Assembly (NCBI GenBank): GCA_021802105.1
Contig: JAKAAW010000007.1
Span: 1 to 33,521 of the forward strand
Length of the DNA: 33,521 nucleotides
Direction of reading: 5' to 3'
Source of the DNA: Nanobdellota archaeon
GTDB lineage: Archaea; Nanobdellota; Nanobdellia; Parvarchaeales; Parvarchaeaceae
Every line of letters begins with the position of its first letter. Position 1 is the first letter of the stretch. This document shows positions 1-33,521 of the stretch, one piece after another. The translations under genes were made by a program, and so were the position numbers. A model generated the notes under the pieces. That model worked only from the letters and a program-made list of their open reading frames with translations, had not been told where the DNA came from and searched no databases.

Positions 1-71
1 GGTGGATACTCCGCACAGTAGAAAGTGGAGTTTTAGTTTTTAAAGAATCTGTCAATAGCCGATCCACTATC

Positions 72-107
72 TATCAACGTGAGCGGAAAACCCACCTCTT
101 TATAGGC
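72..107 (+). repeat. Dispersed hairpin repeat, copy 1
   Basis: A 36-base stretch identical to bases 6043-6078 and related to copies at 8950-9002 and 33086-33139. It contains AAAACCCACCTCTTTATAGG; CCCACCT can pair with AGGCAGG across a short loop, imperfectly. The right-hand half seen in copies 3 and 4 (GGGAGGATGTCAC) has decayed here. It lies in the intergenic region downstream of the minus-strand pelota gene. The shape recalls the subterminal hairpins of IS200/IS605 elements, but no transposase is adjacent. Confidence 0.7.
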
Positions 108-171
108 AGGTATTCCAGGGACGCAGATGTGGCTATAAGCTGAAAAGCAAAAGGAAAGGTTGATCTTTACA

Positions 172-1164
172 CTAAGAGAATTTTACAATCCCTCCTCCAA
201 AGCCGTTTAGCAGGTCGAGGGATTCATCCTTCTCACTGAAGAAAGTTATCTCTGCTCCCTTCATATCCAGGTCTTCGATAAGGTCTTTGTGTTCAATGAC
301 AAAATCGCGCGTCAGTATAGCATGTATGGGCACGGAATACGAGAGTCTAGTCCTTATACTATCAATTCCATAGACATAGTCCACATTGCCGTTGGAGATA
401 TCATTTATGTACTCTTTTATTAGTGACCTCTGCACAGAGACCTGAGTGCCTCTGAGCAATTCGTTTATCTTGCCCTTGTTCATCAGTTCCTTAAGTCCGG
501 TGTGCGCATAAGAAACAGTTTCGTACTGTATACCTGACAAATCCTTCAAGTGACCTCTCTTAAGCTCTTCGTTGTCTATCGAGCTCCCTGCCACTATAAA
601 CAGATCCCACTTTGTCCTTTTGAATTCCTCCGATATGTTCTGCGAGAGTTTCTTGAAGAACTGCTCCCTAGTAGCGTTCTTGAATCTCTTCCCGGAAACG
701 TTCTCTTTAAGCTCATAGACCTTTCTGAGAGAGTAATTCGTTATCCTGTAGAATATCGCGTAACCGTCTTCGTAAACGCAGATCGCTATCCTCGGTGATT
801 TTTCCTTTGATTTCAGCACGAATTTTGTCTGGAAGTCCAGGAACCTTTTTTTCTGCAGAGCGAAGCCCGTCTTTATCTTTATATCAAGAGTATGGTACTT
901 GTGCAAAGGTACACTTTCATCCGAAGAAAAATCTATCTTTCCACTCACCGATAGCCCAGAGTCAGTAAGCTTAGCGTTCTCAACTGCGATCCCTATTTTT
1001 ACAAGCCTTATCTCAGACGTGTCACCCACCGTTATCTTGCGGCGCGAGTATGATGTAAAATGGTCGCCTTCCTCCACTATGTAACTTAGAAGGACAAGAT
1101 CATCGTAAGAGCGTACTATGGCCTTAAGTTCTCCTTTCTTGGGCTTGAAAAGCGCAACCTTCAT
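172..1164 (-). CDS. pelA: mRNA surveillance protein pelota (aDom34)
   Basis: Archaeal pelota/Dom34, about 330 aa. In this family the protein enters the A site of stalled ribosomes as an eRF1-like factor and, with aEF1A or ABCE1, promotes subunit splitting. The N-terminal third carries the Sm-like pelota signature (DDLVLLSYIVEEGD, then KITVGDTSEIRL), followed by the central eRF1_2-like domain (IAICVYEDGYAIFYRI) and a C-terminal eRF1_3-like domain (VDYVYGIDSIRTRLSYSVPIHAILTRDFV). The ORF track begins 22 codons earlier, but MKVALFKPKKGE is the usual pelota N-terminus and its ATG overlaps the stop of the upstream permease as ATGA, so I start at 1164. The protein lacks a GGQ motif, as expected for pelota rather than eRF1. 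It is slightly shorter than typical (~350 aa). Confidence 0.93.
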   Translation of the reverse strand: MKVALFKPKKGELKAIVRSYDDLVLLSYIVEEGDHFTSYSRRKITVGDTSEIRLVKIGIAVENAKLTDSGLSVSGKIDFSSDESVPLHKYHTLDIKIKTGFALQKKRFLDFQTKFVLKSKEKSPRIAICVYEDGYAIFYRITNYSLRKVYELKENVSGKRFKNATREQFFKKLSQNISEEFKRTKWDLFIVAGSSIDNEELKRGHLKDLSGIQYETVSYAHTGLKELMNKGKINELLRGTQVSVQRSLIKEYINDISNGNVDYVYGIDSIRTRLSYSVPIHAILTRDFVIEHKDLIEDLDMKGAEITFFSEKDESLDLLNGFGGGIVKFS

Positions 1165-2270
1165 ATTACATATACAACGGTGTATACCATACCGACTACC
1201 ATAACAGTCCCAGTGAAAGCAATCAACCACAGCCCCCCTGGAACTCGATAGCTCTTGCCAGCCCCGGGCAGCTTCCTCTCTTTTACGACAGCGACAAGAA
1301 CCATTATGGCCAGCAGCGGCAGAAATAAACCGCCTATTACATCCAGTACATATGCAAAGTTCATGTTTGTTAGGGATATTACAAGTGGGATAAACATCGC
1401 CAACGCGAAGCTTTTTAATCTTCCTATCTTGAAATCGTAATTTAATGAATCCACTAATACGAGACTCAGCGCCAAGTAAGGCGTGACCACTATGAATATG
1501 GTAACTACATAAAATATGTAACTAAAACTGGTCGAGCTTACAGAATTCGTTGCTATCTCAGAAATGCCCACTCCAAATACTCCCAAGAAAGCCGCCGTGA
1601 ACAGCAGGTACACTGCTATGGAAATGACCACTGACGCTACAATGACACTGTTGAACTGCTCCTTTCTTCCTCTAAGTTCAGCTTTTACTTCTGGAACGAC
1701 TGTAAAAGCCGTCAGTGAGAATAATATTATACCAAATGAGAATAGTGCTTTGTCAGGGTGTATAGTTGAAAGGTTCTGCATGGACAATGTGAGTAATAAA
1801 GGGATAGAGATAGCGACTATCAATCCTAATTTTATCAAAGAGAGGGGCATCTCAACGGCTTCGACAGTTGCATATCCTCTCAAGATCAGAGGTGTTGACA
1901 GCACAAAGACGAGTAGTATGGACAGTGCGAATGGAAGTCCCATTAGAAGGCTGAGCGAGATGCCTATTGCTATCAAGTAAGCGACGACAGCTCCATATAT
2001 CGTTAATATCTGAAGCAGCAAGACAGCCAACCCGAAGTGCTTGTTTGTGTATCTGCTTATAAGGATTGGAAGCTGGTGCATCCTTTTTGACTTGAAGGAG
2101 AGCTCTCCAGTGTACATTGTCATCAGTATCGACGCCGCACCGACGATCACTAACAGTAAAAATCCTATAAGGAAACCAGATTTTGACACAGCATAAGGAA
2201 GTGCGAGTATACCTGCACCGACCAGCGTGCCTACTATAGTACCTACAGCAGCAAGATAGCGTCTGTCCAT
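1161..2270 (-). CDS. Amino acid permease, aromatic (Tyr/Trp) transporter type
   Basis: Polytopic inner-membrane transporter of 369 aa with roughly 10-11 hydrophobic segments over its whole length. The N-terminus (GTIVGTLVGAGILALPYAVS) is the conserved first helix of the APC-superfamily Trp/Tyr permease and Aa_trans families, where the broken helix binds the amino acid. The later segment FSLTAFTVVPEVKAEL also fits this family. It probably imports amino acids by cation symport; substrate cannot be read from sequence. It is the first gene of a two-gene unit with pelota (4-bp overlap), perhaps only through compaction. The start is immediately inside a short region shared with the divergent tRNA-Glu promoter. 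Confidence 0.85.
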   Translation of the reverse strand: MDRRYLAAVGTIVGTLVGAGILALPYAVSKSGFLIGFLLLVIVGAASILMTMYTGELSFKSKRMHQLPILISRYTNKHFGLAVLLLQILTIYGAVVAYLIAIGISLSLLMGLPFALSILLVFVLSTPLILRGYATVEAVEMPLSLIKLGLIVAISIPLLLTLSMQNLSTIHPDKALFSFGIILFSLTAFTVVPEVKAELRGRKEQFNSVIVASVVISIAVYLLFTAAFLGVFGVGISEIATNSVSSTSFSYIFYVVTIFIVVTPYLALSLVLVDSLNYDFKIGRLKSFALAMFIPLVISLTNMNFAYVLDVIGGLFLPLLAIMVLVAVVKERKLPGAGKSYRVPGGLWLIAFTGTVMVVGMVYTVVYVI

Positions 2271-2273
2271 ATC

Positions 2274-2281
2274 TATTTAAT
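2274..2281 (+). promoter_or_regulatory. TATA-like box for tRNA-Glu
   Basis: The sequence TATTTAAT ends 27 bp upstream of the mature tRNA 5' end, the usual archaeal box A spacing. It sits in the 37-bp gap between the divergent permease start codon and the tRNA. Confidence 0.4.
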
Positions 2282-2307
2282 TAGTGCATTATCATATTAT
2301 TAACTGT

Positions 2308-2380
2308 GCCCCTGTAGTCTAGAGGCCAAGGACAGCGGCCTCTCGAGTCGCAGACCCGGGTTCAAATCCCGGCAGGGGCA
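2308..2380 (+). tRNA. tRNA-Glu (anticodon CTC)
   Basis: A complete cloverleaf folds by hand: acceptor GCCCCTG/CAGGGGC (7 bp), D stem GTCT/GGAC, anticodon stem GCGGC/GTCGC with loop CTCTCGA giving anticodon CTC (reads GAG), T stem CCGGG/CCCGG with loop TTCAAAT, and discriminator A. CCA is not encoded and must be added post-transcriptionally. No intron is seen. The sequence closely matches the usual archaeal tRNA-Glu pattern. Confidence 0.95.
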
Positions 2381-2443
2381 TCCGATTCTCGGGATAACAG
2401 CATTCGCAAAATATTTTAATGACTAATGTTTATGTATTATCGT

Positions 2444-3054
2444 ATGTTTACAGTGGACAAGTACAAGGTGCTCGCAGACAATAGCAAAGGAAAAATTCTA
2501 GACGTTGGTATGGGGGGGGAAACCCGCACCTTAAAAACCCGATAGGCATAGATATTATCAGAGTGAGAAAGCCACGGAACTATAAGAAAGTTTTTGTGAT
2601 GGATGCCCAGGATCTTCGATTTAAATCTAAAACATTTGATACGATAACTGTCGGCTGTGTAATCGCTCATGTAGAAAATCCAAGCTTATTCCTAAGGAAT
2701 CTGCGTAGAGTTTTGAAAGACAACGGAACTGTGCTGCTTACTATACCAAATCCAATATCTCCAGTCACAATAATACCAAATAGTTTAAGGCCCCTGCACC
2801 ATGCTGCCAAGCAGCACATTTCAGTAATACCTCCAAGAAATCTGATCTCTCTTTTTGACCACACTGGATTCAAAGTGATCAAACTCATACCTCTAGGGAT
2901 AGAAATTCCGTATAGACCCCAATTAGAACGGCTATTGCACGTTCCTCTAGGTGTCAAAAAACTACGTGCTCCGTTCCCTTTGGCGCAGGAATCTCTTTAT
3001 GTACTAAAAAAGAAGCCACTGAAAAAAGATAAAGTTTTGGTTACAGGTGATTGA
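2444..3054 (+). pseudogene. Class I SAM-dependent methyltransferase, frameshifted in a G-run
   Basis: The ORF track shows only the distal part (from 2563), but upstream sequence continues the same protein in another frame. From ATG 2444 the reading is ...KGKILDVGMGG and then runs out of frame; shifting by one base inside the run of eight G at 2512-2519 restores GNPHLKNPIGIDIIRVRKP and joins the distal ORF. Together this gives a Rossmann methyltransferase of about 200 aa: glycine-rich motif I (ILDVGMGGGNP), acidic ribose-binding strand (GIDI), motif II/III region (MDAQDLRFKSKTFDTITVGCVIAHVENP) and LRRVLKDNGTVLLTIPNP, typical of the Methyltransf_11 type. The substrate is unknown. Alternative in-frame ATGs at 2426 and 2432 are possible. 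It could be a true pseudogene, a sequencing error in the homopolymer, or slippage-expressed. Confidence 0.75.
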
Positions 3055-3118
3055 GTCTGGCATTGATATAATCACACGTTATAAAAATTTATTTTCAAAG
3101 ATGCGTTCTGCATGCGCA

Positions 3119-4312
3119 CTACTTGCTAAAGTTCTTCATATCAAGTGAATATGCTTTCTCGGAGTCAGTATAGTAGCTTTTAACGACATTACGCGAGGTC
3201 ATATCTGCGTCTGTATAATCGATTTTGCCAAGTTTGTAAAACCTTAGCCCCTCCTTTGTCTTCAACAGTACTTTTTTGCGCTGTCCTCCAAGCTCTTTGA
3301 AAACAAAGCTGGGGGCGATATCACCAGCAGTCACATAATCTATCCCTGCCTTTTTTGCGAGATAAATGTTAAAGAGTATGCCTGCCTTCAGCCCTCCAGC
3401 ATACCACTCGTCCACCCAACTACCTGCATCGTGATAGTAATTCCTGCACAATCTGATATAGATACCCTCTATAAGGTCTATGAACAGGTGGGTATCCCCT
3501 TGTTTATCAAAGCCTACAAAGCTCCTCCCAAACCCTATCTTCTTTTTGTCTAAAGAGATTGTGTAAATGATAGTACCGCCGCTTTTGCTAAAATCCTCAA
3601 ACAGCTCTTTCGCTAGCGGTTCGTATTCACCGTCCGTCCAACAGATACCCGAATCTCTAGCTGCTTTTTTCACGCCCTTATAACCATCACTGGTAGAGAC
3701 TACATCTATATCAAAACTGTTGAAGGTATCATTTAGCGCCACTTCAATCGCGTCGTTTCCGTCCGGTTCATTTCTTATTATCCTGCCGTACGTCTCCGTG
3801 AGTCTATCAAACTTAGTCTGTAATTGCTTTGATATAGGTATACCTCCAGGCTCCGGCATAACTTTTTTGGGATAATTGGAAAGTTCATTTGAATACTTCA
3901 AAAAACTATCTTTAAGCGAAATGTCAGAATTCACGTTGTCAACGGCAAATCTTACCTTATCAGCCAGCTCAGACTCTTTTCTCTCGTCTACACCATCAAC
4001 AAAATAGCGAGTGGGGGTGGCTACATTAACTGTAAATTTACCAGGTAAAAAATTACGGCTAAACCTAGAATGGTATGAATACACTGGAATTTCATATTTA
4101 TCCAAGATACTCATAAGGTCGTCGAAATAGCGCTTTTTGACAGCTATCTGCGTACCTCTTGGCAGGGGATAAAGGTACGCCTTCTTCTGCGGGAAAGTTC
4201 TTTTAGGGAACTGCTTATTTAAAAGTTTAAAACCGCTTTCTTCCAGCAAGCGTTCAAGCTCACTAACAAATATACTCTTTCCGTCTGGTCTTATACTCAG
4301 TGAAGCTTGCAT
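3119..4312 (-). CDS. Protein of unknown family (397 aa), possible GNAT-like C-terminal half
   Basis: I do not recognise this protein. It is soluble, with no signal peptide or membrane segment. The N-terminal ~170 residues are basic and aromatic (RTFPQKKAYLYPLPRGTQIAVKKRYFDDL). The C-terminal ~180 residues have a strand-rich pattern that weakly recalls a GNAT acyltransferase: ISLDKKKIGFGRSFVGFD, then THLFIDLIEGIY, a helix GLKAGILFNIYLAKKAGIDYV, and FKELGGQRKKVLLKTKEG near the end. That assignment is speculative. It is monocistronic, and a TATA-like TTTATATATTT lies upstream on the minus strand around 4343-4354. Likely a lineage-specific archaeal protein. Confidence 0.7.
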   Translation of the reverse strand: MQASLSIRPDGKSIFVSELERLLEESGFKLLNKQFPKRTFPQKKAYLYPLPRGTQIAVKKRYFDDLMSILDKYEIPVYSYHSRFSRNFLPGKFTVNVATPTRYFVDGVDERKESELADKVRFAVDNVNSDISLKDSFLKYSNELSNYPKKVMPEPGGIPISKQLQTKFDRLTETYGRIIRNEPDGNDAIEVALNDTFNSFDIDVVSTSDGYKGVKKAARDSGICWTDGEYEPLAKELFEDFSKSGGTIIYTISLDKKKIGFGRSFVGFDKQGDTHLFIDLIEGIYIRLCRNYYHDAGSWVDEWYAGGLKAGILFNIYLAKKAGIDYVTAGDIAPSFVFKELGGQRKKVLLKTKEGLRFYKLGKIDYTDADMTSRNVVKSYYTDSEKAYSLDMKNFSK

Positions 4313-4436
4313 ATTATGTTTATAACTATTATAGAGAAGGAAATATATAAATAACTAAAAGCCGGTTTCGGCGGCGCAAGCCAAATTTAAGACTTTTTAA
4401 ATAGGCGCTGACAGTACTTAATAGCGGTGAGAAATA

Positions 4437-5201
4437 ATGGGATTGATACATTGGATTGAGGCTATCATCATCATACTAGTGGCCATAACGGTCATAGGTG
4501 CGGTAGCGCTGGAGATACTTTTCCCAGGGTCATTAAGCCTGCTCACCGGTTCGGTCTCTGCATACTTCAGTAGTGCCTCTTCAAACAGTTCGTTTACCTC
4601 ACCGGGGATGAACTTTTCATATCCATCCAACTGGGTTTCATTGAATCCGCAGATACTGTCATCGGCGGCGATAAAGATGCTTCCTATGTTCGGCAATTTT
4701 TCACTAAATAAAAGCATAGGCTCAATAGGAGTTTTGTTCCCCGCTTCATTCATAACTTCTTTTTCCGGGTTGATACCCGACCTGCTGTCACATGCAGGCG
4801 GGAATCTCTCAGGTCTAAAGCTGCCTTCTAATCTAGCGGTAGTGATAGCTGGAGGTACAAAAATAACAAATCACAGCATAAACTTATCTAAGGTGTTGTC
4901 AGAGTTATCGAACAACATTCTTATACACAATATATCCCTATCAGGAGTCCAGGGACTCGGTGCATCACTGACAAACGACACTATCGCAGGACTTCATCTG
5001 GCAATTGGAAAGCTCGAGATAGCACAGGTAAACGGCAGTGTCTGTTTTGTTTTCGGAGCTGCATTGAGCAACGGCACAGCTTCGGTTCTTAACAATTCCT
5101 TCAATCGCGTCAGCGGCAGCATGAACTGCTCTTTCTCACAGACCGGGACCGGGCTCGCGGCTAGCATTCTGTCGCATATAATGCCAAACATAACCAAGTG
5201 A
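4437..5201 (+). CDS. Membrane-anchored extracytoplasmic protein, unknown function
   Basis: A 254-aa protein with one N-terminal hydrophobic helix (WIEAIIIILVAITVIGAVALEIL, about residues 6-28) followed by a Ser/Asn-rich ectodomain with many N-x-S/T sequons. The segment FSYPSNWVSLNP followed by SIGVLFPASF and NLAVVIAGGTKITN loosely resembles PsbP/Mog1-like modules, where a YPxxW motif is common, but I would not assign the fold from this. Two cysteines (VCFVF and MNCSF) near the C-terminus could form a disulfide outside the cell. An SD-like GGTGAG precedes the ATG. A small GC-rich palindrome (GCCGGTTTCGGC, 4361-4372) and a TTTTTAAATAGG TATA-like element lie upstream. Confidence 0.75.
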   Translation: MGLIHWIEAIIIILVAITVIGAVALEILFPGSLSLLTGSVSAYFSSASSNSSFTSPGMNFSYPSNWVSLNPQILSSAAIKMLPMFGNFSLNKSIGSIGVLFPASFITSFSGLIPDLLSHAGGNLSGLKLPSNLAVVIAGGTKITNHSINLSKVLSELSNNILIHNISLSGVQGLGASLTNDTIAGLHLAIGKLEIAQVNGSVCFVFGAALSNGTASVLNNSFNRVSGSMNCSFSQTGTGLAASILSHIMPNITK

Positions 5202-5222
5202 GCGCTTCTTGGAAGATAGGAT

Positions 5223-5230
5223 TTTATATA
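5223..5230 (+). promoter_or_regulatory. TATA box for the SDR gene
   Basis: TTTATATA centred about 24 bp before the ATG at 5250, the spacing expected for a leaderless or nearly leaderless archaeal transcript. Confidence 0.5.
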
Positions 5231-5249
5231 CGCAACCTCTTTTATTGTC

Positions 5250-6026
5250 ATGGGAGCATTGGACTTATTTTCCCTTAAAGGGAAATCGGCCATAGTCACG
5301 GGAGTATCCAGCGGACTTGGAATAACTTTTACGGAAGCACTTGCGGAAGCTGGCGCTGACGTTATTATCTGTGCAAGGCGTGTAGAAAAATTAAAGCAGA
5401 ACGCGGAAAAGATAGCCGCCAAGACGGGCAGAAAGATAATACCTGTTGAAGCAGACGTCTCTAAGGAAGAGGATATCATTAAACTAGTTAAGACTTGCGA
5501 GGATTCCCTTGGTAAAATAGACATACTCATAAACAACGCAGGAATCGTAAACTCCAAATCTTCGATAGATATCACAAAGCAGGAATGGGACCAAGTGATA
5601 GACATAAACCTGACCGGTACTTTCTTGCTTTCCAAATACGCTATAAAATCGATGCTTGAAAAGAAGATCAAAGGCAGCGTAATAAATATAACCTCAATAT
5701 ATGGATTGTTTGGGGATATCCTTCCCGTGCCGTCTTATTACGCCAGCAAGGGTGCTTTAGTAAACCTTACCCGCGCAATGGGTGTGGAATTTGCAGGTAG
5801 TGGGATAAGGGTTAACGCAATAGCGCCAGGGGTGTTCCCAAGCGAGATGACTACTGATATACTCAGCAACGAAGCTCTCGCCTCTCATTTTAAAGCGAGA
5901 ACCCCTATGGGCAGATTCGGTGATCCGAATGAGCTTAAGGGAGTGGCGGTGTTCTTGGCTTCCGATGCTTCGTCATACATCACCGGGCACATAGTGACGG
6001 TTGATGGCGGTTGGAGTTCCGCTTAA
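5250..6026 (+). CDS. Short-chain dehydrogenase/reductase (classical SDR)
   Basis: A 258-aa cytosolic NAD(P)-dependent oxidoreductase of the classical SDR family. The cofactor-binding TGVSSGLG motif is at residues ~17-24, ARR follows the second strand (basic residues here often indicate NADP preference), the structural NNAG motif is near residue 90, and the catalytic Ser-Tyr-Lys set is visible as ITSIYG and YYASKG near residue 163. The C-terminus GHIVTVDGGWSSA is typical. Closest general types are 3-oxoacyl-ACP reductase, gluconate 5-dehydrogenase or glucose 1-dehydrogenase; the substrate cannot be chosen from sequence or from neighbours. It is transcribed alone, with hairpin repeat copy 2 just after its stop. 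Confidence 0.92.
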   Translation: MGALDLFSLKGKSAIVTGVSSGLGITFTEALAEAGADVIICARRVEKLKQNAEKIAAKTGRKIIPVEADVSKEEDIIKLVKTCEDSLGKIDILINNAGIVNSKSSIDITKQEWDQVIDINLTGTFLLSKYAIKSMLEKKIKGSVINITSIYGLFGDILPVPSYYASKGALVNLTRAMGVEFAGSGIRVNAIAPGVFPSEMTTDILSNEALASHFKARTPMGRFGDPNELKGVAVFLASDASSYITGHIVTVDGGWSSA

Positions 6027-6042
6027 CTGAGAAGTCTATTCT

Positions 6043-6090
6043 TATCAACGTGAGCGGAAAACCCACCTCTTTATAGGCGGAGAATGTAAC
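6043..6090 (+). repeat. Dispersed hairpin repeat, copy 2
   Basis: Bases 6043-6078 are identical to copy 1. The 3' part GGCGGAGAATGTAAC is a decayed form of the GGTGGGAGGATGTCAC seen in copies 3 and 4. CCCACCT pairs with AGGCGGA around a short loop with mismatches. It lies directly downstream of the SDR gene and upstream of the promoter of the next gene. Confidence 0.75.
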
Positions 6091-6173
6091 TTCACATAAA
6101 GTCGAGCAGATACTTGGCAGAATTTAATGTTTTTATATTAGTTCTCTTCTTATTACTATAAAGTGAGTAACTT

Positions 6174-6959
6174 ATGGATGAATCTGAAGGGGAGTCGAAA
6201 GGGAAAAACTTAGATAGGATCCTGTCCACGCTACAGGAAAGGGGTGAGCTTACCATCTCCGACAAAGAATTCCTGAAACTCAGGGATGATGACCATAATC
6301 TTACCATAGTCGAAAGCGCAGAGTACTTTTTGTGGGACACCTCAAAAGGCGCATACTATAACATAGTCACCGGAAAGAATTTTGATAAAGACAAAGTAGC
6401 TTATTTCGACGAGTTCTCAGATCTTTTGCGCATAGACATGGATAAACTGGCCGTGCTCGATAATTCATACATGCTTGATGGTGAGCTGGAGTGCGTGATA
6501 GAGGGCGTCAGAGGAATCCCGAAAGGTCCTGATTTCAACAAGTTAAATCTCGCAGTGCACATCGGAAAAAATAAGGGAAAACGCGAGAAGATAGATCTTT
6601 CTGCCTATAAACTGTCGACCTCTGCGAGGGTTAGGGAGTTTTACAGCGTTGATAAGGGGCTCAGGGTCTCAGAGGAAAAATCCCCATTCCATAACATAAG
6701 CATGATAGCAAAACTCAAAGGAGACTGTGACATAGACTTGGTTTACAGAAAAACCTTCAAAGGCAGTGAGAAAATCGGTTCAAGATTGTACCTAAGGATG
6801 GGAAAAGGAAAGAACATCATGTTGGACAAGGAAAATAACTCAAGTATAATAAGTTTTATGGAGTATCTGCATGATGTGCATATAGGAGCATTTGAGGAGA
6901 CGTCTTGTAATGTGTCAAAATTCGGACACAAGCCTGACTACATGAACATGTACCTTTAG
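6174..6959 (+). CDS. Protein of unknown family (261 aa)
   Basis: I do not recognise this protein. It is hydrophilic, charged and has no membrane segment or signal peptide. Visible features are a Lys/Glu-rich N-terminus with repeated Asp/Glu, VESAEYFLWDTSKGAYYNIVTGKNFD in the first third, and a basic beta-rich C-terminal half (DLVYRKTFKGSEKIGSRLYLRMGKGKNIML). The C-terminus GHKPDYMNMYL is convergent with, and shares 4 bases with, the minus-strand SWIM gene. A TATA-like stretch (TTTTTATATTAG) is at about 6130-6141. Probably lineage-specific. Confidence 0.7.
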   Translation: MDESEGESKGKNLDRILSTLQERGELTISDKEFLKLRDDDHNLTIVESAEYFLWDTSKGAYYNIVTGKNFDKDKVAYFDEFSDLLRIDMDKLAVLDNSYMLDGELECVIEGVRGIPKGPDFNKLNLAVHIGKNKGKREKIDLSAYKLSTSARVREFYSVDKGLRVSEEKSPFHNISMIAKLKGDCDIDLVYRKTFKGSEKIGSRLYLRMGKGKNIMLDKENNSSIISFMEYLHDVHIGAFEETSCNVSKFGHKPDYMNMYL

Positions 6960-7255
6960 GTCTTTACCTTTTTGTTCTTAAGCGCAAGGTTCACTGCTAT
7001 TATGTGTGAGCAGATCTTGTTCTGCAATGCATACCATTTGCAGTCGCACTGCCATTGTTTATCCTCGAATTTCTCGGCGAAGTACATAACACTGTGTTCC
7101 GTCTCGTCCCCCTTTACTATGAATGATATGTGTCTAGCAGTGCCGTAGTCTATCCTGACCTTGTCGGACAGTCTCAATCCCTTCACGTATCTCTTGCCGT
7201 CTTTCTCTAGTGTATCTGAAGGCAACAGCTCTATGTGCATAACTCTACTATTCAC
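6956..7255 (-). CDS. Small SWIM zinc-finger protein
   Basis: A 99-aa protein whose C-terminal half carries the SWIM signature CxCx(n)CxH: CDCKWYALQNKICSHIIAVNLAL. In the SWIM family this motif binds zinc and mediates nucleic-acid or protein contacts; in archaea stand-alone SWIM proteins are common and mostly uncharacterised. The N-terminal half (GLRLSDKVRIDYGTARHISFIVKG) looks like a small beta sheet. It is convergent with the upstream unknown gene (overlapping stop codons) and starts 40 bp before the divergent RNase P RNA gene. Confidence 0.82.
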   Translation of the reverse strand: MNSRVMHIELLPSDTLEKDGKRYVKGLRLSDKVRIDYGTARHISFIVKGDETEHSVMYFAEKFEDKQWQCDCKWYALQNKICSHIIAVNLALKNKKVKT

Positions 7256-7262
7256 GCCTTGA

Positions 7263-7272
7263 TATATTTATA
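7263..7272 (+). promoter_or_regulatory. TATA box for RNase P RNA
   Basis: TATATTTATA lies 24-33 bp upstream of the predicted RNA 5' end at 7296, the correct archaeal spacing for a stable-RNA promoter. Confidence 0.5.
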
Positions 7273-7295
7273 TTCTATCGGCTCATTGGATTGGT

Positions 7296-7573
7296 ACGGT
7301 GTCGTATACGACAGACCATCAAAGGAGGAAGTCCGTTCACGGCAAAAACCGCACTGCGGTAACGCAGTACATTAAATGTGTAGGCAATTGAACAGAAACG
7401 AACCAGCACGATGATAAGAGATGATGCTTGTCTGATTGTCATCGGAAAGGATGAAACGGCAATCCTGCGGCGTGCAAACCGGTATTCCGGCGCTTAGTCG
7501 AATGTCGTAACGCGTAATGTAGAAGCTGCGAACGCGGCGGAAACGCGACAGAAAACGGGCTATTCGACACCGT
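7296..7573 (+). ncRNA. rnpB: RNase P RNA (archaeal)
   Basis: The catalytic RNA of RNase P, which removes 5' leaders from pre-tRNAs. Helix P1 closes the molecule: ACGGTGTCG at 7296-7304 pairs with CGACACCGT at 7565-7573. The conserved blocks occur in order: CR-I-like GGAGGAAGTCCGTT near 7323, ACAGAAACGAACC near 7391, GGATGAAACGGCAA near 7449, and the CR-V block ACAGAAAACGGGCTATT near 7549, whose AACGG pairs with CCGTT of CR-I to make P4. At about 278 nt it is at the compact end for archaea. A T-rich tract (GTTTTTA) follows P1, a plausible terminator. The ORF-track line on the opposite strand here is a shadow. A protein partner, Rnp4/Rpp21, is encoded at 20734. Confidence 0.95.
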
Positions 7574-7649
7574 GTTTTTATTTCTGTAGTCGGCATTTTG
7601 TCGATTAAACGTTTATAAAAAGTAAATGACATAATTCTTATCGAAAAAT

Positions 7650-8945
7650 ATGGACCAAGATGACAAGCTCGATATAATATTAAAGAAGCTTCAAGAAACA
7701 GAGGATAAAGTCAAGGAACTTGAGAAGAAAAATGCAGAGCAGGAAAAGATTATACAGAAAGAGGAAGTGTCTGTCCAAAAGATGATGGATAATTCTCCGG
7801 AAAATTTCTTCAGCAAGAACAGAATGTTTATAATCGCTGCGCTAATAGTCATAGTGGCAGTTTTTGTCGTTCTGTTCGCTTTGAAATTACCGCCGTTCGC
7901 ATTCGGTTCTGTTCAGAGCAACACATCTGCGCAGTTTTTCTCGCCGTCCGACGGCTCTTTACTCGGTTCGAACTACCTATCAGGACTGTCTAATCTTAGC
8001 GCGCAGCTAACTGCTGTAGGAATATCCCAGATCACTGCAAACCTAAGTTCCAGTTTTGTTTCAAATATAGAGAAACAGGGTTTTACAAGGGTCGGCAACT
8101 CATCAATATTCTGCTTACCTGCATCTTCGGGGAGTAGTAGCAGTCAGGCTCATCCTGCATATTGTCTTCTCTTCATGGCTGACGGAAACTATAACGTCAT
8201 ACCTATATCAGTCAACGGTTCCTTTGCTACTTTATCAGCTGGCAGCAAGCCTACTTTCCTGTACATAGGGGCTTCAGGATGTCCGTTCTGCGCTCAGATG
8301 CGCTGGTCAATGGCGGTTTCTTTGAGTAAATTTGGTAACTTCACAAAACTGTTTTCCGATAGGTCCGCCACGATTGACTGGAACGTGCCCACTATAATGT
8401 TCAACTTCTCTAAATCTGTCTATGATCAGGTACTGTCACAACCACCTGTCAATGGCGGCCCATATGGTGACTCCAATCCTACGCCATTCTCAACAGGAGC
8501 GTATTACTCCTCACCATACATAAATTTCGAGTCACTTGATCAAATGGGGGGGTCCTTCCTTACAAATAGTACCGGTCTGGGGAGTCTTTTGAACTCTAAC
8601 TTTACCAGCCCTGCTGCAATAGGTTTCAACATAACGGACATGCCCATATTCCCCAATTATGGTGTGCCGTTCTTCGACATCAACAATAAATTTGTATTTG
8701 ACGGTGCTATACTTAACGCTGGTACGATTCTAGATTCGTCTACTCGAACTACCTTCTCACAATACAGCACTCATGCAGATATCCTGAAGTCGCTGCAGAA
8801 CCCTACCCGCGGTTCATTTGGAGAGACTGCACTCGGCGCAGCTAATATACTGACTGCTCAGATCTGCGAGACAATAAACAACACCGCGCCAGTCTGTTCT
8901 CTATCTTATATAAGGGCTCTTGAGGCGCTAATAAACAGTGCATAA
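7650..8945 (+). CDS. Membrane-anchored DUF929-like protein with thioredoxin-type CPFC motif
   Basis: A 431-aa protein. Residues ~1-45 form a charged coiled coil (KLQETEDKVKELEKKNAEQEK), residues ~58-80 are a single transmembrane helix, and the rest is a Ser/Asn-rich ectodomain with many N-glycosylation sequons. Within it FLYIGASGCPFCAQMRWSMAVSL (CPFC at residues 211-214) is the core of the archaeal DUF929 family, a thioredoxin-like fold frequent in acidophilic archaea. The CxxC suggests a cell-surface disulfide or redox role; this is inference. Other cysteines (IFCLP, YCLLF, QICET, PVCSL) could be structural disulfides. Hairpin repeat copy 3 follows the stop within a few bases. Confidence 0.82.
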   Translation: MDQDDKLDIILKKLQETEDKVKELEKKNAEQEKIIQKEEVSVQKMMDNSPENFFSKNRMFIIAALIVIVAVFVVLFALKLPPFAFGSVQSNTSAQFFSPSDGSLLGSNYLSGLSNLSAQLTAVGISQITANLSSSFVSNIEKQGFTRVGNSSIFCLPASSGSSSSQAHPAYCLLFMADGNYNVIPISVNGSFATLSAGSKPTFLYIGASGCPFCAQMRWSMAVSLSKFGNFTKLFSDRSATIDWNVPTIMFNFSKSVYDQVLSQPPVNGGPYGDSNPTPFSTGAYYSSPYINFESLDQMGGSFLTNSTGLGSLLNSNFTSPAAIGFNITDMPIFPNYGVPFFDINNKFVFDGAILNAGTILDSSTRTTFSQYSTHADILKSLQNPTRGSFGETALGAANILTAQICETINNTAPVCSLSYIRALEALINSA

Positions 8946-8949
8946 GATT

Positions 8950-9002
8950 TTTATAAAGTGTGAGCATGAAAACCCATCTATTTAGAAGTGGGAGGATGTC
9001 AC
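8950..9002 (+). repeat. Dispersed hairpin repeat, copy 3
   Basis: A copy of the repeat with the conserved left block TTTATAAAG, hairpin CCCATCT-ATTTAG-AAGTGGG, and right block GGGAGGATGTCAC shared with copy 4. It starts four bases after the stop of the DUF929-like gene, so it could also act in transcript 3'-end formation. Confidence 0.75.
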
Positions 9003-9065
9003 GTTGCCAAAATGGCTTAACTCCTTCTTTTCAGTGTTTAAATTATAAAGAACCTTTAGATAAGT

Positions 9066-9986
9066 ATGTCAGAAGATGTTTTAATGATGCCTAAGAGGAT
9101 ACTCGAGAACTCTTACGACATATACAATGAACTTAATAAGATAAATTCCGCCATGATGAGGGCTTCTGGTGTCCTGGGCGCCCAGATGGAAGAAGCACCC
9201 AAGATAGCTGATATAGGGCCGATGCTGAAGCCTGCAAGGGTGGAAGAGGCCGCACAGGCACCTAAGTCCGTGGAAAAGCCTATCAGTGAGAGGCATTCCA
9301 GAGCAGCTGCCATAGCTAGAGCTTTCGGTTTCAGTTCAAAAGTGCTGTCCGCACAGCGTGTCGAAGAAAAAAGAGTAACAGCTACAAAAAAAGAAGCCGT
9401 TAGGGCACCGCCAATAGGACTGAAGTCGACTGCGATGCCTACACCAATAGCGACTCCGCAGCCGCTGGTAATAACCAAGCTGCCAAGTACCTCTCCTGGG
9501 AAGATACCGAACCTTAAGCCACTGGAGCAACCTGTATCCACGGTAACTGCAGTAGCACGCAAAGAGGAGCTTAAAAAGCCTGAAATGAAGATAGCACCAA
9601 CACCGATTACGACAAAGCCGATACAGCCAGTACTTGATCAGGCGACGGTCGTCACGACTCCTACCACAACCGTCAAATCAAGGGTAGCAGAGACACATAT
9701 CCAAGTGGCTAAAACGGTCAGTGACATGGGAGCTTATCCTGTTACAAAGCCAGAGATCTTTGAGGAGAAAGGAGAGGCTGAGAAGGAGCTGGTCATGGCA
9801 TCGAACAACCCAGTCTCAAACCTGCTCAACATGGTAAAGACAAAGCATTCAATCACAATAGGGGAGGCCGCAGAAGCTCTGCACGTAGACAGATCTCTAG
9901 TGGAGACCTGGGCAAAACTGTTAAACAGCAACGCACTTTTAAAAATAAAATACCAGTTAATGGGGGATACTATACTCGAAGCTTGA
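9066..9986 (+). CDS. Pro/Thr-rich linker protein with C-terminal helix-turn-helix domain
   Basis: A 306-aa protein with three parts. Residues ~1-60 are helical (PKRILENSYDIYNELNKINSAMMRAS). Residues ~60-225 are a low-complexity Pro/Thr/Lys/Ala linker. Residues ~245-306 form a small winged-helix-like unit (SITIGEAAEALHVDRSLVETWAKLLNSNALLKIKYQLMGDTILEA). Similar C-terminal modules ('...xxVExWAKxLxxxxLxxIxYxxxGxxxL') recur in archaeal proteins of unknown role. It is separated by one base from a RAD55-type ATPase and may be its partner or adaptor; that link is inference from gene order. TATA-like GTTTAAATTATAAAG lies upstream. Confidence 0.75.
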   Translation: MSEDVLMMPKRILENSYDIYNELNKINSAMMRASGVLGAQMEEAPKIADIGPMLKPARVEEAAQAPKSVEKPISERHSRAAAIARAFGFSSKVLSAQRVEEKRVTATKKEAVRAPPIGLKSTAMPTPIATPQPLVITKLPSTSPGKIPNLKPLEQPVSTVTAVARKEELKKPEMKIAPTPITTKPIQPVLDQATVVTTPTTTVKSRVAETHIQVAKTVSDMGAYPVTKPEIFEEKGEAEKELVMASNNPVSNLLNMVKTKHSITIGEAAEALHVDRSLVETWAKLLNSNALLKIKYQLMGDTILEA

Positions 9987-9987
9987 T

Positions 9988-10698
9988 ATGGCAGAAACAG
10001 CGGAAGCAGTCGATAGAGTCAAGCGCGTGCACTCTGGAGTACAGGGGTTTGACGAGATACTCAATGGCGGTATACCTACAGAGGACATAATACTTGTTAC
10101 AGGTACTCCTGGTTCCGGAAAAACAACGTTGTGTATGCAGATGCTCGATTACGGTGCAAAGAACGGAGAGAACGGCGTATATTTTACACTGGAAGAATCC
10201 GCAAAGGACATAATAGAACAGTTTAAGAACTTTGACCCTCAGATAGAGGATCTCATCAAGAGCGGTATGCTGAAAATAGTCGAGATAACGCTTACAGACT
10301 ACGAATCGTTTAAGGGGATGATAACGGCAGAGATGGAAGCCGCCAAGGCAAAGAGAGTCGTGATCGATTCAGTGACATACTTCCAGATGTTTTTTGCAGA
10401 TATAATGTCCATAAGAAAATCAATAATAGAAGTTTCGCAGCTTATAAAAAGTCACAATTGCTTTGGGCTCCTTATAGGCGAGATACCTTATGGAGAGAAC
10501 AAGCTCTCTGCTTTCGGCGTGGAAGAGTTCGCCGTCGACGGAGTGGTCGCTCTTTATCTCATGGAAAAAGCCGGTTCTTTCATAAGGGCTATACGCGTCG
10601 TAAAGATGCGGGACACGAACCACCTTACAAAATTCTGCCCTATGGAAATAAGTAACAAAGGCATAGTTATATATCCAAACGCAGAAGTATTTACCTAG
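9988..10698 (+). CDS. RAD55/KaiC-type RecA-superfamily ATPase
   Basis: A 236-aa single-domain KaiC/RAD55-family ATPase. The opening VKRVHSGVQGFDEILNGGIPTEDIILVTGTPGSGKTT is the family signature, with Walker A GTPGSGKTT at residues ~39-47 and the strand AKRVVIDSVT as Walker B. The terminal segment IRVVKMRDTNHLTKFCPMEISNKGIVIYP is the canonical KaiC-domain end. Family members act in signalling, archaellum/pilus control (ArlH) or recombination regulation; which one applies here is not resolved. It lies one base after the helix-turn-helix gene and nine bases before rfcS, so all are probably co-transcribed. Confidence 0.9.
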   Translation: MAETAEAVDRVKRVHSGVQGFDEILNGGIPTEDIILVTGTPGSGKTTLCMQMLDYGAKNGENGVYFTLEESAKDIIEQFKNFDPQIEDLIKSGMLKIVEITLTDYESFKGMITAEMEAAKAKRVVIDSVTYFQMFFADIMSIRKSIIEVSQLIKSHNCFGLLIGEIPYGENKLSAFGVEEFAVDGVVALYLMEKAGSFIRAIRVVKMRDTNHLTKFCPMEISNKGIVIYPNAEVFT

Positions 10699-10707
10699 AG
10701 ATAAATT

Positions 10708-11655
10708 ATGGCACTTTGGATAGAAAAATACAGACCAAAAAACTTTGATGAAGTCATAGGGCAGCGGGAGAGCGTCGATAAACTCAAAGCAATGTTAAAA
10801 AAGGGAGATATACAGCACATGATATTATCCGGTCCTCCTGGGGTCGGAAAAACCACCTGTGCAGTGGTTCTCGCCGTGTCTTTATTCGGAGACAAATGGA
10901 CACAGAATTTTATGGAGCTGAACGCGTCGGATGATAGAAAGCTAAGCGTTATACAGGGAAAAGTAAAAGAGTTCGCCCGTTCGCGCCCCATAGACGCGCC
11001 ATTCAAGATAATCCTTCTGGATGAGGGGGACTCACTTACACAGGAAGCACAGCAGGCTCTTAGAAGGATGATGGAGGAGTACAGCAGCACGTGCAGATTC
11101 GTCTTTAGTGTAAATTATCAGAGCAACATAATAGAACCTCTTCAGTCGAGGTGCGCTATACTACGATTTCAGCCTCTTTCAAAAGAAGATGTCTTCAAGT
11201 TCATAGATTGGATAGCAGACAGTGAGGAACTGACACTAGACAATAGTGCCAAGGATGCGCTAGAATACGTGTCCAAGGGAGATCTCAGGGCGCTCACGAA
11301 TCTACTACAGTCGCTGTCTAATGTCTCAAAGAGGATAACTGGGGAGATGGTGTACGAGAACGCAGGAACAATAGACAAAGGGAAGATAAAGAGCGGTCTG
11401 GATGCAGCGGTAAAAGGCGACTATATTAAGGCCAGGAAGATATTCGAGGAACTGATAGGCACGGGAGTAAATATGAAAGAACTGCTCTCAGAAATATTCG
11501 ATGTAGTCATCTCAGATGAGGATGTAATAGACAGGAGGGTGAGGAGCTACGTAGTCGAAAAATTGGCAGAAACCGACTATAGAATAATAGAGGGAGCAAC
11601 ACCTTACATACAGTTCCAGGCATTTCTTGCATTCCTTTCGACTCTGAAGCACTAA
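10708..11655 (+). CDS. rfcS: Replication factor C small subunit
   Basis: Clamp-loader AAA+ subunit, 315 aa, which with RfcL loads PCNA on primed DNA. It starts with the classic W.EKYRP box (LWIEKYRPKNFDEVIGQ), then Walker A GPPGVGKTT (residues ~42-50), ELNASDDR, a Walker B of LLDEGDSL and the sensor/arginine-finger region SVNYQSNIIEPLQSRCAILRF with the SRC motif. The Walker B box has DEGD where most small subunits have DEAD, a mild change that keeps both acidic residues. It is followed after four bases by the large subunit. Confidence 0.96.
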   Translation: MALWIEKYRPKNFDEVIGQRESVDKLKAMLKKGDIQHMILSGPPGVGKTTCAVVLAVSLFGDKWTQNFMELNASDDRKLSVIQGKVKEFARSRPIDAPFKIILLDEGDSLTQEAQQALRRMMEEYSSTCRFVFSVNYQSNIIEPLQSRCAILRFQPLSKEDVFKFIDWIADSEELTLDNSAKDALEYVSKGDLRALTNLLQSLSNVSKRITGEMVYENAGTIDKGKIKSGLDAAVKGDYIKARKIFEELIGTGVNMKELLSEIFDVVISDEDVIDRRVRSYVVEKLAETDYRIIEGATPYIQFQAFLAFLSTLKH

Positions 11656-11659
11656 TAAT

Positions 11660-12646
11660 ATGTTAAAATTACCAGAAGAGAGGCTTGACGGCTTTCTTGA
11701 GAACTACCCTGGTAAAATAAGAGGGGAAGTCGTGGCGCTTGTTCAGAAAGGAGAGAACAAGTTTGTATTCGAGGGACCTGCCGGCTCAGGAAAATCCTTT
11801 CTCGCTAAAGCTTTTGCAGAATCCTTTGGCATGCATCTTGAAACAATAAATCTGTATCTTCTGGATTCCGTTGATGATTCTACCCAGTCTGATCAGATAT
11901 ACAACACCATAATGAACGAGGCAAGATCAAAAACATTATTTGATTCCAGTTCAAAAGTGTTGTTCGTAGAGGATCTTGATAAGGTGCTCTCTGTAGACGC
12001 CAAGATATTGAACAAGCTAAGACAGATCAATAGCGCGATAATAATCTTTGAATCCAGGAATGGAGAATCTTTTCGTTCAAAAGGCAGGTCGCATCTCAGC
12101 GGATACAAAATTATACGCTTCTACAGACCGAATGACAGAGTGCTAAAAGCCTTTGCGTACAGGATCCTAGCACTAAATAAGATCAATCTTCCCGAGATTC
12201 TTGTAGACAAGATAGTAAAAAACGCAAGGGGGAACATGTCGAGCGTGATATCAGACCTGAATACTGCCGTTACTACGGGAAAGGATATGACTATAGTTCC
12301 CCGCGATTCCGAAGACACGTTGTTCGAGCGCCTAGACTCTGTCTTCACTGGCAACACGGGCGGCATAAACACGCATTTTCCATCAGATTCCGAGGCGAAA
12401 GCATTTGAGATATGGCTGGCTGACAAAATACCCTCTGTCTTCAGCGGGCAGTCACTTCATGCGGCATTTGACAGGGTAGCCATGTCTGACATCCTTCTTG
12501 GCAAGATCAAGAAACAAAATTGGGTCCTGCTTAAGTATATTCAAGAGGTGCTTTTTGATGGTATTAGCTCGCTGCCTGAAAAGAAAAGCGCAAAGTTGAC
12601 TTATTACGCTCCGAACTGGAACGTTTATTACAGGAGCTTTCAGTGA
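11660..12646 (+). CDS. rfcL: Replication factor C large subunit, divergent and short
   Basis: Position directly after rfcS and the C-terminal collar-type segment SDILLGKIKKQNWVLLKYIQEVLFDGIS identify this as RfcL. At 328 aa it is shorter than typical archaeal RfcL (about 400-500 aa) and lacks a C-terminal PIP-like tail. Walker A is present (GPAGSGKS, residues ~39-46), but the N-terminal EKYRP box is absent, the usual NASD box is missing (HLETINLYLLDSVDD), and Walker B reads VLFVEDLDK, with ED in place of the usual DE. It presumably still joins RfcS in a clamp loader; whether it hydrolyses ATP normally is uncertain. Its stop is adjacent to the convergent trm5 stop. Confidence 0.85.
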   Translation: MLKLPEERLDGFLENYPGKIRGEVVALVQKGENKFVFEGPAGSGKSFLAKAFAESFGMHLETINLYLLDSVDDSTQSDQIYNTIMNEARSKTLFDSSSKVLFVEDLDKVLSVDAKILNKLRQINSAIIIFESRNGESFRSKGRSHLSGYKIIRFYRPNDRVLKAFAYRILALNKINLPEILVDKIVKNARGNMSSVISDLNTAVTTGKDMTIVPRDSEDTLFERLDSVFTGNTGGINTHFPSDSEAKAFEIWLADKIPSVFSGQSLHAAFDRVAMSDILLGKIKKQNWVLLKYIQEVLFDGISSLPEKKSAKLTYYAPNWNVYYRSFQ

Positions 12647-12647
12647 G

Positions 12648-13445
12648 TTATTTTTCCACGTAGATATCAAAACATTCTCTCACCATGTAAGGGGCGACTT
12701 CACCGGCCCTTTTTGCCGTTATCCTCCTTACCGTAGCGGCGCCGTCTATAATCTCTCTTATCTTTTTTATGGAAGACGAGACAGAGTTGTCATATCCTTC
12801 CTTCTCATCTATGAATGAGTACATGTGGATGATACACTCCTTTTTTGCGGCTTTTATCGCAGCAGGCAGAAAATCATACGTTCCAACTGGGAAATTCATT
12901 ATTATCCTGTCGAATTTCTTTTTCAACTTCCATGATATTTTCTTAGAGTCTCCTTCAAAAACATGCACGTTGCCTACTTTGTTCAAATAAATGTTTCTTT
13001 TCAATTCTTCAATAGCGCTGTGATTTATATCTATAGCGTATATTTCCTTCGCCGTTTTTGCCAACTCTATAGCGTACGGCCCCACTCCGCAGAACATATC
13101 GAGAACCGACTCGTTGCGCTTTGTAGATTTTGATATCCTCAATCGCTCCGAGGACAATCTTGGCGTGAAGAAAACTTTTTTTATATCGATATAGAACACG
13201 CATCCGTTCTCCTTGTGCAGTGTCGCAGAGCTCTTCTTCCCGGCGACCCATACTACCTTAGGGACTCTCTCTTCCCCTTCAGTCCTGCCGACCTTCTTGA
13301 ACACGCTGGTTATGTGCTTGTTCTTGCGCATTACGTCAGTGGCAATCATCCTGGCATCTGTAGCGCTTAGCTTGCTGCGGGGCTTGATGATTGCTATGTT
13401 TCCTATCACATCAAAACCGCTGTAGAGTCCAGTTTGTCCAGTCAT
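12648..13445 (-). CDS. trm5: Trm5-like tRNA (guanine-37 N1)-methyltransferase
   Basis: A 265-aa class I methyltransferase of the Trm5/Met-10 family, which makes m1G37 in tRNA and prevents frameshifting. The start (YSGFDVIGNIAIIKPRSKL) matches the Trm5 D2 opening; VFFTPRLSSERLRISK is the family R-rich strand; motif I is LDMFCGVGPYAIELA; and the NxP motif is MNFPVGTYDFL, close to the Trm5 NLP motif and unlike TYW2. Archaeal Trm5 is commonly ~330 aa with an N-terminal D1 tRNA-elbow domain, which appears to be absent here. It overlaps by four bases (ATGA) a small membrane protein gene upstream. Confidence 0.88.
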   Translation of the reverse strand: MTGQTGLYSGFDVIGNIAIIKPRSKLSATDARMIATDVMRKNKHITSVFKKVGRTEGEERVPKVVWVAGKKSSATLHKENGCVFYIDIKKVFFTPRLSSERLRISKSTKRNESVLDMFCGVGPYAIELAKTAKEIYAIDINHSAIEELKRNIYLNKVGNVHVFEGDSKKISWKLKKKFDRIIMNFPVGTYDFLPAAIKAAKKECIIHMYSFIDEKEGYDNSVSSSIKKIREIIDGAATVRRITAKRAGEVAPYMVRECFDIYVEK

Positions 13446-13618
13446 ATCCTGCTCCCGCCAGCACGTCTTCTGGTCAATAATCTGCCAAGCGGCAAGAAGA
13501 GAAACAGCACGAATATAAATGTCCTGAACACGAGTATGAGCATAAATGTCACGACTATGCTCAATACCATTATATAAATCAGGAGCATGTCAATACGCCT
13601 AGTCATAGGAAGTTCCAT
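13442..13618 (-). CDS. Small two-helix membrane protein
   Basis: The ORF-track frame begins earlier, inside the divergent proS gene; the first start that avoids this is MELPMTRRIDMLL at 13618, giving 58 aa. It has hydrophobic stretches LLIYIMVLSIVVTFMLILVF and FIFVLFLFLPLGRLL and a basic tail (RRRAGG). Its stop overlaps the trm5 start as ATGA, suggesting translational coupling. Function unknown. Confidence 0.6.
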   Translation of the reverse strand: MELPMTRRIDMLLIYIMVLSIVVTFMLILVFRTFIFVLFLFLPLGRLLTRRRAGGSRI

Positions 13619-13658
13619 GGCTCTATAAAAATATAAATGCGGGTTGGTAAGGATAGTC

Positions 13659-15101
13659 ATGGCAGCTGAAAGAAAAAATATCAAAAAAGAAGAGAACCTC
13701 ATAGACTGGTATAATGAGATTATGCTGAGGGCAGAGCTAGTGGATTTTTCGGCTGTGAAAGGTTTCGCTGTTTATCGTCCCTATGGGTATGAAATGTGGG
13801 AGCTTACACAAGAATTCTTGAACAGAAGGTTCAAAGCTCTCGGCGTAAAGAACACATACTTTCCACTCCTCATACCAGAGAGAATACTTAACAAGGAGAA
13901 AGAGCACATAGAAGGCTTCAGCGTAGAGGTGGCATGGGTCACCAAAGGAGGCGACAGAGATCTCGATGAAAAGTTGGCGATAAGGCCAACCTCAGAAACG
14001 ATAATGTATGACAGCTATTCAAGGTGGGTAAAAAGTTATAGGGACCTCCCTTTACTTCTTAACCAGTGGAACACTATGGTCAGGTGGGAAACAAAAGAGA
14101 CTAGATTTCTTCTCCGTGGTAGGGAGAATCTCTGGCAGGAAGGGCACTGCGTATTCGCATCAAAGGAGGAAGCAGAGAACAACGTACTTTTGACCATACT
14201 AATCTACAAAGACATGATGGAAGAGCTGTTTGCTATACCCGTCCTTGTAGGGAGGAAGAGCGAGCGCGAAAAGTTCGCCGGCGCTGTGAACACTTACACT
14301 GTTGAAGCAGTTTTGCCTAATAATTATGTGTCTCAGGCGGCTACATCCCATTACTTAGGTCAGAATTTCTCAAAGCCTTTCGACATAAAGTTTTTAGACG
14401 AGAAAAATGAATGGCAGTATGGTTACCAGACATCATGGGGGGCTTCAATGAGAGGTATAGGGATAATAGCGCTTGTGTTTGGCGATGACAAAGGGCTCGT
14501 ATTACCACCTAGAGTTGCACCAATACAGATTGTCGTGATACCCATACTTAAGGGAGAGGAAACGGACAGCAATGTCATAGAATACAGCAAAAGAATACAT
14601 GAGAAGCTCGGCAAGCTAGGTATCAGATCTGTTTTAGACGATAGGAAAACGTACTCTGCGGGATGGAAATTCAACGAATATGATCTCAAAGGAGTGCCGA
14701 TAAAGCTAGAAATCGGTGCCAGGGAGGTCGAGTCTGAATCTTTTTCGATAAAAATAAGATTATCTGGCGAGAAGGCCACGCTTAAGCTGGATGAAGTTAA
14801 AAGCATGCCGGAGAGACTTGAGCGCCTTCACATGGAAATGTTCGATAAAGCTAAGAAGGATATGGACTCTAGGATATCAATAGGAAAAGACAGGGAAGGA
14901 TTCGTCTCTGCTCTAAAAAACTCAACGGCTATAGTCAAATCAGCGTGGTGCAATAGGAGCGAGTGCGAGGACAAAATAAAAGATCAGACGGGCGCCACGT
15001 CAAGGCTCATACCTTTAGATAAAGAGGCTCTACTCGGAGAAAAGTGCGCTTTCTGCGGGGAAGAAGCGAAGGTTAATGCGTACTTCGCCAAGTCTTACTG
15101 A
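13659..15101 (+). CDS. proS: Prolyl-tRNA synthetase (archaeal/eukaryotic type)
   Basis: Class II aminoacyl-tRNA synthetase that charges tRNA-Pro, 480 aa from the chosen start. Visible motifs: the N-terminal NLIDWYNEIMLRAELVDFS, motif 2 NTMVRWETKETRFLLRGRENLWQEGH, motif 3 TSWGASMRGIGIIALVFGDDKGLVLPPRVAPIQ, the anticodon-binding domain (VIEYSKRIHEKLGKLGIRSVLDD), and the C-terminal zinc-binding domain of the archaeal/eukaryotic group (WCNRSEC ... CAFCGE ... NAYFAKSY). After EGH the sequence is CVF, where most relatives have TAH, a small deviation in the motif 2 region. I use MAAERK at 13659 rather than the track start because a TATA-like CTATAAAAATATAAA lies about 25-38 bp upstream. The downstream methyltransferase follows after one base. 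Confidence 0.96.
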   Translation: MAAERKNIKKEENLIDWYNEIMLRAELVDFSAVKGFAVYRPYGYEMWELTQEFLNRRFKALGVKNTYFPLLIPERILNKEKEHIEGFSVEVAWVTKGGDRDLDEKLAIRPTSETIMYDSYSRWVKSYRDLPLLLNQWNTMVRWETKETRFLLRGRENLWQEGHCVFASKEEAENNVLLTILIYKDMMEELFAIPVLVGRKSEREKFAGAVNTYTVEAVLPNNYVSQAATSHYLGQNFSKPFDIKFLDEKNEWQYGYQTSWGASMRGIGIIALVFGDDKGLVLPPRVAPIQIVVIPILKGEETDSNVIEYSKRIHEKLGKLGIRSVLDDRKTYSAGWKFNEYDLKGVPIKLEIGAREVESESFSIKIRLSGEKATLKLDEVKSMPERLERLHMEMFDKAKKDMDSRISIGKDREGFVSALKNSTAIVKSAWCNRSECEDKIKDQTGATSRLIPLDKEALLGEKCAFCGEEAKVNAYFAKSY

Positions 15102-15102
15102 T

Positions 15103-15594
15103 ATGGATGCTGTAGAATACTATAACACCATAAAAGACAGTTATGATGCGCTTTATAGCATGGAGCAGGAAGGGAAGATAGACTATTTTATATCAATAAT
15201 AAAACCAAAACACAGGCACCTAATACTTGATATCGGTGCAGGCTCGGGCATACTAGAGAGCAGGCTAAAAAAGAATAGGATAATAGCGCTTGAACCTTCC
15301 AAGCTTATAGACGAGTTCGCCAAGAAAAAACCTAAGAACGTAACGATAGTACGGAAAAGGATATTCGATTTCCACACCACTAAAAAATTCGATATTATCT
15401 TCTGTGTAACAGTGCTACAGGACATGAAGATAGACGAGAGGCAAGGTGCAATAGATGCCATGTTTAAGATGTGCAAAAAAGGGGGCAGGATCGTAATATC
15501 TGTGCTTGATGAATCCAGTATAGATTTATCTAACTTGAATCCTGAAAAAACAGGATCGATAGAGAACGATAGGTTCTATATCTTCCAGAACTAA
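15103..15594 (+). CDS. Class I SAM-dependent methyltransferase
   Basis: A 163-aa Rossmann methyltransferase. From MDAVEYYNTIKDSYDALYSMEQEGK it proceeds to motif I LILDIGAGSGILESRL, an acidic strand end IALEPSKLID, and post-motif segments FDIIFCVTVLQDMK and MCKKGGRIVISVLDES. This is the Methyltransf_25/11 pattern; the substrate is unknown. The track start lies within proS; the ATG at 15103, one base after the proS stop, is better and implies co-transcription. A tRNA-related role is conceivable from context only. Confidence 0.85.
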   Translation: MDAVEYYNTIKDSYDALYSMEQEGKIDYFISIIKPKHRHLILDIGAGSGILESRLKKNRIIALEPSKLIDEFAKKKPKNVTIVRKRIFDFHTTKKFDIIFCVTVLQDMKIDERQGAIDAMFKMCKKGGRIVISVLDESSIDLSNLNPEKTGSIENDRFYIFQN

Positions 15595-15684
15595 AAATTA
15601 TTAATATATTAGACTATCCAATAAGAAAGCTTTAAATTAAGGCTTACCCTTATCTTTATTATAGTCGCTCATCGCGATTTCAAT

Positions 15685-15693
15685 AAAGGAGGT
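15685..15693 (+). promoter_or_regulatory. Strong Shine-Dalgarno site for the PRC-barrel gene
   Basis: AAAGGAGGT ends four bases before the ATG at 15698. It is among the strongest ribosome-binding sites in this window, where many genes have none, and fixes the start codon. A TATA-like CTTTAAATTA is upstream near 15630. Confidence 0.7.
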
Positions 15694-15697
15694 TTAT

Positions 15698-15970
15698 ATG
15701 TCTGGTATAACAAAAGGTGAAAGAATAGACGCGAAAGCAGTCGTCGGTAAGACAGTGGTAGGGAAGAGCGGAAAGAAGCTTGGAGTAGTGAACGACCTTA
15801 TATATGAAGTAAGAACCGGTGAACTCGTCTCGCTTACTATAAAAGCACCAACATCATACGCAAACACGTTTCAGTTTGAAAAGGATCAGAACGGTTTCGA
15901 ACAGATTCCTTATAATTCAGTAATCTCTATAGGTGACTTTGTCGTCGTCGCAGAAGAAGATATAATATAA
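15698..15970 (+). CDS. PRC-barrel domain protein
   Basis: A 90-aa single-domain PRC-barrel protein. IDAKAVVGKTVVGKSGKKLGVVNDLIYEVRTGELVSLTI is the canonical first half, and IPYNSVISIGDFVVVAEE the last two strands. PRC-barrel proteins occur as small cytosolic beta-barrels in archaea and bacteria; some bind RNA-processing factors (RimM) or cell-division partners (the archaeal CdpB proteins associated with FtsZ/SepF). Which role applies here is not shown by sequence. It is monocistronic with a strong SD site. Confidence 0.9.
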   Translation: MSGITKGERIDAKAVVGKTVVGKSGKKLGVVNDLIYEVRTGELVSLTIKAPTSYANTFQFEKDQNGFEQIPYNSVISIGDFVVVAEEDII

Positions 15971-16025
15971 TCCGCAGAACAGGCAGCGATCAGTGGATAT
16001 CTCATTTGCAAAAATGAACAGTGCT

Positions 16026-16244
16026 CTACTTTGTAGAGTGTGCTATTATGAACTCTTCTACTTTCTTCTCCTTAAAGAGTTTTGTAATATAACCAGCTAT
16101 CTTGTTTCTTATCGTTTTTTCTGTAGAGACTATCCCGTTCAAAGCCTGCTTGTTAGCTTCAAAATCATCACTGAACGAACCTTTGTACCTCTTTAGTACC
16201 TCTATCACAGTCTGCCTTATTGTCTTTCCTCTTATTCTTCCCAT
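16026..16244 (-). CDS. rps17e: Small ribosomal subunit protein eS17
   Basis: A 72-aa ribosomal protein S17e. The opening MGRIRGKTIRQTVIEVLKRYKGSFSDDFEANKQAL and the IRNKIAGYITKL motif are diagnostic for archaeal/eukaryotic eS17. It stands alone on the minus strand. On that strand an ATTTAAATAG TATA box lies about 26-35 bp before the ATG, so the mRNA should be leaderless. Confidence 0.95.
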   Translation of the reverse strand: MGRIRGKTIRQTVIEVLKRYKGSFSDDFEANKQALNGIVSTEKTIRNKIAGYITKLFKEKKVEEFIIAHSTK

Positions 16245-16391
16245 TTTCTATTAACGGTACGTCTGGCTATTTAAATGTTCCCCTTTTTATGATTTTGAGG
16301 ATAAAACTCTTCCGCCAAAATGTCAAAAAATAGCTGCCACTCTATACCAAAGTATCTAAGTATGTAGAGGCACAGACGTCATCAGATATGT

Positions 16392-16886
16392 TTACTTCGC
16401 AAACCTGATGTAAATCCTGCGGTATAGCAGCAGCACGGATAAAACTAGGACCGCTATTGTTGCAAGGTATATGTATAGAAATGGGGAAGCCGCGCTGTCA
16501 TTCATGCCAGAACCTATTGAAATCGTTAAAAGAAAACTTAAGAAACCCACCACTGCTAGCGCAAGAGCATGCACCGTAAATATCATGCTGAATGCTATGC
16601 TCTGTTTGTTTGCGTTTTTTTGCTCTCCAAGATGATAGAACAGTGAAGGGAGATTCATGAGATAAGGATATCTTTCAAATAACGTGTACCTATACCGGAT
16701 TATTAAAAGCAGTAACACCGAAACGCAGGTGAATACGAAAGGCACTATTAATATGGTGGTCCTGCTGGCGTTCCTGAAATAATAAATTCCTGCGAACCAG
16801 GCAAAAAGAATAAGCGATAATCCAACGGCAATAAGGACCTTGGCTATACCTTCTAGCCCATATCTCTTAAGCATTCTACTTGCCAT
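16392..16886 (-). CDS. Four-helix membrane protein, unknown function
   Basis: A 164-aa integral membrane protein with four predicted helices in two pairs: IAKVLIAVGLSLILFAWFAGIYYF, ILIVPFVFTCVSVLLLLII, AFSMIFTVHALALAVVGFLSFLLTI and FLYIYLATIAVLVLSVLLLYRR. A short basic loop with LFERYPYLMNLPSLFYHLGEQKNANKQ separates the pairs. I do not recognise the family. It diverges from the padR-ABC operon, and a TATA-like AAGTATAAATGG is upstream on the minus strand. It could be functionally linked to the exporter only by proximity. Confidence 0.75.
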   Translation of the reverse strand: MASRMLKRYGLEGIAKVLIAVGLSLILFAWFAGIYYFRNASRTTILIVPFVFTCVSVLLLLIIRYRYTLFERYPYLMNLPSLFYHLGEQKNANKQSIAFSMIFTVHALALAVVGFLSFLLTISIGSGMNDSAASPFLYIYLATIAVLVLSVLLLYRRIYIRFAK

Positions 16887-16983
16887 AAGAACTATTCATA
16901 GCTGACCATTTATACTTTCTTATTGCTATCGAAATCGTCACCGAACTTGGCGTGGCACGCTTCTAAAAGTATTTATATGCAGG

Positions 16984-17013
16984 ATATCTAAAAACGATAT
17001 CGGTTTTCGATAT
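16984..17013 (+). promoter_or_regulatory. Dyad operator overlapping the padR start
   Basis: A 30-bp inverted repeat centred on CGATATCG with arms ATATC-N-AAAA and TTTT-N-GATAT; 13 of 15 base pairs match. It extends over the first two bases of the PadR start codon and follows a TTTATATG TATA box (about 16972-16979), so a bound dimer would cover the transcription start. The position and symmetry fit autorepression by PadR. Confidence 0.7.
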
Positions 17014-17458
17014 GTTTGAACACGGGAATTTCGGGCAGTTTGGCACGCACAGAGAAATTGGATTAAGGTACTGGGTACTCACAATGCTCTACAAGGATGA
17101 TGCGACGGGCGCAATGATTATGGACAGGATGGAAAAGCAGTCGATGGGTTTCTGGAGGCCTTCACCAGGCAGCGTGTACCCTCTTTTAAGTAAGATGGCA
17201 TCAGACGGCGAACTGGAATTGAGTATGAAAGGTGGCAAGAAATATTATAAGATAACAGAGAAAGGTAAAGATGTGATAAACAGCTCGTGGTTCCCGTGGA
17301 AGAATTTTATAGAACCACAAGATACAAGCTTAGAGAAGACTATAAAGGAGATAGAGAATGATGTCGAGTACCTTTTGGAGAAATCAGAGGATATAAAGAA
17401 GAATCCTTCTATGATGGTCAAACTGAGAAGGATCACGGACAAGCTTAAGAAAGTATAA
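17012..17458 (+). CDS. PadR-family transcriptional regulator
   Basis: A 148-aa winged-helix repressor. GLRYWVLTMLYKDDATGAMIMDRMEKQSMGFWRPSPGSVYPLLSKMASDGELEL followed by GGKKYYKITEKGKDVI is the PadR N-terminal DNA-binding domain. The C-terminal helices (SLEKTIKEIENDVEYLLEKSEDIKKN) form the dimerisation part. PadR proteins commonly control adjacent multidrug exporters, and here the ABC genes begin two bases after its stop. It is likely released by an exporter substrate; the ligand is unknown. Confidence 0.93.
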   Translation: MFEHGNFGQFGTHREIGLRYWVLTMLYKDDATGAMIMDRMEKQSMGFWRPSPGSVYPLLSKMASDGELELSMKGGKKYYKITEKGKDVINSSWFPWKNFIEPQDTSLEKTIKEIENDVEYLLEKSEDIKKNPSMMVKLRRITDKLKKV

Positions 17459-17460
17459 TT

Positions 17461-18459
17461 ATGGATATAATACACGTTAAAAATCTTTCAAAGGTTTACA
17501 ACGGCAAAGTGAAAGCAGTGGACAAGATATCCTTCAATGTCAAGGAAGGGGAGATATTCGGTTTTTTGGGACCTAATGGCGCAGGTAAAACAACGACGAT
17601 AAAGATGCTCACGACTCTTATATCTCCCACAGCAGGGGACGCAAAGGTTTTCGGATACAGTATAACTAGAGAGGCGAACAAAGTAAGGGCATCGGTAGGT
17701 GTAGTGCCGCAGCAATTCACGGCCGATGAGGACCTAACCGGGTTTGATAACATGCTTCTCATGGCAGACTTATATGGTATTTCCAGAAAAATATCGAAAC
17801 AAAGGATAATAGAGTTGATGAGATTGGTCGACCTAGAATCTGCCGTGAAAAGAAAGGTTGGAACTTATTCAGGAGGCATGAGGAGGAGATTGGAGCTCGC
17901 TATAGGGCTTGTAAATCACCCAAGAGTGCTTTTCCTAGATGAACCTACACTCGGTTTGGATGTTCAAACTAGGACAGCCGTATGGGATTACATAAGAAAG
18001 ATGAAGAAAGATTACAACATGACTCTGTTCATGACAACACACTATCTGGAAGAGGCGGATTCGCTGTGCGACAGGGTAGCGATAATAGATCATGGCAGGA
18101 TAATAAAGATAGATTCTCCAGATAGGCTGAAAGCTAGTATAGGAGGAGATATAATCCAGCTAACAATCAGCAATGAGAAAGCCGACTTAAAAGGCGTCTT
18201 GAAGAGAGTCGTAGGTGTAAAAGAAGTAAAGAGAAGCGGCCGAGAATATAGGCTAAAGGTAAAATCAGCCGAAACAGTCGCACCTAAACTAATGGTGCTG
18301 ATAAGCTCCAAAGGGTACAAGGTTACAAAGCTGTCAATGACAAAACCAACCTTGGATGAAGTCTACCTAGACTACACTGGCAGATCACTCAGGGAAGAGG
18401 AAACTAGTTCTGGTGATTCAATGCTGCAGCGCAGAACCATGAGGCTAAGCAGGAGTTGA
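17461..18459 (+). CDS. ABC transporter ATP-binding protein, DrrA-like
   Basis: A 332-aa nucleotide-binding subunit of an ABC-2 exporter. Walker A GPNGAGKTTT (~residues 37-46), Q-loop VGVVPQQF, signature TYSGGMRRRLELA, Walker B LFLDEPTLGLD and the switch histidine in MTTHYLEEAD are all present, so it should be an active ATPase. The ~100-residue C-terminal extension resembles the DrrA/CcmA-type domain of drug or polysaccharide exporters. Its permease partner begins directly after the stop, and the upstream padR gene suggests a stress- or drug-induced system. Confidence 0.94.
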   Translation: MDIIHVKNLSKVYNGKVKAVDKISFNVKEGEIFGFLGPNGAGKTTTIKMLTTLISPTAGDAKVFGYSITREANKVRASVGVVPQQFTADEDLTGFDNMLLMADLYGISRKISKQRIIELMRLVDLESAVKRKVGTYSGGMRRRLELAIGLVNHPRVLFLDEPTLGLDVQTRTAVWDYIRKMKKDYNMTLFMTTHYLEEADSLCDRVAIIDHGRIIKIDSPDRLKASIGGDIIQLTISNEKADLKGVLKRVVGVKEVKRSGREYRLKVKSAETVAPKLMVLISSKGYKVTKLSMTKPTLDEVYLDYTGRSLREEETSSGDSMLQRRTMRLSRS

Positions 18460-18460
18460 T

Positions 18461-19357
18461 ATGAGAAACAGAGAAGTTTACAGAACAACAGGCAAGATCT
18501 CTCTGCCCCACTTCTTCAGAAGTCTGTGGTCACTCACTAACAGGGATTTAAAGAAATGGTACCTCGCGCCTGCCATATTGATACTGTCGCTCATACAACC
18601 AGTCGTCTGGCTCGGGCTTTTTGGGAAAGCTTTCAACTTCGGCAGCATCTTCACCAGCAGCTCGTTCAACATACCAGGTCTAAGCATCCCCAAATCCGTG
18701 TTGGACTCTCTTGGGAACACTCTGCTCACTCAAACCTTCGGTACAACAAGCTATTTCTCCTTCCTTGCAGTTGGAATGCTCGCGTTTATAGTCCTATTCA
18801 CGTCTATGTTCAGCGGCATGTCTGTCGTTTGGGACAGACGGTTTGGATTTTTAGATAAGCTATTAACAACGCCGGTTCCAAGAGGGTCCATAGTCCTGAG
18901 CAAGATACTCAACAGCGTAATAAGGGCGCTGATACAGGCCGCGGTGGTGCTTGTGATAGCAGTTCTTTTGGGGATGTCGCTGTCGCATATATCCGTTGTA
19001 GGGGTGCTTATCACTTTCGGCGCGTTGTTCCTGCTGGCTTTTGGGATGTCTTCCCTTTTTGTGCTTCTTGCACTACACTCGAAAGACTGGCAGTCAGTGA
19101 CAGCAATAGCCAACCTGCTGAACCTGCCGCTGCTGTTCACAAGCAATGCCTTTTTTCCTGTATCGGCAATGCCGTCGTGGCTGCGGGTAATAGCTAACGT
19201 GAATCCTGTAAGCTTCGCTATAGACATAGGCAGAAACGCTTTGATAGGCATACCTTCAACAATGCCGATTGCCTACGAGTTCTTGTACTTAGGGGTATTT
19301 GCTGTAGCATTGGGTGTTATAAGCATTATCCTTTCGTGGAGATTACTCAAGGGTTGA
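18461..19357 (+). CDS. ABC-2 type permease, DrrB-like
   Basis: A 298-aa membrane subunit with six predicted helices. WSLTNRDLKKWYLAPAILILSLIQPVVWLGLFGKAF is the typical ABC-2 N-terminal region. The internal sequence VWDRRFGFLDKLLTTPVPRGSIVLSKI is the conserved coupling-helix region of drug/polysaccharide ABC-2 exporters (family pattern E..G.l..ll..P..r). The FFPVSAMPSWLRVIANVNPVSFAIDIGR segment is the characteristic C-terminal block. It completes the padR-ATPase-permease operon. Confidence 0.94.
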   Translation: MRNREVYRTTGKISLPHFFRSLWSLTNRDLKKWYLAPAILILSLIQPVVWLGLFGKAFNFGSIFTSSSFNIPGLSIPKSVLDSLGNTLLTQTFGTTSYFSFLAVGMLAFIVLFTSMFSGMSVVWDRRFGFLDKLLTTPVPRGSIVLSKILNSVIRALIQAAVVLVIAVLLGMSLSHISVVGVLITFGALFLLAFGMSSLFVLLALHSKDWQSVTAIANLLNLPLLFTSNAFFPVSAMPSWLRVIANVNPVSFAIDIGRNALIGIPSTMPIAYEFLYLGVFAVALGVISIILSWRLLKG

Positions 19358-19373
19358 CAGTTCAAGAATACCT

Positions 19374-19589
19374 CTATAGAACTATTTGGTTGTCGGTCGC
19401 CCAAGAAAGCAGCTTTATAATATCTTCGAGCGAATATTTTCGCGCCTCATCCGGTATGGCTTCAAGCAGCGTTTCAAGCTTAGGAATGTACTGTTTGAGT
19501 TCAGAGGGTATAACGGAATAAGCCTTTACTAAAGAGGTCAAGATTACCTCTGCATCGCCGTTTGTTATCTTAGTCCCTATAAAGCCCAT
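19374..19589 (-). CDS. Small hypothetical protein (71 aa)
   Basis: A soluble, helical small protein (GDAEVILTSLVKAYSVIPSELKQYIPKLETLLEAIPDEARKYSLEDIIKLL). I do not recognise it. It starts six bases after the stop of a small membrane protein on the same strand, so the two are likely co-transcribed, and it is convergent with the ABC permease 16 bp away. A short plus-strand ORF covers part of it, but only this frame has protein-like periodic helices. Confidence 0.5.
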   Translation of the reverse strand: MGFIGTKITNGDAEVILTSLVKAYSVIPSELKQYIPKLETLLEAIPDEARKYSLEDIIKLLSWATDNQIVL

Positions 19590-19595
19590 ACGCTT

Positions 19596-19820
19596 TTAGT
19601 AGTATTTGAAATACTTGCCTAGTTTCTGGCGGAAACCTACAAATAGGATTATCAGGAAACCCAAAACCATCACGCCCATTGATGTATAGGCGGTGCTTGT
19701 TGGGATATAACCAAATGCCGAAGTAAGAGCGGATGTAACCTGTGGTATATTCACTCCAGTAAGCACTATCGCTCCAACTGCTACTAGAACCAAACCTGCA
19801 ATAAATCCTGCCCAGTGCAT
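19596..19820 (-). CDS. Small two-helix membrane protein (74 aa)
   Basis: Two hydrophobic helices (WAGFIAGLVLVAVGAIVLTGV and SMGVMVLGFLIILFVGF) flank a Ser/Thr-rich loop, with a basic aromatic tail (RQKLGKYFKYY). I prefer this frame over the overlapping 93-aa frame in the track, which lacks a coherent membrane pattern. Family unknown. It is upstream of, and probably co-transcribed with, the 71-aa protein. Confidence 0.6.
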   Translation of the reverse strand: MHWAGFIAGLVLVAVGAIVLTGVNIPQVTSALTSAFGYIPTSTAYTSMGVMVLGFLIILFVGFRQKLGKYFKYY

Positions 19821-19908
19821 ACAATACTATGAAAAGCTCTGAATTTAACACTTTCTCTCGGCCTGTAACGTATTTATCTGATGCATAACAGGATAAGGTA
19901 TATTTAAT

Positions 19909-20397
19909 ATGTTGAAGAAAAAATGTGCTTCTTGTGGAGTGCCTCTAGATAAAGATTGGAATTTCTGCCCCAACTGTGGTGCCTCATTGAGAGGGGTTCA
20001 GGGTGGAACTGGAGGAGGTCTTGACATAAACAAAATGGTGCAGCAGATGGTAGGCCCCCTTCTTAATACTATGATGGGAGGAATGTTTCAAACACAGGCG
20101 CAACCAAAGCACACTCATAGGAACCCACTGGAAAAACGCACTGAACCTATAGAAGAAGTTATAGAACCAGAGGAAGCCGTAACCGACTTGCGAGATAGCG
20201 TCGCACACGTAATTACTTTGCCGGAGGTAAAGAGCAAATCTGATATAAACATAATCAAGATGGAAAATTCTATAGAGGTCAGAGCCGTGGTAGGTAAAAA
20301 GCTGTATTTGAAAATAATAAAAAGGGAGAAAGGAGAGGGCATTCTGTCCGAAGAATTCTCAAAAGGGAATCTTGTAATAGTGCTAAAGAAAATTTGA
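19909..20397 (+). CDS. Zinc-ribbon protein with Hsp20-like C-terminal domain
   Basis: A 162-aa two-domain protein. The N-terminus is a zinc ribbon (CASCGVPLDKDWNFCPNCGASL), followed by a Gly/Met-rich flexible linker with MVQQMVGPLLNTMMGGMF. The last ~75 residues (RDSVAHVITLPEVKSKSDINIIKMENSIEVRAVVGKKLYLKIIKREKGEGILSEEFSKGNLVIVLKKI) follow the beta-sandwich pattern of the alpha-crystallin/Hsp20 or p23-like fold. This suggests a chaperone-like or adaptor role; inference only. A small hairpin with a T-tract follows the stop. Confidence 0.78.
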   Translation: MLKKKCASCGVPLDKDWNFCPNCGASLRGVQGGTGGGLDINKMVQQMVGPLLNTMMGGMFQTQAQPKHTHRNPLEKRTEPIEEVIEPEEAVTDLRDSVAHVITLPEVKSKSDINIIKMENSIEVRAVVGKKLYLKIIKREKGEGILSEEFSKGNLVIVLKKI

Positions 20398-20414
20398 CCG
20401 TAAAACACGGTTTT
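20398..20414 (+). terminator. Putative terminator hairpin with T-tract
   Basis: CCGT-AAAAC-ACGG followed by TTTT immediately after the stop of the zinc-ribbon/Hsp20-like gene, then an A/T-rich stretch. The four-base stem is short, so the T-tract may be the more important part in an archaeon. Confidence 0.4.
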
Positions 20415-20449
20415 AAAATTAAATAAAAAATAAAAAAACGAAAAGGGGT

Positions 20450-20581
20450 TTATTCGAAGTCTTCGTCTGTATCGTCATCCTCTCCATCAAACTCGTCATC
20501 AAAGGAATCGTCTGCTTGTTCGTTCTCCTCGATAACGTCTTCATTTATCTCTTCATTTTTTTTCATAGGCTTTTTTACCAT
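20450..20581 (-). CDS. Very acidic 43-aa mini-protein
   Basis: This gene is too short for the ORF track. On the minus strand an ATG at 20581 is preceded by a clear Shine-Dalgarno sequence (GGAGGT, 4 nt from the ATG). It opens a frame with a basic start MVKKPMKKNEE and a strongly acidic remainder (ADDSFDDEFDGEDDDTDEDFE) ending in TAA. The composition (over 40% Asp+Glu) and the ribosome-binding site make a real small protein likely. Such acidic tails are seen in DNA-mimic proteins, histone chaperones and RNA polymerase-associated peptides, but no family can be assigned. It diverges from rnp4, with a perfect palindrome in the shared upstream region. Confidence 0.7.
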   Translation of the reverse strand: MVKKPMKKNEEINEDVIEENEQADDSFDDEFDGEDDDTDEDFE

Positions 20582-20671
20582 CCTACCTCCATTTTTTGTC
20601 GCTGCGTTCTTTTCAGAACACAACACTTTTTAAGAGAATTGCTTTCCTTAAATACATTTCCAAAACGTGAA

Positions 20672-20690
20672 TTTTGTAAATATTACAAAA
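20672..20690. promoter_or_regulatory. Perfect 19-bp palindrome, candidate operator
   Basis: TTTTGTAAATATTACAAAA has perfect 8-bp arms around ATA. It is located between the acidic mini-gene (minus) and rnp4 (plus), about 10-18 bp before a TTTTTAATA TATA-like box of rnp4, so it could control either direction. Confidence 0.6.
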
Positions 20691-20733
20691 CAAACAAGCG
20701 TTTTTAATACAAGGAATATATATAGTAATTGTT

Positions 20734-21036
20734 ATGCTCAGAAAAAAGAACAAAAACGCTTTTGAAAGGGATTATAACTTCCTTGTCAAAGAAGCCCTAA
20801 AACTGTATGACACTGACAGAAAATTGTCCGACAGATATGCGTACATAGCGTACAGGATTTATCTGTCAAAAAAACTCGATTTATCAAAGGATAAAAAGCT
20901 TTTAATATGCAGACGCTGCAATAGAATCCTTATACCTGGCAGAACCGCAGTTGTCAGACTTAAAAATAAAAGCATAACGTATAAATGCTTAAATTGCGGT
21001 AATGTGAGAAAAGTGAGATATGATAAGAGCAAGTGA
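20734..21036 (+). CDS. rnp4: RNase P protein component 4 (Rpp21/Rpr2 family)
   Basis: A 100-aa Rpp21-type RNase P subunit, which pairs with Rpp29 on the specificity domain of the RNA to aid pre-tRNA 5' processing. The N-terminal helices (DYNFLVKEALKLYDTDRKLSDRYAYIAYRIYLSKKLDL) contain the family pattern of a helix ending in R-A-...-R. The C-terminal zinc ribbon is CRRCNRILIPGRTAVVRLKNKSITYKCLNCGNVRKV, with CxxC...CxxC. It starts the ribosomal/translation cluster; the RNA partner is encoded at 7296. A TTTTTAATA TATA-like box lies 25-33 bp upstream. Confidence 0.93.
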   Translation: MLRKKNKNAFERDYNFLVKEALKLYDTDRKLSDRYAYIAYRIYLSKKLDLSKDKKLLICRRCNRILIPGRTAVVRLKNKSITYKCLNCGNVRKVRYDKSK

Positions 21037-21448
21037 TGTAAATCAGATTGACCTCGTAAATTCGCTGGCGGAAGAGCTAAAGAAGGAGAAACTTCTTACA
21101 CCACCAAGCTGGTCCAAATTCGTGAAGACAGGCTCGTCAAAAGATAGGATCCCTTCACAGGAAGACTGGTGGTACCTTAGAGGAGCCAGCATCCTTAGAA
21201 GAATGTATCTCGATAACAGGCCGATAGGGGTCAACAGGCTGAGAAGAGTCTACGGAGACAAAGAGAAGAACAGGTACAGCGGAAAGCACTTTCAGCCAGC
21301 GGGCGGAGCGATAATAAGGAAACTGCTCCAGCAGCTTGAGCAGTCAGGCCTAATAATGAAAGTGAAGATACAAAACAGGCCTGGCAGAAGGATAGCACCA
21401 AAGGGGATATCACTCTCCGACAAGACAGCCAAGAAGGTGGCTAAATAA
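21020..21448 (+). CDS. rps19e: Small ribosomal subunit protein eS19
   Basis: A 142-aa S19e protein required for 30S head assembly. The signatures are TPPSWSKFVKTG, DWWYLRGASILRRMYLDNRPIGVNRLRRVYG, and RYSGKHFQPAGGAIIRKLLQQLEQSGLI. The start overlaps the end of rnp4 by 17 bp in another frame; no later start preserves the N-terminal helix, so the overlap is accepted. Co-transcribed with rnp4 and PDCD5, the usual archaeal arrangement. Confidence 0.96.
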   Translation: MIRASDVNQIDLVNSLAEELKKEKLLTPPSWSKFVKTGSSKDRIPSQEDWWYLRGASILRRMYLDNRPIGVNRLRRVYGDKEKNRYSGKHFQPAGGAIIRKLLQQLEQSGLIMKVKIQNRPGRRIAPKGISLSDKTAKKVAK

Positions 21449-21449
21449 T

Positions 21450-21731
21450 ATGCAGATTAAGAATCCAGAAGAGATTGAGCAGAAAAAGAGAGTGGATTCC
21501 CTTAAACAGGAGATATTTACGAAGTACCTTACAAAAGAAGCGAGAGAGCGCCTCGGTAGTATACGCTATGCACATCCGGAGACCGCTGAAAATGTGGAGA
21601 ACATGATACTCCAGGCTGCGTTGTCAAACAAGCTAAAGGGAGTTATAGATGACAAGAAGTTAAAGGAACTTCTTGAAGCCATATCTGTCGAGAAAAAGGA
21701 GAGCAGGATAACGTTTAACAGGAAAATATGA
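21450..21731 (+). CDS. PDCD5-family DNA-binding protein (TFAR19-like)
   Basis: A 93-aa small helical protein of the PDCD5 family, conserved in archaea beside eS19. The basic triple-helical core EEIEQKKRVDSLKQEIFTKYLTKEARERLGSIRYAHPETAENVENMILQAALSNKLKGVIDDKKLKELLEAI is characteristic. Its precise archaeal role is unknown; the fold binds nucleic acid in vitro for some members. Its stop overlaps the eL39 start (ATGA). Confidence 0.94.
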   Translation: MQIKNPEEIEQKKRVDSLKQEIFTKYLTKEARERLGSIRYAHPETAENVENMILQAALSNKLKGVIDDKKLKELLEAISVEKKESRITFNRKI

Positions 21732-21874
21732 GCAGGAATAAAACAGCGGTTACTAAGAGAAAACTCATAAAGAGGGCGCGTAAGGTAAGTAGACCGCCGG
21801 TCTTCGCACAGCTAAGGAAATATGGTACAAGGAGGATGGACAGGTCCAGACTCAACCAGAACGTCGGTAGGTGA
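21728..21874 (+). CDS. rpl39e: Large ribosomal subunit protein eL39
   Basis: A 48-aa basic protein not listed in the ORF track because of its length. It reads MSRNKTAVTKRKLIKRARK, then RPPVFAQLRKYGTRR, then a Lys/Arg-rich end, matching the MSRNKP...KRLAKA...VP pattern of eL39, which lines the exit tunnel. The ATG overlaps the PDCD5 stop and its own TGA overlaps the GTG start of eL31, fitting the cluster order known in archaea. Confidence 0.92.
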   Translation: MSRNKTAVTKRKLIKRARKVSRPPVFAQLRKYGTRRMDRSRLNQNVGR

Positions 21875-22146
21875 ATATGACAGAACAAAAAATAATGACG
21901 GTTCACCTAAGAAAAGCGATGGAGGGTGTACCGAGGTACAAGAAAGCAGCAGCAGCAGCAAAGTTCCTATCAAAATTCGTTAAGAAACATATGAAGGCAA
22001 GTGAAGTCAAGATGGCTATACCGGTAAACGATGAGATATTCAAAAATGGAATGCAGAACCCTCCTGTTAGGATAAGAGTCGTCTGCATAAAGGACGATAA
22101 GAATACCGTAAAGATAGACGTTATAAAGACTGAAGAGACCAAATAG
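21871..22146 (+). CDS. rpl31e: Large ribosomal subunit protein eL31
   Basis: An 91-aa L31e protein near the exit-tunnel rim. The signature TVHLRKAMEGVPRYKKAAAAAKFLSKFVKKHMKASEVKMAIPVNDEIFKNG is clear. The track start is a GTG overlapping the eL39 stop by four bases; an ATG six bases later (MTEQKIM) is equally plausible. In many archaea the next gene is eIF6, which is missing here; prefoldin alpha follows directly. Confidence 0.95.
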   Translation: MNMTEQKIMTVHLRKAMEGVPRYKKAAAAAKFLSKFVKKHMKASEVKMAIPVNDEIFKNGMQNPPVRIRVVCIKDDKNTVKIDVIKTEETK

Positions 22147-22147
22147 T

Positions 22148-22576
22148 ATGGAAAGCAGAGAGGAAGATCTCAGCAAGAGATTAATGGAGATAGAGTACAT
22201 AAGGCGAGAGCTGGAAAACTACATCAATGCCATAAATACTCTGCAACTTACACAGGAATCTCTCAGCGGGTCTTTATCCGGCCTAGGCGAGTTAAAGCAT
22301 GGCGACAAGGACGTAATGATACCTTATGCTCCTGATATATTCTTCAAAGGAGTTATAAACGATTCTTCATCTGCCCTAGTTAACTTAGGCAGTAACATCT
22401 TCAAACAGATGAACATAGAAGCGATAAAGAAAAAGTTAGAGAGCGACCTTAACGAAGTGGAGACGAATATAAGCCAGGTCGCGCAGGTAATACAAAAACT
22501 TCAGCAGGACGGTATAAGACTAGAACAGGAAGCCAACAAATTGTATGAGGAGTACAATGGCAAAGGCAACGTTTAA
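22148..22576 (+). CDS. pfdA: Prefoldin subunit alpha
   Basis: A 142-aa prefoldin alpha subunit, a hexameric co-chaperone that holds unfolded proteins for the thermosome. It has two long coiled-coil arms (residues ~5-45 and ~95-140) joined by the hairpin core TLQLTQESLSGSLSGLGELKHGDKDVMIPYAPDIFFKGVINDSSSALVNLGSNIF, the conserved alpha-subunit beta region. It starts one base after the eL31 stop. The usual eIF6 and eL18a genes between eL31 and pfdA are absent. Confidence 0.93.
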   Translation: MESREEDLSKRLMEIEYIRRELENYINAINTLQLTQESLSGSLSGLGELKHGDKDVMIPYAPDIFFKGVINDSSSALVNLGSNIFKQMNIEAIKKKLESDLNEVETNISQVAQVIQKLQQDGIRLEQEANKLYEEYNGKGNV

Positions 22577-22629
22577 CTCACAAGCTTTACAGCAAGACTT
22601 TGAACATTAATTAACTAAAATCAAATATT

Positions 22630-22644
22630 GCCCAAAAGTTGGGC
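22630..22644 (+). terminator. Hairpin downstream of pfdA
   Basis: GCCCAA-AAG-TTGGGC is a perfect six-base stem with a three-base loop, about 54 bp after the pfdA stop. It probably ends the ribosomal cluster transcript. Only a short T-containing run follows, so terminator assignment is tentative. Confidence 0.45.
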
Positions 22645-22717
22645 TTCCTGCGCATAAATTCAAATCGTTGGTAGAACCTCTCAGTAACTTTAAAAAGTCT
22701 TCATGCTATACCCATAA

Positions 22718-23271
22718 ATGGGCATTATTGAGTTCAACGAATTCGTCGGCATATTAAAAACGATTGAAAGAACAGGTTGGGTGAGAAATAATATACCTCA
22801 CCCGGAAAGTGTAGCAGAACATTCTTTTAGAACTGGGATTTTAGCTATGTTATTAGCTAAAGAGATGAATGTCGACCAACTTAAATCAATTAAAATGGCG
22901 CTCATACACGATATCGGAGAATCTATAATAGGAGAAATAGTTACTGAAAGAGCTGAATAAAAGTACCTGAAAAATTGGTACAGTCAAAAAAGAAAAAAGA
23001 AAGAGAGGCTATAAACAAGATATTTTTATCTCTTAGCAAGGAAGGAGATGAGTACACAAAACTATTTGATGAGTTTGAAGAGGACAAGACAACCGAAGCA
23101 AGATTTGTGAAACAGCTGGATAAACTGGAAATGGCTATCCAGGTATATGAATATGAAAGCAAACACGGATTAGATCTTGAAGAGTTTTATACAACCGCAA
23201 GAACCAAAATAAAAGATAAGAAACTGGTTGCAATCTTAAATGAACTAGAAAAAATGCGGAGTAAAAGATAA
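22718..23271 (+). pseudogene. HD-domain hydrolase (YfbR/HDDC2-like), split by a single-base shift
   Basis: Two ORFs together make one HD-domain phosphohydrolase of about 180 aa. The first (22718-22960) has IERTGWVRNNIPHPESVAEHSFRTGILAMLLA and the HD motif LIHDIGESIIGEI, then ends at TAA. If one base is re-read near 22957 the protein continues as IKVPEKLVQSKKKKEREAINKIF into the second ORF, which holds the usual family end EARFVKQLDKLEMAIQVYEYE. The His residues are on the first fragment and the probable last catalytic Asp on the second, so the separate products should not be active. Relatives hydrolyse 5'-nucleotides or act in nucleotide repair. The gene is inserted between pfdA and ftsY. Confidence 0.8.
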
Positions 23272-23404
23272 GGAGATTTTAATGTCTGCGCATTTATTAG
23301 TTTCAGTAGATATAAATTCAACTTTGATTAAAGTTTAGGATTCATTTGTGTGCAAAGCTCCACAGCAAACAAAGCTTAAATCTATAATTTATCATTTAAC
23401 CTGT

Positions 23405-23488
23405 ATGGCAAAGACAGTGAGTGCCGACTACAGAGGTATAGCAGAAGAATTTGTAAATGTGGGTAAAGAAATTGTATATCTTAAATAG
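23405..23488 (+). CDS. Possible 27-aa mini-ORF
   Basis: ATG at 23405 opens MAKTVSADYRGIAEEFVNVG to a TAG at 23486-23488, shortly before ftsY. A TATA-like ATAATTTATC lies about 20 bp upstream. There is no clear ribosome-binding site and no recognised family; it may be chance or the remnant of a longer gene lost from the pfdA-ftsY interval. Confidence 0.2.
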   Translation: MAKTVSADYRGIAEEFVNVGKEIVYLK

Positions 23489-23505
23489 GTAAAATAAAGA
23501 CAATT

Positions 23506-24645
23506 ATGTTCGATTTCATCAAGAAGAAACTAAAAGAATCAATCAATTCGATACAGCACAGGCTAGCTAAAGAGGAGCAGGACGAGCAGAAAGAGGTTGA
23601 GACAAAAGAATTTAGGGAGCAGGTAGACGAAATCAAGCAAGAAAAGCAGATAATAGAAGGAAAACCTGAGAAAAAATCCGCTGAGAAATCTCACGCTGAA
23701 GAGAAACACAAAAATAATGCAGACAAGCATGAGGAGAGACCTGGGACAAAAAAGGAAATCAAAAATGCAAAGGAGCACGCCCCAGAAAAGAAGAAAAGGA
23801 TACTTTCGCACAAGATAACAAGTGAAGATATAGCTTCCATATACGGCGATATAAAAGAGGCTCTCCTTGAGAATAACGTAGCCATGGAAGTAGCGATGGC
23901 GATACACAAGGACCTTGAAGAATCGCTTATAGGGAAGGAAGTGTCCTTCCTGTCGAACAAAAAAGAGGTGGAGACTGCCATAAAGAAAAGCATCTCAGAC
24001 GTAATGTTTGAATATTCCTCTGATAGGTTTCTTTCCGATATAAGGAGAAAGAAACCCTATATCATCCTTTTCATAGGCGTCAATGGCGCGGGTAAGACGA
24101 CTACCCTTGCAAAACTGATAAACTTCCTGCAGAAAAATAATCTAAGGGTCGTCGTGTCAGCAAGCGACACCTTTAGGGCGGCTTCCATAGAGCAGGTTGA
24201 GATACACACAAAGAAGCTCGGCGCGAAACTGATAAAGCACAACTACGGCGCCGATCCTGCGGCAGTGGCTTTCGACGCAATAAAGCATGCACACAGCGAG
24301 AACGCGGACGTGGTTATGATAGACACTGCCGGCAGAAGCGACATAAACAAGAACCTTATAGAAGAGCTGAAGAAAGTAAAACGCGTCAGTAAACCTGACC
24401 TGACCATATTTATTGGAGACGCCCTGACAGGTAACGATGCTGTCAACCAGGCCAGGATATTTGATAAAGAAGTAGGTATAGACACAGTCATACTCTCTAA
24501 AGCTGATGTGGACAAGAAAGGGGGCGCTATCCTCTCCATATCATATGTAACTAAGAAACCGATATTGTTTCTAGGGACAGGCCAGGGTTATGAAGATTTA
24601 GTGCCATTCAGCAAAGAGAGAACGGCTGAATTCATCCTAAGTTAA
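23506..24645 (+). CDS. ftsY: Signal recognition particle receptor FtsY
   Basis: A 379-aa SRP receptor GTPase that docks the SRP-ribosome complex at the membrane. Residues ~1-105 are a highly charged Lys/Glu linker (A domain). Then come the N domain (ITSEDIASIYGDIKEALLENNVAMEVAMAI) and the G domain with G1 GVNGAGKTTTLAKL (~res 188-201), DTFRAASIEQ, G3 DTAGRSDINKNLIEEL, G4 SKAD and the closing FLGTGQGYEDLVPF. It follows pfdA as in many archaea, but after the inserted HD remnant. Its last bases overlap the convergent LamG gene by nine bp. Confidence 0.96.
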   Translation: MFDFIKKKLKESINSIQHRLAKEEQDEQKEVETKEFREQVDEIKQEKQIIEGKPEKKSAEKSHAEEKHKNNADKHEERPGTKKEIKNAKEHAPEKKKRILSHKITSEDIASIYGDIKEALLENNVAMEVAMAIHKDLEESLIGKEVSFLSNKKEVETAIKKSISDVMFEYSSDRFLSDIRRKKPYIILFIGVNGAGKTTTLAKLINFLQKNNLRVVVSASDTFRAASIEQVEIHTKKLGAKLIKHNYGADPAAVAFDAIKHAHSENADVVMIDTAGRSDINKNLIEELKKVKRVSKPDLTIFIGDALTGNDAVNQARIFDKEVGIDTVILSKADVDKKGGAILSISYVTKKPILFLGTGQGYEDLVPFSKERTAEFILS

Positions 24646-26553
24646 GCCACTAGCAACCACCATTGGCATGAATCCATTCGGAGGATAGGCACGCGTGCGA
24701 AGCCAGTAGATGGTTCCACCGATATTTGAACTTGACTGAAAACTCATCTCTATCGGTATTCCACTTGATATTTCTGAAGATGGATTGACCTGCGTCGTAT
24801 AATTAGCTTGTGCAGTTGTGCTGGATGTTGATGCTATGACAGAATAAACGACATTACCGCTTGGTTGAGGGAATGTAAAAATATCGGACGAACTGGAAGC
24901 TGTTATAAGCCCAAATTCTGCATTTCCGGTTCCTATAGTACCAAAGTTGCCAGAACCCCACCCTGTATTAAATCCGATACCACCATAGTAGCACGAAGAG
25001 GTAGAACCACTACCAGTTAGGCTTCCATAAAAGTCCATGATTGCATTTGCAGAAAATGTAGATGTGGAAGCTATAGTAGTAGTCTGTCCAAAACAGCCCC
25101 CAGCATTTGTTGCCGTAAAAGTAATTCCGTTATTAATGGTATAAGGAACGTATCCGTTTGTTGCTGTCCATCCACTCGGCAGAGCTGTTTCTGCAAAGTT
25201 CCAGTAATTGTTGAATACATTAGCTCCATCATCGTATTCCGCATATATCGGAGATAATTGCGGGGCCTCACCTGTATTTATGGTATTGAACGTGTTATAG
25301 TTTTTCGGATCGAATGTCATATAAACCGTTGTTGATGATAGTGCTGGTATCGAGCCTAGCTTCAGCCAATACGTACTGGATGTACTGGCTGAGCCAGCTC
25401 CATTATACTCAATATTATAGGCTGTCCCCGTGTTGCCGTTCCCGCTGTAATCATTAGCGTTGCCTGCCAGAGGATAATAAGCCAGAAGCTTGCTTTTGTC
25501 AACTGGACCACCATTCAATCCATTATAGTAAATACTTGCTATCTGTGATGATGAAAGGGAAGCATTATAGATTTGTACGTTTGCTAGAGAACCGCTGACA
25601 GGGTTGCATCCAGGACCTGACGTCACAGCGTGAGTCCCGCTTATCGTCAGCTGACTCTGTGCCTGCAGTGGACCATCAGCGGGTACCGGACTTCCGACAA
25701 GCTTTCCGTTGTAATAAACGAACAGGTCCGCCCCGTTATAGACACCGACAAGGTTCTGCCAGACTCCTTGGGCTAGCTTCTGCCCCGGGAAGTCCCTAAA
25801 AAGTGTGCCTGTGCTGTTCCTAATGCTCCACGATTCTGTAGGTGGATTACTGCCAGATTCTATAAGGAAAAAGAAACCAGAACTTGGGCAGCCGGACCCG
25901 CTGCTTAAGACGTCCTCCCAGTAATTGCCAGACGCCCCCCAATAACTGTTGTTAATCGGATCAACCCAGAACGAGACAGTTATCGTTTTTGTAGGCGGCG
26001 TAGCCATAGGGGTGCTTATGGAACCGGCAGGGCTCTGTGAGGGATAAGCAAGATTTCCGCTTTCCAGCCAAGATGGGATTACAGTTCCGTTTGGATATAT
26101 AAACTGCACGTTTTGCAGGTTGTTGGCTTCATACTGAGAGTACTGTGCGGAGTCTAGTACCACCTGCTGCTGAAAGGGGGAAGAAGTCGCCAAAGACTGG
26201 GTGTTTATTATCCTCAGAGCAAGGGTCTGCATCGAACTGATCTGGGTGCCGCTGGAAATGGAAAGACCATTCGTAAAGGTTATACCATAATTGCTGAAAT
26301 AATCCGCGGCTATCGCTCCCATAGAGAGCATGAAAGAATTCTGTGCCTCTGATGAAGGTAATATACTTTGGAAAAAGGAGTACTGGCTTGCAAGGTTGGC
26401 TATAATATCGTTGCTACTCGTCGCACTGCTCTGTAGAACATTTATGTTCTGGCTTGACTGGAGGTTGTTAGCTTCAAGACTGAAAACAGCAAGTACGACC
26501 GCGATAAGCAGGGCGGCAAAGAACACCGTTACAAACTGGCCTTTTTTGTTCAT
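24637..26553 (-). CDS. Large cell-surface protein with pilin-type signal, LamG and DUF2341-like domains
   Basis: A 638-aa exported protein. The N-terminus MNKKGQFVTVFFAALLIAVVLAVFSLEANN resembles an archaeal class III (type IV pilin-like) signal, with KKGQ before the helix. Residues ~50-150 are an alpha-rich region. Residues ~188-350 form a LamG/concanavalin-A-like jelly roll (ITVSFWVDPINN ... QGVWQNLVGVYNGADLFVYYNGKLVG ... LANVQIYNASLSSSQIASIYYNG). After it, YWLKLGSIPALSSTTVYMTFDPKNYNTFNT is a DUF2341-like segment, and a second lectin-like sandwich may cover the C-terminal ~150 residues. It is Ser/Thr/Asn-rich, so probably glycosylated and exposed. A surface adhesin or sugar-binding appendage role is inferred. 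Monocistronic, convergent with ftsY. Confidence 0.82.
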   Translation of the reverse strand: MNKKGQFVTVFFAALLIAVVLAVFSLEANNLQSSQNINVLQSSATSSNDIIANLASQYSFFQSILPSSEAQNSFMLSMGAIAADYFSNYGITFTNGLSISSGTQISSMQTLALRIINTQSLATSSPFQQQVVLDSAQYSQYEANNLQNVQFIYPNGTVIPSWLESGNLAYPSQSPAGSISTPMATPPTKTITVSFWVDPINNSYWGASGNYWEDVLSSGSGCPSSGFFFLIESGSNPPTESWSIRNSTGTLFRDFPGQKLAQGVWQNLVGVYNGADLFVYYNGKLVGSPVPADGPLQAQSQLTISGTHAVTSGPGCNPVSGSLANVQIYNASLSSSQIASIYYNGLNGGPVDKSKLLAYYPLAGNANDYSGNGNTGTAYNIEYNGAGSASTSSTYWLKLGSIPALSSTTVYMTFDPKNYNTFNTINTGEAPQLSPIYAEYDDGANVFNNYWNFAETALPSGWTATNGYVPYTINNGITFTATNAGGCFGQTTTIASTSTFSANAIMDFYGSLTGSGSTSSCYYGGIGFNTGWGSGNFGTIGTGNAEFGLITASSSSDIFTFPQPSGNVVYSVIASTSSTTAQANYTTQVNPSSEISSGIPIEMSFQSSSNIGGTIYWLRTRAYPPNGFMPMVVASGLT

Positions 26554-26608
26554 AAAATCTGGATATAGTGATATTTAATTTTAAATCATTTGAGTATTAT
26601 AATCTTAT

Positions 26609-28177
26609 ATGGATCATGACCTCTTGCAGTTCACACGGTTAATGAAAAGGTCGTTAGAAAGCGGAAGGATACGCACAAAGAGTGATCTGTTTGCAGAAAA
26701 GAAGAGTATAGCCGCTGCTATCGGTGCCTCCACAATTCCAAAAAACAGCGAGATAATGGCGGCCTTCGGCGATATAGACCGCTCCAAGTTTTCCGATGTT
26801 CTCAGGTCAAAACCAATAAGGACGATGTCTGGAGTAAGCGTTGTGGCCCTCATGACAAAACCATACGACTGTCCTCATGGCACGTGTATATTCTGTCCAG
26901 GAGGAACCAGGTTTGGCACGCCGCAGAGCTACACAGGGTTCGAACCGGCGGCAAGAAGGGCAAAATTGAACTCTTACGACCCGTACTTACAGGTACAAGC
27001 GCGTCTAAAGCACTATCTCTTCCTAGGATACCCTCCTCAGAAGATAGAAGTTATAGTGATAGGTGGGACTTTTACCACGCTGCCTGAAACCTACCGGCAG
27101 AAGTTCATAACCGAGATATACAGGGCTCTCAACGATTTCCCGGAACAAAAGGCCGCCGGAATTAAATCGCTCACAGAAGAGAAAAAGGAGAATGAAACAA
27201 GCGGCATAAGATGTGTGGCACTCGCGGTCGAGACGAAACCAGAGAGATGCTCTGATAAGGATATATCTCGTATGGTGGAATATGGAGTAACTCGGGTTGA
27301 GATGGGTGTGCAGAGCGTCTACGACAGCGTTCTGAAGAGGAACAATAGAGGGCACACGATACAGGACGTGAAGGATTCTACAAGAAGATTAAAGGACAGG
27401 ACTTTCAAGGTCGACCACCACATCATGATCAATCTCCCATTCTCAGATGTGGACAAAGACATCAACAGTATAAATGCGCTCTGGGAGGATGATACGTTGA
27501 GACCAGATGCGATAAAAATATACCCTACTCTCGTTATAAAAGGGACGACTCTCTATAACATGTGGAAGACCGGTTCATACAAGACGTATCCTTTGGACAC
27601 AGTAATAGATATTATAGCTCGGGCGGAGACAAGCGCGCCGCGATGGCTCAGAATAATGAGAGTGGAGAGGGACATCCCATCCAACCTGATAGAAGAAGGT
27701 GTTAAGATACCGAACCTGAGACAGCTCGTCTCAGCAAGACTAGAGAAAATGGGCCGCAAACCGAATGATATAAGGAGTAGAGAGATAGGGCACGTTCCTA
27801 TCATGATGAAACCCGTAATATCAATCAACAGAGAAAATTATAGAGCTTCAAGTGGCGACGAGGTTTTCATAAGTTGTGATGATAAAGCAAATGATGCGAT
27901 AATAGGTTTTCTGCGCCTGAGGATACCCGACAGCAGAAAAGAGGCTTTGGTAAGGGAACTCCACGTATACGGGCAACAGAAGCTTCTTCTAGACCATTCG
28001 AGTGGCGGTTTCCAGCACGGCGGAATAGGGATGTCCTTGCTTGAACAGGCGGAAAAGATAGCAGGAGAGGAATATTCCCTGCGAAGGATAAAAGTTATAT
28101 CAGGAGTCGGAGTCAGGGAATATTACAGGAAATTCGGTTATAAACTTGAATCTAATTATATGGTGAAGGAGTTATAA
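26609..28177 (+). CDS. elp3: Elp3 family tRNA uridine-34 modification enzyme (radical SAM + GNAT)
   Basis: A 522-aa archaeal Elp3, which installs the carboxymethyl group on U34 of tRNA from acetyl-CoA. The radical-SAM cluster motif DCPHGTCIFCPGG is at residues ~86-98, followed by GGTFTTLPETYRQ, ALAVETKPERCSDKDISRMVEYGVTRVEMGVQS and DHHIMINLPFSDVDKDI. The C-terminal GNAT domain contains VRELHVYGQQ, FQHGGIGMSLLEQAEKIA and YYRKFGYKLESNYMVKEL. Full length and all key cysteines are present. It starts the plus-strand group with the KH and TopoVI genes, whose next ATG is four bases after its stop. Confidence 0.96.
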   Translation: MDHDLLQFTRLMKRSLESGRIRTKSDLFAEKKSIAAAIGASTIPKNSEIMAAFGDIDRSKFSDVLRSKPIRTMSGVSVVALMTKPYDCPHGTCIFCPGGTRFGTPQSYTGFEPAARRAKLNSYDPYLQVQARLKHYLFLGYPPQKIEVIVIGGTFTTLPETYRQKFITEIYRALNDFPEQKAAGIKSLTEEKKENETSGIRCVALAVETKPERCSDKDISRMVEYGVTRVEMGVQSVYDSVLKRNNRGHTIQDVKDSTRRLKDRTFKVDHHIMINLPFSDVDKDINSINALWEDDTLRPDAIKIYPTLVIKGTTLYNMWKTGSYKTYPLDTVIDIIARAETSAPRWLRIMRVERDIPSNLIEEGVKIPNLRQLVSARLEKMGRKPNDIRSREIGHVPIMMKPVISINRENYRASSGDEVFISCDDKANDAIIGFLRLRIPDSRKEALVRELHVYGQQKLLLDHSSGGFQHGGIGMSLLEQAEKIAGEEYSLRRIKVISGVGVREYYRKFGYKLESNYMVKEL

Positions 28178-28181
28178 CAAA

Positions 28182-28694
28182 ATGGAAGAACAGATAAACA
28201 TGACGAACATAAGGGCGGAAAAGATGGCTGTCCAGAGGAAGTTCCTAAAGGCTATAGATGATGCCGGCGTGGAGCTGGAGCTGGATAGGAACACCGTAAC
28301 GCTATCCTCCGACAGCGGTTTTAGCATCCTGCTCGCGAAGAACGCCGTTCTGGCATTCAACAGAGGTTTCGATTCAAAAACATCAGCCTTGCTTCTGGAC
28401 GATGCGTACGATCTCGCGATAATAAACGTAGGGGATTTTGCGGGTTCGCAGAAAAGGCAGTCTGAACTCAAGGGCAGAGTTATAGGCACCAGAGGCATAA
28501 TAAAGAAAAGGCTTAGCATCGCAACTGGCTGTTACATAAAAATCTTCGGGAAAACAATAAGCGTGATAGGTCCGTATCAGAACCTGAACATTGCCGTTGA
28601 AGCTATAGAAATGCTTTTAAGCGGTGCGAAGCATAATAGTGTGTTTTCGATGATAGATCGTAGAAAACTAGAAAATATTGAGATATGGAAGTAG
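28182..28694 (+). CDS. KH-domain protein, Pno1/Dim2-like (rRNA processing)
   Basis: A 170-aa protein with two KH-like units. The second (LKGRVIGTRGIIKKRLSIATGCYIKIFGKTISVIGPYQNLNIAVEAIEMLLSGAKHNSVFSMID) is the conserved Krr1/Pno1/Dim2 KH with its GRVIGTRG loop. Archaeal Dim2 partners the Nob1 endonuclease and aIF2 in 3'-end maturation of 16S rRNA and small-subunit assembly. The first unit (IDDAGVELELDRNTVTLSSDSGFSILLAKNAVLAFNRGF) is degenerate. Its end overlaps top6B by ten bases, so translation is probably coupled. This neighbourhood with TopoVI is common in archaea. Confidence 0.9.
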   Translation: MEEQINMTNIRAEKMAVQRKFLKAIDDAGVELELDRNTVTLSSDSGFSILLAKNAVLAFNRGFDSKTSALLLDDAYDLAIINVGDFAGSQKRQSELKGRVIGTRGIIKKRLSIATGCYIKIFGKTISVIGPYQNLNIAVEAIEMLLSGAKHNSVFSMIDRRKLENIEIWK

Positions 28695-30553
28695 CGGAAG
28701 AGTTAGCAAAAAAACAGCGTGCGATAAGCGTGACCGAGTTCTTCGAGAAGAACAGACACTTGCTAGGTTTCGATAACAAGCAGAAAGCTCTAATGACATG
28801 TGTGAAGGAAGCGGTTGACAACTCCTTAGATGCCTGTGAGGAGCTAGGGCACATACAAGAGCAGCAAAAGGAAACGGTATCTCTACCAGAAATAACGGTA
28901 GAGGTAAAACCGTTGAGCGATAACTACCAGATATTGGATGAAAAGTCGAGCATAGCGCAGCTTTTCGTACAGAAAAACCAATATTCTATTCTTTACAAAG
29001 GTAGAAGTGAGACAAAACAGATAAGGGGTGGCAAGGTATCGTTCAAGGTAGGAGACGCAGAGATTACGATAACAGAAGAGAAGGACAGGCTATCAGCCAC
29101 TCTAAATGGCCAACAGCTGCGCATGAAGAAAACCGCGCCCACCTTTAAGATAAGGATACTCGACAACGGGCCTGGGATCCTTCCATCTAAGATACCTGAT
29201 ATATTTGGTAGGATGCTTTACGGAAGCAAGTTTCAGTCAATGAAACAGGGAAGAGGGCAACAGGGTATCGGTATACACTCCGCTGTGCTTTATGCCCAAC
29301 TTACAACCGGTAAACCAGCCACAGTGATCTCAAAGATAAGCAGCCAAAAGAAGGGTACGACGATGAAAGTGCAGATAAACATAACCAAGAATGAGCCAGA
29401 AGTTCTTGAGAAAGGGGAGGGGGATTTCCCGTATGAACACGGCACGCAGGTTGAAATAGAAATAGAAGGGATATATGTGGCAGGGACAAAAGGGATTGAT
29501 GAGTACATAAGAAGGACATCGCTAGTCAATCCTGCGGCGACTATCTATTATATAAATCCAAACGGCGACAAAACAACCTACAAAAGGGTGACCGACCATC
29601 TGCCGAAGGAACCCACTGCCATCAAACCGCACCCACAAGGGTTGGAGATAGGCATATTCATGAGAATCCTCAAAAACTCTACCGAAAGAACAGTCGCCTC
29701 CGTAATGGAGAACGAGCTGTCCAGAGTCAGCAGAGCAGTCGCAGACTCCACACTCAAGAGTGTAGGTCTTGATCCAAAGACAAAGCCTGAAGACGTAACA
29801 AGAATAGAGGCACAGTCAATCCTAAAGGCTCTTCAGTCAATGGATCTTATGAGGCCGCAAACGGACTGCTTGTCGCCGATAGGACTGGAAGAGCTTGAGA
29901 AAAAGTTAAAGTCCGAGTTCAAAGCAGAGTATGTTAAAGCTGTCAGCAGAAAACCAGAGGTATACAGAGGCATGCCTTTCCAGATAGAAGCTGCCGTGGC
30001 ATACGGCGGTGATATAACTAATGATAAAGCGGCACTGTTAAGATACGCCAACAAGATACCTCTCCTTTTCGATTCGGCGTCTTGCGCGATAACGCAGAGT
30101 TTCATCGGCGTGGACTATTCAAGATATGGCATAAAAGCGGAGAACAAGGTGCCAATAGGTCCTTTCGTGTTTATAGTGCACATGGCGTCCGTGTGGGTCC
30201 CGTACACAAACGAAGGAAAAACCGCTGTTGCGAGTTACCCCGTGATAACAAAAGAGATAAAACTGGCCCTGCAGGAGTTGGTCAGAAGCATGTCATCGTT
30301 CCTTAACAAGAAGCATAGGAGTACACTTTTCGCCGAGAGAATAAATCTTTTCGACAAATACGGAATAGAACTTGCGTTCTCACTCTCAAAACTTATAAGC
30401 ATGGACGAGAAGAAAGTCCAGACAAAAATAAGTCAGATGCTTGAAAAGAAGAGGGATGAGGTAGAAGAGCATGTCAAGGAGACTCTCAGCACCACCGACG
30501 TCGTTTCAACAAAGATAAGCAGTGATACCGGATCGAACCCGGAAGAGGAGTAA
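28685..30553 (+). CDS. top6B: DNA topoisomerase VI subunit B
   Basis: The ATPase subunit of type IIB topoisomerase (622 aa). GHKL/Bergerat motifs are visible: N-box CVKEAVDNSLDACEE (~res 38-52), G1 RILDNGPGILPSKI, and G2 lid region KQGRGQQGIGIHSAV. The linker/H2TH region and the transducer domain with the switch lysine region (FVFIVHMASVWVPYTNEGKTAVASY) follow. The C-terminus is charged (EVEEHVKETLSTTD). It relaxes or decatenates DNA together with subunit A, whose ATG begins two bases after this stop. Confidence 0.97.
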   Translation: MEVAEELAKKQRAISVTEFFEKNRHLLGFDNKQKALMTCVKEAVDNSLDACEELGHIQEQQKETVSLPEITVEVKPLSDNYQILDEKSSIAQLFVQKNQYSILYKGRSETKQIRGGKVSFKVGDAEITITEEKDRLSATLNGQQLRMKKTAPTFKIRILDNGPGILPSKIPDIFGRMLYGSKFQSMKQGRGQQGIGIHSAVLYAQLTTGKPATVISKISSQKKGTTMKVQINITKNEPEVLEKGEGDFPYEHGTQVEIEIEGIYVAGTKGIDEYIRRTSLVNPAATIYYINPNGDKTTYKRVTDHLPKEPTAIKPHPQGLEIGIFMRILKNSTERTVASVMENELSRVSRAVADSTLKSVGLDPKTKPEDVTRIEAQSILKALQSMDLMRPQTDCLSPIGLEELEKKLKSEFKAEYVKAVSRKPEVYRGMPFQIEAAVAYGGDITNDKAALLRYANKIPLLFDSASCAITQSFIGVDYSRYGIKAENKVPIGPFVFIVHMASVWVPYTNEGKTAVASYPVITKEIKLALQELVRSMSSFLNKKHRSTLFAERINLFDKYGIELAFSLSKLISMDEKKVQTKISQMLEKKRDEVEEHVKETLSTTDVVSTKISSDTGSNPEEE

Positions 30554-30554
30554 C

Positions 30555-31646
30555 ATGGCGGAAGATAGCAGCAAGAAAAAAGCTAAAGTGCTCGAGGACC
30601 TTGGTCTAGGGCTTTACAAACAGATAGAGAAAGGGGAGAATCCGTACGTTACCGTACCTATAAGAGGTCTGTCAAACGTAAAGTACAGTAAGGAGAAAGG
30701 GATCCTGACCTTGGGCAGCGGCGTGTCTAGGAGATATTTCCTCAACGTGGGTCACGTAAGGAAGTTCGTGCAGACAGTAGCGGTGGCGTCACTGAGTAAG
30801 AATCTGATAGAGAGCGACAAGCACACGAGCCTTAGGGACGTGTTCTACCAGATGAGAAGGACGATACCCGGTACAAAAGTAGACGTCGTAGACGACCAGA
30901 CAGAAACGGACAAGGCAGTGGAAGACCTTGAGCTTATAACGGATCTCACCAGGGAGCAGCTTCACATAACCGCCAATAAGAACGGCGCAGTTGCCGGAGA
31001 TGTAATAATAGAGGACCGCGGCGACACGATAGACTGGTCCAAAATGGGAAGTGGAGGTTGGGCGATCCCAAGTACCACAGAGGACATAACATTCAAAAAA
31101 GTGAACGCAAAGTTCGTCCTATACATGGAGAAAGCGGCCATATGGGACAGACTCAATGAGGATAAGGCATGGAAAAAACTTAACTGCGTAATAATCGCAA
31201 GCCAAGGACAGGCAACCAGAGGCATAAGGAGACTTCTGCAGAGGCTTTACACGGAGCAGAACCTTCCTGTTTACGTCCTCACGGACTTCGACCCATGGGG
31301 TTTCTACATTTACTCTGCGATAAAGTTCGGTTCGATAAGTCTAGCACATGCGTCGGAGAAGTTGGCGCTTCCACAGGCAAAGTTTATGGGGCTGCTCGCC
31401 GATGATATAGAGAGGTACGACCTTAAGAGGCATCTGATAAAGTTCAAGGACGTCGACTCATCGCGACTCCAGCAGATAAAGGGGTATGAGTGGTTCAGGA
31501 ACAATAAGGCATGGATGGAAGAGCTTAACAAGATGGAGAAGATAGGTTCGAAAGTGGAGCTTAACGCTTTCACTGCAAAAGGTCTGTCTTTCATGACGGA
31601 GAAGTACCTGCCGGAAAAGATAAAAGAAGACAAGTTTTTGGACTGA
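30555..31646 (+). CDS. top6A: DNA topoisomerase VI subunit A
   Basis: The DNA-cleaving subunit (Spo11 homologue), 363 aa. The catalytic tyrosine is in the 5Y-CAP motif SLRDVFYQMRRT. The TOPRIM domain has the acidic MEKAAIWDRL and DFDPWG Mg-binding motifs, and GWAIPSTTEDI and IIASQGQATRGIRRLLQRL are conserved. The track start extends 11 codons into top6B; MAEDSSKKK at 30555, directly after the top6B stop, is the natural start. It ends the elp3-KH-top6B-top6A unit. Confidence 0.97.
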   Translation: MAEDSSKKKAKVLEDLGLGLYKQIEKGENPYVTVPIRGLSNVKYSKEKGILTLGSGVSRRYFLNVGHVRKFVQTVAVASLSKNLIESDKHTSLRDVFYQMRRTIPGTKVDVVDDQTETDKAVEDLELITDLTREQLHITANKNGAVAGDVIIEDRGDTIDWSKMGSGGWAIPSTTEDITFKKVNAKFVLYMEKAAIWDRLNEDKAWKKLNCVIIASQGQATRGIRRLLQRLYTEQNLPVYVLTDFDPWGFYIYSAIKFGSISLAHASEKLALPQAKFMGLLADDIERYDLKRHLIKFKDVDSSRLQQIKGYEWFRNNKAWMEELNKMEKIGSKVELNAFTAKGLSFMTEKYLPEKIKEDKFLD

Positions 31647-31866
31647 CGCGTTAAACAAGTCGCGGTATATAGATGAAGTAGGTATCTGCAAATGAAGCTC
31701 GTGGGACGCTTATAACAGGATACTAGTCGAGGTTTGCACAAGTAGCCCTCCACAAAAAGCACCATTTTAAATTACGTGGCTTCAACCATAAAATTCCTTA
31801 AAGACAACAATTTTAAAAGGATAGCTATAATATCGGCACCTACAACCGTTCACCGTAAACAGCGGA

Positions 31867-31902
31867 CTTATAAATTTATATAAGATAAAAAGTATAAGAT
31901 AA
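31867..31902 (+). promoter_or_regulatory. Repeated operator-like boxes upstream of the MNT gene
   Basis: The box TATAAGATAA occurs twice as exact direct repeats at 31879-31888 and 31893-31902 (14-bp period), the second ending one base before the ATG at 31904. An imperfect palindrome CTTATAAATTTATATAAG at 31867-31884 overlaps the first box and contains the likely TATA element. The arrangement suits binding by an RHH-type dimer such as the N-terminal domain of the gene product. Confidence 0.55.
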
Positions 31903-31903
31903 T

Positions 31904-32491
31904 ATGGTAAGCGAAGGTTATCGAGCGGTGATGGTTACAGAAGAGAGCTACGATCGGCTAATTAAGACTAGGACTGCTCTTTCTAGGCTAACTGGCAAGA
32001 AGGAAAGTATCAGTGGTTCTATCATGTACTTGCTTCAGAGGTCCTTGATTTCTGTCGGCTTGGATATGGACATAGAAAAATATATAATCGAAATTGTGGA
32101 AGAATTGAAAAAAATCGAGGAGGTAGACGGGATAGTCCTGTTCGGATCTATCGTAAAAGGAAATTATAACGATCTCAGTGACGTTGATCTGCTGATAATC
32201 ATGGAGGGAGACATCTACAGATTTGTGAAGAAACTGTGGGGCATAAGGAAAAAAACCATGCATTACGAAGAAAAATTTATGGAAGAGGGAAAATATTATA
32301 GGTTTAGTCCACTGGTATTACACGATACAGATCTAAAAAAGTTCAGTCCATTCTATTTCGATATAGTTGACTATGGCATAATCATGTACGAAAAGAACAA
32401 AGTCGTCACAACCTTTTTTAATTATATAAACAAATTTCCACATAAGAGACATATTACTGCAGCAGGCGTAGAACTCACATGGAGAAATTAG
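31904..32491 (+). CDS. MNT-type nucleotidyltransferase with N-terminal RHH-like domain
   Basis: A 195-aa protein. Residues ~1-55 (YRAVMVTEESYDRLIKTRTALSRLTGKKESISGSIMYLL) look like a VapB/RHH-type DNA-binding segment. Residues ~75-170 are a minimal nucleotidyltransferase with GSIVKGNYNDLSDVDLLII, the GSxxxG...SDxDLxI active-site motif of MNT antitoxins. In characterised HEPN-MNT systems the MNT AMPylates a Tyr near the HEPN active site to neutralise it. The downstream HEPN gene overlaps by 13 bp. The RHH segment could give autoregulation through the repeated upstream boxes. Confidence 0.82.
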   Translation: MVSEGYRAVMVTEESYDRLIKTRTALSRLTGKKESISGSIMYLLQRSLISVGLDMDIEKYIIEIVEELKKIEEVDGIVLFGSIVKGNYNDLSDVDLLIIMEGDIYRFVKKLWGIRKKTMHYEEKFMEEGKYYRFSPLVLHDTDLKKFSPFYFDIVDYGIIMYEKNKVVTTFFNYINKFPHKRHITAAGVELTWRN

Positions 32492-32883
32492 GCACAAGGG
32501 CAATCGATAGCGCAGAACATTGGTATTCTGTAGCGGAAGACTCGATTAAACTTGAGAATTACGATACTGCCGTTTATGGTATGGAGATGTCTCTGGAGAT
32601 AGGGATGAAAGGGATATTGATGAAAAATAAGATAGACTATCCTAAAATACATGACGTGACTGCAGTGCTCAGGAGCAGGGCTGGACGGCTTAAACTGAGC
32701 AGACAGTTCAGCGACAGGATGGATGATATGCTTGAGACTTTTCAGATTCTGTTGAAATACAGGAACGACGCGGGGTATTTGTTCTCAGGAGCTTCCGATC
32801 CAGCGGTGTTAAAGGAGGTCGCCGTCGAAAACATAGAAAAAGTACGCGAATATCTAGACCTATTAAGGAAAGAGATATTGTGA
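32479..32883 (+). CDS. HEPN-domain protein, partner of the MNT
   Basis: A 134-aa all-helical HEPN-family protein (DSAEHWYSVAEDSIKLENYDTAVYGMEMSLEIGMKGILMKNKIDYPKIHDVTAVL). HEPN toxins are RNases using an Rx4-6H motif. Here the equivalent site reads KYRNDAGYLFSG, with Arg but Tyr in the usual His position, so it may be a catalytically altered member or a Tyr-AMPylation-type site. HD within KIHDVT belongs to another helix. The overlap with the MNT gene and the conserved order suggest a TA or substrate-binding pair. Confidence 0.8.
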   Translation: MEKLGTRAIDSAEHWYSVAEDSIKLENYDTAVYGMEMSLEIGMKGILMKNKIDYPKIHDVTAVLRSRAGRLKLSRQFSDRMDDMLETFQILLKYRNDAGYLFSGASDPAVLKEVAVENIEKVREYLDLLRKEIL

Positions 32884-33419
32884 TTATATTGGAAGAATCA
32901 GTAAATGTGTAAGCCCCGAAAAAGCAAGCACGTTCAATTTCGTAAAGTATCTCACTGTGGACATAGTCTACCACAAGCTAAAACCTACAGAATGCTCAGC
33001 AGAACGCTCAAAAATCTGATTTTCTTAGATTAAAATCGTGTAAGAGCCTATAAAGTTTTTTGGTCAAAAGCTGATAGCGGTTACCTTTATAAAGCATGGG
33101 CGGAAAAAACCCATCTCTTCAGAGGTGGGAGGATGTCACAAGCCATCACACCAAGTCCCAGTCGGCATGAAATACATATAGGTATATTCTCGCCTGCATC
33201 GTCATTGTCATCTACAGTGACGAGTTTTTCAAACTTTCTAGCCTGAATATGGAAAAGATATTATAAAATATACTCAAGACGTGCATAGTTTTAGTTTACA
33301 CTGTGATCCTGGCCAGTCTAGATGCGGCACTGCGGATCGATGATTGGATAGCAGTCTAAAACGTCTTCCGGTTAAGTATAATGGACTCTTGGAACTAACG
33401 GATATGAAACAAAAGACGT
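32884..33419. other. Gene-poor accessory region with remnants
   Basis: 536 bp with no confident gene. Directly after the HEPN gene, an open stretch without a start codon (about 32867-33019, plus strand) reads ...GRISKCVSPEKAS and VDIVYHKLKPTECSAERSKI, then TGA; it looks like the tail of a decayed gene of unknown family. Hairpin repeat copy 4 follows at 33086-33139. The remaining ~280 bp has a 9-bp inverted repeat (AAACGTCTT near 33359 and AAGACGTTT near 33413) but nothing else recognisable. Confidence 0.5.
33086..33139 (+). repeat. Dispersed hairpin repeat, copy 4
   Basis: The best-preserved copy: left TTTATAAAG block, then a perfect hairpin CCCATCTC-TTCA-GAGGTGGG (with one T-G pair), then AGGATGTCAC. 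It shares both flanking blocks with copy 3 and the hairpin core with copies 1 and 2. Confidence 0.8.
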
Positions 33420-33521
33420 TTACAGTGACACTGTATAACCCTTTACACCGTCTCTGTCAGCTTCAAGATACCCCTCAGTACCGAGGCTCATCCTTGCTGT
33501 GCCCTTCTTTAACCCTGCACT
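33420..33521 (-). CDS. Partial CDS truncated by window edge (C-terminal 33 aa)
   Basis: The minus-strand frame is open from the window end to a TAA at 33420-33422, reading ...KKGTARMSLGTEGYLEADRD and GVKGYTVSL. The sequence is protein-like and the other two minus frames are closed. The family is not identifiable from this tail; a TnpB-type transposase C-terminus is one loose possibility given the nearby hairpin repeat, but this is weak. A perfect palindrome ACAGTGACACTGT (33422-33434) spans its last codons. Confidence 0.4.
   Translation of the reverse strand, partial: SAGLKKGTARMSLGTEGYLEADRDGVKGYTVSL

Follow-up and report, generated by a model that had tools for sequence, protein, structure and literature searches.

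A conserved gene for an acidic microprotein, divergent from rpp21, in a family of Parvarchaeota

Small acidic proteins and the product of the locus

Several short, disordered proteins dominated by Asp and Glu are known from eukaryotes, among them DSS1/SEM1, Chz1 and prothymosin α, whose binding sites are grooves, basic or in part hydrophobic, in the machinery that handles nucleic acids. Acidic tails that belong to folded proteins include the N-terminal tail of Rpb6 and the C-terminal tail of eIF1A. The δ subunit of bacterial RNA polymerase similarly carries a highly acidic tail, together with a folded N-terminal HARE-HTH domain. The prokaryotic modifiers Pup and UBact are small, disordered and acidic, and end in Gly-Gly-Glu/Gln.

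We analyzed a stretch of 33,521 nt (the window) from a Candidatus Parvarchaeota metagenome-assembled genome (MAG; assembly G000, 669 kb). An unannotated acidic mini-protein of 43 aa had been predicted at 20450–20581, and translation of the minus strand confirmed the ORF, which runs from ATG to TAA and encodes MVKKPMKKNEEINEDVIEENEQADDSFDDEFDGEDDDTDEDFE. The product contains 21 Asp/Glu and 4 Lys residues. The predicted basic head and Asp/Glu run are retained across the whole family of orthologues: in the consensus, a short lysine head (M-A-K-K..K) precedes an acidic tail with spaced hydrophobic anchors, [DE]-[DE]-I-[IV]-E-E-x-E-L...[ML]-D-D-E-x-L-E...D-x-E-COOH. Asp and Glu make up about half of the residues in all 30 orthologues. 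The protein is expected to be intrinsically disordered; AlphaFold2 run on the single sequence, which is weak evidence on disorder, gave no secondary structure (pLDDT 62, pTM 0.13). A DNA mimic in the folded sense, one of the roles originally suggested, gains no support from this run; a disordered polyanion is possible.

The likeness to DSS1/SEM1, Chz1 and prothymosin α lies in shortness and acidity, without sequence relation. The conserved Trp/Phe acidic motifs of DSS1 are missing from the family, whose members have 0–3 aromatic residues and, in all 30 cases, neither Trp nor Cys. A Chz1-type role is at odds with the gene content of the genus: the histone fold (PF00808) was found in none of its 28 genomes, whereas control genomes were positive, which disfavors the histone binding also proposed for this peptide. 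With the Rpb6 and eIF1A tails the family shares an acidic stretch and spaced hydrophobic residues, yet it is free-standing, at 43 aa, and has no detectable homology to them. It resembles the δ subunit as an acidic polyanion, but its members, of 39–50 aa, have no folded N-terminal domain or Pfam match. Pup and UBact are similar in size and acidity; here, however, the C terminus is D-x-E (DFE, DTE, DSE, DLE, DEE and similar), GGE/GGQ is absent, and none of the orthologues has a C-terminal Gly-Gly. The C(P)XCG motif of archaeal zinc-finger micro-proteins is likewise lacking from the 30 cysteine-free orthologues.

Another small acidic family of DPANN archaea came to light in 162 of 357 class genomes. 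Its motif is D-[IV]-Y-[TS]-E-E-G-R-E...E-D-D-E-I...G-F-M-x-G-Y-E (L167–L196), and its members either stand alone or, in many cases, are joined to a Cys-rich domain; neither Pfam nor NCBIfam has a match for the form of 48 aa. One weak match of our profile, in genome G305 (E 7.5e-4 per genome, 378 genomes), pointed to this family. Both families are short and acidic, but their conserved motifs differ and no genome of the Parvarchaeota family is among the matches listed, so kinship was rejected.

Conservation and selection on the amino-acid sequence

The gene was predicted to diverge from that of the RNase P subunit Rnp4, and this neighbor is indeed Rpp21 (rpp21/rnp4, 20734–21036, plus strand; PF04032, E 7.5e-14). 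Rpp21 is present in 28 of 28 genus genomes, and in 27 of these an acidic ORF of 39–50 aa occupies the divergent position beside it. In the 28th (G015), the acidic gene lies at a contig end, adjoining the break. The sister genus has an acidic ORF at the same place in both testable genomes; two further genomes of the family were not assessable, as in one the contig breaks off 91 nt before rpp21 and the other gave no rpp21 match. Lack of conservation in relatives had been named, together with an absent translation signal, as grounds for abandoning the prediction, and instead the ORF is kept in 28 genus and 2 sister-genus genomes.

When 378 genomes of the class and 371 of the phylum were searched with a profile of the microprotein, no convincing homologue appeared beyond the family, with two limits on such absences: the profile missed two genus members that have the ORF (G011 and G017), and MAGs are incomplete. 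The DNA around rpp21 in ∼50 other genomes of the class showed no clear counterpart. Nor was there a match above cut-off in Pfam (0 of 24 family members tested), NCBIfam, PHROGs or the PDB, and titles and abstracts on ARMAN-4/5 proteomics or small acidic archaeal proteins held nothing directly on this gene. The sequence searches suggest that the microprotein is specific to the Parvarchaeota family.

Substitution patterns, proposed at the outset as a check, indicate purifying selection, with dN/dS of 0.03–0.17 in close pairs. Across nine pairs of relatives, 70 differences were nonsynonymous and 83 synonymous, although 83% would be expected to be nonsynonymous (p ∼5e-25). At GAN codons, third-position changes separate Asp from Glu, and here the transversion/transition ratio was 0.38 in the acidic ORF versus 1.53 at four-fold sites of neighboring genes; relative to transitions, Asp/Glu exchange is thus ∼4-fold rarer than at nearby four-fold sites. 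The corresponding ratio for GAN codons of neighboring genes was 0.30, so the constraint on Asp/Glu exchange about equals that in neighboring conserved genes. Hydrophobic columns within the acidic tail are kept in 24–29 of the 30 genomes, one Lys is invariant (30/30) and the C-terminal Glu is found in 27 of the 28 scored, although these column statistics depend on the alignment because acidic sequences align loosely. Together, the suppression of Asp/Glu exchange and the retention of hydrophobic positions argue that residue identity is under selection, and not charge alone. Conservation and dN/dS, along with the promoter and ribosome-binding site described below, strongly bear out the original view of the ORF as a genuine protein-coding gene, and we regard its coding status as almost certain.

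Promoter, leader and Shine–Dalgarno element

Upstream of the ORF, on the minus strand, lies a TATA-box-like element, ATTTAAGG (20646–20653), which in most relatives reads TTTATAAA. A TATA box is found 68–83 nt upstream of the ATG in 28 of 30 orthologues, with a near-match in the other two, and in most of them it is followed by a TCTCTTAA-like context. Placing the start ∼27 nt past the TATA box predicts a 5′ leader of ∼45 nt (20582–20626); starts predicted in the same way from sequence give leaders of 41–56 nt across orthologues. On the 3′ side, a T-rich segment (20405–20449, minus strand), also T-rich in orthologues, is a probable archaeal terminator. Since no co-directional gene follows the acidic ORF, its transcript stands alone. 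These features suggest that the gene is separately transcribed from its own promoter.

The original prediction placed a GGAGGT site 4 nt from the ATG. The site itself is there (20585–20590, minus strand), with a spacing of 3 nt, and GGAGG occurs in 29 of 30 orthologues. When 37 ORF starts of the window were compared, the acidic gene alone showed an SD-like match of at least 6 nt; a PRC-barrel gene at 15698, not on that list, likewise carries GGAGGT. Such sites are rare genome-wide: GGAGG-N3-8-ATG occurs 118 times, versus 89 in the reversed control. This rarity makes the architecture of the acidic gene distinctive. The gene is probably well expressed.

The leader contains a hairpin (20600–20625, minus strand) with an 11-bp stem, which includes G-T/G-U pairs, and a GAAA loop (p = 0.003). 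RNAalifold found no consensus structure in the leader alignment, probably because the stems shift register; hence, stems were compared directly with shuffled sequences and paired positions were counted. In 16 of 23 representative genomes, the stem that follows the predicted start and precedes the SD was stronger than in dinucleotide shuffles (p < 0.05), and the summed stem score reached z ∼11 over the 23, a value that overstates independence given kinship among them. The hairpin sequence itself has diverged between genomes. Counted in one register, 69% of cells pair, both sides have changed in 5 of 5 pairs, and the counts drop when the partner is slid. Mean free-energy z-scores were –1.4 for leaders versus –0.4 for flanks.

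A strict pattern of this promoter and leader layout has two matches in the source genome, one of which is the acidic gene. The PRC-barrel gene (PF05239; 15698–15970, plus strand) has a leader (15631–15697) with a similar layout of TATA box, short hairpin and GGAGGT. The leader may therefore belong to a kind that some genes share, not one unique to the microprotein.

Adjacency of the acidic gene and rnp4 is conserved. A TATA-like TTTTTAATA lies ∼30 nt before the rpp21 ATG, an arrangement that suggests a leaderless rpp21 mRNA. As the two genes appear to have separate promoters and rpp21 looks leaderless, their proximity gives no evidence of a functional link, and a role via RNase P is not supported beyond the conserved adjacency.

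Possible partners and genomic surroundings

How might such a protein act? The hydrophobic anchors, the amino-acid composition and the selection on Asp/Glu identity fit best with a disordered acidic ligand that carries such anchors and would bind a basic partner. Most likely it would dock on a conserved gene-expression or nucleoid protein, at a surface that is basic and in part hydrophobic, with ribosomal proteins, translation factors, RNA polymerase and Alba as candidates; once bound, it would either rival the contacts made there with nucleic acid or act as their chaperone. A partner in information processing is probable. The mechanism taken whole, in which a separately transcribed and probably well-expressed disordered ligand docks on such a protein, is the reading we favor, at somewhat less than an even chance. 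More tentative is the broader proposal that this family-wide, possibly essential microprotein works within the transcription, translation or nucleoid machinery of Parvarchaeota, as a subunit or chaperone peculiar to this lineage, and is expressed via a hairpin-plus-SD type of leader that is otherwise rare in the genome.

The protein might instead serve a single machine as its dedicated short-linear-motif subunit, sequence-specific on RNA polymerase or a translation factor rather than a general competitor; a detached counterpart of the Rpb6 N-tail or eIF1A C-tail would be an example. Conservation of the anchors, the terminal D-x-E and Asp/Glu identity speaks for such a subunit, and ribosomal and RNase P genes lie in the neighborhood. 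But those neighbors are on separate promoters, and the resemblance to the tails would be one of composition, with no sequence match. For the polymerase-associated factor of the original prediction, the analysis gave evidence neither for nor against. We consider this version doubtful, though the best placed of the alternatives.

Alba binding was part of the original prediction, and its partner is at hand. Of the 28 genomes of the genus, 24 have Alba (PF01918), the source genome among them, in one copy in most; with histones in none, it is a plausible abundant basic target for an acidic antagonist or chaperone that strips or tunes Alba on DNA or RNA. Nothing specific to binding emerged, however. 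The two genes show no linkage, and four genomes with the peptide gave no Alba match, including one that is 92% complete (G039), although contig gaps may explain this. Alba binding as the specific role is possible but unlikely.

Could acidity alone matter, with the peptide serving as a proton, metal or charge buffer of an acidophile? The uniformly high Asp/Glu content is compatible with this, as are the habitats reported for relatives, which come from hot springs and from acid mine drainage (PMC5864196, PMC10134863). Yet with residue identity selected, Asp/Glu exchange being as constrained as in neighboring conserved genes and hydrophobic positions being kept, bulk buffering fits less well, and a single 43-aa gene would make a small buffer. 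We judge it improbable. Lower still stands the idea that the conserved element is mainly regulatory: the function would lie in the leader with its hairpin, or in an RNA antisense to the gene that converges on it, and the ORF would encode a leader peptide or be a mere passenger. The hairpin exceeds shuffles in most genomes and the transcript has no co-directional gene downstream; but amino-acid-level selection is strong over the whole ORF, the leader measures only ∼45 nt, and among the 23 representatives 7 miss the p < 0.05 threshold, which leaves this explanation very little room. A spurious ORF, for which length below the usual cut-offs is the sole argument, is ruled out for practical purposes by conservation and dN/dS.

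In genomes of ∼0.7 Mb there is little room for dispensable genes. The acidic gene, which all testable genomes of this family of tiny acidophilic archaea retain along with a promoter and leader of its own, therefore likely matters to the cell. It exemplifies the conserved small proteins that length cut-offs tend to miss, and its 30 natural variants make partner searches and mutational tests practical. Were the partner RNA polymerase, the ribosome or Alba, the microprotein would be a lineage-specific component added to archaeal information processing.

Other features of the surroundings are as follows. Downstream of rpp21, Pfam identifies S19e, a PDCD5-like DNA-binding protein and prefoldin; short ORFs of ribosomal type are interspersed. 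The convergent gene (19909–20397, plus strand), conserved in position, encodes a 162-aa protein with an N-terminal zinc ribbon; its C-terminal half is conserved, and in those relatives in which the gene was examined it likewise runs toward the acidic gene. Beside it, on the minus strand (19596–19820), is a gene for a small predicted membrane protein of 74 aa, and similar ORFs occur at the same place in L002, L006 and L066. The archaeal RNase P RNA gene (RF00373; 7297–7572, plus strand) lies on the same contig, ∼13 kb from rpp21.

What the first reader, a model, noticed from the sequence alone, without database searches (positions are those of the whole stretch)
31904..32883. RHH-MNT plus HEPN module with Tyr in the HEPN His position
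Canonical HEPN-MNT toxin-antitoxin pairs have a HEPN RNase with Rx4-6H and a small MNT. Here the MNT has an added N-terminal RHH-like DNA-binding segment, and the HEPN site reads RNDAGY. The pair may be a variant in which the toxin is inactive as an RNase or uses Tyr, with a self-regulating antitoxin.
Basis: partly seen in the sequence, partly recalled or inferred. Interest (0 to 1): 0.6.

Follow-up and report, generated by a model that had tools for sequence, protein, structure and literature searches.

The report
Toxin-antitoxin pair with self-repressing enzyme antitoxin

Summary
Window 31904-32491 encodes a 195-aa nucleotidyltransferase (MNT) with about 52 extra N-terminal residues; 32479-32883 encodes a 134-aa PF05168 HEPN with R95-N-D-A-G-Y100, so Tyr sits at the usual His position. 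The claimed novelty of the Tyr does not hold. All 34 distinct family HEPNs tallied have Tyr there, none His. The closest solved fold (AF0298, 2hsb) and many HEPNs of the same phylum are also R-x4-Y. Published 'Class II' HEPN/MNT modules are defined by lacking RX4HXY but keeping a Tyr. An alternative His (H58, helix 2-3 loop), the kind described for AF0298, is conserved, so the toxin need not be inactive. The N-terminus is RHH-like: it matches VapB antitoxins (hhalign 95.6%) and nearly all of about 36 relatives carry it. Inverted or direct repeats lie just upstream of many copies; the window's exact direct repeat overlaps the promoter and is shared with a Thermoplasmata relative whose remaining upstream DNA has diverged. 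Best reading: a Class II HEPN/MNT module whose antitoxin is also an RHH autorepressor, exchanged between DPANN archaea and Thermoplasmata. I found no description of this fusion in the papers I could search.

The parts
31904..32491 (+). RHH-MNT antitoxin gene, 195 aa; G81-S82-x10-D93-x-D95 adenylyltransferase motif at 32144-32188
   Evidence: ORF; PF01909 43.9 bits; family of about 36; Foldseek best matches are MntA-type antitoxins 7bxo, 8xeo, 6m6w
31919..32059 (+). RHH-like, VapB-like N-terminal segment, residues about 6-52
   Evidence: PF02697 sub-cut-off in 12 of 25 members; hhalign with VapB antitoxins 95.6%, HEPN control 0.85%; AF2 helices 13-30 and 36-52
32479..32883 (+). HEPN toxin gene (PF05168, HEPN-T / Class II), 134 aa
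   Evidence: PF05168 46.2 bits; AF2 pLDDT 84.7; best Foldseek match 2hsb AF0298
32761..32778 (+). R95-N-D-A-G-Y100: Arg of the HEPN motif and invariant Gly-Tyr; Y100 is the candidate AMPylation site
   Evidence: G99 and Y100 invariant, R95 at least 90% in 22 members; all 34 distinct HEPNs tallied have Tyr, none His
32644..32652 (+). K56-I-H58 in the helix 2-3 loop: candidate alternative catalytic His
   Evidence: K56 and H58 invariant in 22 members; alternative His of AF0298-type HEPNs described in PMC3710099
32584..32610 (+). E36-x3-E40-x3-K44 in helix 2, containing the Ex3[KR] motif
   Evidence: E36, E40 and K44 invariant; Ex3[KR] motif described in PMC3710099
31879..31902 (+). Direct repeat TATAAGATAA-N4-TATAAGATAA, candidate operator, 1 nt before the start codon
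   Evidence: unique in the genome at up to 2 mismatches; chance expectation in the window 0.02 at up to 3 mismatches; conserved with L060 while the rest of the upstream region diverges
31875..31884 (+). TATA-box-like TTTATATAAG overlapping the first repeat, about 27 nt before the ATG (leaderless transcript likely; inferred)
   Evidence: sequence; conserved in L060

Best explanation
A Class II (PF05168/PF01909) HEPN/MNT toxin-antitoxin module in which the MNT antitoxin has an N-terminal VapB-like RHH DNA-binding domain. Proposed working: (1) the RHH dimer of the antitoxin, perhaps with bound HEPN, sits on the repeat that overlaps the TATA box and start codon and represses the operon [inferred; sequence support shown]; (2) the MNT transfers AMP to Tyr100 of the HEPN and so neutralises it, as in type VII systems [inferred]; (3) when antitoxin falls short, unmodified HEPN damages RNA using Arg95 with the alternative His58 and the helix-2 Glu/Lys cluster instead of the missing motif His [inferred]. 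Shown: the gene pair, the conserved motifs, the RHH-like segment, the repeats, the absence of His at the motif across the family, and kinship of pairs between Parvarchaeales-like archaea and Thermoplasmata.
For: About 36 relatives, nearly all MNT-HEPN pairs in that order, mostly overlapping. GSX10DXD exact in the window; G81, S82, D93, D95 invariant. MNT fold search returns MntA-type antitoxins. Closest PDB sequence to the MNT profile is 9xbd_E, E 5.7e-8; the 9xbd_A HEPN carries R-N-R-S-D-Y and related entry 9xbc has Phe at that Tyr. Y100, H58, E36, E40, K44 invariant, R95 nearly so. RHH. Repeats: inverted-repeat scores above 113 control promoters, Mann-Whitney p 3.7e-12, and above dinucleotide shuffles, combined p 4e-9; about 40-nt block shared with L060. 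WIN-L060 sister pairing at 100/99 in both gene trees. Three copies have a broken HEPN beside an open RHH-MNT frame (G001, G016b, G024) and no reverse case was seen, as expected if HEPN is the toxic partner.
Against: No toxicity, RNase or AMPylation data exist for this family; PMC7641770 states that Class II lacks the RNase motif and is biochemically untested, so TA function is not established for the class. The third metal-binding Asp of MntA (D71) has no conserved counterpart among the family invariants. RHH hits stay below Pfam cut-offs; PDB sequence and fold searches found no RHH structure; helix A is about 7-8 residues longer than in VapB. Repeat tests treat related copies as independent, and only about a third of copies are individually significant. 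In the window the significant repeat is direct, not inverted.
Confidence: 0.66

Rival explanations
1. The HEPN is catalytically dead and acts by binding RNA or as a regulatory or substrate-binding subunit; the pair is a nucleotidyltransferase with a helper subunit controlled by its own RHH domain, not a killing toxin-antitoxin pair.
For: Canonical His absent in all members. PMC3710099 notes that NT-associated HEPN domains lacking the motif can be inactive and may act non-catalytically. PMC2701414 considered MNT-HEPN as a possible modification system rather than a TA.
Against: H58, E40, K44 and Y100 stay invariant, and R95 nearly so, among copies only 21-38% identical to the window HEPN. Broken-HEPN/open-MNT copies, 3 against 0, point to a costly HEPN. 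Patchy, multi-copy, horizontally moving distribution.
Confidence: 0.2
2. Tyr100 is itself catalytic: it replaces the His and makes a Tyr-dependent RNase.
For: Strict invariance of G99-Y100; Tyr exactly at R+5 as in the R-x4-Y class.
Against: In characterised type VII modules the conserved Tyr near the motif is the AMP acceptor, and replacing it left HepT toxicity intact (PMC7641770). An alternative invariant His is present.
Confidence: 0.06
3. The N-terminal segment is not a DNA-binding RHH but a dimerisation or HEPN-docking helical hairpin; the promoter repeats are bound by another factor or reflect AT-rich promoters.
For: No RHH hit over a cut-off and no RHH in the fold search; upstream regions are 83% AT against 68% in controls.
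Against: VapB profile match across strand, helix A and SF-[DE]-VI helix B, control comparison negative; repeats exceed shuffles that keep dinucleotide content and are conserved where flanks are not; copies with alike N-termini share alike repeats.
Confidence: 0.08

Closest known systems
Class II HEPN/MNT modules (PF05168/PF01909), as defined in PMC7641770
   Same: HEPN of PF05168 without RX4HXY but with a conserved Tyr; MNT with GSX10DXD; frequent in archaea
   Different: MNT carries an N-terminal RHH-like segment and the promoter carries repeats; motif is R-x3-G-Y instead of R-x3-D-Y or R-Y-P
PDB 9xbd / 9xbc HEPN with nucleotidyltransferase
   Same: best solved match to the MNT family (E 5.7e-8); HEPN with R-x4-Y, Phe at that Tyr in 9xbc
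   Different: MNT chain of 120 aa with no RHH head; no accompanying paper found
HEPN-T of AF0298 type (2hsb, UPF0332)
   Same: best fold match; Arg kept, motif His absent, R-x4-Y, alternative His in the helix 2-3 region
   Different: only about 12% aligned identity; this family has K-x-H-[DN] and G-Y
HepT/MntA type VII (Class I; SO_3166/SO_3165, Aphanizomenon, Legionella)
   Same: gene order, GSX10DXD, MNT fold, conserved Tyr near the HEPN Arg
   Different: HEPN is PF05168 not PF01934/PF08780; no RX4HXY; Tyr at R+5 rather than R+7; antitoxin has an RHH-like head
VapB (PF02697) RHH antitoxins
   Same: strand-helix-helix pattern; promoter-proximal repeats as expected of an autorepressor
   Different: fused to a nucleotidyltransferase and paired with HEPN, not with a PIN toxin; longer helix A
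paREP1 RHH-HEPN fusions (PMC2701414)
   Same: RHH joined to a protein of a HEPN/MNT-type module
   Different: there RHH is fused to the HEPN and no MNT is in the operon

Membership tests
Class II HEPN/MNT module | HEPN belongs to PF05168 | tested here: met
   46.2 bits against cut-off 22; all 22 members match
Class II HEPN/MNT module | MNT of PF01909 with GSX10DXD | tested here: met
   43.9 bits against cut-off 21; G81-S82-x10-D93-x-D95 invariant
Class II HEPN/MNT module | No RX4HXY but a conserved Tyr | tested here: met
   all 34 distinct HEPNs tallied have Tyr, none His
Class II HEPN/MNT module | HEPN toxic, neutralised by MNT | not testable with these tools
   needs expression tests; three broken-HEPN/open-MNT copies are indirect support
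Type VII HepT/MntA (Class I) | HEPN of PF01934 or PF08780 with RX4HXY | tested here: not met
   PF05168 only in the window HEPN; motif R-x4-Y
Type VII HepT/MntA (Class I) | MNT passes the MntA equivalog cut-off (NF047752) | tested here: not met
   28 bits against cut-off 60
Type VII HepT/MntA (Class I) | MNT AMPylates a HEPN Tyr | not testable with these tools
   Tyr100 and GSX10DXD present; chemistry untested
HEPN-T, AF0298 type | Arg of the motif kept, His lost, alternative conserved His in helix 2-3 | tested here: met
   R95 at least 90%, H58 invariant; best fold match 2hsb
RHH antitoxin (VapB, PF02697) | Passes the PF02697 gathering score | tested here: not met
   12 of 25 members hit but below cut-off, best E 0.0097
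RHH antitoxin (VapB, PF02697) | Strand-helix-helix homologous by profile | tested here: met
   hhalign 95.6%, control 0.85%; AF2 helices 13-30 and 36-52, strand not paired in a monomer
RHH antitoxin (VapB, PF02697) | Binds repeats in its own promoter | tested here: inconclusive
   repeats present and significant as a set; binding untested

The most novel reading that the evidence does not exclude
A previously undescribed subtype of Class II HEPN/MNT toxin-antitoxin, seen so far only in MAGs of Parvarchaeales-like archaea, Micrarchaeota, Thermoplasmata and one Marsarchaeota, in which one antitoxin polypeptide is both an adenylyltransferase that AMPylates the toxin and an RHH autorepressor; modification and operon repression could then be coupled, for instance if the RHH-MNT holds unmodified but not AMPylated HEPN on the operator. 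The module has moved repeatedly as an intact pair, operator included, between DPANN archaea and Thermoplasmata.
Probability: 0.45. Interest if true: 0.6.

Novelty: new variant of a known kind. Interest (0 to 1): 0.42.

Why it matters
PMC7641770 calls Class II HEPN/MNT modules biochemically unstudied, and whether HEPNs without the Rx4-6H His are toxic is open. This family gives a clean test case with a fixed motif, one alternative His, one candidate AMP site and a visible operator candidate. It also suggests how HEPN/MNT operons, whose MNT normally lacks a DNA-binding domain, can gain type-II-style autoregulation. The shared repeat and pairwise kinship between Parvarchaeales-like and Thermoplasmata copies record gene exchange between tiny DPANN archaea and a lineage that may include their hosts.

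Tried and rejected
Tyr as an oddity of this one protein: rejected, invariant in the family and common in PF05168 of the phylum. Misbinned contig: rejected for the window, since its TopoVI-A is 74-86% identical to congeners; not excluded for the Thermoplasmata MAGs. Syntenic old locus: rejected, the pair is absent downstream of topoVI-A in the relatives examined, and in the closest one (G017) a DNA-polymerase-like ORF (my reading of the sequence) follows directly. Known defence system: PADLOC gave only weak nucleotidyltransferase hits and none for HEPN. Viral carriage: no relative in IMG/VR at this sensitivity. Direct sequence link of the N-terminus to a solved RHH structure: none. The fold search of the full RHH-MNT model returned only matches to the MNT part. 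The HEPN was folded from a single sequence, not an alignment. My regex motif tally misfiles several sequences (L138, L149, L150, L152, L153, L177, L178), so only rough class sizes are quoted, and the sample is best-scoring hits, not random.

Full report
What is there. The window holds two overlapping + strand ORFs, 31904-32491 (195 aa) and 32479-32883 (134 aa), after genes for topoisomerase VI subunits B and A. Pfam calls the first PF01909 (residues 62-118, 43.9 bits) and the second PF05168 (46.2 bits), both above cut-off. The MNT carries G81-S82-x10-D93-x-D95, an exact GSX10DXD. The HEPN carries R95-N-D-A-G-Y100.

Relatives. Searching 94 related genomes gives about 24 pairs in the same genus and family, up to six or seven copies in one genome (G015) and three in the window's own. 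A scan of 84,980 species genomes adds full-length copies in Thermoplasmata, Micrarchaeota and one Marsarchaeota MAG. In 194 genomes of the phylum, matches covering the N-terminal segment with over 190 bits occur only in the window's own genus; all others are at most 63 bits and cover mainly the MNT.

The Tyr. In 22 aligned HEPNs, W15, Y33, E36, M37, E40, K44, K56, H58, L91, G99 and Y100 are invariant and R95 nearly so. Across the 34 distinct HEPNs tallied the pattern is [RK]-x3-[GSA]-Y, never His. This is not peculiar to the family. The closest fold in the PDB to the HEPN model (pLDDT 84.7) is 2hsb, AF0298, whose motif reads R-E-E-S-D-Y. In PF05168 proteins sampled from the phylum, R-x3-[DNSTA]-Y (about 15 of 70, for example REDADY) and R-Y-P (about 30 of 70) dominate, and a small group has R-x-x-R-H. 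PMC7641770 defines Class II HEPN/MNT as PF05168/PF01909, without RX4HXY and with a conserved Tyr. PMC3710099 notes for AF0298-type HEPNs that the His is absent, the basic residue kept, and a second conserved His in the helix 2-3 insert could form an alternative active site; H58 fits that place. In Legionella HEPN even the canonical Arg and His were dispensable and a helix-2 metal site did the work (PMC11586414), so the motif alone does not decide activity. A solved HEPN-nucleotidyltransferase entry, 9xbd, has R-N-R-S-D-Y and a related entry, 9xbc, has Phe at that Tyr; its nucleotidyltransferase chain is the best PDB match to our MNT profile (E 5.7e-8). I could not find its paper.

The head. 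Residues 1-52 match no Pfam model in the window protein alone, but 12 of 25 family members hit PF02697, VapB antitoxin, below cut-off. Profile against profile with VapB-type proteins from related genomes gives 95.6% probability, P 1.1e-8, aligning the strand, helix A and the SF-[DE]-VI helix B; the HEPN profile as control gives 0.85%. The model (pLDDT 85.6 overall, about 60-80 in this part) has an extended start and helices 13-30 and 36-52. The rest matches MntA-type antitoxins by fold. The third metal-binding Asp known from MntA (D71) has no conserved counterpart among the family invariants, which leaves catalysis open.

The promoter. Directly before the start codon the window has TATAAGATAA-N4-TATAAGATAA (31879-31902), overlapping a TATA-box-like TTTATATAAG. 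It is the only such site in the 669-kb genome at up to two mismatches. The closest relative, L060 from a Thermoplasmata MAG (49% identical MNT, 51% identical HEPN), has the same repeat inside an almost unchanged stretch of about 40 nt, while the rest of the upstream DNA has diverged. Other copies often carry inverted repeats there, for example TATATACAT-G-ATGTATATA in G021a and GTATACAAA-T-TTTGTATAC in G015f. Against 113 other promoters from the same loci, each scored against its own dinucleotide shuffles, the inverted-repeat scores are far stronger (Mann-Whitney p 3.7e-12; direct repeats p 0.005). Only 12 of 35 copies pass 0.05 individually, and related copies are not independent, so the pooled p-values are optimistic.

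History. In trees of both proteins, Parvarchaeales-like and Thermoplasmata copies pair up: WIN-L060 at 100/99 in both trees, G017-L071 at 94/95 and 100/100, G021c-L075 weakly in both; G026b-L068 is starred in the MNT tree and unresolved within the same starred six-row clade in the HEPN tree. The window contig is truly of its genus, since its TopoVI-A is 74-86% identical to congeners; the relatives have other genes at this place. So the pair is a recent arrival or a survivor of losses, and pairs move as units. Three copies (G001, G016b, G024) have a broken HEPN beside an open RHH-MNT frame, and one Thermoplasmata copy (L077) is broken in both; no intact HEPN beside a broken MNT was seen except where contigs end. 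This asymmetry suits a costly HEPN, but the numbers are small.

Reading. The pair is best seen as a Class II HEPN/MNT module whose antitoxin doubles as an RHH autorepressor. Shown are architecture, conservation, repeats and kinship. Inferred are DNA binding, AMPylation of Tyr100, RNase activity through H58/R95, and TA function as such. I found no description of an RHH-MNT fusion in the papers I could search; PMC2701414 describes RHH fused to HEPN (paREP1) without an MNT partner. That search covers open-licence papers only. In a few Asgard and other archaeal relatives the MNT instead carries a winged-helix-like head (L085, L089; sub-cut-off HTH_45 and HxlR matches), so adding a DNA-binding head to the MNT may have happened more than once.

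Verdict. Observation confirmed, interpretation partly supported, Tyr not novel, RHH-MNT autorepressor variant probably new. Interest 0.42.

Noticed in passing
L085:1475-2227, L084:2677-3351, L089:2668-3447: Asgard (Prometheoarchaeum) and another archaeal MNT carry a winged-helix-like N-terminus (HTH_45 and HxlR, sub-cut-off) instead of RHH; L085 and L089 have a related HEPN downstream.
   Followed up: partly
L067 (G001), L070/L023 (G016), L072/L013 (G024): Copies with a broken or truncated HEPN next to an open RHH-MNT frame; L077 (Thermoplasmata) is broken in both genes.
   Followed up: partly
L080 (Marsarchaeota MAG) and L081 (Micrarchaeota MAG): Nearly identical pairs in MAGs named as different phyla: very recent transfer or misbinning.
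   Followed up: no
PDB 9xbd / 9xbc: Solved HEPN with R-x4-Y together with a nucleotidyltransferase, and a companion entry with Phe at the Tyr; apparently a Class II structure whose paper is not in the library.
   Followed up: partly
G015 loci L009, L017, L024, L027, L028, L029: Six or more RHH-MNT-HEPN copies in a 0.9-Mb genome, each with a different promoter repeat: possibly a set of insulated operators.
   Followed up: no
L092:2956-3747: MNT-HEPN fusion in one ORF in a MAG labelled Actinomycetes (TL1-2.bin40), from the same sample as one Nanoarchaeota relative (TL1-2.bin12).
   Followed up: no
window 24637-26553 (-): 638-aa protein with a Laminin_G_3 (concanavalin-like) domain, probably a surface protein.
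   Followed up: no
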